Of a stretch of 36,842 nucleotides of DNA, positions 1-36,842 are shown one piece after another; position 1 is the first letter of the stretch, and each line of letters begins with the position of its first letter. The stretch is from a virus. Position numbers and translations under genes: made by a program. The DNA lies in the IMG/VR virus record IMGVR_UViG_3300046642_000653, positions 1 to 36,842 of that record. The stretch is one strand, 5' to 3'. The notes beneath the pieces were generated by a model that was given only the letters and a program-made list of their open reading frames with translations, was not told where the DNA came from and made no database searches.

Positions 1-27
1 GTTGGCGGCGCCGACCCCCGCAGGGAT

Positions 28-369
28 CTAACCCCCCCCCACCCGTGGGTTGGCCGCTAGGCGCTGCGCGCGCGCGGCAGCCGTCTTGGCAGAGTGGCAG
101 CTGCCGCAGAGCAGGCGGATGTTGGCCGGATCGAGCGGTGCGCCGCCGTCCTTCAGCTCGATGATGTGGTCGCCGAAGATGCGGCAACCTTGACGACCGC
201 AGCCTTTGGCTTCGCAACGCCGACCGCGCTCAGCGATCAAGCGTGTCATCAGCGTTCGCCATTCGGCCGAGAGGTAGAAGGGCGCTGCGGTTTTGGGTGG
301 CAGCCTTGCGCTTGTCGTATCGAGAACCGCGATGCGTGGCGGCAAAGCGCGCAGGCGTCCCGCGATCAC
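28..369 (-). CDS. HNH endonuclease (phage, near expected terminase)
   Basis: This 113-residue protein carries an HNH nuclease fold. Two Cys pairs (CEAKGC near residue 52, LLCGSCH near residue 87) bracket a GDHIIELKDGG core, whose DHI is the first catalytic strand and whose N-x-RLLC segment is the second half. HNH proteins of this size commonly sit just before the small terminase gene in siphophages and assist DNA packaging; that role is inferred. Translation starts at GTG (369), which overlaps the stop of a 29-codon upstream ORF as GTGA. The C-terminus PRVGGG is encoded across a run of nine C residues (32-40), so the exact end is sensitive to sequencing error. No gene is visible in the 27 bases beyond it. 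Confidence 0.85.
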   Translation of the reverse strand: MIAGRLRALPPRIAVLDTTSARLPPKTAAPFYLSAEWRTLMTRLIAERGRRCEAKGCGRQGCRIFGDHIIELKDGGAPLDPANIRLLCGSCHSAKTAAARAQRLAANPRVGGG

Positions 370-455
370 GCCGCAAACGCCTTACGGACCGGATCACCCC
401 ATCTTACACACGGGATGCCGGTCGCGAGGGCGATCCTATCGCGCATGTTGTGCAT
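366..455 (-). CDS. Possible 29-residue leader peptide before HNH gene
   Basis: A short ORF fills most of the gap between the NusG-like gene and the HNH gene. It begins MHNMRDRIALATG and ends in KAFAA. Its TGA overlaps the GTG start of the HNH gene as GTGA, the same coupled junction used elsewhere in this operon, which is the main reason to list it. No strong ribosome binding site is visible and the sequence matches nothing I recognise. It may be a coupling peptide or chance. Confidence 0.4.
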   Translation of the reverse strand: MHNMRDRIALATGIPCVRWGDPVRKAFAA

Positions 456-460
456 GGCTG

Positions 461-994
461 TCAAGCGGAAACCACACGTAGCGTATCGGCGTCGACTTCG
501 GTCTTCACCCAGCGCCCGAGGATCATTGATCGCACCGTCGCCCGGCCGTCGTCGCTGAGCCCGTCGAGGACGGCCTGAATCACACTGTCGGAGAGATCGA
601 ACTCGACGCGCTCTCCGACGACCAGGTCGTCGCGGGTCAGCGTTCCGTTTGATGGAGGCCGAGCCATCTTGTCGAAGAGCCCGGCGCGCTCGCGGTCCAT
701 GATGAACCCGACATCCTGCCCGCTCAGCTTAGCGAGCCCACCCGACCTGGTGGATTTCATCAGCCCAATCACGTGGCTGATTGGTTGGGAAGGCCAGCCG
801 CGCCAGTCTTGGGCAAAGACGAGGCCGCCGAACACCGGGCGCATCGTCGCCGCGGACTTGCGCTGTGTTCCGTGCGGCTGAATGACCTTGCGGAAACGCG
901 GTACATAGGCGCGATAGCCCGATTGCCAGAGGCCGCGCTCGACGACGTCCTCGCACATCGACCTCGTGGTTATGATTGCCCAGGCTGGCTCCAT
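461..994 (-). CDS. NusG/RfaH-family transcription antitermination protein
   Basis: This 177-residue protein has both NusG parts. An N-terminal NGN-like domain (about residues 1-105) shows W-A-I-I-T near residue 5, a glutamate-rich helix, then GYRAYVPRFRKV and a basic RKS followed by MRPVFGGLVF. A C-terminal KOW-like segment (about 118-177) reads VVGERVEF, then DGRATVRSMILGR. NusG paralogues bind the RNA polymerase clamp and increase processivity or block Rho. Its place as almost the last early gene, just ahead of the expected packaging and late genes, suggests it drives late transcription; that is inference. It follows the candidate replication gene with a gap of 7 bases. Confidence 0.85.
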   Translation of the reverse strand: MEPAWAIITTRSMCEDVVERGLWQSGYRAYVPRFRKVIQPHGTQRKSAATMRPVFGGLVFAQDWRGWPSQPISHVIGLMKSTRSGGLAKLSGQDVGFIMDRERAGLFDKMARPPSNGTLTRDDLVVGERVEFDLSDSVIQAVLDGLSDDGRATVRSMILGRWVKTEVDADTLRVVSA

Positions 995-1001
995 GTTCCT
1001 C

Positions 1002-1877
1002 TCACCCCGTCATCCGTTGATGGTGGTAGCGGCGCAATCGTTCCTCTTCGGTGACGCCTGCGGTGACGGGCGGGCCTCGACCGCCTCCCACCCCGATCAG
1101 CTGGGCACCGCCGAGTGGCAGCTTTGGTGCGTCATGATCGGTCAACAGGTTGTCGAGCCGGTCGAGTCGGTCGTTCGCGCGCCGCGGCAGCCCCCAATTC
1201 TTCAATGATCGGTCTGGGCGCATCAGCATGACGTCGGACCACAACCGGGCGGCTTCGTCCTGCGAGAGCATGTCACCGGCTCGACGCATGACGCCGGTTG
1301 CCCAGCGTTCCTTGCGGATGAACTCCACCGGTTGCGCTTCGCGCGCCTGCGCGTCTTTTTGAGAAAGAAGATGATCATCCTCTTCTTTCTCTTCTTGGGG
1401 CGCGTCACCGGCCGATTGTTGATAATCCGGTGGATAAGCCTCACCGATTGGGCATGCGTCCCGCAGTTTCGCTCGATATTTAGCGCTGCTCCGGCGACTG
1501 ACCGCGCGCCGTTGTTCGATTGCGGAAGGGTCACCTGAGGTCGCCGAAACGTCACCGGAGGTCACGGTGACCGTCACCGCGTCACGCGCGTCACCGGTGA
1601 CGGTCACCGCGCTGGGTGACGGGTTCGCACGCCATTCGGATGCAATGAGGCCGTCGACAACAACGCCGAGCGTGGTCAAAGCGCCGAGGACGCGCTCAAT
1701 CACAAACGCGCGCCGACCGAGCCCGGCCACGAGGATTTCCGATCTAAGCCTACCTGCGCGGTCGCCGTCCGCATCGAGCGCCGAGAATACCGCGAAGACG
1801 GTATCGGGCTGGCACCGGGCGATCTTTGCCGCAGCGCGGAATACAGCCGCATCCCAGCTGAGAGCGCAGTCGCACAT
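1002..1877 (-). CDS. Candidate phage replication initiator (lambda O-like layout)
   Basis: This 291-residue protein is not confidently assignable. The N-terminal 85 residues look like a small winged-helix segment (AVFSALDADGDRAGRL, then VIERVLGALTTLG and IASEW), a pattern seen in alphaproteobacterial phage replication proteins. Residues about 87-120 are a Val/Thr/Ser/Asp linker of low complexity, followed by a basic SSAKYRAKLRD stretch, an acidic run (EEKEEDD near 165) and a C-terminal helical part (RWATGVMRRAGDMLS). The linker is encoded by clustered GTCACC/GGTGAC repeats, and the acidic run by a purine-rich inverted repeat. An origin inside the initiator gene is the lambda O arrangement. 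Function is inferred from architecture and position only. Confidence 0.5.
   Translation of the reverse strand: MCDCALSWDAAVFRAAAKIARCQPDTVFAVFSALDADGDRAGRLRSEILVAGLGRRAFVIERVLGALTTLGVVVDGLIASEWRANPSPSAVTVTGDARDAVTVTVTSGDVSATSGDPSAIEQRRAVSRRSSAKYRAKLRDACPIGEAYPPDYQQSAGDAPQEEKEEDDHLLSQKDAQAREAQPVEFIRKERWATGVMRRAGDMLSQDEAARLWSDVMLMRPDRSLKNWGLPRRANDRLDRLDNLLTDHDAPKLPLGGAQLIGVGGGRGPPVTAGVTEEERLRRYHHQRMTG
1361..1620. other. Origin-like element: GTCACC iterons plus purine/pyrimidine inverted repeat
   Basis: Between 1530 and 1620 the hexamer GTCACC or its complement GGTGAC occurs seven times, with two further GTCAC copies. They include the palindrome GTCACCGGTGAC (1590-1601) and GTCACGGTGAC (1561-1571). 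A further GTCACC lies at 1404. About 140 bases away, 1361-1371 and 1381-1391 form a perfect 11-base inverted repeat around TGATCATCC, purine-rich on one arm and AT-rich compared with its surroundings. Iterons beside an AT-rich, purine-asymmetric tract inside the initiator gene is the lambda ori layout. No function is proven. Confidence 0.45.
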
Positions 1878-1882
1878 TGCGT

Positions 1883-2641
1883 CTATACCAGCCGATTTGC
1901 CGCGAACCAGCGGGCGACCTCTTGCGGATCGTCACTGCCGACCTCGAGCAAAATGTACCAGCAGAGCGTACCCACCCGCGCTGGACTATCCCGCTCGCCC
2001 AACGCCAAAATGGCCTTTTTGAATACGCGCGGCGCAACCTTCCCGGCTTGGCTTGCCAACACCAGAGCGCCTAAGCGGCGCGCTCTTGTGCTGTTTTTGT
2101 TAGAAATCTGGTTCCTTATCTTCAGACTGCCTGGAACCTTAGCAAAACGCATACAAGCCCTCAGCGTGTCTCTCGGCCGATTGAAACGTGCATGCGCATA
2201 GTCTAAGAAAGACGCTTCCAATCCTTTGCCGGGTCTAGCTTCCCCACCGGAAGCGGCGCGCCGAATTTGGTAGAGAACACCGGCCGCGGTCAGACCGACT
2301 TGCTTTCCTATCTGTTCCAGCGTCAGGCCCGCTGCGCGCAGGAGCATGATCCGCGGTAGACGCTCTAGCTGAACGGCGAGGAAGCGGGCGCGCAGTTCAA
2401 GCAGTTCGCGGCCAAAGCGCTCCATCGCCCCGATCGCTTCGAGAACGCCATCACAAATCAGCGCCTGCTCTTCCAGCGCGATCTCGGCGCCGCTCGCCTG
2501 ATGCGCGGCGGCCTGTGGCGCGCGGTTGTGACCGATCGGCGCCGGCTCATCTTCTTCGACCGAGCGGCCGACGCGCCGTCTCGTCTCCTTGATCTCGCCG
2601 CCCCCTTTCCAATCAGCACCGGCAGTTGATGTTCCTGTCAT
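1883..2641 (-). CDS. Helix-turn-helix protein of unknown function
   Basis: This 252-residue protein has a clear DNA-binding helix-turn-helix at about residues 98-125 (LLRAAGLTLEQIGKQVGLTA, then GVLYQIRR), similar to sigma-factor or resolvase-type HTHs. The N-terminal 40 residues are charged and probably disordered. A basic C-terminal half (NSTRARRLGALV, VAPRVFKKAIL) ends in a tryptophan-containing tail. It lies 5 bases upstream of the candidate replication gene and could be its partner or a regulator, but I do not recognise the family. Confidence 0.6.
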   Translation of the reverse strand: MTGTSTAGADWKGGGEIKETRRRVGRSVEEDEPAPIGHNRAPQAAAHQASGAEIALEEQALICDGVLEAIGAMERFGRELLELRARFLAVQLERLPRIMLLRAAGLTLEQIGKQVGLTAAGVLYQIRRAASGGEARPGKGLEASFLDYAHARFNRPRDTLRACMRFAKVPGSLKIRNQISNKNSTRARRLGALVLASQAGKVAPRVFKKAILALGERDSPARVGTLCWYILLEVGSDDPQEVARWFAANRLV

Positions 2642-2642
2642 G

Positions 2643-2870
2643 TCAGATCAGCCCCTTGTCCTTTGCCAGCCATTCCGGCATGGCGAAAGTGTTGTCGGAA
2701 GGATCGTGTTCCACCTGTGATTTCCGCAGCCAGACTTCCTTGGTGCCGTCGAATACCAGGAAGGCGAGATCAGTCTCCCGGCGCAGCTCGGCCTCGACAT
2801 CGACGAGGTTGCTGCGGCCGGATGAACGGTCGGGGTTGCCGAAGAGATCGGTGCGGCGGGTTGCGGTCAT
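2643..2870 (-). CDS. Small conserved phage protein (WLRKSQ...WLAKDKGLI family)
   Basis: The protein is 75 residues if translation begins at the ATG at 2870, whose ATGA overlaps the stop of the upstream 53-codon gene; an in-frame start at 2879 would add three or four residues. The core FLVFDGTKEVWLRKSQ followed by FAMPEWLAKDKGLI is a motif seen in many small phage proteins of unknown function. A second, diverged copy is the gene at 10904-11134 on the other strand. The first seven residues, MTATRRT, are identical to those of the upstream gene because a 23-base start region is duplicated. Confidence 0.7.
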   Translation of the reverse strand: MTATRRTDLFGNPDRSSGRSNLVDVEAELRRETDLAFLVFDGTKEVWLRKSQVEHDPSDNTFAMPEWLAKDKGLI

Positions 2871-3028
2871 GTCCACCACGTCGCAAGCATCCTGACGAGG
2901 ACTGCTATCGCCGCGATCGACGCGCTACCGAGGGTAAAGCCGGCGATGAAACCGTCGTGCCAGCCTTCGTAGAGACCATTGCGATGGCCCGCAAAGAACG
3001 CTATGGCGGTGCGGCGGGTTGCGGTCAT
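2867..3028 (-). CDS. Short membrane protein (53 residues)
   Basis: This short gene fills the space between the GapR-like gene and the gene at 2643. It reads MTATRRTAIAFFAGHRNG, then a soluble segment with GWHDGFIAG, and one hydrophobic helix (TLGSASIAAIAVLVRMLATW) at the C-terminus. Both ends are translationally coupled: its ATG overlaps the GapR-like stop as ATGA (3025-3028) and its TGA overlaps the next ATG (2867-2870). The coupling and the predicted membrane helix make it a credible gene. Function is unknown. Confidence 0.65.
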   Translation of the reverse strand: MTATRRTAIAFFAGHRNGLYEGWHDGFIAGFTLGSASIAAIAVLVRMLATWWT

Positions 3029-3468
3029 GGCGAGGCAGTCTCGCCGACGCGATCGACAATCTTCTTGCCGCGGACGTTGCGGATCGAGACACCCTTGCCG
3101 CCAGGTCCGGTTATCGAGACGCTATCGCCGTCCTCGCGGGCAATGGCGTCGACGAAGCTGCGCGCGGCACGGTCGACGCCTCCTGCGACGCGATCGATCG
3201 CAGCCTCGCCGAGCGGCAGGTCGGCCAGCATGCCGAGCGCCCGCTTGTAGAGATCGAGGAGGGCTTCCTGCTCGTCGAGATCGTCCTTGTCCATGCGTCG
3301 GAGCTTGACGAGGTGCCGCATGATCCGGGTATCGAAGCCAGTTCCTTTGGCCTCGGCGTAGACCTCTTTTATATCGGTCGCGAGACTGCGCTTCTCCTCT
3401 TCGGGGCGCTCGATCCGCTCGATGAAGCTGCGCAGCCGGTCTCCGGCAATGCCGCCAACGTCAGGCAC
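3025..3468 (-). CDS. GapR-like / DUF2312 nucleoid-associated protein
   Basis: This 147-residue protein contains the DUF2312 (GapR, UPF0335) signature at residues 11-55: LRSFIERIERPEEEKRSLA, then DIKEVYAEAKGTGFDTRIMR and HLVKLRRMD. In Caulobacter, GapR binds overtwisted AT-rich DNA ahead of polymerases and stimulates topoisomerases. The family is essentially alphaproteobacterial and is common in phages of that class, which is one of the best host clues here. The C-terminal 60 residues, ending in a GGKGVSIRNVRGKKI segment, are an added tail not found in the short chromosomal proteins. It overlaps the upstream gene by 8 bases. Confidence 0.85.
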   Translation of the reverse strand: MPDVGGIAGDRLRSFIERIERPEEEKRSLATDIKEVYAEAKGTGFDTRIMRHLVKLRRMDKDDLDEQEALLDLYKRALGMLADLPLGEAAIDRVAGGVDRAARSFVDAIAREDGDSVSITGPGGKGVSIRNVRGKKIVDRVGETASP

Positions 3469-3718
3469 TCTGTGTCTCCTCGGAAAGGATCAGCGCCCCT
3501 TGCCGACCCTCTTTCTCGGCAACAGCAGCGATGGCCGCTCTTGCCGCAGCGATGTATTCGGCGCTCGGGTCCTTGGTGACTTCCTGGCCCTTGCGATAGG
3601 TCCGCCAGACCTCCTTGCGCAGAGGCTTGGGGACCATGAACCAGTGGCGTCGGCACATGGACATCGAAGGCGGAACCTCGACCTCACAGCCGATGGCGTG
3701 GCAGCGGTGACCACTCAT
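3461..3718 (-). CDS. Conserved small phage protein with N-terminal Cys/His cluster
   Basis: This 85-residue protein begins MSGHRCHAIGCEVEVPP and continues MCRRHWFMVPKPLRKEVW. The Cys-x4-Cys and Cys-x2-HisTrp arrangement looks like a small zinc site. The middle, TYRKGQEVTKDPSAEYI, leads to a helical alanine-rich end. Proteins with this pattern are widespread in alphaproteobacterial phages and prophages, without a known function. It overlaps its neighbours by 4 and 8 bases inside the early operon. Confidence 0.7.
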   Translation of the reverse strand: MSGHRCHAIGCEVEVPPSMSMCRRHWFMVPKPLRKEVWRTYRKGQEVTKDPSAEYIAAARAAIAAVAEKEGRQGALILSEETQSA

Positions 3719-4134
3719 CCGGTGCCGCCGATCTTCAGCGTTGGCGGGTGCGATTCCGCGTCATCCGGCGAGCGCCGGAAGCGGTGCGGCACGCCGGTCC
3801 TGTCGAGGGGCGTTTGCCTTCCGTCTCGCCGGTCTATCCGCTCCAATTCCGCCATCAGGAGGGCGCAGGCGATCAGATAGGCTTCGCGTGCCGGGCGCGG
3901 TTTCGGGCCGCGTTCGTCGAAGGGCCAGCACCGGTTGGAGCGCTGGGTCAGGATCTGGCGGATCGGAAGATGGCCGGGAACTGATCCCGCCGCCCCCACG
4001 AGCGCATAGGCTGCCGCGGCGCGCGCCAATTCCCCCATGTCCTGAACGTCATCGTGCTCGGGCGGGGAACGCTCTTCCAAGCGCATCCGCTCTAGCGCGA
4101 TGTCGTTGAGGAGCTGGAAGACGGGGTCGCGCAT
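3715..4134 (-). CDS. Conserved phage protein of unknown function
   Basis: This 139-residue protein matches a pattern seen in many phages: an N-terminal helix rich in E and R (LNDIALERMRLEERSPPEHD), then DMGELARAAAAYAL, a WPFDERGPKPRPAR segment and a closing helix LIACALLMAELERIDR. The last 30 residues are variable and Pro/Arg-rich. The family has no assigned activity. It overlaps the next gene start as ATGA and lies 8 bases after the gene at 4143. Confidence 0.7.
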   Translation of the reverse strand: MRDPVFQLLNDIALERMRLEERSPPEHDDVQDMGELARAAAAYALVGAAGSVPGHLPIRQILTQRSNRCWPFDERGPKPRPAREAYLIACALLMAELERIDRRDGRQTPLDRTGVPHRFRRSPDDAESHPPTLKIGGTG

Positions 4135-4142
4135 TTTGCCGC

Positions 4143-4562
4143 TCAGGCCGTGAGGCCCAATTCCTCCGGCCGGCCAGTATCGGCAGCCGGGGTCGATGCC
4201 GCGCCATTACCCGCGTGCGCCTCGCGGACTGGCGGCCTCGGGCGCGGCTGTTCCTTCGGGATCAAGAGGAAGCACTCGCCGTCGAGCGTCATCTCGCGCA
4301 GATCGCCGTCGAGGACGGTGATATGCGGGATGCCGCGGACGATGCGGGTCAGATAGGTCAGCTCGCTCGCGGCGCCCGGCGCCTGGCGGCGCATCAAGGC
4401 CTCGGCGGCAAGGGCAGCGTTTTCCGTCACCTTGTCGTTGCGGACCATGTCGCCATAGGCCGAGAGGCCAAAGCCCAGATCCTCGCTGAATTGCGAGAGC
4501 GTGCGGCCGAGCCGCTTCCTGATCGTCTCGACCGATCCGGTCGATGCGTATTTCCGTGCCAT
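4143..4562 (-). CDS. Possible XRE-like protein, unknown role
   Basis: This 139-residue protein has a short helical region at residues 11-40 (VETIRKRLGRTLSQFSEDLG, then GLSAYGDMVRND) that could be a degenerate helix-turn-helix. A second part reads YLTRIVRGIPHITVLDGD and GECFLLIPKE, and the tail is disordered and Pro/Ala-rich. I do not recognise the family. It is co-directional with, and 5 bases from, the gene at 4568. Confidence 0.6.
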   Translation of the reverse strand: MARKYASTGSVETIRKRLGRTLSQFSEDLGFGLSAYGDMVRNDKVTENAALAAEALMRRQAPGAASELTYLTRIVRGIPHITVLDGDLREMTLDGECFLLIPKEQPRPRPPVREAHAGNGAASTPAADTGRPEELGLTA

Positions 4563-4567
4563 GGGTT

Positions 4568-4909
4568 TCAGGTTCCTCCCTCGTTCAATTTGTCGCCGCG
4601 CGCAAGGCGGGCATAACCGGCGATATCATCCCAATGGTCGGCATGGTTGGGGTCGCCCGAGACGATGCGGGCAATCTTGGTGAGGATCATGTCGAGGGCT
4701 TCCCACTGATCGTCGGCGAGCCGGTTAGGTAGACCCGCGCGCACGATTTCATCGGCGATGCAACGCTTCAGGCGTTGCGCCATCCCCGCCGTGCGCGGCC
4801 AATCACCATGCGTCTGCCGGCGGCTGTCGATAAGCTGACGCGCATTGCCGGCACTCCCCGGGGGCGTCGGCGCGGCCTTTGCCGGCGGGGGCCGAGTTTT
4901 CATCGCCAT
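4568..4909 (-). CDS. DUF6378-like phage protein
   Basis: This 113-residue protein has the characteristic run QTHGDWPRTAGMAQRLK, then DDQWEALDMILTKIARIVSG and DHWDDIAGYARLA. It matches the short phage family I know as DUF6378, in which THGD, EALDMI.TKIARI and DHW.DIAGYA are conserved. The helical D/E-rich core resembles MazG-like all-alpha NTP pyrophosphohydrolase folds, but the metal-binding pattern is incomplete, so I do not claim activity. The N-terminal 20 residues are Pro/Ala-rich. It overlaps the upstream TSCPD-type gene by 10 bases. Confidence 0.7.
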   Translation of the reverse strand: MAMKTRPPPAKAAPTPPGSAGNARQLIDSRRQTHGDWPRTAGMAQRLKRCIADEIVRAGLPNRLADDQWEALDMILTKIARIVSGDPNHADHWDDIAGYARLARGDKLNEGGT

Positions 4910-5262
4910 TCCTCCGCCTCATACCGGGCAACAAGACCAAGAGCGGCCGTGACCGCATCGCACAGCAGCGGGGAGAGCGAGGATTCGGGATCGGTCAGTT
5001 GCGCCGCGCGCAATCCCAACTGCAGCGTCTTCGATACGGCGATCGCCGCGCCCGCCAGGTTACCGTCCATGTCGCTGCCGCTCTTAGCACCCGACAGGAA
5101 GATTTCCTTTGGTTCACTCTGTTCGTTGAAGCCGACAGTGGCGTCGTACTCACGGCCGCCGATCGTGATCGTCTCGGTGAAGCACTCCCGACGGTTGGGG
5201 AGGCGGATGCGCTGGGCTGGGGGCTCGGGGTCGCACCATACGAGGAGACCGTCGGCGCTCAT
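4900..5262 (-). CDS. TSCPD-domain protein (NrdJ C-terminal-like)
   Basis: This 120-residue protein matches the stand-alone TSCPD family: LPNRRECFTETITIGGREY, then a beta strand DATVGF, EPKEIFLSGAKSGSDMDG, and a helix AGAAIAVSKTLQLGL. TSCPD modules form the C-terminal tail of vitamin B12-dependent ribonucleotide reductases (NrdJ). Free-standing phage versions are common and may modulate nucleotide metabolism. The canonical TSCPD cysteine is not obvious here, so only the fold is assigned. It overlaps the neighbouring early genes by a few bases on both sides. Confidence 0.7.
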   Translation of the reverse strand: MSADGLLVWCDPEPPAQRIRLPNRRECFTETITIGGREYDATVGFNEQSEPKEIFLSGAKSGSDMDGNLAGAAIAVSKTLQLGLRAAQLTDPESSLSPLLCDAVTAALGLVARYEAEEWR

Positions 5263-5537
5263 GGTTGTCCTTTCCCGGCGGCGCGCGCGGCGGCCATCCG
5301 TTTCCTGCTACGCCAACCACGCTTTGAGGCTTCACGCCGGATCAGCGCCTTGATATTGCGGGTGATCAAATCGATAACCGGTTGATCTTGTGGGTGCGTT
5401 ACGTGGAACGCCGACGCTCGGCAGGCGCAAACCGCGCGGCGGCACCGCTTGCAGAATGATGATTCATCGGTGTTCGACGCCGGCGGGTCCGCTTCGGGCA
5501 ACCCGGAGAGTGGCGAGGCTTTGGGAAAGGCGGTCAT
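5259..5537 (-). CDS. Hypothetical protein with Cys cluster
   Basis: The protein is 92 residues when started at the ATG at 5537, chosen because it overlaps the upstream stop as ATGA; a longer in-frame start at 5564 would overlap much more. A CKRCRRAVCAC cluster near residue 30 suggests a small metal site. The C-terminal half is strongly basic (IKALIRREASKRGWRSRKR), consistent with nucleic-acid binding. I do not recognise a family. Confidence 0.6.
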   Translation of the reverse strand: MTAFPKASPLSGLPEADPPASNTDESSFCKRCRRAVCACRASAFHVTHPQDQPVIDLITRNIKALIRREASKRGWRSRKRMAAARAAGKGQP

Positions 5538-5872
5538 GATGGGCACCGCGCTTCCAGCCCACACGCTTTTAGGGAGCGATAGAGCAGGTCATAGACGCCG
5601 CGCCTGGTGCGGTGATGACCTTCGACAAAGGCGGCAATTACGTCGTCATCTTCGAAGGGCGCAATGCCGGTGACGCGGCCATGATCAACCGAGACGAGGC
5701 CCTTGCGCCATGCCGCCTTGAGCGCGCCTGTAAACGGCGGCGTTTTCGTCAGCACGACCGCGTAATTGCCGACTGCCTCGGCCCCGTTGACGTTGGTGAC
5801 CTCCACCAGGCCGATCGTGCGGGCGTATCGCTCATCGCCGCCAGGCAATAGCTCTATGCGGCAGCGGATCAC
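5534..5872 (-). CDS. Conserved phage protein (MIRxRIELLPGGD family)
   Basis: This 112-residue protein begins MIRCRIELLPGGDERYARTI, then GLVEVTNVNG, GNYAVVLTK and a C-terminal GVYDLLYRSLKACGL. This pattern recurs in small proteins of alphaproteobacterial phages. It is predicted mostly beta with a final helix. No function is assigned. The ATG at 5872 overlaps the stop of the methyltransferase gene as ATGA, so the two are probably co-translated. Confidence 0.7.
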   Translation of the reverse strand: MIRCRIELLPGGDERYARTIGLVEVTNVNGAEAVGNYAVVLTKTPPFTGALKAAWRKGLVSVDHGRVTGIAPFEDDDVIAAFVEGHHRTRRGVYDLLYRSLKACGLEARCPS

Positions 5873-6558
5873 AGCAACACCCCGCTGGCCCGCAACACCC
5901 CGCTGGCCCTTGCCGGCTTGTCAGGGTCAGGGAGATAGCGAAGGATGGGAGGGCCCTTGTGGCGCCAGTCCCAGAGATACCAGGCGTAGGGGAAGCGGGG
6001 GCTGGCCTTGTCTTCGTCGGACCAGCGCGGGCGCTTGTGGAGGATCAGCTTGGCGGCGAACGGCGGCTTGAAGAGCGGATGGTTTTTGGCCGGCGCGTCG
6101 AATTCGTGGCGCTGAAGGATGGCGACCTTGCCCTCGCTCGCCGCGGTCAGTTCGAGCGCGCGGGTGATGAAAGCGATTGCTTGGTCAAAGGGCGGATTGG
6201 TGACGATCGCAGAGATGCGGTCGGCGCGCTTCTCGCTCAGCCAATGGACCGTCGCCACGTCGAGGAAATCGCGGCCTGTCTCGCCATAGCCGTAATCGGC
6301 AATATCGGAGGCGACGACAGCGGCATGCCAGCGTTCCAGTTCTTTCGCCATGCGGCCGTCGCCGCAGGCTGGTTCCCAGAGGAGGCCGCGGTTGTCGAAT
6401 TCGACGGCTCGGCATAGCGCGCGGGTGACCCACGGTTCGGTTGGGTAGAAATCGTTGACCGCGCGTTCGTATCCAGCCTCACCATGACTGGCGCTCTTGC
6501 GCTCGCGATAGCGCTCGGGATGTGCGAAACGGTCGCTCATGTCGAGGAGATCGGTCAT
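5869..6558 (-). CDS. DNA adenine N6-methyltransferase (NPPF type)
   Basis: This 229-residue protein is an AdoMet-dependent methyltransferase. An AdoMet-binding motif (WEPACGDGRMAKEL) lies near residue 60, an acidic strand end (VVASDIADYG) near 83, and the catalytic NPPF (IVTNPPFDQAIAFI) near 118. NPP[YF] marks N6-adenine or N4-cytosine amino-methylases. The N-terminal NDFYPTEPWVTRAL segment is typical of small phage methyltransferases. No restriction enzyme lies nearby, so protection of phage DNA from host restriction is the likely role (inference). The C-terminus carries a perfect 18-base tandem duplication (5874-5909), giving two ASGVL units. Confidence 0.85.
   Translation of the reverse strand: MTDLLDMSDRFAHPERYRERKSASHGEAGYERAVNDFYPTEPWVTRALCRAVEFDNRGLLWEPACGDGRMAKELERWHAAVVASDIADYGYGETGRDFLDVATVHWLSEKRADRISAIVTNPPFDQAIAFITRALELTAASEGKVAILQRHEFDAPAKNHPLFKPPFAAKLILHKRPRWSDEDKASPRFPYAWYLWDWRHKGPPILRYLPDPDKPARASGVLRASGVLL
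5874..5909. repeat. 18-base tandem duplication at methyltransferase C-terminus
   Basis: The 18-mer at 5874-5891 is repeated exactly at 5892-5909. The unit is a multiple of three, so it adds six residues without changing the frame. Confidence 0.9.
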
Positions 6559-7376
6559 ATCAGCCGCTCCATCGGCGGCCGGTAGTTCGTCAGCGCCAGT
6601 TCCGTCTTGACCTGGTTGCGCATCCCCCGCACGACGTAGGGAGTGACGTGCCAGTCGGTCAGCACGTCGCTATAGACGGTGCCTTCGCTGATCGTGAGGA
6701 GCGCGCGCGACGCGACCTTGCGCAGCTGCTTCGCCAGCGCTTCGTGCTCGGCGTCGCCCATCTCGACCGCATACATCGTCTCGTGCGTGCCGCGCGTCGC
6801 CATCGGATAGGGCGGGTCGAGGAATAGGAGGGCGCTCGAATAGCGGCCGAACATGCCGACCATGTCGGTGATATGCCGGCGGTGGATGTGACAGAGCTTA
6901 AGCCGTTGGGCGGCGGCCTGGAGGCGTAGCGGCAGCCGCGTCCAGGTGCCAATCAACCATGAGCGGCCCAGATCCAGGCGCCAGTTCGCCTTGGTGAATT
7001 GCTTTCCGCCGATTGCCTGCCACGAGGCCACGAGAAACCGCCTGGCCCGCTCGACGGGATCGGCCGCATCGTCGGGTTCGGTTGTCCAGACTTCCGAGCG
7101 GCAATGCTCGAATTCTTCCTGGGCGTAGGGCGTCAGATCGATCAGCTCGCAGAGCCGGGCACAGGAGGCGGGATCGCGCAGCACCTCGAATAGATTGACG
7201 ACATCGCCGTTGAGATCGTTCAAGTGTTCGGCGGGGTGCGGCGGCTTTGCCAGGGTCATCGCAGCGGTTCCGGCGAAACCCTCGACCCAGACCGCTACAT
7301 CGCCCGGCACGAGCTGCAGGAGCCGCTCGGCAACGCGAACCTTTGATCCGAACTGGCGGTGCGTGGTGGCGATCAT
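6555..7376 (-). CDS. Dam-family (D12 class) DNA adenine methylase
   Basis: This 273-residue protein shows the D12-class order. The N-terminal FGSKVRVAERLLQLVP is followed by the AdoMet motif WVEGFAGTAAMTLAKPP (residues about 30-46), then NDLNGDVVNLFEVLRD, and the catalytic DPPY (LLFLDPPYPMATRG) near residue 187. Such enzymes methylate adenine at N6, often in GATC, but specificity cannot be read here. It lies head to tail with the NPPF methylase (ATGA overlap), so the phage carries two adjacent modification genes, most likely for evading host restriction or regulating its own switch. Confidence 0.9.
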   Translation of the reverse strand: MIATTHRQFGSKVRVAERLLQLVPGDVAVWVEGFAGTAAMTLAKPPHPAEHLNDLNGDVVNLFEVLRDPASCARLCELIDLTPYAQEEFEHCRSEVWTTEPDDAADPVERARRFLVASWQAIGGKQFTKANWRLDLGRSWLIGTWTRLPLRLQAAAQRLKLCHIHRRHITDMVGMFGRYSSALLFLDPPYPMATRGTHETMYAVEMGDAEHEALAKQLRKVASRALLTISEGTVYSDVLTDWHVTPYVVRGMRNQVKTELALTNYRPPMERLI

Positions 7377-7645
7377 GCCTCACTCCCGCCGACAACCCGC
7401 AACCCTCGCCATGCCGCTTCCTGGCAGAGCCGGGTCTGACGCAGGATGAGACCGCCTAGCGCGCGGATGCGGCGGTCATCCTGGTCGAGGAGGGACATCG
7501 CCAGCGCCCACGACTGGTGGGGCGGCAGGACGAGGGTCATCTCGTCGCCGCCGACGAGCGTCATGCAGATCTGCACAACGGGCTTCTCATCGAGCCCCAG
7601 GCCCGAGCCTACCTTGATGCCGGGAGGGAGGAGGGGTTCGGACAT
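7373..7645 (-). CDS. Hypothetical phage protein
   Basis: This 90-residue protein begins MSEPLLPPGIKVGSGLG. The ATG at 7645 is chosen because it overlaps the upstream stop as TGATG; a longer reading frame upstream lies inside the neighbouring gene. A beta segment (PVVQICMTLVGGDEMTLVL) precedes PPHQSWALAMSLLDQDDRR. No family is recognised. It sits directly upstream of the Dam-type gene. Confidence 0.6.
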   Translation of the reverse strand: MSEPLLPPGIKVGSGLGLDEKPVVQICMTLVGGDEMTLVLPPHQSWALAMSLLDQDDRRIRALGGLILRQTRLCQEAAWRGLRVVGGSEA

Positions 7646-8430
7646 CAAATGGCTCCCGCCAGCGCCGAGATCGTAGGGCTGCGCCAGGCGCTGTCGGGAT
7701 GAGGTAGCGGTGAGGGCGAGCCGTGATCGGCCTGGGCGTTGAGATCGTCCCAATAGAGCTTCCGGCGCGCCGCCGGACGATCGGGGCGGATGACGATTGC
7801 GCTGTTCCAAGCGAGCCGGAAACGCGGAGGGCCGGGCGGCGCTTGGCGGGGTTCGATGACCTCGCCTGACGCCAAGCGCCGCTGGCGCGCTTCTTCAATG
7901 CAGACCTCGCTGCAATATTTGTTCTGGCTGCTGCTGGGAATGCGCGACGGGCAGCCTTGAAGCGCACATGCCCTGGTTCGCTCGGCGCCGCCGGCCTGAC
8001 GGGTTCGCGTTACGCGCCGTTCACGAGCGAGAGCGTTCGAGCATTCGAGGCAAAATTTGGCGGCCTCTTTGCCCTTCCCGACGATCGACCTGTTGCATCG
8101 GGCACAAGGACGAAGCGGCGGCAGGTCGGGCGGGTCGGCGATCAGTTGGCCGGTGACGTTGCCCACCACATTGGGATCGTCACCGGCCGCCGGGCTAAAT
8201 GGGGCCGCCGCCACGTCCGGCACCTGGCCACCGGGATCGCTCCCGGCAGAGGCAGAGGACCGGACCCGACATGGAAGGCCGGTCTGCATGGCTTCGGCAC
8301 TCGGTTGAGCAAAGGCCCCGGGTGCATTCGCAAACCCGCACTCGATTTCGAGGATCATCGCCCGGATGGCCTGGCGATCGGCACCCGAGCTGTATTTGAG
8401 GGCGGCGCGCAGCCGGTCGAGCTGGGTCAT
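7645..8430 (-). CDS. Zinc-ribbon-like hypothetical protein
   Basis: This 261-residue protein has an N-terminal helix (LDRLRAALKYSSGADRQAI), a long low-complexity linker and two Cys clusters. The first (CARCNRS...CLEC near residues 108-130) looks like a zinc ribbon. The second (CALQGC...YCSEVC near 155-178) resembles the small CxxxxC/CxxxC sites of phage zinc-finger proteins. The C-terminal third is Pro/Arg-rich. It may bind DNA or RNA. It is coupled to the next gene by ATGA. Confidence 0.6.
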   Translation of the reverse strand: MTQLDRLRAALKYSSGADRQAIRAMILEIECGFANAPGAFAQPSAEAMQTGLPCRVRSSASAGSDPGGQVPDVAAAPFSPAAGDDPNVVGNVTGQLIADPPDLPPLRPCARCNRSIVGKGKEAAKFCLECSNALARERRVTRTRQAGGAERTRACALQGCPSRIPSSSQNKYCSEVCIEEARQRRLASGEVIEPRQAPPGPPRFRLAWNSAIVIRPDRPAARRKLYWDDLNAQADHGSPSPLPHPDSAWRSPTISALAGAI

Positions 8431-8615
8431 GCGCCGGCCGCCTCAACGCCCCAGATCGTGCCCTTAGGCAGCGTCCGGGCAACGAGCTGCAGTTCTTCCT
8501 CGGAGCCGCAGACGCGCAGGAGGGTTCTTGTGTAGGCGTTGCAGCGGCCGGCTTTCCATTGGAGGCCCAGCCGATCGGCAGCCTTGTGCGGGAGGACGGC
8601 GACGATCTGGATCAT
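8427..8615 (-). CDS. Small hypothetical protein
   Basis: This 62-residue protein begins MIQIVAVLPHKAADRLGLQW. It has two short beta stretches separated by a helix-like GSEEELQLVARTLP. Both ends overlap neighbours as ATGA, which supports real translation. No family is recognised. Confidence 0.55.
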   Translation of the reverse strand: MIQIVAVLPHKAADRLGLQWKAGRCNAYTRTLLRVCGSEEELQLVARTLPKGTIWGVEAAGA

Positions 8616-8866
8616 GCCGCGGTCTCCGCCTCGTCAACTCGTTCGCGCTTTCTGCGTTCGTCATCGCGGTGCCAGGAGGCTTCCTTGGAGCCGCCGCAAT
8701 ACCAGCCTTCGCCGCCGGGCCCGAAGATCGCGCCATTCGGCTGGCGGGGGCCATTGAAACGGAGGTGGTCGAAGAACTTCTTCGCGCCGTCGAGCGACCC
8801 GAAATAGACGCGGGGCTTATCCTTGCGCAGGAGCACCCAGGGGGTGAGCGAGGGATCAGTCGCCAT
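8612..8866 (-). CDS. Small hypothetical protein with aromatic-rich core
   Basis: The protein is 84 residues from the ATG at 8866 (MATDPSLTPWVLLRKDKPRV); an in-frame ATG at 8887 would lie deeper in the upstream gene. The core YFGSLDGAKKFFDHLRF and GEGWYCGGSKEASWHRD resembles short single-domain phage proteins of unknown role. The end is charged. It overlaps the upstream gene by 11 bases. Confidence 0.55.
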   Translation of the reverse strand: MATDPSLTPWVLLRKDKPRVYFGSLDGAKKFFDHLRFNGPRQPNGAIFGPGGEGWYCGGSKEASWHRDDERRKRERVDEAETAA

Positions 8867-9026
8867 AGGGCCAATCCTCCCCGGCATGGCGCATTGCGGA
8901 GGCGCGAAGAGCTGTGATCAGAAGGGCAAGGAGGCCGCCACCCGCCAGGCCGGCGAGCAGCACGAGGCCGCAATTGATTACGAAGGCCGCGGCGGCGCTT
9001 TCGGTGGCGAGCTGGTTGGGATCCAT
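8856..9026 (-). CDS. Small single-pass membrane protein
   Basis: The protein is 56 residues from the ATG at 9026, which overlaps the stop of the lysozyme-like gene as TGATG. It begins MDPNQLATESAAAAFVI and has one strongly hydrophobic helix (LVLLAGLAGGGLLALLITAL), then a short basic or acidic tail. Lying directly after a lysozyme-like gene, it could assist export or membrane association, but that is a guess. Confidence 0.6.
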   Translation of the reverse strand: MDPNQLATESAAAAFVINCGLVLLAGLAGGGLLALLITALRASAMRHAGEDWPYGD

Positions 9027-9376
9027 CAGCACGCCCTCTTGAGGAAATGTCGACAGAACCCGTAATAGGCGGCAGCCTTGGTGCGAGCGGCGAAGAACGC
9101 ACTCGATCCCGGCATCGCCCGCCATTCGGTGTCCATGAAGTCGAGCTGAGTATCGGGATCGGTCCAGGGCCGGTGGCGCCAGAGGGCGAACCGGGTGAGG
9201 GCCTGGCGTCTGGTGTCACGCCACTGGAAGAGACCGACGTCGCCGTGCCGGCTGATGATGTTGGGACGGAGGCCGCTTTCCTCGAGGGCCAGGTCTACGA
9301 GTGCTGCGCATTGCGGCATCGGCTGATAGCCGTGCAGCGAGCACCAGGCGTAGATGAGGGAGGCGGAGATCGTCAT
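9026..9376 (-). CDS. Lysozyme-like protein in the early operon
   Basis: This 116-residue protein has the shape of the phage tail-lysozyme / goose-type fold. A helix CAALVDLALEESGLRPNI carries the putative catalytic Glu of ESG, followed by GDVGLFQWRDTRRQAL, then DPDTQLDFMDTEWRAM. The same ESG...G-x-x-QW...RR layout occurs in the endolysin at 18082-18837. It has no peptidoglycan-binding domain or clear signal peptide. Being the second gene of the early operon is unusual for a lysis enzyme. Alternatives are a superinfection factor or a degenerate domain with another job. Confidence 0.65.
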   Translation of the reverse strand: MTISASLIYAWCSLHGYQPMPQCAALVDLALEESGLRPNIISRHGDVGLFQWRDTRRQALTRFALWRHRPWTDPDTQLDFMDTEWRAMPGSSAFFAARTKAAAYYGFCRHFLKRAC

Positions 9377-9413
9377 GCCGCCTCCGAACCGCAGAGGCGC
9401 GGATCGAGGAACA

Positions 9414-9647
9414 TCACGCCGCCTCCTGCGAGTTTGGCCGGCATCCTTCCGGCAGCTCGGGGAGGTCGTAGAAGTCGTTGGGGGTGACTTGACCGCCTGT
9501 CAGCGAGAAAAGCGTCGCCGCAAGTTGGTCGCCCGGTTTCTGCTTTCCCCGGCGAAGTCGCGAGATCGTGGCGCGCGTCACGTTCGCTTTTTCGGCGAGC
9601 GTTTCGTCATCAAGGCCGTTGGCCGTCATCCAGTCCGCGAGGCTCAT
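9414..9647 (-). CDS. Cro-like XRE transcriptional regulator (first early gene)
   Basis: The protein is 77 residues from the ATG at 9647. It has a clear XRE helix-turn-helix: MSLADWMTANGLDDETLAEK, then ANVTRATISRLRRGKQKPG and LAATLFSLTGG. The size and the position as first gene of the leftward early operon suit a Cro-type repressor. No good Shine-Dalgarno is seen, and the candidate promoter places the transcript start almost at the ATG, so the message may be leaderless. It diverges from the second XRE regulator at 9781. Confidence 0.8.
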   Translation of the reverse strand: MSLADWMTANGLDDETLAEKANVTRATISRLRRGKQKPGDQLAATLFSLTGGQVTPNDFYDLPELPEGCRPNSQEAA

Positions 9648-9655
9648 GGGCACCA

Positions 9656-9683
9656 AATGTACGGCGTACGCACAGTCTGTCAA
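9656..9683 (-). promoter_or_regulatory. Leftward early promoter with overlapping CGTAC operator
   Basis: On the minus strand an exact TTGACA (9683-9678) is followed after 16 bases by TACATT (9661-9656). The inverted repeat GTACG-G-CGTAC (9659-9669) covers the spacer and the start of the -10. The start codon of the Cro-like gene is only 9 bases below the -10. A second small palindrome, CACA-TAT-TGTG, lies at 9685-9695. Confidence 0.6.
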
Positions 9684-9780
9684 CCACATATTGTGCGGGA
9701 GGCGGCCTGGACACACCGCGCTTGCCGATTACCCTTTGTGCATGATACGTACACGGCGGCACCAAAAGGATTTTTCGCGG

Positions 9781-10086
9781 ATGCGCCGCATTTTTTTCCG
9801 CGAGTGGCGCAAGCATCGCGGTTTGACTTTGGAGCGCGCGGCCGAGCGAATCGACATGTCGCACGCAAATCTGAGCCGGATCGAGCGCGGTTTGCAGCCA
9901 TACGACGAAGTCATATTGGCAGCGCTGGCCGGAGCCTATCGCTGCGACCCGGTCGACCTCCTGATCCGCAATCCGCTAGACCCAGATGGCATCTGGTCGG
10001 TCTGGGACCAGATCGAGCCGGAACGGCGCTCCGAGGCCGTAGAGCTATTGAAGGTCCTCGTCAGCAAGCGGACCGCGGCGATCTGA
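9781..10086 (+). CDS. XRE-family regulator (CI-like candidate)
   Basis: The protein is 101 residues from the ATG at 9781. That start is preferred because AAAAGGA lies 10 bases before it; an upstream in-frame ATG at 9742 falls in the operator region. An N-terminal XRE domain reads WRKHRGLTLERAAERIDMSH, then ANLSRIERGLQPYDE and LAALAGAYRCDP. A short C-terminal helix follows (PERRSEAVELLKVL). There is no peptidase domain, so it would not be a RecA-cleavable CI, but it is the best candidate for the lysogeny repressor or its antagonist. It faces the Cro-like gene across the shared operator region. Confidence 0.8.
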   Translation: MRRIFFREWRKHRGLTLERAAERIDMSHANLSRIERGLQPYDEVILAALAGAYRCDPVDLLIRNPLDPDGIWSVWDQIEPERRSEAVELLKVLVSKRTAAI

Positions 10087-10110
10087 GCCTCCAATTATTT
10101 GTTCGGCTGG

Positions 10111-10153
10111 CGTACGAATTTCCTTGCGCAGATTTGTACGTGGGGCGTACATT
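10111..10153 (+). promoter_or_regulatory. Rightward promoter with CGTAC operators
   Basis: TTGCGC (10124-10129) and TACATT (10148-10153), 18 bases apart, form a candidate promoter for the rightward operon. The inverted repeat TGTACG-TGGGG-CGTACA (10135-10151) overlaps the spacer and -10, and CGTACG (10111-10116) lies upstream. The -10 context CGTACATTT is identical to that of the leftward promoter, suggesting one regulator acts on both. Confidence 0.5.
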
Positions 10154-10154
10154 T

Positions 10155-10177
10155 CCTCCCGTCACCCCGATGGGAGG
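10155..10177 (+). promoter_or_regulatory. Hairpin enclosing the ribosome binding site of the gene at 10186
   Basis: CCTCCCGTC and GATGGGAGG (10155-10163, 10169-10177) pair with one G-U around the loop ACCCC. The 3' arm contains the GGGAGG Shine-Dalgarno, 8 bases before the GTG start. If transcription starts near 10160, the 5' arm would be only partly transcribed. Confidence 0.4.
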
Positions 10178-10185
10178 CTACCGCC

Positions 10186-10272
10186 GTGTCAGATCGGCTC
10201 TTCAATCGCCTGCTGAGGATCGGCTTCGCCGCCGAGGCATTCGTCGTCGCCCTCATGGTCGGTCTGCCATGA
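10186..10272 (+). CDS. 28-residue peptide, first gene of the rightward operon
   Basis: A GTG-started ORF (VSDRLFNRLLRIGFAAEAF, then VVALMVGLP) follows a very strong GGGAGG site at 8 bases. Its TGA overlaps the next ATG as ATGA. The C-terminal half is hydrophobic, so it may be a small membrane peptide. Both the start signal and the coupling argue for translation. Confidence 0.6.
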   Translation: MSDRLFNRLLRIGFAAEAFVVALMVGLP

Positions 10273-10640
10273 CCGTCGTGCGCTATCCCCTCCCCCACTG
10301 GCCCGAAGAACTCGACGAGCACGAGCGCTCGATCGAGGAACTGAGCTGGGAGAGCGACACGCCGGTCATCGCCGGCGAGGCGCATGCCGACATCCTGGCC
10401 CGCAAGCTCGACCGCATCGAAGAGCTGCACGCCGACAACGAAGCCGACGCGCACCCGTCGTTCGAGCGGATTGCGCGCGCCCAGGCCCTGGCCGCAGGGT
10501 GCGATGCCCTCGGGGCGAGCGGCACTGAACTGGTTGCAGCTTGCATCGAGCCCCGCTGGCATAGCCGGCTGATCATGTGGGTGTGCTGGCCGATCGTCGC
10601 GCTCTGCGTGGTCGGGCTCATGGTTGCGGTGGTCGGGTGA
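10269..10640 (+). CDS. Tail-anchored membrane protein, unknown
   Basis: This 123-residue protein begins MTVVRYPLPHWPEELDEHER. A long acidic helical region (IAGEAHADILARKLDRIEEL and following, residues about 35-95) is followed by one C-terminal membrane helix (LIMWVCWPIVALCVVGLMVA). A cytoplasmic helical domain with a tail anchor suits a small regulatory or superinfection-immunity protein, but no family is recognised. It is coupled to both neighbours (ATGA upstream, TGATG downstream). Confidence 0.6.
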   Translation: MTVVRYPLPHWPEELDEHERSIEELSWESDTPVIAGEAHADILARKLDRIEELHADNEADAHPSFERIARAQALAAGCDALGASGTELVAACIEPRWHSRLIMWVCWPIVALCVVGLMVAVVG

Positions 10641-10864
10641 TGGCAATCCCTAATTGGGTCGAGTTCACCTTCCTCGACGGTCGTCGCTACCGGACCGCTG
10701 GCCCACACCTGGAACGCCTGAGCCCGGGCGGCCAGCGCTGGACGACAGTGCCGAAGCCGACCTTCCTCCTGAGCCGCGCGCGATTCGTGGCCGAGGATAC
10801 CCGTAAGAGCAATGCCACATCCGAGGCACCCAACCCCCAAGACACCGGCGTCGAACACCGATGA
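10640..10864 (+). CDS. Hypothetical protein
   Basis: This 74-residue protein reads MAIPNWVEFTFLDGRRYRTA, then HLERLSPGGQRWTTVPKPTF. The ATG at 10640 overlaps the upstream TGA, so the longer in-frame start at 10577 is not used. A small beta-rich domain is likely. The last 20 residues look disordered. No family is recognised. Confidence 0.55.
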   Translation: MAIPNWVEFTFLDGRRYRTAGPHLERLSPGGQRWTTVPKPTFLLSRARFVAEDTRKSNATSEAPNPQDTGVEHR

Positions 10865-10873
10865 ACCCAAACC

Positions 10874-10892
10874 CCTCTTCCCCCCGAAGAGG
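10874..10892 (+). promoter_or_regulatory. Stem-loop over the Shine-Dalgarno of the gene at 10904
   Basis: CCTCTTC-CCCCC-GAAGAGG is a perfect 7-base-pair hairpin with an all-C loop. Its 3' arm supplies the only purine-rich site (AGAGG) before the ATG at 10904. The 11 bases that follow (ACTATTCCCCC) nearly match those after the hairpin at 11531. Confidence 0.6.
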
Positions 10893-10903
10893 ACTATTCC
10901 CCC

Positions 10904-11134
10904 ATGGTCCAATGGAACCTTGGCCCGACCTGGGCCGAGCGCACCCGGAGTTATGCCCGGGACGCGACAAAGCCGATCGTCGGAAGACTTACAAGACAGA
11001 CCCCCTTAGCCTTTCAAATCTCGACCGCAACCCGGGAGCGCGTCTGGCTCCCGAAGAAGCTGGTCAGTCACGTTGCGGCCAACGGCATCTTCATGATGCC
11101 GATGTGGCTGGCAAACGAAAAGCTGCTCGACTGA
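10904..11134 (+). CDS. Small phage protein, paralogue of the gene at 2643
   Basis: This 76-residue protein begins MVQWNLGPTWAERTRSYARD. The C-terminal 40 residues, FQISTATRERVWLPKKLVS followed by FMMPMWLANEKLLD, align with the gene at 2643-2870 (FLVFDGTKEVWLRKSQ...FAMPEWLAKDKGLI). The function of this family is unknown. Translation is probably governed by the stem-loop over its ribosome site. Confidence 0.65.
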   Translation: MVQWNLGPTWAERTRSYARDATKPIVGRLTRQTPLAFQISTATRERVWLPKKLVSHVAANGIFMMPMWLANEKLLD

Positions 11135-11161
11135 TCCGCTCACACCCAGAAGGAGAAGACA

Positions 11162-11404
11162 ATGGCGTTCAAATTCCAGCGCGGCGAATATCTCAAAGAC
11201 ATCGTCACGTCGTTTGCTGGCGTATGCACTGCCAGATCGGATCATCTGACATCTTGCAATCAGTATTATCTGAAGCCGCCCATCGACAAGGACGGCAAAG
11301 ACTCGGATGGCCACTGGTACGACGAGCACAGCCTGCAACACGATCCGGCACACCTGAACGAGAAGCTCGATCTAACGCTCGCTCATGGACAACCGCCCGG
11401 CTGA
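11162..11404 (+). CDS. Small conserved phage protein (LKDIVTSF...LTSCNQY)
   Basis: This 80-residue protein reads FQRGEYLKDIVTSFAGVCTA, RSDHLTSCNQYYL, then DKDGKDSDGHWYDEHSL. The pattern of a short beta barrel-like domain (KDIVTGF.G...R..YLTGC.QY) followed by W.DE recurs in phage proteins of unknown function. A good AGAAGGAGA site precedes the ATG. The segment 11405-11530 downstream has no convincing gene. It does contain AAAAGCTACTCGACTG, close to the last codons of the preceding gene (11117-11132), possibly a leftover duplicate. Confidence 0.65.
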   Translation: MAFKFQRGEYLKDIVTSFAGVCTARSDHLTSCNQYYLKPPIDKDGKDSDGHWYDEHSLQHDPAHLNEKLDLTLAHGQPPG

Positions 11405-11530
11405 TTCAAAAAGCTACTCGACTGGTTCTCCCGAGCAGCCTGCGACAAGACGGTGAGTGTCGCCGAAGCCACTCGAAACAACCCCGTCAGCCGGTGGATG
11501 GCAGGTCCTCTGCGCCCTCGCGACCGGCAA

Positions 11531-11550
11531 TCCTTTTACCCCCAAAAGGA
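11531..11550 (+). promoter_or_regulatory. Stem-loop over the Shine-Dalgarno of the HNH gene at 11560
   Basis: TCCTTTT-ACCCCC-AAAAGGA forms a perfect 7-base-pair hairpin. The 3' arm is the AAAAGGA ribosome site, 9 bases before the ATG. The arms differ in sequence from the hairpin at 10874 but keep pairing, while the C-rich loop and the CATTCCCCC-ATG context are alike. Confidence 0.6.
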
Positions 11551-11559
11551 CATTCCCCC

Positions 11560-11952
11560 ATGCCCTTCCCCCAGACCGGGCAACTGACCCGCGTCTCCTA
11601 CCCGTTACCGCCGCGCCGCAAGCGGGTCCGCTCCGAGATCCCGCGCGGCCCGAAGCGCATCTGGCTGCGGCACCGCAAGTTCGTGCGCTCGCACCGCTGC
11701 GTTGTGCCCGGGTGCCCGGCGATGCTGGTCGACTTCCACCACATCCGCGACTCCGCCAATGCGGGGATCGGGCTGAAAAGCCACGACGCTTTCGGCGTCG
11801 CCCTCTGCCGCCTGCATCACGACGAACACCACAGCTGCGGCGTCGGAACCTTTGAAGACCGGCACGGGATCGACCTCTACGCGATAGCCGCGGAGTTCGT
11901 GCGCCGCTCGCCGGACTGGAAGATGCGGGCGTCACTGGCGGAGGCGGCATGA
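11560..11952 (+). CDS. HNH-family (DUF968-like) nuclease
   Basis: This 130-residue protein starts MPFPQTGQLTRVSYPLPPRR. The nuclease core is HRKFVRSHRCVVPGCPA, then DFHHIRDSANAGIGLKSHD, and ALCRLHHDEHHSCGV. The CxxxxC pair, DFHH and CRLHHDEHH match the HNH/beta-beta-alpha-metal fold of DUF968-type recombination nucleases. Such enzymes can replace Holliday-junction or recombination nucleases in phages. The reading frame stays open far upstream (to 10861), but that part overlaps other genes and is not coding. Confidence 0.8.
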   Translation: MPFPQTGQLTRVSYPLPPRRKRVRSEIPRGPKRIWLRHRKFVRSHRCVVPGCPAMLVDFHHIRDSANAGIGLKSHDAFGVALCRLHHDEHHSCGVGTFEDRHGIDLYAIAAEFVRRSPDWKMRASLAEAA

Positions 11953-12230
11953 TGGTCAAGCCACAAAAACCTTGGCCAAAGCCGACAGGCTTCGACTCCC
12001 CAACGCTCGACCCGTTGCAGACATTGCGGCGCGCCGAAGCCGAACTCGGCGTCCAGATCGCCGAGATGCAGGGCGCCTTGGCCGGCATGGTGGTACAGCA
12101 CAGCCACATCCGCCACGCCCTCGCCGGGCTTGAGAATGCGGCGCTCCCGCGCACGGCTGCGGCCGAGAGTTGGCAGGAGCTATGCGAGCGCGTCTACGCC
12201 CAGATGCTCGCCGCCGGGCCGCCGCGATGA
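11949..12230 (+). CDS. Hypothetical helical protein
   Basis: This 93-residue protein has an N-terminal basic/proline segment (MMVKPQKPWPKPTGFD) and a long helical stretch, LQTLRRAEAELGVQIAEMQG followed by VVQHSHIRHALAGLE, with heptad-like spacing (coiled coil likely). It overlaps the HNH stop and couples to the next membrane gene as ATGA. No family is recognised. Confidence 0.55.
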   Translation: MMVKPQKPWPKPTGFDSPTLDPLQTLRRAEAELGVQIAEMQGALAGMVVQHSHIRHALAGLENAALPRTAAAESWQELCERVYAQMLAAGPPR

Positions 12231-12409
12231 CCCCGCTCGATCAGGCCCTGACCGCGATGCGCTGGGTCCTGTGGCTGGCGATGACCGGGTTTGGCGGCTT
12301 TGGCATGGCGTTCTGGATCATCAGCTTCCGGGCGCCGGCGGCCGGCGATGCGCTGCAATACCTGACGACGGCCGTTCTCATTTTCTACGCCCGCGAAAAG
12401 ACGCGGTGA
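12227..12409 (+). CDS. Two-helix small membrane protein
   Basis: This 60-residue protein has two predicted membrane helices: WVLWLAMTGFGGFGMAFWII (residues about 13-32) and a weaker one at ALQYLTTAVLIFYA. The ends are charged. Size and topology resemble class II holins or immunity proteins, but it sits in the lysogeny operon away from the endolysin, so a membrane-acting accessory role is more likely. It starts within the upstream stop (ATGA). Confidence 0.55.
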   Translation: MTPLDQALTAMRWVLWLAMTGFGGFGMAFWIISFRAPAAGDALQYLTTAVLIFYAREKTR

Positions 12410-12439
12410 TCTCTCTCAACACCGGGGAAGGAAAAGCAC

Positions 12440-12736
12440 ATGACGAAGACCGAAATGATCGCGCTGATCGCCGCGCGCTGCGACACGGACAAGAGGAAAG
12501 CCTCCGATGCGCTCGATACGCTCCTCAGAGCGCTCGCCGATGAGTTGGCAGCCGGGGACCGGGTGCATCTGCCGCATATCGGCGCCCTGGTCGCGGCAGC
12601 CCCGATCGGAGCCCGCGAGGGGCGCAACCCGCGAACCGGAGCCGCAGTCGAGATCAAGCCCTATCGCCGCATCAGGTTCCGTGCAGCAAAGGACTTGAAG
12701 GCTCGCCTGGCGGTGCTTCCGGTCGCCACGGAATAA
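12440..12736 (+). CDS. HU/IHF-family DNA-binding protein
   Basis: This 98-residue protein has the full HU fold. MTKTEMIALIAARCDTDKRK and ALDTLLRALADEL form the dimerisation helices. HLPHIGALVAAAPIGAREG leads into the DNA-binding arm GRNPRTGAAVEIKPY, and RIRFRAAKDLKARL closes it. The RNPRTG arm motif is diagnostic. HU bends DNA and assists recombination and replication; next to integrase and excisionase it may help build the att complex. A GGGGAAGGA site precedes the ATG. Confidence 0.9.
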   Translation: MTKTEMIALIAARCDTDKRKASDALDTLLRALADELAAGDRVHLPHIGALVAAAPIGAREGRNPRTGAAVEIKPYRRIRFRAAKDLKARLAVLPVATE

Positions 12737-12751
12737 AGGAGCACCGTTGCC

Positions 12752-13024
12752 ATGCCCGCTCTTCGATTGGTCGATGGTTCACATCCGGGTCCGACCGACA
12801 TCCCCGACGCAGCGACAATCGCGGTGGCGATCGTCATCGCCGATATCGTGCACGAGCTGCGCCGGGCCGCGATCAAGCCGATCTGGCGCAACCATTACGG
12901 GATGACCGCAGCAGCCCATGCCGGCGCCGTGGCCTTTGGCTGGCTGGCACCGGACCGGACTCCGAACCTCCTCGCGCTGACGGATGCCGGCCGGGCTGCG
13001 CTTGCCGCTTCCGGGAGAAGCTGA
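12752..13024 (+). CDS. Hypothetical protein
   Basis: This 90-residue protein begins MPALRLVDGSHPGPTDIPDA. It has a helical middle (AIVIADIVHELRRAAIKPIW) and a C-terminal LLALTDAGRAALAASGRS, which looks like the wing end of a small winged-helix domain. AAAGGAG precedes the ATG. The family is not recognised. Confidence 0.55.
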   Translation: MPALRLVDGSHPGPTDIPDAATIAVAIVIADIVHELRRAAIKPIWRNHYGMTAAAHAGAVAFGWLAPDRTPNLLALTDAGRAALAASGRS

Positions 13025-13025
13025 G

Positions 13026-14137
<1,112 letters not shown>

Positions 14138-14141
<4 letters not shown>

Positions 14142-14377
14142 GCGACCAGGTTCAGATAATTCGCGCTGATGCCCGGCTGGCAAAGCTCGCCAATGCCATA
14201 TCCTACGCGATCCATGAGGCGATGACCGAGGGGATCGAGGCTGATGCTGCGGCCAGCGTCGCGGTAGGGGTCGCGGCCGACTACTGGCTCGATCAAGGCT
14301 ATTCCCGGTCGGTCACAGACCTTGCGGGCATTCTGACAGCGAAGGCCAATCAACGCGCGGGCGGCGGTCGTGCCTGA
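14138..14377 (+). CDS. Hypothetical helical protein
   Basis: This 79-residue protein reads MSDQVQIIRADARLAKLANA, then a helix-rich AMTEGIEADAAASVAVGVAA and DYWLDQGYSRSVTDLAGIL. It is coupled to the DUF5131 gene by an ATGA overlap, so the two may act together. No family is recognised. Confidence 0.55.
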
Positions 14378-14407
14378 TCATCCTCTCGCCTATACGGCAG
14401 GCGGGCT

Positions 14408-14878
14408 ATGAAAGCGCTGACGATCTGGCAGCCCTGGGCATCGCTGATCATCGCGGGCGCCAAGCCGGTCGAGTGGCGCGGCTGGGCATGCCCACGCTGG
14501 ATCGTCGGTCAGCGGATCGCGATCCATGCCGGCACCCGAGCGGCCAAGCCGGCGGAGATCGCCGACATCATCGAGCGAATCGATGATGACGAAACATCGC
14601 TGATCTCTGAAATCGCTCGGCCGCTCTTGACCGCAGTTCATACACGTTCCTGGCCGCTGTCATCGGTTCTGGGGACAGCGATCATCGGCAGACCCATTCC
14701 TGTCATCGAATGGCTGAGAGAGCACGCGCCCGATTTTCTCGATAGCGACCGCATTGATCACTCGAAATTCGCTTGGCCGTTGACCGGTATCGAACGATTT
14801 GAGCCGGTCATTCCAGCGCGAGGCGCCCAAGGCTTCTGGGATTGGTCCTATACGGTAGACAGGGCAGCCGATGGCTGA
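14408..14878 (+). CDS. ASCH-domain protein
   Basis: This 156-residue protein begins MKALTIWQPWASLIIAGAKP followed by VEWRGW, the signature of ASCH domains (a PUA-like beta barrel that binds RNA or modified bases). VGQRIAIHAG and LGTAIIGRPIPVIEW follow in the expected order, and the protein ends with GAQGFWDWSYTV. Phage ASCH proteins are often found beside Gp37/Gp68 proteins, as here. A role in recognising modified nucleic acid or regulating translation is possible; some ASCH proteins are RNases or amidohydrolases. Confidence 0.85.
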   Translation: MKALTIWQPWASLIIAGAKPVEWRGWACPRWIVGQRIAIHAGTRAAKPAEIADIIERIDDDETSLISEIARPLLTAVHTRSWPLSSVLGTAIIGRPIPVIEWLREHAPDFLDSDRIDHSKFAWPLTGIERFEPVIPARGAQGFWDWSYTVDRAADG

Positions 14879-15140
14879 GCGCGCCCGCCCCTACAGCGTC
14901 GATAGCGCAGCCGAGCATCTTGGCTGTTCCCCGTCGCATATTCGCAACCTATGCTCCCGCGGGGAGTTGCGGCACTTTCGGATCGGTCGGCTGATCAGGA
15001 TCCCGGCTGCCGCCTTGGAGGAACTGGAATGCGGCTCGTGCGATACCGCGGCGCCTTCTACGCCTATTGGCGCGACAAGGGAAAGCCGCGACGCACAGCC
15101 CTTCGTACCAAAGATCGTCAGGCCGCCGAGCGCGCGCTGA
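14871..15140 (+). CDS. Excisionase / MerR-like helix-turn-helix protein
   Basis: This 89-residue protein has an excisionase-type HTH in the first 50 residues: YSVDSAAEHLGCSPSHIRNL, CSRGELRHFRIGRLIRIPAA, LEELECGS. The binding-domain pattern S..EAA..LGVS...VRRLIR.GEL.....GR..RI is standard for Xis/AlpA proteins that direct excision by tyrosine integrases. It overlaps the upstream ASCH gene by 8 bases and the integrase start by 112 bases, so its C-terminal third shares DNA with integrase in another frame. Confidence 0.8.
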   Translation: MAERARPYSVDSAAEHLGCSPSHIRNLCSRGELRHFRIGRLIRIPAAALEELECGSCDTAAPSTPIGATRESRDAQPFVPKIVRPPSAR

Positions 15141-15985
15141 TCGACCTTGAAGCGTCCCTGGCTGGAACCGCCTCGACGGCCGGCGACATCATGGCCCTCT
15201 ACCTCGCAGACAAAGCCGCGAGCCGCCCAGCCGGCGCCGAGCGCGCTCGCTACGCCTGGATGCGCCTGGCGCCCGTCTTTGGTCACCTGCGCCCCGATCA
15301 GATCGGCCGTCCTCTGTGCCGCGCCTATGCCCAGCAACGCCGGCGATCCGGGATCAGCGACGGCACGATCATCAAGGAGCTGGCGAGCCTCCGAGCGGCC
15401 CTGCGCTGGCACGACAAGCTGACGCCGGCAATCGTCGAGATGCCCGCGACGCCCGCCCCTCGAAGCCGCCACCTGACGCGCGAGGAATATCGCAAGCTGC
15501 GCGATGCGGCCCGGCGGACTCCGCATCTCTACCTCTTCATCGTCCTGGCCTATTCGACGGCCGGCCGCGCGTCGGCAATTCTCGAATTGACCTGGGATCG
15601 GATCGATTTCGAGACTGGCCAGATCAAGCTCGGCGCCGGCGAGCGGCGCAGCAAGGGCCGCGCGACGGTGCCGATGACCGAAGGCGCGCACGCGGCCCTT
15701 GAGGAAGCCCAGGAAGCGGCCCTTACCGATCGCGTCATCGAATATGCGGGAAGAGGGGTGCGTAGCGTCAAGCACGCCTTCGCACGGACGGCTGAGCGCG
15801 CCGGCCTGCCCTGGTGCACGCCGCACGTTCTGCGCCACACCGCCGCCGTGCATATGGCCGAATCGAGCGTGCCGATCGCCGAGATCGCGCAATATCTCGG
15901 CCATTCAAGCGAGATGGTGACCTTCCGGGTCTATGCCCGGTTCAGCCCGGACTATCTGCGGCGGGCGGCATCGGCGCTCGAATAA
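15029..15985 (+). CDS. int: Tyrosine recombinase, phage integrase
   Basis: The protein is 318 residues from the ATG at 15029, preceded by GGAGGAACTGGA; earlier in-frame starts lie inside the excisionase gene. An N-terminal arm-binding-like part (FYAYWRDKGKPRRTALRTKD) is followed by a core-binding helical domain (about 50-130) and a catalytic domain. The catalytic domain has Arg in STAGRASAILEL (about 179), Lys in RRSKGRATVPM, HVLRHT (about 267-272), LGHSS (about 291) and the nucleophilic Tyr in FRVYARF (about 301). It would recombine the attP about 120 bases downstream with the host tRNA-Val gene. Confidence 0.95.
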   Translation: MRLVRYRGAFYAYWRDKGKPRRTALRTKDRQAAERALIDLEASLAGTASTAGDIMALYLADKAASRPAGAERARYAWMRLAPVFGHLRPDQIGRPLCRAYAQQRRRSGISDGTIIKELASLRAALRWHDKLTPAIVEMPATPAPRSRHLTREEYRKLRDAARRTPHLYLFIVLAYSTAGRASAILELTWDRIDFETGQIKLGAGERRSKGRATVPMTEGAHAALEEAQEAALTDRVIEYAGRGVRSVKHAFARTAERAGLPWCTPHVLRHTAAVHMAESSVPIAEIAQYLGHSSEMVTFRVYARFSPDYLRRAASALE

Positions 15986-16102
15986 ACAGTGCTGGTGTTC
16001 AGACTGAACACGGCTACCTCAAATCGGTGCGCTCGACCACGTTTGATGCTCGACGAACTGCGCGGATTTGCTTAGTTTGCCCTGGGTGAGCGGCTCGGGA
16101 TC

Positions 16103-16150
16103 GCCTTCACACGGCAGGGGTCGGAGGTTCAAAACCTCCCGCGCCCACCA
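16103..16150 (+). other. attP: 3' half of a tRNA-Val(CAC)-like gene
   Basis: The segment contains an anticodon loop TTCACAC, a T-arm GGAGG-TTCAAAA-CCTCC (16123-16139), an acceptor 3' strand CGCGCCC (16140-16146), a discriminator A and CCA. Upstream, only CTGCGCG gives partial acceptor pairing and no proper D-arm or anticodon 5' arm forms, so this is not a complete tRNA. Phages that integrate into tRNA genes carry exactly this 3' part so that the target is restored. It lies directly after the integrase gene. Confidence 0.8.
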
Positions 16151-16230
16151 TAAAAATCAACGTCTTACAGACTGGGATTCTTAGCTTAACGACAGGCTCC
16201 GCTTGAACCTATGGGCACGGGGGGCATGAA

Positions 16231-16265
16231 AAAGGCCGGCACGGGATTGCTCCCGGCCGGCCTTT
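16231..16265. terminator. Bidirectional-looking terminator hairpin 1
   Basis: AAAGGCCGGC (16231-16240) pairs perfectly with 16256-16265, with an inner CGGG/CCCG pairing and an ATTGCT loop. Five A residues (16229-16233) give a T-run for leftward transcripts, and three T residues follow on the right. It lies after attP, between convergent operons. The rest of 16151-16407 holds only this hairpin, a second near-identical one, and no gene. Confidence 0.8.
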
Positions 16266-16355
16266 GGGATCAATGCGGATCGCCGCTAGGCTACTTCGCC
16301 GCGCTACATCGTGATCTCCATCGCGGGATCGTCCCATCATCGGGTAGTTTACACC

Positions 16356-16398
16356 GCCGAAGGCCGGCGCGAGATTGCTCCCGGCCGGCCTTTTCGGC
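16356..16398. terminator. Terminator hairpin 2 (near-copy of hairpin 1)
   Basis: GCCGAAGGCCGGC (16356-16368) pairs with 16384-16398, with a two-base bulge in TTTT. The central 34 bases match hairpin 1 except for two positions. It begins 10 bases after the last lysis-operon gene (16408) in the leftward direction and probably ends late transcription. Confidence 0.8.
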
Positions 16399-16407
16399 GC
16401 CCGCCTC

Positions 16408-16620
16408 TTATCGGCGGAACAGGTCCGCAAACTCCTCCGGATCGCTCAACTCGATTTCAAGTTCAGCTTCGGCCGAGGCATCCGGGTTGACAAGGATGGG
16501 CCGATGCCGCGGCGCGGGTGCTGGAAGCGGGGTCCGAGCGGGCCACGGCAGCCGCAGCACGACGAGCGCGGCGTAGACGAAGGCCAGCACGAGCGGCAGG
16601 AGGAACAGCGCGATCCGCAC
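16408..16620 (-). CDS. Small membrane protein at the end of the late operon
   Basis: This 70-residue protein starts at GTG (16620), right after the upstream TGA, with GGGAG four bases before. An N-terminal membrane helix (IALFLLPLVLAFVYAALVVL) is followed by a Pro-rich linker and an acidic tail (AEAELEIELSDPEEF). Such an N-anchored protein in a lysis cluster could be a lysis accessory. No family is recognised. Confidence 0.6.
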   Translation of the reverse strand: MRIALFLLPLVLAFVYAALVVLRLPWPARTPLPAPAPRHRPILVNPDASAEAELEIELSDPEEFADLFRR

Positions 16621-16824
16621 TCAACTCCCGCCATTCGGTCCCTGGCACCCGGTCAGCGCACAGACCCACCACGGTCCCCAGCATGTGCCAAGCCTCCCGG
16701 TAGGGCAGAGCCAGCGCTTCTTCGTGGGGGCGGCTGGTCGATCGGCGATCCGCTCGAGTAGCTGGTTGGCGCGCTTCTGCTCGGTCACCAGCCCCTCGAG
16801 GAGGGCGGCATCATCGCTCGCCAT
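16621..16824 (-). CDS. Small hypothetical protein with a coiled N-terminus
   Basis: This 67-residue protein reads MASDDAALLEGLVTEQKRAN, then QLLERIADRPAAPTKK, a short coiled-coil-like helix. The Cys/Trp-rich end includes WLCPTGRLGTCWGPWWVCAL and a further Cys. The cysteines may form disulphides if exported. It lies 12 bases from the upstream lipoprotein gene. Confidence 0.55.
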   Translation of the reverse strand: MASDDAALLEGLVTEQKRANQLLERIADRPAAPTKKRWLCPTGRLGTCWGPWWVCALTGCQGPNGGS

Positions 16825-16836
16825 CCGAGAGCAGAC

Positions 16837-17211
16837 CTATTTCGCCGAAGCGGCAAGAGCCGCGCCGATCATCTGCTGCGTCACCCCAGCGAGCCATGAT
16901 GCCTGCTGGCCGGGCGTCGTGGTGTCTCCGATCGGCGGCCCTGCGGCGCAGAATGCATCGCCGAACCCTTTGACCGCGGAGACGGCCAGGCCGGCAGCGG
17001 GGACCCCACCCATCGCCGTGTTGGCCGCCGCAACCCCGACGCCGATGCCGATCTGCACGAGAGGCGAGGCTTCGGCCTGATGGAACACCGCGCAGCCCTG
17101 GGCGATCTCGGGGGCGGCCTTGGCCTCGAAGGCGGTCATCTGGGCACAGCTGGCCAGGATGCTGCCGATCGCGAGAATAGCGCCGGCGAATACCGGCTTC
17201 TTGGTACACAT
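16837..17211 (-). CDS. Predicted lipoprotein of the lysis cluster
   Basis: This 124-residue protein has a lipoprotein signal: MCTKKPVFAGAILAIGSILA followed by SC, so Cys22 would be lipidated. The mature part reads EAKAAPEIAQGCAVFHQAEA and contains glycine/alanine-rich hydrophobic stretches (IGIGVGVAAANTAMGG). It may act at the outer membrane in lysis. A small CCTGAAAGG hairpin covers its ribosome site (17219-17229). Confidence 0.65.
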   Translation of the reverse strand: MCTKKPVFAGAILAIGSILASCAQMTAFEAKAAPEIAQGCAVFHQAEASPLVQIGIGVGVAAANTAMGGVPAAGLAVSAVKGFGDAFCAAGPPIGDTTTPGQQASWLAGVTQQMIGAALAASAK

Positions 17212-17256
17212 CGGATCGTCCTTTCAGGAAATGCCGGCGACTCGCCGCCAGCGGCG

Positions 17257-17376
17257 TCAGAAGCCGAAGGGCGAGGGCACCATAATCAGCGTGCAGGTCG
17301 CGAGAAACGCGCAGCCGATGATGATCCCCCCGATGACCAGGCGGCCGAGCGGGGTGAGGCGTCTCGTTGGGGTCAT
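17257..17376 (-). CDS. 39-residue membrane protein
   Basis: The sequence is MTPTRRLTPLGRLVIGGIII, then GCAFLATCTLIMVPSPFGF: a basic N-terminus and a single hydrophobic helix. It starts within the stop of the holin-like gene (ATGA at 17373-17376), so it is translationally coupled and could be a holin partner or antiholin. Confidence 0.6.
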   Translation of the reverse strand: MTPTRRLTPLGRLVIGGIIIGCAFLATCTLIMVPSPFGF

Positions 17377-17789
17377 GCGGTGGTCGCAGGGGTGACGGTG
17401 ACGCTGACCGGTGGCGGGATCGAGGGCGGCGGCGGGGCAACGTCGACCGTGTGGGACCCTACAGGCAATGCCTGGACCGCGGCGACCTGCACCGCATCCT
17501 TCGGCGCCGGCACCGAGACGACGCTCGCGCCCGCCGGGATATTCTGCGCTGCTGGCGTTGATAGCGGCCCCGTGAGGCTCACCGGCCCCGTCGGGAACCA
17601 CAGCCGCAACATGATCGTCGCCAGCATGTCGAGGCCGCCGATCAGCTGCTCCTGCACCCCGGGCGCATCGATGACGTGGACTCCGGAAGCGCTGAGGACC
17701 AACGCAGCCAGAGATACGATCTGCGCCCAGAAGATCTTGCTGGTGAAGAGCGATGAGACAAAGGTCAGCTGTGCGGGCGCGGGATTCAT
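17373..17789 (-). CDS. Holin-like membrane protein
   Basis: The N-terminal 65 residues of this 138-residue protein match small phage holins: SLFTSKIFWAQIVSLAALVL, then SASGVHVIDAPGV, and a second hydrophobic helix LIGGLDMLATIMLRLWF. The C-terminal half is a Pro/Val/Thr/Ala-rich tail (SIPPPVSVTVTPATTA). Holins open the inner membrane so endolysin can reach peptidoglycan. A CCTGAAAAGG mini-hairpin (17799-17808) precedes the ATG. The long tail is unusual for the family. Confidence 0.7.
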   Translation of the reverse strand: MNPAPAQLTFVSSLFTSKIFWAQIVSLAALVLSASGVHVIDAPGVQEQLIGGLDMLATIMLRLWFPTGPVSLTGPLSTPAAQNIPAGASVVSVPAPKDAVQVAAVQALPVGSHTVDVAPPPPSIPPPVSVTVTPATTA

Positions 17790-17893
17790 CGTCGGGTTCC
17801 TTTTCAGGCACAGCGCCGCCTTCAGCGCTGGCCGGTGGATAGAGGGAACGGGTGTGTCGGCTAGGTCAGGGAGGGGCGGCGGTTTAGGTGCGC

Positions 17894-18085
17894 CTACGGG
17901 CTACCCTGGGGCCAATCGGGCAAATATCCGGACGGCACTTTACCCCGCGCCCGCATCTCAGCCCTGACGATCGCCCCGTTCCGCATCTCCACCCGCATCG
18001 TCTCGCTTATCCCTATGAGGTAGGCCTCGGCAACAGGAGCGCAGGCGGAGAGGAGCACGAGGAACACGAGGGTGAGAGGCCTCAC
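17894..18085 (-). CDS. Small lipoprotein (possible second outer spanin)
   Basis: The sequence is MRPLTLVFLVLLSACAPVAE, then AYLIGISETMRVEMRNG. The lipobox LSAC predicts lipidation of Cys15, leaving about 49 mature residues. Translation starts at GTG overlapping the endolysin stop as GTGA. Short lipoproteins directly behind endolysin genes often take part in outer-membrane disruption. The segment 17790-17893 has no gene. Confidence 0.6.
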   Translation of the reverse strand: MRPLTLVFLVLLSACAPVAEAYLIGISETMRVEMRNGAIVRAEMRARGKVPSGYLPDWPQGSP

Positions 18086-18837
18086 GCCAGCGCTTCCCAG
18101 GTACGCCGGCCGACAATGCCGTCGGCTGATAGATCGTGGGCGACCTGGAAATTTCTGACGGCCGTATTGGTCAGCGGCCCGAATTCGCCATCGGCCTCGA
18201 TCCCCAGGCGGCGCTGTAGATCCTCCACATCCCGGCCGGTCATCATCGGCGAAGTGAGCTTTAGGATCCGGCGATCCGTCACCAAGGGCGGAGCAGTCAG
18301 TTTCGGCGGGAGGGTGCCAGGAACGGGCGGCGTCACTCCGGCGCCGGCCATCGCCCGACGCGCATATTTCAGCCTGCCATCAAATCCCGGCAGGAACGTC
18401 GACGTCGTGCCGGCTGGCCGCTCGTAAGTCTGGCCGACCGAGAACACCGCGTCTGCGTCGTTCGAGGTGTTCGAGACTGCGGTGATCGTGTGGTGGTAAA
18501 AGCCGCGCAGCTCGACGCACAGGTAGCCATAATTGGCCTCATCCGAGGAAGGGACCAGCCCCTGCGATTGGCACCACGCCTCGAACTCGCGGCGCCTCGG
18601 CCCGGTCCATTGCGCCCAGCCATAGCCGCCGCGTTCAAAACTGCCGACGCCAACCTCCTGGAGCTCCTTGAAGCCGCCCGATTCAAAGCCGAGATTGCCG
18701 ACAATGCCTGCCGCCTGGAACGGCTGGAGATTGAAGTCACCCGCGAGCCGCTTTACCAGCCATCCCCCGCGCTCCTCGAAGGAATGCGAGGCGTCGGGCA
18801 TGTCAAAGGGCGCAGCAGCAGCGCTACGGTCGCTCAT
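18082..18837 (-). CDS. Endolysin: tail-lysozyme-type domain plus PG-binding domain
   Basis: This 251-residue protein has two domains. The catalytic part (about 15-145) shows LQPFQAAGIVGNLGFESGGF with the likely catalytic Glu in ESGG, then GYGWAQWTGPRRREFEAWC, the Phage_lysozyme2 pattern. The C-terminal 60 residues form a PG_binding_1 domain (VEDLQRRLGIEADGEFGPLT, then FQVAHDLSADGIVGRRTWEA). It lacks a signal peptide, so a holin is needed. A CCTGAAAAAGG mini-hairpin (18846-18856) lies over its ribosome site. Confidence 0.9.
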   Translation of the reverse strand: MSDRSAAAAPFDMPDASHSFEERGGWLVKRLAGDFNLQPFQAAGIVGNLGFESGGFKELQEVGVGSFERGGYGWAQWTGPRRREFEAWCQSQGLVPSSDEANYGYLCVELRGFYHHTITAVSNTSNDADAVFSVGQTYERPAGTTSTFLPGFDGRLKYARRAMAGAGVTPPVPGTLPPKLTAPPLVTDRRILKLTSPMMTGRDVEDLQRRLGIEADGEFGPLTNTAVRNFQVAHDLSADGIVGRRTWEALA

Positions 18838-18862
18838 CGGGTTTGCCTTTTTCAGGGTTGGT

Positions 18863-19072
18863 TCAGATCGAATCGGCGATAAAGCCCGGCGGCTTTTCCT
18901 CGATCGCCTTCAGGTTGCTCGGGGCCTTGCCGCCTCCGCCGCACTTCGTGCAGACATCGAGCCGGCGGAAATCGGAGAGATCAAGATCGCCATTCGCCAT
19001 GCGGCGGCGGTCATGCGGGACCGTGCCCTGGCCGTGGCAGACGGGGCAGGGGTCTTTATGGGGCTCGGTCAT
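18863..19072 (-). CDS. DnaJ-type zinc-finger small protein
   Basis: This 69-residue protein has two CxxCxGxG-like motifs, CPVCHGQGTV (residues 9-18) and CTKCGGGGKA (about 41-50), as in the DnaJ central zinc domain. No J-domain is present. Such mini zinc proteins occur in phage lysis or tail regions; the role is unknown. It overlaps the neighbouring lipoprotein gene by ATGA. Confidence 0.75.
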   Translation of the reverse strand: MTEPHKDPCPVCHGQGTVPHDRRRMANGDLDLSDFRRLDVCTKCGGGGKAPSNLKAIEEKPPGFIADSI

Positions 19073-19296
19073 TGCCCCTTTGTCTCGGTCTCGCGCTGGA
19101 CGTTACGGATCTTATCCCGCATCGCGCGGATGTCCTTCTGGATCTCCGGTAGCCTGGCATCGGGTTGCCTCCCCCGCGCCGTCGGCGGCCGAGCGGGCAT
19201 GTAGCGCTCAACGGCCGACGGGCTGTCAGCTGGCATTGGGCTCGCACATGAGGTGGCCAGCGCCAACGCAAGACAGCAGGGGATCAACATCTTCAT
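19069..19296 (-). CDS. Predicted outer spanin (Rz1-like lipoprotein)
   Basis: The 75-residue protein begins MKMLIPCCLALALATSCASP. The lipobox ATSC would be cleaved before Cys17. The mature part is proline-rich at first (MPARPPTARGRQPDARLP) and then helical (KDIRAMRDKIRNVQRETE), as expected of outer spanins. It overlaps the membrane-anchored coiled-coil gene upstream by ATGA, the usual Rz/Rz1-type pairing. Confidence 0.65.
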   Translation of the reverse strand: MKMLIPCCLALALATSCASPMPADSPSAVERYMPARPPTARGRQPDARLPEIQKDIRAMRDKIRNVQRETETKGQ

Positions 19297-19574
19297 TTCT
19301 TTCGCGTCCGCAGGATGTCCTCAAGTTGCGTGTCGATCCGGGTAAGTTGCTTGGTCATCTCGGTGAGCTGGCCGTTGACGATCGTCTGGACTCGGGATTG
19401 CTCGATCATGTCGCGATCGTGCCGACCGACTCTCACCCCAATCGTCGCGACCTCGCTGTTGACGCGCTCTCCCCAGACCAACAGGGGGACGCCGATAATC
19501 GCGAAAATGCCAAACATCTGGATCGAATGTCCGAGCCAGTCTCGCGGAACCGCGCGTCTCAAGGGGCTGTCCAT
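19293..19574 (-). CDS. Predicted inner spanin (Rz-like)
   Basis: The protein is 93 residues from the ATG at 19574, preceded by AAGGTGAGG; an in-frame GTG lies at 19583. A membrane helix (IQMFGIFAIIGVPLLVWG, about 20-37) is followed by a coiled-coil periplasmic region (TIVNGQLTEMTKQLTRIDTQ). Together with the following lipoprotein it fits an i-spanin/o-spanin pair that fuses inner and outer membranes at lysis. The segment 19575-19695 has no gene. Confidence 0.6.
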   Translation of the reverse strand: MDSPLRRAVPRDWLGHSIQMFGIFAIIGVPLLVWGERVNSEVATIGVRVGRHDRDMIEQSRVQTIVNGQLTEMTKQLTRIDTQLEDILRTRKK

Positions 19575-19695
19575 GCGCCTCACCTTATTGGTGCAATCGG
19601 CGGCCTCAGCATATCGCTGTCATCGTCCCGCCTGCGATCCACAGTTCAGGGGTCGTGCAAGCAAGCTCCACGTTGGCCCGCGGTCTTGCGGAAGG

Positions 19696-21546
19696 TCAAT
19701 TCAGAAAATCTAGGGTCAAAACCTCAAGACCCCCGCCATAAAATTTGCCGGTCGCGAGATTCGTGAATTGCACGGCTTGAACGTAGTGTAATCCGGCTCC
19801 GATTTGTCGGTTACGAGTAATCGCAGTTGCCCTATTATTAGTTGATGACAACAAGATTTCTCCAAATAAGTTTGTTCCTTGTGTGAGCGTGGTATCAAAG
19901 AAAGCCCCGATAAACACATCGGTCGCTGTGCCGGTATTTACGCCGGCCGTTAAGTTCAAAGTGCCAATTGCGGGCGCCATACCCAGCCCGTCCACATAGG
20001 TAATCCGGTTCGACACGGAATTATCGAGAGATTGCCACGCTCCTGTCGCGTAGGTCCAACTTGCGGTGCTGTCAGCGTTCATTGCCAACAGGTTTACTTG
20101 ATTGTATGCATTGTATAACCCCAGCTTATTGTTGGCGCCTCCGCCTGCCGAGGTGGGATTTATGGTCATTTCCGTCTGACCGTTCGCGGTAATGTAGACC
20201 GACCCGCGATAGGTCGCCGCGTTCGTGGATATCGGGCCGTAATCTGTCGTGCCGCTCGCACCGCCCCAGGCGTGCGTCAAAGTGGCGGCGTTTGTTAAGA
20301 CCCCGCTACTATAGGCAAGTTGCGCCGTGGTCGATGTCGCGCTGAATCGTCCAGCCGGCAGCGTCGTGTTGTTCGTCCCGGTCTGAGTCCCGGTCGATGT
20401 TCCTGTGGTGGCGACGAAGGTTCCGGCCGCCGCATTGGCGACGGTCGTCGAGATGTTGAACGTATTGGCGGCCGGCGAGCGCCCGACAAAGTACGTTGTG
20501 CCCGCCGTTATTCCGCTCGGCAAACCCGCGCCGGTGAATACGACAGGCGCGCCCTCCGGCAAGCCGTGTCCGGTCCATGTTACAACGCAGGGCGTGGCAA
20601 CGGTCGTGGTGACAGTCGCCGTGTTGATCCACGCCGGGCCGATGGCGATGACGAGAGTGCCGGCGTTATTGATGGCCCAAATGTCGTAAACGCTGTTTGC
20701 GGCTGCGTGCGGCACCCCCGCGTCGAGACCCATCGAGATTTGATCGCCGCCGATGGGGAGCGAGACTCCGCCAACCGGCTCCAGACGGCCCTTAAAGGTG
20801 TCGAGGTAGATCGTCGTCGCGGCCGACACATCGGCGGTCATTACCGGCGTATTCGAGGTGAGGGTAAGCCGCCCTTGCGGTGCAATCGTGAAGCCGGATA
20901 CCGCGGCCACTGCTGCATCGGCATAGGCCGTTGTCGCGAGCTGGCTGCTATTCGTCGACGGTGCCGCTGTAGGCGCGGTCGGCGTGCCCGAGAGCGTCGG
21001 CGATGTCCCGAGGACGACGTTGCCCGAGCCTGTCGTCGACAGTTGCGCGAGAACGCCGCCCGCCTGCGAAAATACTCGCCCATCCGTGCCGCTGGTGATT
21101 GCCGTTCCGCCGACGCTGACCGAGCCGACGGAGGCGGTGATCGTGCAAGTGCTGCCCAGGGTGCACGTCTGCCCGTTGACCGTCGTGGCGGGATTTGCCA
21201 GGTCGGCGTTGGTCACGAGCCCCGTCGCCGTCAGCGATCCGGTGATAGTCGGATTGCTGAACGTATCGCCCGACCTGATTGCGAGCGTTCCGCTCGTCGG
21301 CAGCGTGACGTTGGTATCTCCGGTCAGCGTGAGGATGAGCGCATGAGCGCCAGAGGTACTCAGCGCGCCGCCGGTGACCAGATTGCCGCCCAGGGCGATC
21401 GTCTTTCCGCTGTTCGCGATACCCGTGCCCCCGAGGTTGCCGATGAGCGGGGCTTTGAAGCTGGTGATAACGGTCGTCTGCGCGACGAGCGCACCCGTGG
21501 CGAAGAAGACCAGCGCGAGAGCGACGGCAATTCCCAGCTTTCTCAT
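19696..21546 (-). CDS. Tail-fibre-like protein with an N-terminal signal peptide
   Basis: The protein is 616 residues from the ATG at 21546, which overlaps the upstream stop as ATGA. The N-terminus MRKLGIAVALALVFFATGAL then VAQ is a textbook Sec signal. The body is repetitive and Gly/Thr/Ser/Ala-rich (GNVVLGTSPTLSGTPTAPTA, NSSQLATTAYADAAVAA), like phage tail fibres, and ends FYGGGLEVLTLDFLN. It shares the SPTL-GTP-APTAAP...QLATT module with the gene at 21543. A Sec signal on a fibre-type protein is unexpected; it may be a membrane anchor or the protein may be exported. Confidence 0.7.
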   Translation of the reverse strand: MRKLGIAVALALVFFATGALVAQTTVITSFKAPLIGNLGGTGIANSGKTIALGGNLVTGGALSTSGAHALILTLTGDTNVTLPTSGTLAIRSGDTFSNPTITGSLTATGLVTNADLANPATTVNGQTCTLGSTCTITASVGSVSVGGTAITSGTDGRVFSQAGGVLAQLSTTGSGNVVLGTSPTLSGTPTAPTAAPSTNSSQLATTAYADAAVAAVSGFTIAPQGRLTLTSNTPVMTADVSAATTIYLDTFKGRLEPVGGVSLPIGGDQISMGLDAGVPHAAANSVYDIWAINNAGTLVIAIGPAWINTATVTTTVATPCVVTWTGHGLPEGAPVVFTGAGLPSGITAGTTYFVGRSPAANTFNISTTVANAAAGTFVATTGTSTGTQTGTNNTTLPAGRFSATSTTAQLAYSSGVLTNAATLTHAWGGASGTTDYGPISTNAATYRGSVYITANGQTEMTINPTSAGGGANNKLGLYNAYNQVNLLAMNADSTASWTYATGAWQSLDNSVSNRITYVDGLGMAPAIGTLNLTAGVNTGTATDVFIGAFFDTTLTQGTNLFGEILLSSTNNRATAITRNRQIGAGLHYVQAVQFTNLATGKFYGGGLEVLTLDFLN

Positions 21547-22649
21547 GTGACTACCCATTCTCCGATTGCCGAGATCGAAGCCCATTGCCCCGCTTTGTGA
21601 CATTCGACCGTGATCACGCTGTAGGGCGTCGCGGCCTGCACGTTGCCGCCGGCGGCGCTGTTCATATCGGCAAGCGCGATCTGCTCGCCCGCCTGTGCGA
21701 TGATTTTTACGATCTGCGCAGCGTCGACGAGGAAAGCGTAATGGAGAAGCGGCACCGCAGCCGGCAGCGTAAAATCCACTTCGGCGGTCGCCCCGATGTT
21801 GTCGAAATGGGTCCCCGAATCACCCGAGGTGACGTTATAGTTGGCCGTCTTGGACACTATCGGGAAGCCGGTGGATACCGCCGTCACCGCCGCATCGACA
21901 TATTCGGTTGTCGCGAGCTGCGTCGTATTGTCTCCCGGTGCCGCCGTGGGCGCCATGGGCGTGCCGATAAGGGTCGGTGAATCGGCGAAGACGAGCGCGC
22001 CGCTGCCGGTCTCGTCGGTGACTGCGGCGGCGAGGTTGGCGCTCGTCGGATCGGCGAGGAAGGCCGCGATCCCGGCGGCGAAGAGGTCGACCCCGAGGCC
22101 GAACAGCTCGAAGTAGAGGGGGCGGTTGATCGTCGCCGTGCCCGTGCCGCTGCCGGCGCCGGTCGCCGTGAAGCTGACGCCGATTGTATTGGCGGAGGCT
22201 CCGATCAGCGTGAAGTCGGTCGATCCGACGGCCAGGATCGTATAGGCGATACCGACGGTGAATGCCCCGGCCGCGACCGTGTCGCCGGCGAGGGCTGCTG
22301 CGGCATCGAACGTCGCCGCGCTCGTGTGGTCGAGGAGGACCATGTAGAGGCCGTCGCCGGTGACCCTGAAGGTGTCGTTCGCGGCATAACCCGTGATCGG
22401 CGTCCACTCTCCGCGGAATCGCCATTTGAGGACCGGCAGATCGAGGGTGAAACTCTCGCCGCTGAGCAGCGTAAAGGTGATCTGGGTTCCGACCCGAGTG
22501 ACGCTTGCAAAATTGTCGGGCTGGGGACGCGAGGTTTCCAGCGACCCGAGGCGCAAGTTGATATCGTAGAAATTGCCGTCGCCCTCGGCCGCGGTGAGGT
22601 TGCTTCCCTTGCCGACGCCCCAGGGACCGTCCGTGCGGTATATGGTCAT
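21543..22649 (-). CDS. Tail fibre protein
   Basis: The 368-residue protein begins MTIYRTDGPWGVGKGSNLTA, then AEGDGNFYDINLRLGSLE, an N-terminal attachment domain seen in alphaproteobacterial phage fibres. A carbohydrate-module-like strand region (WTPITGYAANDTFRVTGDGL), a repeat module (LIGTPMAPTAAPGDNTTQLA, TTEYVDAAVTAV) and a beta-rich tip (QWASISAIGEWVV) follow. It is likely a host-recognition or adaptor fibre. The downstream signal-peptide fibre shares the middle module. Confidence 0.8.
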   Translation of the reverse strand: MTIYRTDGPWGVGKGSNLTAAEGDGNFYDINLRLGSLETSRPQPDNFASVTRVGTQITFTLLSGESFTLDLPVLKWRFRGEWTPITGYAANDTFRVTGDGLYMVLLDHTSAATFDAAAALAGDTVAAGAFTVGIAYTILAVGSTDFTLIGASANTIGVSFTATGAGSGTGTATINRPLYFELFGLGVDLFAAGIAAFLADPTSANLAAAVTDETGSGALVFADSPTLIGTPMAPTAAPGDNTTQLATTEYVDAAVTAVSTGFPIVSKTANYNVTSGDSGTHFDNIGATAEVDFTLPAAVPLLHYAFLVDAAQIVKIIAQAGEQIALADMNSAAGGNVQAATPYSVITVECHKAGQWASISAIGEWVVT

Positions 22650-22671
22650 CTCAATGATAATTCCTGGTGGC

Positions 22672-23412
22672 TCATGGGCCGGCCGTATCGCTCAGAACGC
22701 CTGAGATCGTGAGGGCTCCACCAGTGCCAAGGTTTGGCTGCAGGAATTGCGAGGCGCCACCGTGGCCATAAATGGTCGGGGGTGTGCCGGTGGGGATCTC
22801 GCCGTGATCGCCAAGCGCGACCCGTTTGCCATCGCCGCTGCGAAATTTTTGATTGTCGGCAATGGGATCGAGATGTTGCCCAAATGCCATCCACAGTTCG
22901 GCAATATCGACCGTTGTATAGTTGCCAAAGCTGTCGCTGCCCAATACGAAACCCAGGTCCGCATAAAATGGGAAAGGATCGGGCCCCGTATCGCTGAATT
23001 TCTGCGATACGTCGGCACCGTCTATGGCCATTTTCCAAATGCGATTGCCTTCGGTCGCCGCGGTATTTGCGTAATACATGGAATGATGCCAATCACCAAA
23101 GCCGAGGGTTATTGATGAGCCGGCCTGCATGGATCCCTCCAAGGGAGGGTTTTGTGCGCGACAAATCAGTCCTGGGGCATTGTTTCCGGCGAAAAACTCC
23201 ACATTGTTTTGCTGGTCTGTGTTGTTGCTTTCCCAGAATGTTCCGCCGCTTTGGTCCGAGAAAATTCGGAACCAATAGCTGACGGTCAAATCAGCTGCGC
23301 CGCCGCCGACGAGGCCGGCCGAGAGGAATTGGGTCGCGCCGCCAAAACGCACAGCACCGCCCGGTAGGGCCACGATGTGATCCCAATTGTCTTCGTGGAA
23401 CACTTCCGGCAT
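22672..23412 (-). CDS. LamG-like (concanavalin-fold) virion protein
   Basis: The protein is 246 residues from the ATG at 23412; TTG at 23424 is an alternative. The jelly-roll pattern is VRFGGATQFLSAGLVGGG, LTVSYWFRI, GFGDWHHSMYYA, FVLGSD and VDIAELWMAFGQ. It ends with a conserved-looking FLQPNLGTGGALTISG tail that is shared with the gene at 34756. LamG folds bind sugars or proteins; on a virion this suggests a decoration or receptor-binding role. The DNA is visibly more AT-rich than its neighbours. Confidence 0.75.
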   Translation of the reverse strand: MPEVFHEDNWDHIVALPGGAVRFGGATQFLSAGLVGGGAADLTVSYWFRIFSDQSGGTFWESNNTDQQNNVEFFAGNNAPGLICRAQNPPLEGSMQAGSSITLGFGDWHHSMYYANTAATEGNRIWKMAIDGADVSQKFSDTGPDPFPFYADLGFVLGSDSFGNYTTVDIAELWMAFGQHLDPIADNQKFRSGDGKRVALGDHGEIPTGTPPTIYGHGGASQFLQPNLGTGGALTISGVLSDTAGP

Positions 23413-23424
23413 AGGCGACCCCAA

Positions 23425-23862
23425 CTATTCCCACGTCGTCTTGTAAGTGGCGGTTTTTGCCCTGGTCCCCGAAATGTCGCGGAGCAGACCGGCGACGACA
23501 TCCGAAACGCCCGCCGCGACCGTGCTGTTGATCGGGGTCGGCTCAAAGCCCGGGAGGTTGTTGGCGAGCGTATGGAAGGTGATCGCCCTCACCCTTTTTA
23601 TCGTGACGCCCCCAACCTGCACCTCTTCCGTCACCGGCTCCTCTGTCTGGACCCATTGCGCCGGCGAGTCCTGGATGACGTTAAAGCCGGGCTGCGGGGC
23701 GGCTGGCGTCGGGGGAGGCTGCAGGGCTCCCGCCGGAATGGTCCCGGCCGCGCCCCATGTCAGAAAGGCGCGCTCGCCGGTCTTGGTCGAGAGGGATTTG
23801 ACGATGCGCCGGGTCTGCAGCACATCCCTTGTCTGGAACGGCCGGACGATCTGCTCGAACAT
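23425..23862 (-). CDS. Tail-associated protein, conserved
   Basis: This 145-residue protein begins MFEQIVRPFQTRDVLQTRRI, followed by KTGERAFLTWGAAGTIP, a Pro-rich linker and VQVGGVTIKRVRAITFHTLA. It lies directly between the tail hub/lectin gene and the LamG gene with TGAATG and TAG-TTG junctions, so it is part of the tail-tip set. The family is of unknown precise function. Confidence 0.6.
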   Translation of the reverse strand: MFEQIVRPFQTRDVLQTRRIVKSLSTKTGERAFLTWGAAGTIPAGALQPPPTPAAPQPGFNVIQDSPAQWVQTEEPVTEEVQVGGVTIKRVRAITFHTLANNLPGFEPTPINSTVAAGVSDVVAGLLRDISGTRAKTATYKTTWE

Positions 23863-26800
23863 TCACGGGGCCTCGGTGTCGATTGTCTGGGGAACCGCCA
23901 GCGCCGACACAACGGGCGCATAATTTGTCTCGAATGCCTGGGTCCCGATTGGCAGGAGATCGATGCTGACCCGCGTCGGGTCCCGGCCGAGGACCGTCGA
24001 GGGATCGTCCTCTTCGACATATTGGGCCGCCCAGCTTACTTCCACCTCCTGGATCCGGAGGTACTCGCTTTGCGGAGCAAAGGCCGGCACCTCGGCAATA
24101 AGGGCGTCCGCCGCGATGAACGGTCCGACGAGCCGCTGGCCGTCATAGGTCGGAAATCGCCCCAGCGTGACGAACGCCTGGTGGTTGACCCCGCCCTCGA
24201 TCGTGATCGAGTTGAGCACTCGATCGGAGGTCATGTTGAAGAGATCGATCCCGTCGTCGTCCAATACGTCGAGCTCGTCGAAGTTCTGATAGGTGACATC
24301 GCCGGTGCCGGGGTCCAGCGTCATCCCCACGGTTGCGTAATAGCCGTCGATGTAATTGTCGACGTAGTTCGACGCCCCGACATGTGCGACGGTGTAAAGC
24401 ACGAGGTTGCCGTCGTTCTGCAGGACCAGCGACGCGCTCGGATTGCCATCCGTGCCGGTCGCCCAAATCGGCGTGATCTCATAGAGCACGAGGTTGCCGT
24501 CGTTCTGCAGGACCAGCGACGTGTTCGGGTGGCCGTTTGTGCCGCTCGCCCAAATGGGCGTCGCTCCGTCGTAGAGCACGAGGTTGCCGTCCGTTTGCAT
24601 CTGCAGAACGGTCGCCGGTTGACCGTTCGTGCCGCTCGACCAGAGCGCGACCCCGGTCTGGTAGAGGACGAGGTTGCCGTCGGTCTGGAAGGTGAACTCA
24701 AATTCGCCCGAGGGACTGAACCATCGCGTCCCGGGGAAGGCGGCCTCTCCCGCGGCCAATACCGTCGTCGCGCCAGGCGATCGGAACAATGCGCCGACCA
24801 CGGGCACTGTATTGGTTTCCCAGATCGCCACCCGGCCGACGAGGACGAGATTGCCGTCTGTTTGCAGCTGCAAATCGGTCGCCGGCTCCCCGGCCGTGCC
24901 GCTCGACCATAAGGGGCTTCCGGTCTGGTAAAGGACGAGGTTGCCGTCTGTCTGAACGACGAACTGAAACTCGCCGGAGGGGCTGAACCATTGCGTTCCG
25001 GGAAGAACTGCGTCGCCCGGGTGCATTATGGTCGCGTCACCGGGGGATCGGAACAGCTCACCGACAACTTGCGCGGTGTTGGTTGCCCAGATGGCCGTCC
25101 GCACCGTCTCCGGTGCGGCTACCGCGCCGGCATCGGATGCGCTTGCGCCTACCGAGCAGCCGAGCGTGATTTCCGCCGATTGTTCGCCGGTATCCCCCGA
25201 TGCCATGAGGACGTATTTGACGACCTTGCCGCTGGCGCGCCCGGCAGGCAATCGATCGTCGAAGACCGTTCCGTTCTGGCGGCACGACAGATTGATCGCG
25301 CGGCCCCAGGTGGTGACCGCCTTCAGGTTGACAGCCCGCGCCCGCACCAGCAGTTTTGCCCGGGCGAGCGCGATCAGGAATTCGATGCTCTGCGCGCCGC
25401 GGTCGGTGTTGAAATAGGAATTGCGCCGCAGATCCCGGATCGGCAAGAGGCCTCCGGGATCGACCGCCTCGGCAACCAATGAGGACGACAGGTCGATCGT
25501 GGCCACGTCGACGGCGCCGGGGTCCGTCAACAGCGGCTGCACAGCCGCCTCGATGACAAACGAAATCGTTTCCGTCCTCGGGCGAGAAGCCGTCCATTCC
25601 GCCACGAAATTGATGCTGTAGGGCGACAGGACAAAGAGCGTCGACCAGGTGTCCCACGACGCGATTACCTGCGTGCTGTGCGTGACGTCGGGGTGCCACG
25701 CGATGCCGCCCTGCACTCCCGTACCGACCCAGTGGCCCCGCTCGTCGACGACGGTGACGCTGTTGAAATTCGGCTTGAGATAGGCCTTGGGCAACAGCCA
25801 CGAGCCCGCCCAGCCTGCCGTTTCTATGCTCGCGCTGGCGTCCACCGACCAGCCGGCGCCGATGCTGGTCCCGGGCTTCGGCCAGGAATCAAAGAGCCCA
25901 GGTCCGGTAAAGGACGAGATGATCGGGTAGTAATAGGGCGAGCCGGCGCCGCGGAAGGCGTCGACCATCTCTTGGGTCAGGTCGACGCTGCCCCTGCCTC
26001 CCTGGGTCCACGACACCAGCCCGGTCACGGACACCGATCGCAGCGGCGTCTCGCCGTAGCTCACCTCCATCCCATCATAGAAATGATCGTCGGCGGTGAG
26101 GATTAAGGACCCGTCCTCGCCGACGATCTGGTCGGAGACCGTTACGGCCAGGGTCGCGCGGTCGATGTGCCAGCTTTGCGGACGCGCCTCCAGAACGGTG
26201 TCCGGGTCGGCCTCGCCCTGGGCAATCCAGATCGGGTCCCAGAAGGGGCGGACCTTCAACGTCTCCGCGAGCGCCGTCTTCAGCGCCTGATAATCATTGG
26301 GGCAGGCGACAAACTGCAGTCGCACGACCTCGCCCTGCAGGTTGGCCGGGATTCCCAATAGGCGGCCGTGGAACAGCGGCACGACCCCGCTGCCCGAATC
26401 CCATGACAGCCAGCACCAGAGATTGCGCCCCGCGGCGAGGAGGCCGATGTGGGGGTTGCGGATGTCGATCTGGAGCGAGGGGAAATTGCCTTCTTCGTGG
26501 CTGATTTCCAGCGCAAAGATGTCCTCGTCTTCGCGCAGGTGCAGCACTGGATTGAAGGCGCCGGCGTCCGGATAGGTCTTCCCCTTGCTGATCGTCAGCG
26601 GGACCGCGATGCCGCTGATCGTGGCGTCAAGCTGCAGTTCGAGCGAGTCGCCGCCCTCATAGGTCCCTTGCGCCCCGGCCGGCACGCCACGACCGAAAAC
26701 CTCGTAGGTGAGGCCCGAGACAAGTTCGCTCGGGTCGGCCAGGTTCGCGATGACGTTCCGGCCGTCCGGGTTGGTGATCGTCAGCTGGACAAACCCGGTT

Positions 26801-27300
26801 GCCGTCGCCGGATTGCTGATCGCGATGATTTCGGAGCCCGAAAAGGTAAACGTCGACCCGGCCTGGATGCCTGAGCCGGCGATCCCGTAGACCGTGCCGC
26901 CCTTCAGGGGACTGATGTCCTCCAGGATGACCGTGGACTCTTCTCCCGCGAGCGAGAGGGTCAGCGACACGCCTTCTGCGACCGTGCAGGGCTGGTTGAG
27001 CCATCCGCCGCCGTTGCCGTCATAGAGGAGGTTCGTATCGGCCAGAGCGCCACCGGCGATGCTCGGGACGCCGTTGCCGGAGAGCGTATAGAACTGGCCG
27101 GCGATGAGGCCCGTGCGGACCTGCAGGTTCGCGACCGTGATCCCGCCCGACAATATGTCGCCGCTGGTTGTCAGCGAGCCGCCCCAGGTCGTGCCGAAGG
27201 TGGAGACGCTGCCGCTCCACAGATCGCCCGTCGTCGAGACGTTGACGGCAGGGATCGGCTCGCCGCCGACCCAGGCGAAGTAGATCTGGCCCTCGGCCAT
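23863..27300 (-). CDS. Large tail tip / hub protein with bulb-lectin repeats
   Basis: This 1145-residue protein is the largest in the window. The N-terminal 220 residues are beta-rich repeats (GDLWSGSVSTFGTTWGGSL). Residues about 225-700 resemble tail-hub proteins (FPSLQIDIRNPHIGLLAAGR, LWCWLSWDSGSGVVPLFHGR). Residues about 735-975 hold six QxDGNLVLY-type motifs of the bulb lectin (GNA-like, PF01453) family. A C-terminal part (ITIEGGVNHQAFVTLGRFPT) follows. It probably forms the tail tip and carries a mannose-type lectin for host attachment. Confidence 0.8.
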   Translation of the reverse strand: MAEGQIYFAWVGGEPIPAVNVSTTGDLWSGSVSTFGTTWGGSLTTSGDILSGGITVANLQVRTGLIAGQFYTLSGNGVPSIAGGALADTNLLYDGNGGGWLNQPCTVAEGVSLTLSLAGEESTVILEDISPLKGGTVYGIAGSGIQAGSTFTFSGSEIIAISNPATATGFVQLTITNPDGRNVIANLADPSELVSGLTYEVFGRGVPAGAQGTYEGGDSLELQLDATISGIAVPLTISKGKTYPDAGAFNPVLHLREDEDIFALEISHEEGNFPSLQIDIRNPHIGLLAAGRNLWCWLSWDSGSGVVPLFHGRLLGIPANLQGEVVRLQFVACPNDYQALKTALAETLKVRPFWDPIWIAQGEADPDTVLEARPQSWHIDRATLAVTVSDQIVGEDGSLILTADDHFYDGMEVSYGETPLRSVSVTGLVSWTQGGRGSVDLTQEMVDAFRGAGSPYYYPIISSFTGPGLFDSWPKPGTSIGAGWSVDASASIETAGWAGSWLLPKAYLKPNFNSVTVVDERGHWVGTGVQGGIAWHPDVTHSTQVIASWDTWSTLFVLSPYSINFVAEWTASRPRTETISFVIEAAVQPLLTDPGAVDVATIDLSSSLVAEAVDPGGLLPIRDLRRNSYFNTDRGAQSIEFLIALARAKLLVRARAVNLKAVTTWGRAINLSCRQNGTVFDDRLPAGRASGKVVKYVLMASGDTGEQSAEITLGCSVGASASDAGAVAAPETVRTAIWATNTAQVVGELFRSPGDATIMHPGDAVLPGTQWFSPSGEFQFVVQTDGNLVLYQTGSPLWSSGTAGEPATDLQLQTDGNLVLVGRVAIWETNTVPVVGALFRSPGATTVLAAGEAAFPGTRWFSPSGEFEFTFQTDGNLVLYQTGVALWSSGTNGQPATVLQMQTDGNLVLYDGATPIWASGTNGHPNTSLVLQNDGNLVLYEITPIWATGTDGNPSASLVLQNDGNLVLYTVAHVGASNYVDNYIDGYYATVGMTLDPGTGDVTYQNFDELDVLDDDGIDLFNMTSDRVLNSITIEGGVNHQAFVTLGRFPTYDGQRLVGPFIAADALIAEVPAFAPQSEYLRIQEVEVSWAAQYVEEDDPSTVLGRDPTRVSIDLLPIGTQAFETNYAPVVSALAVPQTIDTEAP
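24380..25090 (-). repeat. DNA repeats encoding bulb-lectin motifs
   Basis: ACGAGGTTGCCGTC or a close variant recurs at intervals of about 90 bases (near 24400, 24490, 24580, 24670) and twice more spaced wider (24850, 24940). Each encodes DGNLVLY. This is an in-frame protein repeat, not a CRISPR array. Confidence 0.85.
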
Positions 27301-27311
27301 CTATCGGCGCC

Positions 27312-27758
27312 CTAAACTTCCTCGAGTTCGATCGACCATGTGTTGACGCCGGCCGCTTCATCCCATGAGGCGGTTGGTCCGGCCGTCACCACCATGTCGA
27401 GCCGCGGGCAATAGAAGGTATGATCCCCCCGCACTCGCTCGGTGCCCGGAACTGCAGTCCGGTCATCGGCGCCGCGCCCGCGGACCGTCGGAAACGCCAG
27501 TTCCTGAATGCAATCGACGGTGACCTCGAGACCGGGGAAGACACCGCTGAAGGCCCCGGTATCCTGATCCGACCCGCTGATAACCGATTTGTATTTCCGG
27601 AACTGCGGCGGGGCGAGGTTGACCATCCTGCCGTTGACGGTGCGCCGCAGGGCGGCCGACTGCGCGATCATGTCCAAGGTCTGCGTGATGTTCCGCGCCG
27701 AGAACGGCGGTACACCGATGCCGGAGAGAACGAGGAGGCTCAAAGAGGGGTCGGACAA
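27312..27758 (-). CDS. Tail protein following the tape measure
   Basis: The protein is 148 residues from a TTG at 27758, one base after the tape-measure stop (TAG-A-TTG); longer ATG starts lie inside the tape measure gene. The sequence reads LSLLVLSGIGVPPFSARNIT, QTLDMIAQSAALRRTVNGRM, then FRKYKSVISGSDQDTGAFSG and DHTFYCPRLDMVV. It fits the position of a distal-tail protein, a small beta-sandwich between tape measure and hub. It ends 11 bases before the hub gene. Confidence 0.7.
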   Translation of the reverse strand: MSDPSLSLLVLSGIGVPPFSARNITQTLDMIAQSAALRRTVNGRMVNLAPPQFRKYKSVISGSDQDTGAFSGVFPGLEVTVDCIQELAFPTVRGRGADDRTAVPGTERVRGDHTFYCPRLDMVVTAGPTASWDEAAGVNTWSIELEEV

Positions 27759-27759
27759 T

Positions 27760-29583
27760 CTAGCGGCCCCCGATCGAACTCGGCTTGCGCCCCGCCGAGA
27801 GCAGGTTGGCCTGACGGGCGGCACGCCCGACCTGCGCCAGCGTCTGCGCATCGGTCTGCACCGCGACCGTCTCGTGGGGGAAGTGCAGGTGCACCGCGCC
27901 GCCGCCACTGACCGCGCTCGCACTGGCTGTGACAAGCCCGCCAGAGGCGAACGCCGGGCCCGGCGGCATGATGTTCGATAGGGCATCGACAAGGCCGCCG
28001 AGCGCGAAACGCGGCGCGTTGAACCCGCTGTTGATCGCCTGGAGCAATCCGAAATTGGCCCTCGTGGCGGCGGCGTGAACGACGAACTCGCCATCGCTAA
28101 GCCGCGCAAGGATGCTATCCGATGTACCGGTCCCGGGCCCGCGGATCATGCCGCCCCTAGCAAACCCGCCGGCCGTGAAACCGCTCGGATCGCCGCCTCC
28201 CGTGCCGGCGCCGAGTGCGCCGCCGACTGCCGACGCGACCGACTTCGCCATATCAAGCAGCTTTTGCAGGAAGCCGAGGAGAGTGGTGATCTTCCCGCTG
28301 ATCCAGTCGGTGACGCTCGTCCAGGCGTTCTTGATCGCGTCGGTGGCAGCATTCCAGTTACTGACGAAGGTATCGGCATACCAGGTCGCGAGGCGCCCCA
28401 AGGCGTCGCGGACGGAACCCACCAGTTCAAAAAATGCTGATGCCGTTCCGCGCATGTAGCCGATCGACTCTTCTGTCCGTCTCGCCATCTCGGTGAACAG
28501 AGGAAAGAGGCTGACGCCAATCTCTTGCGTCAGGCGCGTCCACTGATCAGTAAGCTCGCTGACCGCTTTCTTGTATTCCTGCGCGAGTTCTACATCGTGC
28601 GAGGAGACGCCCAGCCCTTTTGTCCGAATGTCCTCAATCGCCCGCCCGATCTGGGGCGCAATCTTGAGGACGCCGGCAGCCTCGACGCGCCACGTCCTTC
28701 CCCATTCCTCCGCACCAATCCGCGACAGCTCCGTGCCCTGCTTAACCAGACCGAGGCGGCGGCTGAATTCAGTGAGAAGGTCCTGGGTCCCCTTCACAGT
28801 GTCAGGATATTTTTTCAGAAAATCCGAATTCATCTCCAGGCTTTTGAACGCGGTAGAGGTATCGCGAATACCTTCTGTCGCGCCGTGAAACACCCGCACA
28901 TTCTCGACCATTTCCATCGTCGCACCGTGGATAGAGCCCCGCATTATTCGCACGGCGGCATCCGCGGCCACGAACGGGTTCCCAAATTGACCTTCCAGCT
29001 TTTGGGATTCCAGTCGCGCCTTGCCAAGCTCCTCGGAGAATTTGCCGACGACTATATTCAGCTTTTCGACCGGCACGTTGTTTTCCTCGAAGACCTTTTT
29101 GAGGCCCTGGAGATATTCGATCGATAGGCCACTTTGTTTCGACAGGTTTTCCAGGTCGACAATTCCTTTGCTCGCCGACCCCAGAATTTCCTTCATCCCA
29201 AGCGCCAGGCCAGCAACTCCGAGCCCCGCCTTTGAAACGAGGTTCGGCATGATGACATCGGCCAGTTTGGTCAGCGTCCCGCCGAGCCCCGTAAAGCTGG
29301 CGTGCAGGTCACCGAGCGCGGAGACGCCGACTTTGGCGAGGTTCTGGTGCTCGGCGCCGAGTGCCCGCAGCTGGCCGCCCAGCCGCGCAGCATTGGCGCT
29401 GGCGGCCTGATATTGGCCGGCGATCACCTGCAGACCCGACGTATCGCCCGTCACCAGAGCGTCCTTCGCGGCGGCCCGCATCTGCTTCCCGAGCTCGACG
29501 ACCTGAGCCTGCACCAGCGCCAGGTCGGCGCGCATCTGCGAACTGTCTACTCGGACCCCGATTGTCAGATTCTGATCAGCCAT
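27760..29583 (-). CDS. Tail tape-measure protein
   Basis: The protein is 607 residues from the ATG at 29583 (preceded by GAAGGTGA); a GTG at 29592 would add three. The N-terminal NLTIGVRVDSSQMRADLALV and a long helical, Ala/Lys-rich region with coiled-coil character lead to hydrophobic segments (KAGLGVAGLALGMKEILG) and a Gly-rich C-terminus (FTAGGFARGGMIRGPGTG). Tape measures set tail length; 607 residues would be consistent with roughly 90 nm (rule of thumb). The gene order tube, chaperones, tape measure is standard for siphophages. Confidence 0.9.
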   Translation of the reverse strand: MADQNLTIGVRVDSSQMRADLALVQAQVVELGKQMRAAAKDALVTGDTSGLQVIAGQYQAASANAARLGGQLRALGAEHQNLAKVGVSALGDLHASFTGLGGTLTKLADVIMPNLVSKAGLGVAGLALGMKEILGSASKGIVDLENLSKQSGLSIEYLQGLKKVFEENNVPVEKLNIVVGKFSEELGKARLESQKLEGQFGNPFVAADAAVRIMRGSIHGATMEMVENVRVFHGATEGIRDTSTAFKSLEMNSDFLKKYPDTVKGTQDLLTEFSRRLGLVKQGTELSRIGAEEWGRTWRVEAAGVLKIAPQIGRAIEDIRTKGLGVSSHDVELAQEYKKAVSELTDQWTRLTQEIGVSLFPLFTEMARRTEESIGYMRGTASAFFELVGSVRDALGRLATWYADTFVSNWNAATDAIKNAWTSVTDWISGKITTLLGFLQKLLDMAKSVASAVGGALGAGTGGGDPSGFTAGGFARGGMIRGPGTGTSDSILARLSDGEFVVHAAATRANFGLLQAINSGFNAPRFALGGLVDALSNIMPPGPAFASGGLVTASASAVSGGGAVHLHFPHETVAVQTDAQTLAQVGRAARQANLLSAGRKPSSIGGR

Positions 29584-29662
29584 CCCGCTCACCTTCCGAC
29601 TTGTTTATTCCGGGATTGGGCGCAAATTGTAGGAATGAGAGGGTTGGGAGGAGAGCCTTGCG

Positions 29663-29935
29663 ATGCAAACGAAGCTGATGATCGCCGCGGTGGCTTTAAT
29701 GGCAGCAGCGAATACCGCTCATGCTGCCGAGGTCACCACATCAACCTACGAATGCGGCTACTCCGGCGGCGACCTGCATTCCTGCGTTTACAAATCGACC
29801 GGATATAAATCCGTTACCACCTGCAACCGGTTCGGGCTCGGGAATTGTGTGACAGAAACAACCAGGGAGAAGCCTCCGCAGCCCGCGCGCCAGACGATCG
29901 AGCACGGCGTGAAAGTGATCCGGCCCCAGAATTGA
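29663..29935 (+). CDS. Secreted moron protein, opposite strand to tail genes
   Basis: This 90-residue protein is read against the late operon. It has a Sec signal (MQTKLMIAAVALMAAANTAH, cleavage near AHA-AE). The mature domain has four cysteines, in YECGY, HSCVYK, TTCNRF and GNCVTE, suggesting two disulphides. A strong GGGAGGAG site precedes the ATG. TTGTTT (29601-29606), 17 bases, then AAATTG (29624-29629) is a weak candidate promoter. Position and orientation fit a lysogeny-expressed moron altering the host surface or periplasm. The family is unknown. Confidence 0.7.
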   Translation: MQTKLMIAAVALMAAANTAHAAEVTTSTYECGYSGGDLHSCVYKSTGYKSVTTCNRFGLGNCVTETTREKPPQPARQTIEHGVKVIRPQN

Positions 29936-29947
29936 CCGGAATTACCG

Positions 29948-30442
29948 CTAGCCCCCGGCGCTCTTCGAGACATCCGCGATCGCCGCCCTGATCGCGGCCT
30001 CGGCTTCGGGCCTTGTCGCCGAGAACGGGCCCCGCAGAAATCTGTGCACGGCGATATTGACCCGCCGCTGATATGACCTGACGTCTTCTCCGCGACGGCG
30101 CCGGAAGGCCTGCACCTGCACGGCGCTTTGCGCGCCGTACTCCAATGCCGCGGCTTTCCCGGCGTCGTAGTTGCCCCGGCGACTGGCTCCGGCGTTCTTG
30201 TCGATGATGACGCGCACACGAGCCCGTACCCAATCGGGGCCGCTGTCGAGAAAGCCCTGGATTTCCGAGAGGAGCTTCCCGGTCTTCTTCGGCACGGCGG
30301 CCTGGACCCGCGCCAGCATCGCCTGCTCGACCGGTCGCAACCGAGCGAGCAGTGCTTTTTGCAGGTTGGGCGGCAGGTCGGTGAACCGTGCGATCTCCTT
30401 GCGCTCATCGAATTCGATCGACATCGTGATCGGAGCCGGCAT
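29948..30442 (-). CDS. HK97 gp10-like minor tail / connector protein
   Basis: This 164-residue protein begins MPAPITMSIEFDERKEIARF, then LPPNLQKALLARLRPVEQAM and VQAAVPKKTGKLLSEIQGFL, the pattern of HK97 gp10-like tail-completion proteins. A basic C-terminal part includes RRRRGEDVRSYQRRVNI and PFSATRPEAEAAIRAAI. It lies between the tail chaperones and the tape measure, not among the head-tail genes, which is a common arrangement in rhizobial phages. Confidence 0.65.
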   Translation of the reverse strand: MPAPITMSIEFDERKEIARFTDLPPNLQKALLARLRPVEQAMLARVQAAVPKKTGKLLSEIQGFLDSGPDWVRARVRVIIDKNAGASRRGNYDAGKAAALEYGAQSAVQVQAFRRRRGEDVRSYQRRVNIAVHRFLRGPFSATRPEAEAAIRAAIADVSKSAGG

Positions 30443-30448
30443 TTGGGG

Positions 30449-30703
30449 TCACCCGTCGTCGAAGAACTGCTTCAGCTCTTTCTGGATTGCATCGCCATTG
30501 CCCGATACTGCGAGCGCCTGGATCGCCAGCATCTCACCGAGTTCTTCCCGGCGGCGCGCCAAGGCCAGAGACAAAAACGCCTGCGTCTGGCGCGGCGTCA
30601 TCGCCCACACCTCGGCAAGCGAAAAACCGAGAAGCCGCAGCCTGACTATAGCGGCAGCGAACTCGTCTCGCTCGCGGCGGGGGCGGCCTGGCCGGCGCCC
30701 GGG
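30449..30703 (-). CDS. Downstream tail chaperone frame (TAC_6/GTA-like), reached by -1 frameshift
   Basis: The -1 frame relative to the upstream chaperone encodes DEFAAAIVRLRLLGFSLAEV, then WAMTPRQTQAFLSLALARRR, and ends KQFFDDG. This matches the small tail-assembly chaperone (Phage_TAC_6, GTA orfg10.1-like) in which LRL.P..FWRMTP is conserved. The conserved part begins upstream of the first ATG of this frame (30601) and overlaps the end of the upstream gene, so fusion by frameshift at 30697-30703 is the simplest reading. An independent start at 30601 would give only 50 residues. Confidence 0.6.
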   Translation of the reverse strand, partial: PGRRPGRPRRERDEFAAAIVRLRLLGFSLAEVWAMTPRQTQAFLSLALARRREELGEMLAIQALAVSGNGDAIQKELKQFFDDG

Positions 30704-31128
30704 GCCAAAGGGCCGACGTCCTCCGCCTTGGGCGGGACCGTGAGGCGCATTATCACGGCAAGGATTTGATCTCGCTCGGCATCCGAGAGGCGTTCCATCA
30801 CCCCGGCCTCATAGGCCGCGTCGCCCGGATGCCCAAGTCCTGCGGCGATCAGCGCGGGTGCCGACTCCATGCCGGCAAACATCTCGTCTTCGGGCTCCTG
30901 GATGAGCCGCGCCAGCTCCAATGCCTCGCCGGCGGAAAGTTTCTCTTTCGCGAGGAGGGTGAGCCGCCTTGTATCTCCCGCAACCGATTTTGCCAGGACC
31001 GGAAAGCGCTTCAGAAGCGCCGCGTATTCCAGATTTGAAACGCCCCGCACGACGAGCTTTGTGCCCCGGATGTCGACCTCTTCCGTGGTGACCTCCGGCG
31101 GGGCGATGTCGAGAAGGCTGACCGGCAT
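30646..31128 (-). CDS. Tail assembly chaperone (G-like)
   Basis: The protein is 160 residues from the ATG at 31128, which overlaps the tube gene stop as TGATG. The sequence begins MPVSLLDIAPPEVTTEEVDI, followed by GVSNLEYAALLKRFPVLAKS and a helical middle (SAGEALELARLIQEPEDEMF). Size, place between tail tube and tape measure, and the overlapping -1 frame mark it as the upstream tail chaperone, which helps wind the tape measure. Confidence 0.8.
   Translation of the reverse strand: MPVSLLDIAPPEVTTEEVDIRGTKLVVRGVSNLEYAALLKRFPVLAKSVAGDTRRLTLLAKEKLSAGEALELARLIQEPEDEMFAGMESAPALIAAGLGHPGDAAYEAGVMERLSDAERDQILAVIMRLTVPPKAEDVGPLAPGAGQAAPAASETSSLPL
30697..30703 (-). promoter_or_regulatory. Candidate -1 slippery heptamer C CCG GGC
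   Basis: On the minus strand, codons CCG GGC of the upstream chaperone are preceded by C, giving the canonical X XXY YYZ form with X=C, Y=G and Z=C. A -1 slip here joins the two tail chaperone frames. The next stop in frame 0 is at 30646-30648, and the -1 frame is open from 30808. Confidence 0.5.
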
Positions 31129-31658
31129 CACTCGTATGCCCAGTCAAGCGTCCCGAACGAACCGGTTGTCGGGTCGCCATTGACTTCCGCTGTGAGCTTG
31201 ATCTCGGCCCAGGCGTTCGGGTTGATGAAGCCGATCGCGGCCGAGGGCGCGATCGAGCAGGACGGGAGGACTATCTTGACCTTGGCGCCCTGGACATTTG
31301 TGCCGTCCAATTCAAAGGCGCCCCGGACATTGGCGTTGGTGAGAATGTCGAGGTGTGTCGGCGGCCCCTCGTCGGTGCGTCCCGCGAGGAGCGCCAATTG
31401 CAGGTTGGCCGCGGTAATCTCGTCCATCGTGATGGCGACGCTCGCCGCCGCCCGGATGACCGGGTTCGAGTCCTGGAAGCTGACGCCGCTAACGCCGCCC
31501 CGCGCGTTGAAGTGCGGCAATCGGGTCGGGGTTATCGTCAGGGCGAACTCGGAGACGTTCCCGCAATCCCGCTGCGATCCACCCTCGGGCGTCCACTTCA
31601 GGATGCCGGTGTAGACCGTGTAGTTGTCGGAATTGGGCGAGAGATCTGTAGCGGCCAT
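31128..31658 (-). CDS. Major tail tube protein
   Basis: The protein is 176 residues from the ATG at 31658 (preceded by TTGGAG). The sequence begins MAATDLSPNSDNYTVYTGIL and continues GNVSEFALTITPTRLPHFNA, then ASVAITMDEITAANLQLALL and AWAEIKLTAEVNGDPTTGSF. This beta-rich layout is typical of lambda gpV/GTA-type tube proteins. The gene order tail terminator, tube, chaperones, tape measure supports it. It is expected to be among the most abundant virion proteins. Confidence 0.8.
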   Translation of the reverse strand: MAATDLSPNSDNYTVYTGILKWTPEGGSQRDCGNVSEFALTITPTRLPHFNARGGVSGVSFQDSNPVIRAAASVAITMDEITAANLQLALLAGRTDEGPPTHLDILTNANVRGAFELDGTNVQGAKVKIVLPSCSIAPSAAIGFINPNAWAEIKLTAEVNGDPTTGSFGTLDWAYE

Positions 31659-31686
31659 GCGATTTCTCCAAGTTGAGCGCCGGGCG

Positions 31687-32148
31687 CTAGGTGCCGGCCG
31701 CCTGGTAGGGGTAGGTGAAGACGATCGTGAGCAAGAGGCGCCGTTCCTTGCTGTCGGCAACCGCCGGTTCGAGGACACAGCTATCGAAATGGATTTCGCC
31801 GCCCGCGGTCCTGCCAGCAATGTCGGCACCGATCGCCGCGAGGAGTTCCGCGTCGCTCGTCAGCGCCGAGAGGAAGCGCTCCGCGCATTGGTTGAGCAGC
31901 GTCCCGGCGTTCGGCTGATCGGCCGCAGCGAGGATCATGATCTCCGGCGTCAGCGAACGGAGCTGCCGCCGCGAAAACCGCTCGCTCGGGGGCGCGCTGA
32001 CGAAGACATCTGTGCCGTCGTGGATAAGGATCGCCGGCCGGACGAGTCCCGGCACATCGGCGGCATTGCGCGCTGCGGCCGCGATGCCCTCGGTCCCTCG
32101 AGCGATGAGGAGCAGCCGGGCAAGGATGGTTTCGCGGCCGGAAGCCAT
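31687..32148 (-). CDS. Tail terminator / completion protein
   Basis: This 153-residue protein reads MASGRETILARLLLIARGTE, then ARNAADVPGLVRPAILIHDG, and LLLTIVFTYPYQAA near the end. It resembles gpU-type proteins, with an alpha/beta fold and a P.A.I..DG motif. It sits directly upstream of the tube gene. It would cap the tail and stop tube growth. The start overlaps the preceding stop as TGATG. Confidence 0.7.
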   Translation of the reverse strand: MASGRETILARLLLIARGTEGIAAAARNAADVPGLVRPAILIHDGTDVFVSAPPSERFSRRQLRSLTPEIMILAAADQPNAGTLLNQCAERFLSALTSDAELLAAIGADIAGRTAGGEIHFDSCVLEPAVADSKERRLLLTIVFTYPYQAAGT

Positions 32149-32339
32149 CAGACCGTCCCTTCCTCAGGCCGCAGCCCGAACAGCTCCGCGGCCAGCTCGG
32201 CGTAGAGTTGCGGAGTCGCCTCCCGCAGATCGAGGATATGCGGCTCGAGCGGCCCGCCGCGGATGGTGCCCTCGATCCACGCCTCAACCGCCGCGCCGAA
32301 GGCGTCCGGCAGGGCGCGCTGCGCCGATTGCCCAGCCAT
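32148..32339 (-). CDS. Small head-tail region protein, start codon inside IS target duplication
   Basis: The 63-residue protein begins MAGQSAQRALPDAFGAAVEA and ends LYAELAAELFGLRPEEGTV. Helical ends with GTIRGGPLEPHILDLREAT in the middle suit a small adaptor. The ATG lies in the 8-base target duplication of the neighbouring IS, so the coding sequence is intact, but its natural upstream ribosome site has been displaced. Expression may now depend on the IS end. Confidence 0.6.
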   Translation of the reverse strand: MAGQSAQRALPDAFGAAVEAWIEGTIRGGPLEPHILDLREATPQLYAELAAELFGLRPEEGTV

Positions 32340-32344
32340 TTATG

Positions 32345-33170
32345 CGGAAGTGTCCGCTTTAGGGGTTGACCGCAAGATGCAGCACTCCATCGAGAGGCGC
32401 GCCGACGGATGCGTCGGTTGTGGCGATAGGCTATCTCGTCGAGATAGAGCGGCAGGTATTTGCGGCTGACGTGGTGGAACTGGCCGAAGATCGCCCGCTT
32501 CACCGTCGCCCAAAACCCATCGATCGTGTTGGTGTGCGTGTTGCCGTACAGCGCCGCGAACATATCGCGCTCGGAATAGGCTTCCGAGTGGTTGATGCTG
32601 CGGTGCGCGACGAAGCGGTTGAAGCCCCGGTAGAGCGGGCTGGCGTCCGTCGTCAGCATCGTGCCGCGCGGCTCGACCGTGGCGCGGAAGAACGCCGCCA
32701 TGTCGTCGCCCGTCAACTCGGTGCGCTCGACGGTGCGGGCCTTCACCGTGCCGCCGCGCTCGAACAGCGCCGACAACCGGCTCTTTTGCGGTGACGCCTT
32801 GGCCGCCCGGCGGATCGTCGCTGCGCCGGTTCTTCCGGCGCGGCTTGCCACCGATGTAGGTCTCGTCCATCTCGACGATGCCCGCGAGCAGCTTGCCGTC
32901 ATCGACCATCGCCCGGCGGACCCGGTGCATCATGCTCCACACGGTAGGCCGGCGGGTTTCCAGGTCGCGCGCCGCCTGCATCGCCGACAGCCCCTTCTTC
33001 GCCGACAGCATGAGGCTGATCAACAGAAACCAGAGCTGCAAATCGATATGGCTGTTGTGGAAGATCGTTCCGACCGTGACGCTGAACGACCGCATGCAGC
33101 GCTGGCATTTCCAGCGCGAGGCCGTCAGGGTCCGCTACCTAGATGTCAACCCCGAAAGCGTACAATTCCG
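32345..33170 (-). mobile_element. IS1595-type insertion sequence (826 bases) with TIRs and 8-base target duplication
   Basis: The ends 32345-32370 and 33145-33170 are 26-base inverted repeats matching at 23 positions. The 8-base sequence CATTTATG flanks both ends exactly (32337-32344 and 33171-33178). The transposase inside runs leftward and matches ISXO2/IS1595-type enzymes. Length is slightly below the usual 0.9-1.1 kb because the 5' end of the transposase is missing. It separates two head-tail genes. Confidence 0.9.
32371..33134 (-). pseudogene. IS1595-family transposase, truncated and frameshifted
   Basis: The reading frame enters inside the zinc ribbon (SRWKCQRCMRSFSVTVGTIF), just after an in-frame TAG at 33135-33137, so roughly the first 40 residues, with the first Cys pair, are absent. 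It continues to MDETYIGGKPRRKN and TAKEPVVGAV. One extra base near 32762 then shifts the frame: ERGGTVKART, LTTDASPLYRGF, HTNTIDGFWATVKR follow in the next frame. No stop occurs before the IS end in that frame. The DDE-type motifs are present but the gene is almost certainly inactive. Confidence 0.85.
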
Positions 33171-33173
33171 CAT

Positions 33174-33545
33174 TTATGGCAGGGTCAAGACCGCAATCTG
33201 AATTTTCGGGTCGGAGACATCGATAAAGAGGACGTTGCCGGATTGGTTCCAGCCGAGCGATTTGACGGGTCCGAAGACCCAGATTTCGCCGGCCTCCAAG
33301 GTCTGCACGATATCGAGCGTCCGATTGAGCGCATCCGCCACGCTGGTTATCGTGATCGTCTGCGGACCGCTGTCGGTGTTGTGGGCGAGCAGCAGGGTTT
33401 TGCCGTCGATCAGCGCCGTCGAGCGGTCTGTCGGGTCGCTTGTCCCGGTCAGCGACGGAACCATGTCGTCGCCAGAGATTTGCGCGGCGGAGGGGTAGGA
33501 GCCGACCGCACCGAGAGCGGTCGCGACGATGTTTGTGCGTGCCAT
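33174..33545 (-). CDS. Head-tail region structural protein
   Basis: The protein is 123 residues from the ATG at 33545, preceded by AAAGGAG within a small hairpin (33555-33569). The sequence reads MARTNIVATALGAVGSYPSA, IDGKTLLLAHNTDSGPQTIT, then TLEAGEIWVFGPVKSLGWNQ, a beta-rich fold typical of small decoration or head-tail proteins. Its stop codon TAA lies in the target duplication of the IS. The segment 33546-33694 has no gene but contains the inverted repeat CGCCGCAAGCGGCG. Confidence 0.7.
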   Translation of the reverse strand: MARTNIVATALGAVGSYPSAAQISGDDMVPSLTGTSDPTDRSTALIDGKTLLLAHNTDSGPQTITITSVADALNRTLDIVQTLEAGEIWVFGPVKSLGWNQSGNVLFIDVSDPKIQIAVLTLP

Positions 33546-33694
33546 GGTTTCGTGCTCCTTTGAAAAGAGAGTTGCCGGCCGTTCGGATTGCGCGTCACGC
33601 CGCAAGCGGCGGGCGCCTGTGGAGGGGAGCGAGGGTCAGGGGTGCGCGAATAGCCGCCTGGGTCTTACGCGCGTCAGCGGGCTTCTTTGGCGAA

Positions 33695-34054
33695 TCAGGT
33701 GCGGGCTTGCAGTTCGATCCGTACGAGCTGGTTATCGATCGATCTGGGGTCGACGATCTCGATATTGTTCGGGACGCCCTCGATCAGGATGCGATCGTCC
33801 TTTGCGGGGAGACCTGGCCACATCGCAGCAACAAGGCCCGTCGGCGACATGATGATCTTGGTGTTCGGCGCCTCGCCCGGCATCGGGACAAGTTCCTGAG
33901 GCGCGCCGCCTCCCTGGACAATCGCTCGGCAGGTTGCCTCGGCCGTGATGCTCTGGAGGCCCTCGCTATCGGTCGAGAAGCGCTGCAGCACGACATCCTG
34001 ACCGTGCTGCGCACATTGCCGGTCGAGCGCATCGATCGCGGCTGCAGGGGTCAC
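33695..34054 (-). CDS. Head-closure-like protein
   Basis: This 119-residue protein begins MTPAAAIDALDRQCAQHGQD and continues VVLQRFSTDSEGLQSITAEA, later NTKIIMSPTGLVAAMWPGLP, and closes VPNNIEIVDPRSIDNQLVRI. A beta barrel with an N-terminal helix fits head-tail joining proteins. It follows the connector with a GTGA overlap, as expected for the second joining protein. Confidence 0.65.
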   Translation of the reverse strand: MTPAAAIDALDRQCAQHGQDVVLQRFSTDSEGLQSITAEATCRAIVQGGGAPQELVPMPGEAPNTKIIMSPTGLVAAMWPGLPAKDDRILIEGVPNNIEIVDPRSIDNQLVRIELQART

Positions 34055-34716
34055 GCAAACCCGCCCATCATGAACGGTTTGATCTTCGCCATCACCCCGG
34101 GCGGCAGATCACCCGATTGCCCGATTGCTCCGACCCAATAATCGAACCGGCCGACACCGGCAACTTCCTCGGCCCGAAGGTTGGGATCGCGCCCTCGCGA
34201 CCTCCAATAGGAGGAGACGAGTTCAATACATGCAGCCTCAAGCGATGCCGGCAGGTCTCTGTCCGTCTCCCCGGGCAGCAGATATCCGGCGTCGTAAGCG
34301 ACGACCGCAGCCTTGCCGAAGCGCCAATGATCGGGGAAACCCGCGCTCGATAACCTGTAGAGCAGCCCGGTTTCGGCATCGAGCCGATATTCCGAGGCAT
34401 CGATATCGATGTCGTCGAGCGTCACGCTGGCGATCCTGGCCACCGGAAACCGCCGCAGGATCAAAGGCGCGCCGTGGCGGCTGTTGTGGCCCTGCATTCC
34501 GAAACGCCCATGATCGTGCCAAATGGTCTCGCTGACCGTCTCCCGCTTCAGTGAGGGCCGCACCCGGATTGCGATATCGCTCGTCGCCTCATCGATCTTC
34601 GCCCCCAGCAGCGCATCGCTCTCGTTGCCGGTGATCGACAGCTCCAGCTTGACACGCTCGACCGTCGTCAGCGCGGTATTCGTTGCTGGTGTTGTGACCG
34701 TGAGGATCGAGTTCAC
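34051..34716 (-). CDS. Head-tail connector (gp6-like adaptor)
   Basis: The protein is 221 residues from a GTG at 34716. The sequence TTVERVKLELSITGNESDAL, LGAKIDEATSDIAIRVRPSL, then FPVARIASVTLDDIDIDASE and AVVAYDAGYLLPGETDRDLP is characteristic of gp6-like adaptor proteins that bind the portal ring: a helical bundle followed by a beta extension and a second helical half (ACIELVSSYWRSRG). It is the nearest recognisable head gene to the right edge. Confidence 0.85.
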   Translation of the reverse strand: MNSILTVTTPATNTALTTVERVKLELSITGNESDALLGAKIDEATSDIAIRVRPSLKRETVSETIWHDHGRFGMQGHNSRHGAPLILRRFPVARIASVTLDDIDIDASEYRLDAETGLLYRLSSAGFPDHWRFGKAAVVAYDAGYLLPGETDRDLPASLEAACIELVSSYWRSRGRDPNLRAEEVAGVGRFDYWVGAIGQSGDLPPGVMAKIKPFMMGGFA

Positions 34717-34755
34717 GGCAGGGTGATCCCGTAGTAGGAGGCGGTGTTCTGCATC

Positions 34756-35649
34756 TCAGTCGCTCGGGCTGGTGCTGGCGTTGGTCAGGGAGCCGGTCAG
34801 AGTGAAAGCGCCGCCAGTGGCTTGATTGAGATCAAAACTTCCAGGAGCCGCATCGCCACTGAATAGGATTGCAGATATCGGAAAGCCACTTGGATTGACC
34901 GGCTTCCCACTGGCATCAATAAATATGCGGCGCGTAGCCTCCGGTATATGCCCGGTTCCATCTAAAAGCGAAACGTTCGGGGCAAACCAAAAGTCTGCTA
35001 TATCCATCTCCGCGCTCTCGCCAAATCCATCGTCTCCTAGATAAAATGATAATCCATTAAACGCTATAAGCATGGCGTCTCCATATGTGGTTAACGTACC
35101 ACCGGACATTTCAACGTCATCCAAATACACGATAGCTTTCTTATCTGCGTCCGCCACGTCTCCCTTAAACGATCCTAATAGATTATGCCACTGCCCGATA
35201 GAAATGAGATTATTTTCGTTGGCAAATTCTAAATTAAGCTCTGCGGTGTCATCGCTGTTGGCGAAGAATATATTTGGCACCGCCCCAGTAGGATCGGGCG
35301 CGGGCCCCGTTGTGATCTGCCCTCTGGTAATGAAATTGTTGTCGTCACCGAGCCAAATCAACTTGTTTGTCGGGAGACTTGACAATTTGAACCAATACGA
35401 AAAGGAAACGAGGCCGCTGTCTGTAGCAGAAAGCGCAGATGTCTTTAGCCTTGCCGTTATCCCATCGAAATGCACCGCCTTTGCGGTATAGGAGGAACCT
35501 CCTCCACCGCTGACATGCGCCCGGGCCGCAGCTTGCGTTGGCCAGACATCGATCCGATTAACCCGCTTCGCCCCATCGCTGACCGAAGCGACAGCGGCTG
35601 CGACGGTCGGCCAGACATCGATGCGACGGACGTTTTTCGCGTCGGTCAT
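34756..35649 (-). CDS. LamG-like virion protein with RIDVWPT repeat
   Basis: This 297-residue protein starts with two copies of RIDVWPT (residues 9-15 and 32-38) and a Gly-rich hinge. It then folds as a jelly roll (AVHFDGITARLKTSALSAT, SYWFKLSSLPTNKLIWLGDD, GQWHNLLGSFKGDV, MDIADFWFAPN). The tail (NQATGGAFTLTGSLTNAST) resembles that of the gene at 22672. It is probably a capsid or neck decoration that binds host or environmental glycans. The coding DNA is clearly AT-rich compared with its neighbours. Confidence 0.75.
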   Translation of the reverse strand: MTDAKNVRRIDVWPTVAAAVASVSDGAKRVNRIDVWPTQAAARAHVSGGGGSSYTAKAVHFDGITARLKTSALSATDSGLVSFSYWFKLSSLPTNKLIWLGDDNNFITRGQITTGPAPDPTGAVPNIFFANSDDTAELNLEFANENNLISIGQWHNLLGSFKGDVADADKKAIVYLDDVEMSGGTLTTYGDAMLIAFNGLSFYLGDDGFGESAEMDIADFWFAPNVSLLDGTGHIPEATRRIFIDASGKPVNPSGFPISAILFSGDAAPGSFDLNQATGGAFTLTGSLTNASTSPSD

Positions 35650-36192
35650 TTAGGTGAAATTCCCTACCCCGATCGCTGTCACATCTGCGCCGGTCGTAAC
35701 CTTCCAGCCCGGCGTCGTCGCGTTCTTGGCGCGCATCCCAAGCGGCACAAAGACCGGCACGAGGCTCGGTAATGGCGTGACGCCGCCGCCGGCAAAGAGG
35801 GTGATCGCGGAGCCATTGCCGTCCTTGATCGAAACCGTTCCGGCAGCTGCGACACCAGGGATGATCAAGAGGCCGCGCAGGTAATCGCCGACGCCACCGG
35901 TCGCCCCGAGAACCTGGTCGGTTTGCGACGCGGCGACGGTTTCATATTCGCCGGCCACGTCATCGAGGAGACCGCGCAAGAGCGCCGGGATTGTCGCACT
36001 GGCAGCGTCCGGATTTGTGACTCTTGCGTTATTGAGCGCGCCGAGGGTGTCGACGACAAGGTCGCCCGTCAGCGTGATGGTGCCGACGGTGCCGCCGATT
36101 GCCACGACCTCGGCATAGGTGCCATCGCCGAGGTCTTGGAACTTCCTCTTCGCCGGGTATTGCCCGCCGAACGGGACCTCGATATCAGCCAT
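35650..36192 (-). CDS. Conserved phage structural protein
   Basis: The 180-residue protein begins MADIEVPFGGQYPAKRKFQD, then LGDGTYAEVVAIGG, GTITLTGDLVVDTLGALNNA, and SIKDGNGSAITLFAGGG, and is beta-rich. This resembles small virion proteins found near the capsid in alphaproteobacterial phages; no exact role is known. It abuts the LamG gene as TAA-ATG and overlaps the neighbour upstream. Confidence 0.6.
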   Translation of the reverse strand: MADIEVPFGGQYPAKRKFQDLGDGTYAEVVAIGGTVGTITLTGDLVVDTLGALNNARVTNPDAASATIPALLRGLLDDVAGEYETVAASQTDQVLGATGGVGDYLRGLLIIPGVAAAGTVSIKDGNGSAITLFAGGGVTPLPSLVPVFVPLGMRAKNATTPGWKVTTGADVTAIGVGNFT

Positions 36193-36842
36193 CGTTTGGC
36201 TCCCTCGGAATGCTCAGGGGCGGCTTGGGCGTGTAGTCCTTGCCGTTCTTGCCGCGCTCGCCGGCCTTGACCGCGAGTTTCCAGCCGGTGTCAGGATTAC
36301 CAGGATCCCCGGGGCGGGCGCGCGTCTGCTTGTGGCAGTGCCAGAGCGAGCCTTCCCGGGTTACGGTGTCCCCGGCCTCATATTGCTTCCCGTCCTCATA
36401 CACCCCGCGATAGATCGGCAACGGGACCGAGAAGCGGAATTCTTTGACGCGCTCGCCATGGGTAAAACGCAGAGCAAATTGCCGCTCGCCATCGTGCTCG
36501 ACGCTCAGATCGTCGAACCCGAGCCCATCGACGCCGTCACGCGGCACCGGGATCTTGCCGATCTCGGAGACGATCGTCTGCGCGATTTCATCCATATCGG
36601 CGTCTTTGCCGACAACCAGGCCGACTTCGCGCGTCGAGCCATCGGTCAGGGTGAGGATCAGCATACCGCTGCGATCGATGATGCCACCGGCGAGACCGGT
36701 GCCGTCCTTGGGACGCGGCAGCGCCTTGACAGCCCTCTCGACCGCGCCCTCGATGATCGGCGCCAATTCCTCGGCCGTCGGCGTATGCCCGTCCACCGGC
36801 TTCGGCAGCGCCTTGACAGCCCTCTCGACCGCGCCCTCGATG
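36185..36842 (-). CDS. Capsid-region protein, 5' end cut by window edge
   Basis: At least 218 residues, open through 36842. It has a repeated helical unit (IEGAVERAVKALP near both 36840 and 36750), then LILTLTDGSTREVGLVVGKD, DGVDGLGFDDLSVEHDGERQ, and a C-terminal segment GVYEDGKQYEAGDTVTREGS followed by LWHCHKQTRA. The end resembles the chitin-binding type 3 / carbohydrate-binding fold often seen in phage head proteins. A GTG at 36796 could be read as a start, but the same frame continues upstream with a copy of the repeat, so the gene is longer. Confidence 0.75.
   Translation of the reverse strand, partial: IEGAVERAVKALPKPVDGHTPTAEELAPIIEGAVERAVKALPRPKDGTGLAGGIIDRSGMLILTLTDGSTREVGLVVGKDADMDEIAQTIVSEIGKIPVPRDGVDGLGFDDLSVEHDGERQFALRFTHGERVKEFRFSVPLPIYRGVYEDGKQYEAGDTVTREGSLWHCHKQTRARPGDPGNPDTGWKLAVKAGERGKNGKDYTPKPPLSIPREPNDG
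36716..36842. repeat. 40-base direct repeat at the right edge
   Basis: Positions 36716-36755 and 36803-36842 are identical over 40 bases, 87 bases (29 codons) apart. The second copy ends exactly at the window edge. It encodes the IEGAVERAVKALP unit. Confidence 0.95.

Follow-up and report, generated by a model that had tools for sequence, protein, structure and literature searches.

The window, by which we mean the whole stretch of DNA that was analysed, is the 36,842 nt of the viral record IMGVR_UViG_3300046642_000653. It has a rightward early operon at approximately 10.1–16 kb, within which the integrase gene is found (14951–15985), and structural genes that run leftward. Just after an HTH gene (9568–10086) and before the first of the hairpins described below, positions 10110–10155 carry the inverted half-sites GTACGAAT/ATTTGTAC, likely to be a repressor operator of the early operon. 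At the other end, 3' of the integrase gene, a tRNA-like 3' half at about 16090–16150 with CGCGCCCACCA at its end is a likely attachment site. Behind the integrase region a 34-nt direct repeat (16232–16265 and 16360–16393) forms a strong hairpin in each copy (AAGGCCGG...CCGGCCTTT), and these are likely to be paired terminators.

The part of the operon considered here contains a short ORF at 10186–10271 (+) of 28 aa with a GTG start, an uncertain gene that overlaps the next ORF by ATGA and gave no match in the family search. It also contains an ORF at 10640–10864 (+), two genes to which no function is assigned, 10904–11134 (+; 76 aa; phrog_8389, E 1e-6) and 11162–11404 (+; 80 aa; phrog_16275, E 2e-13), and an HNH endonuclease gene at 11560–11952 (+; 130 aa; DUF968, E 6e-11). 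Gene 11162 is flanked by a 16-nt near-identical repeat at 11118–11133 and 11409–11424, as if it had been inserted behind gene 10904. The frame 10861–11952 is open across the leaders of genes 10904 and 11560 and in frame with the HNH gene. We set aside a reading of these leaders as coding sequence because the frame-2 products of genes 10904 and 11162 have PHROG matches.

The genes at 10186, 10904 and 11560 are each preceded by a hairpin with a C-rich loop, here called H3, H1 and H2 respectively, and the 3' arm holds the Shine-Dalgarno (SD) sequence in all three. H1 (10874–10892, +) pairs CCTCTTC (10874–10880) with GAAGAGG (10886–10892) over 7 bp around the loop CCCCC, and the C-rich spacer ACTATTCCCCC (10893–10903, +) leads to the ATG at 10904. 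The stop codon of the ORF at 10640–10864 lies approximately 9–10 nt 5' of its 5' arm. H2 (11531–11550, +) pairs TCCTTTT (11531–11537) with AAAAGGA (11544–11550), also 7 bp, around the loop ACCCCC. Its whole 3' arm, AAAAGGA, is the SD, and its C-rich spacer CATTCCCCC (11551–11559, +), close to that of H1, is followed by the ATG at 11560. H3 (10155–10177, +) has the form CCTCCCGTC-ACCCC-GATGGGAGG, 9 bp including one G-U, with the SD GGGAGG in the 3' arm, then CTACCGCC and the GTG at 10186. An earlier note on this DNA had described both 7-bp hairpins and a third one with the loop ACCCC, and all three are present with the positions and sequences it gave. The presence of C-loop hairpins that bury the SD in this early operon is a confirmed observation. 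Between H1 and H2, gene 11162 has an ordinary, exposed ribosome binding site (RBS). Positions 10891–10910 can also fold into an alternative hairpin, GGACTAT-TCCCCC-ATGGTCC, over the start codon of gene 10904.

The hairpins are more than chance would give. Apart from H1 and H2, the window has no perfect hairpin of at least 7 bp with a loop of four or more C. Hairpins that combine a CCCC loop with an SD in the 3' arm, close to a start, were observed three times, as compared to none in 30 order-1 Markov sequences. Under a looser rule the count was four, where 60 order-3 runs gave 0.1 on average and 2 at most. We also made a comparison with 3247 SD-bearing starts from other phage and bacterial loci totalling 2.04 Mb, a set fetched by sequence pattern or homology and so not a random sample, in which 28 starts have an SD-burying stem of at least 7 bp, as compared to 4 of 61 SD-bearing starts in the window (Fisher p 0.0026), where such stems are about eight times commoner. 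With a CCCC loop the counts are 2 of 61 and 0 of 3247 (p 0.0003). In ensemble folding the SD is approximately 0% unpaired in each of H1, H2 and H3. The fold stability differs between them, with z −3.3 for H3, for which none of 200 shuffles was equally stable, −2.4 for H1 and −1.4 for H2, so that H2 alone is unremarkable for its composition. Of the earlier proposal that the hairpins hide ribosome binding sites, the burial of the SD is borne out by the folding and the enrichment, but nothing points to the dedicated RNA-binding protein that it had also considered.

H1 and H2 look like copies of one another, since their leaders are 85% identical over 33 nt with the C-rich context included, and it is probable that a start cassette of hairpin, C-rich spacer and ATG was copied from one gene to the other. 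The differences between their arms had been taken as compensated. This holds for one pair, the fourth, which changes from C-G to T-A, whereas the remaining differences are a shift in register or loop and one extra outer pair. One pair in two copies gives thin covariation support for the hairpin structure.

The sole relative with a homologous leader that was found is L093 (IMG/VR 3300033407_000005), in which the leader is 94% identical to the H2 leader over 68 nt. Its 3' arm reads ACAAGG, which leaves 4 bp and an SD that is 3–57% unpaired. The HNH gene breaks off there after approximately eight codons, and a separate RBS (GGAGGAGG) serves the next ATG, for which reason this may be a relic leader. 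Also lost from L093 are the H1 leader and the start of gene 10904, of which the remnant contains a stop. Homologous leaders without pairing were regarded in the earlier note as speaking against the proposed structure. L093 is one such case, with its stem broken, but it is an unfair test of pairing because the gene served by the leader is deleted. Elsewhere in L093, at 1250–1345, a very stable three-way-junction leader (z −4.4) has the SD of the first early gene paired to a C7 run. The two phages together suggest that a hidden SD at the first gene of the operon may persist while the structure around it changes.

The two phages also have in common a 63-nt block, 94% identical, at 10814–10875 in the window and 2751–2813 in L093, where two genes that are otherwise unrelated end in it. 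It may be a mosaic boundary or a linker between phages. A part of 21 nt is found again at 5463–5483 (−), inside a leftward gene.

These relationships bear on a possible, if doubtful, explanation, in which the leaders are a duplicated start cassette of SD and C-rich spacer that has moved together with genes, and the pyrimidine stretch pairs with the SD without having a regulatory role. The similarity of the H1 and H2 leaders would fit with this, and so would the L093 leader, which precedes a different gene and has an uncompensated change in its 3' arm. The flanking blocks have also been shuffled between the two phages, as the block at the ends of unrelated genes shows, and the 16-nt repeat is found on both sides of gene 11162. 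On the other hand, H3 repeats the layout but not the sequence, none of the comparison starts has a C-loop SD hairpin, and H1 and H2 do have one compensated pair between them.

Scans for the leader pattern across 2.9 million viral contigs and 84,980 genomes did not find the same leader beyond L093, and the remaining matches to the leader pattern in viral and genome contigs are without a C-loop SD hairpin. A nucleotide search of the phage collection with 9800–12400 gave no match, and no relative was confirmed among viral and genome contigs by way of the HNH and 80-aa proteins. The HNH homologue in Sphingopyxis phage VSN-002 has a leader without a comparable hairpin, and the homologue of gene 11162 in RcBaka is without such a leader. 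Genome matches to the 76-aa protein were rejected as antisense chance matches in host genes.

The 11-mer ATTCCCCCATG occurs three times in the window, all on the + strand, at 4029–4039, 10896–10906 and 11552–11562. Because the first copy lies antisense within a leftward gene, the mRNA of that gene carries, over 4029–4039, CAUGGGGGAAU, complementary to the start regions of both leaders, and is predicted to be able to pair with them. Together with the absence of the 11-mer from 300 order-2 shuffles, and with arms that vary while loop and spacer are kept, this would fit hairpins whose C-rich loop and spacer are read by a trans-acting factor, be it an antisense RNA or an RNA-binding protein of the phage. 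We find such a reader unlikely. The site at 4029–4039 falls within a normal coding frame (QDMGE) and is without a counterpart in L093, the record of which has the 11-mer once only, at the leader; moreover, there is no candidate protein, and the C-loop was not found in other phages. A specific form of this idea seems extremely improbable, namely that the C-loop hairpin and ATTCCCCCATG make up a phage-specific translation-control cassette that has been copied to several genes of the operon and is read in trans, for example by the CAUGGGGGAAU of the leftward mRNA, with one transcript silencing the starts of the other.

It is very unlikely that the inverted repeats act as DNA, whether as a leftward terminator, as operators or as linkers for recombination. 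H1 does give a terminator-like match when read as its reverse complement, and the neighbouring 63-nt block may be a linker common to both phages, with its 21 nt repeated elsewhere in the window. However, there is no real T-run, and pairing is kept while the arms differ, which would be needless for a sequence-specific DNA operator. The position relative to the SD and start is also constant, as in a translation element.

Directly 5' of H2 (11531) it was possible to recognise a divergent Proteo-phage-1 RNA (RF03044) at 11442–11528 (+), which the earlier note had overlooked. The Rfam match, at 11430–11492, is weak, 21.5 bits as compared to a cut-off of 42, and the same stretch matches an alphaproteobacterial genome in which the RNA reaches 50.2 bits and so exceeds the cut-off. 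The window copy has stem B (GCGA, 11442–11445, with TCGC, 11460–11463, +), a pseudoknot (GACGG, 11449–11453, with CCGTC, 11484–11488, +) and a closing stem C (GCCGGT, 11490–11495, with ACCGGC, 11523–11528, +). Scanning viral contigs for the pattern yielded 49 stretches, and the covariation set consists of 47 distinct copies, two chance matches being left out. The variable positions of GNCGG/CCGNC are Watson-Crick paired in 47 of 47 copies (shuffled mean 18, maximum 27), as A-T in 24, T-A in 15, C-G in 7 and G-C in 1, and this complete pairing with all four Watson-Crick pairs is strong support for the pseudoknot. Stem B has all four pairs in 44 of 48 copies, and the closing stem GCCnnn/nnnGGC, which the Rfam model does not include, occurs in 40 of 47 as compared to a shuffled mean of 8.9.

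The window copy has the conserved core, stem B and the GNCGG/CCGNC pseudoknot, in common with members above the cut-off, and like the family it has the loop CGGTgAGTG and the AACcCCG strand. Unlike the family, it is without the 5' GC-rich hairpin (of which a 1-nt insert is left in the cmscan alignment) and has the 3' closing stem that is absent from the model. Its short linker and missing 5' hairpin place it in a sub-class together with the copies in L093, L235, L253, L234 and L214. The RF03044 model misses the last four, so that short-linker forms are below the cut-off or unlisted. Copies of the form with the covarying pseudoknot and the 3' closing stem were seen in L093 (approximately 2890–3005), L201, L207, L213, L229, L235, L253 and others. 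Across the family the RNA precedes many different genes. The copy in L211 (14323–14402, −) lies 10 nt past a tRNA gene and that in L214 (approximately 942–984, +) within a phage tRNA array, and these neighbours hint at processing as a separate small RNA. Such varied downstream genes and tRNA settings would suit a free-standing RNA better than a dedicated leader. The C-loop hairpin does not characterise this family and in the window simply comes next in line. The pseudoknot and closing stem, both supported by covariation, and the sub-class missed by the model amount to a testable correction to a poorly understood RNA family.

The reading that we favour, with a probability of about one half, is that H1, H2 and H3 are cis-acting RNA hairpins which bury the SD and would limit translation of genes 10186, 10904 and 11560. 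In its favour we count the fully paired SDs, the excess of SD-burying stems and of C-loops, the one compensated pair, and the first early gene of L093, in which the SD is also buried, in a different fold. Against it count the unremarkable fold of H2, the short stem left in the L093 leader, and a leader without other relatives. With the SD buried, the three genes would be poorly translated on a long early mRNA unless the stem opens. For H1, a ribosome ending the upstream gene would cover the 5' arm and free the SD; the hairpin begins approximately 10 nt past the upstream stop, which, judged by the size of the ribosome footprint, makes translational coupling likely. H2 has no nearby upstream gene, only structured RNA, so the nuclease may be kept low or delayed, or released only from shorter or processed transcripts. 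No sigma-70-like promoter for such a shorter transcript was found in 9900–12500, in a scan that would miss phage-specific promoters. We infer the effect on translation, the coupling and the timing; the sequence, the predicted pairing and its excess over chance are observed.

Hairpins that sequester the RBS have been documented for the phage endonuclease genes I-TevI, segB and mobE and for T4 e and soc (PMC2988022, PMC3014915). The hairpins of that type, including that of Aeh1 mobE, are similar to those described here in having a short stem with the SD in the 3' arm, before a nuclease gene and on a polycistronic phage mRNA, and the SD of H1, H2 and H3 is likewise paired in a stem just 5' of the start codon. 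They differ in that no late promoter was found inside the hairpin here, in that the phage and the sequence are unrelated, and in that here several genes of one operon have a common C-rich loop and spacer.

Another resemblance is to the SAS/ESAS elements of cluster K mycobacteriophages, a repeated short motif with an RBS right before several gene starts, of which some copies have inverted repeats and which can move between genes. The ESAS repeats are not considered to be hairpins of the mRNA (PMC3203893). The sequence here is different, the predicted pairing is clear and there are only 2–3 copies; the SAS motif GGGATAGGAGCCC has 14 matches in the window at up to 3 mismatches, as compared to 14.4 expected, and none at the hairpin-bearing starts. 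Hairpins that bury the RBS are a known device, and on present evidence the repeated C-rich loop and spacer are a trait local to this phage. If our reading is true, a temperate phage joins those that restrain an HNH nuclease gene by an RBS hairpin, and one early operon has the device at several of its genes, all with the C-rich loop in common.
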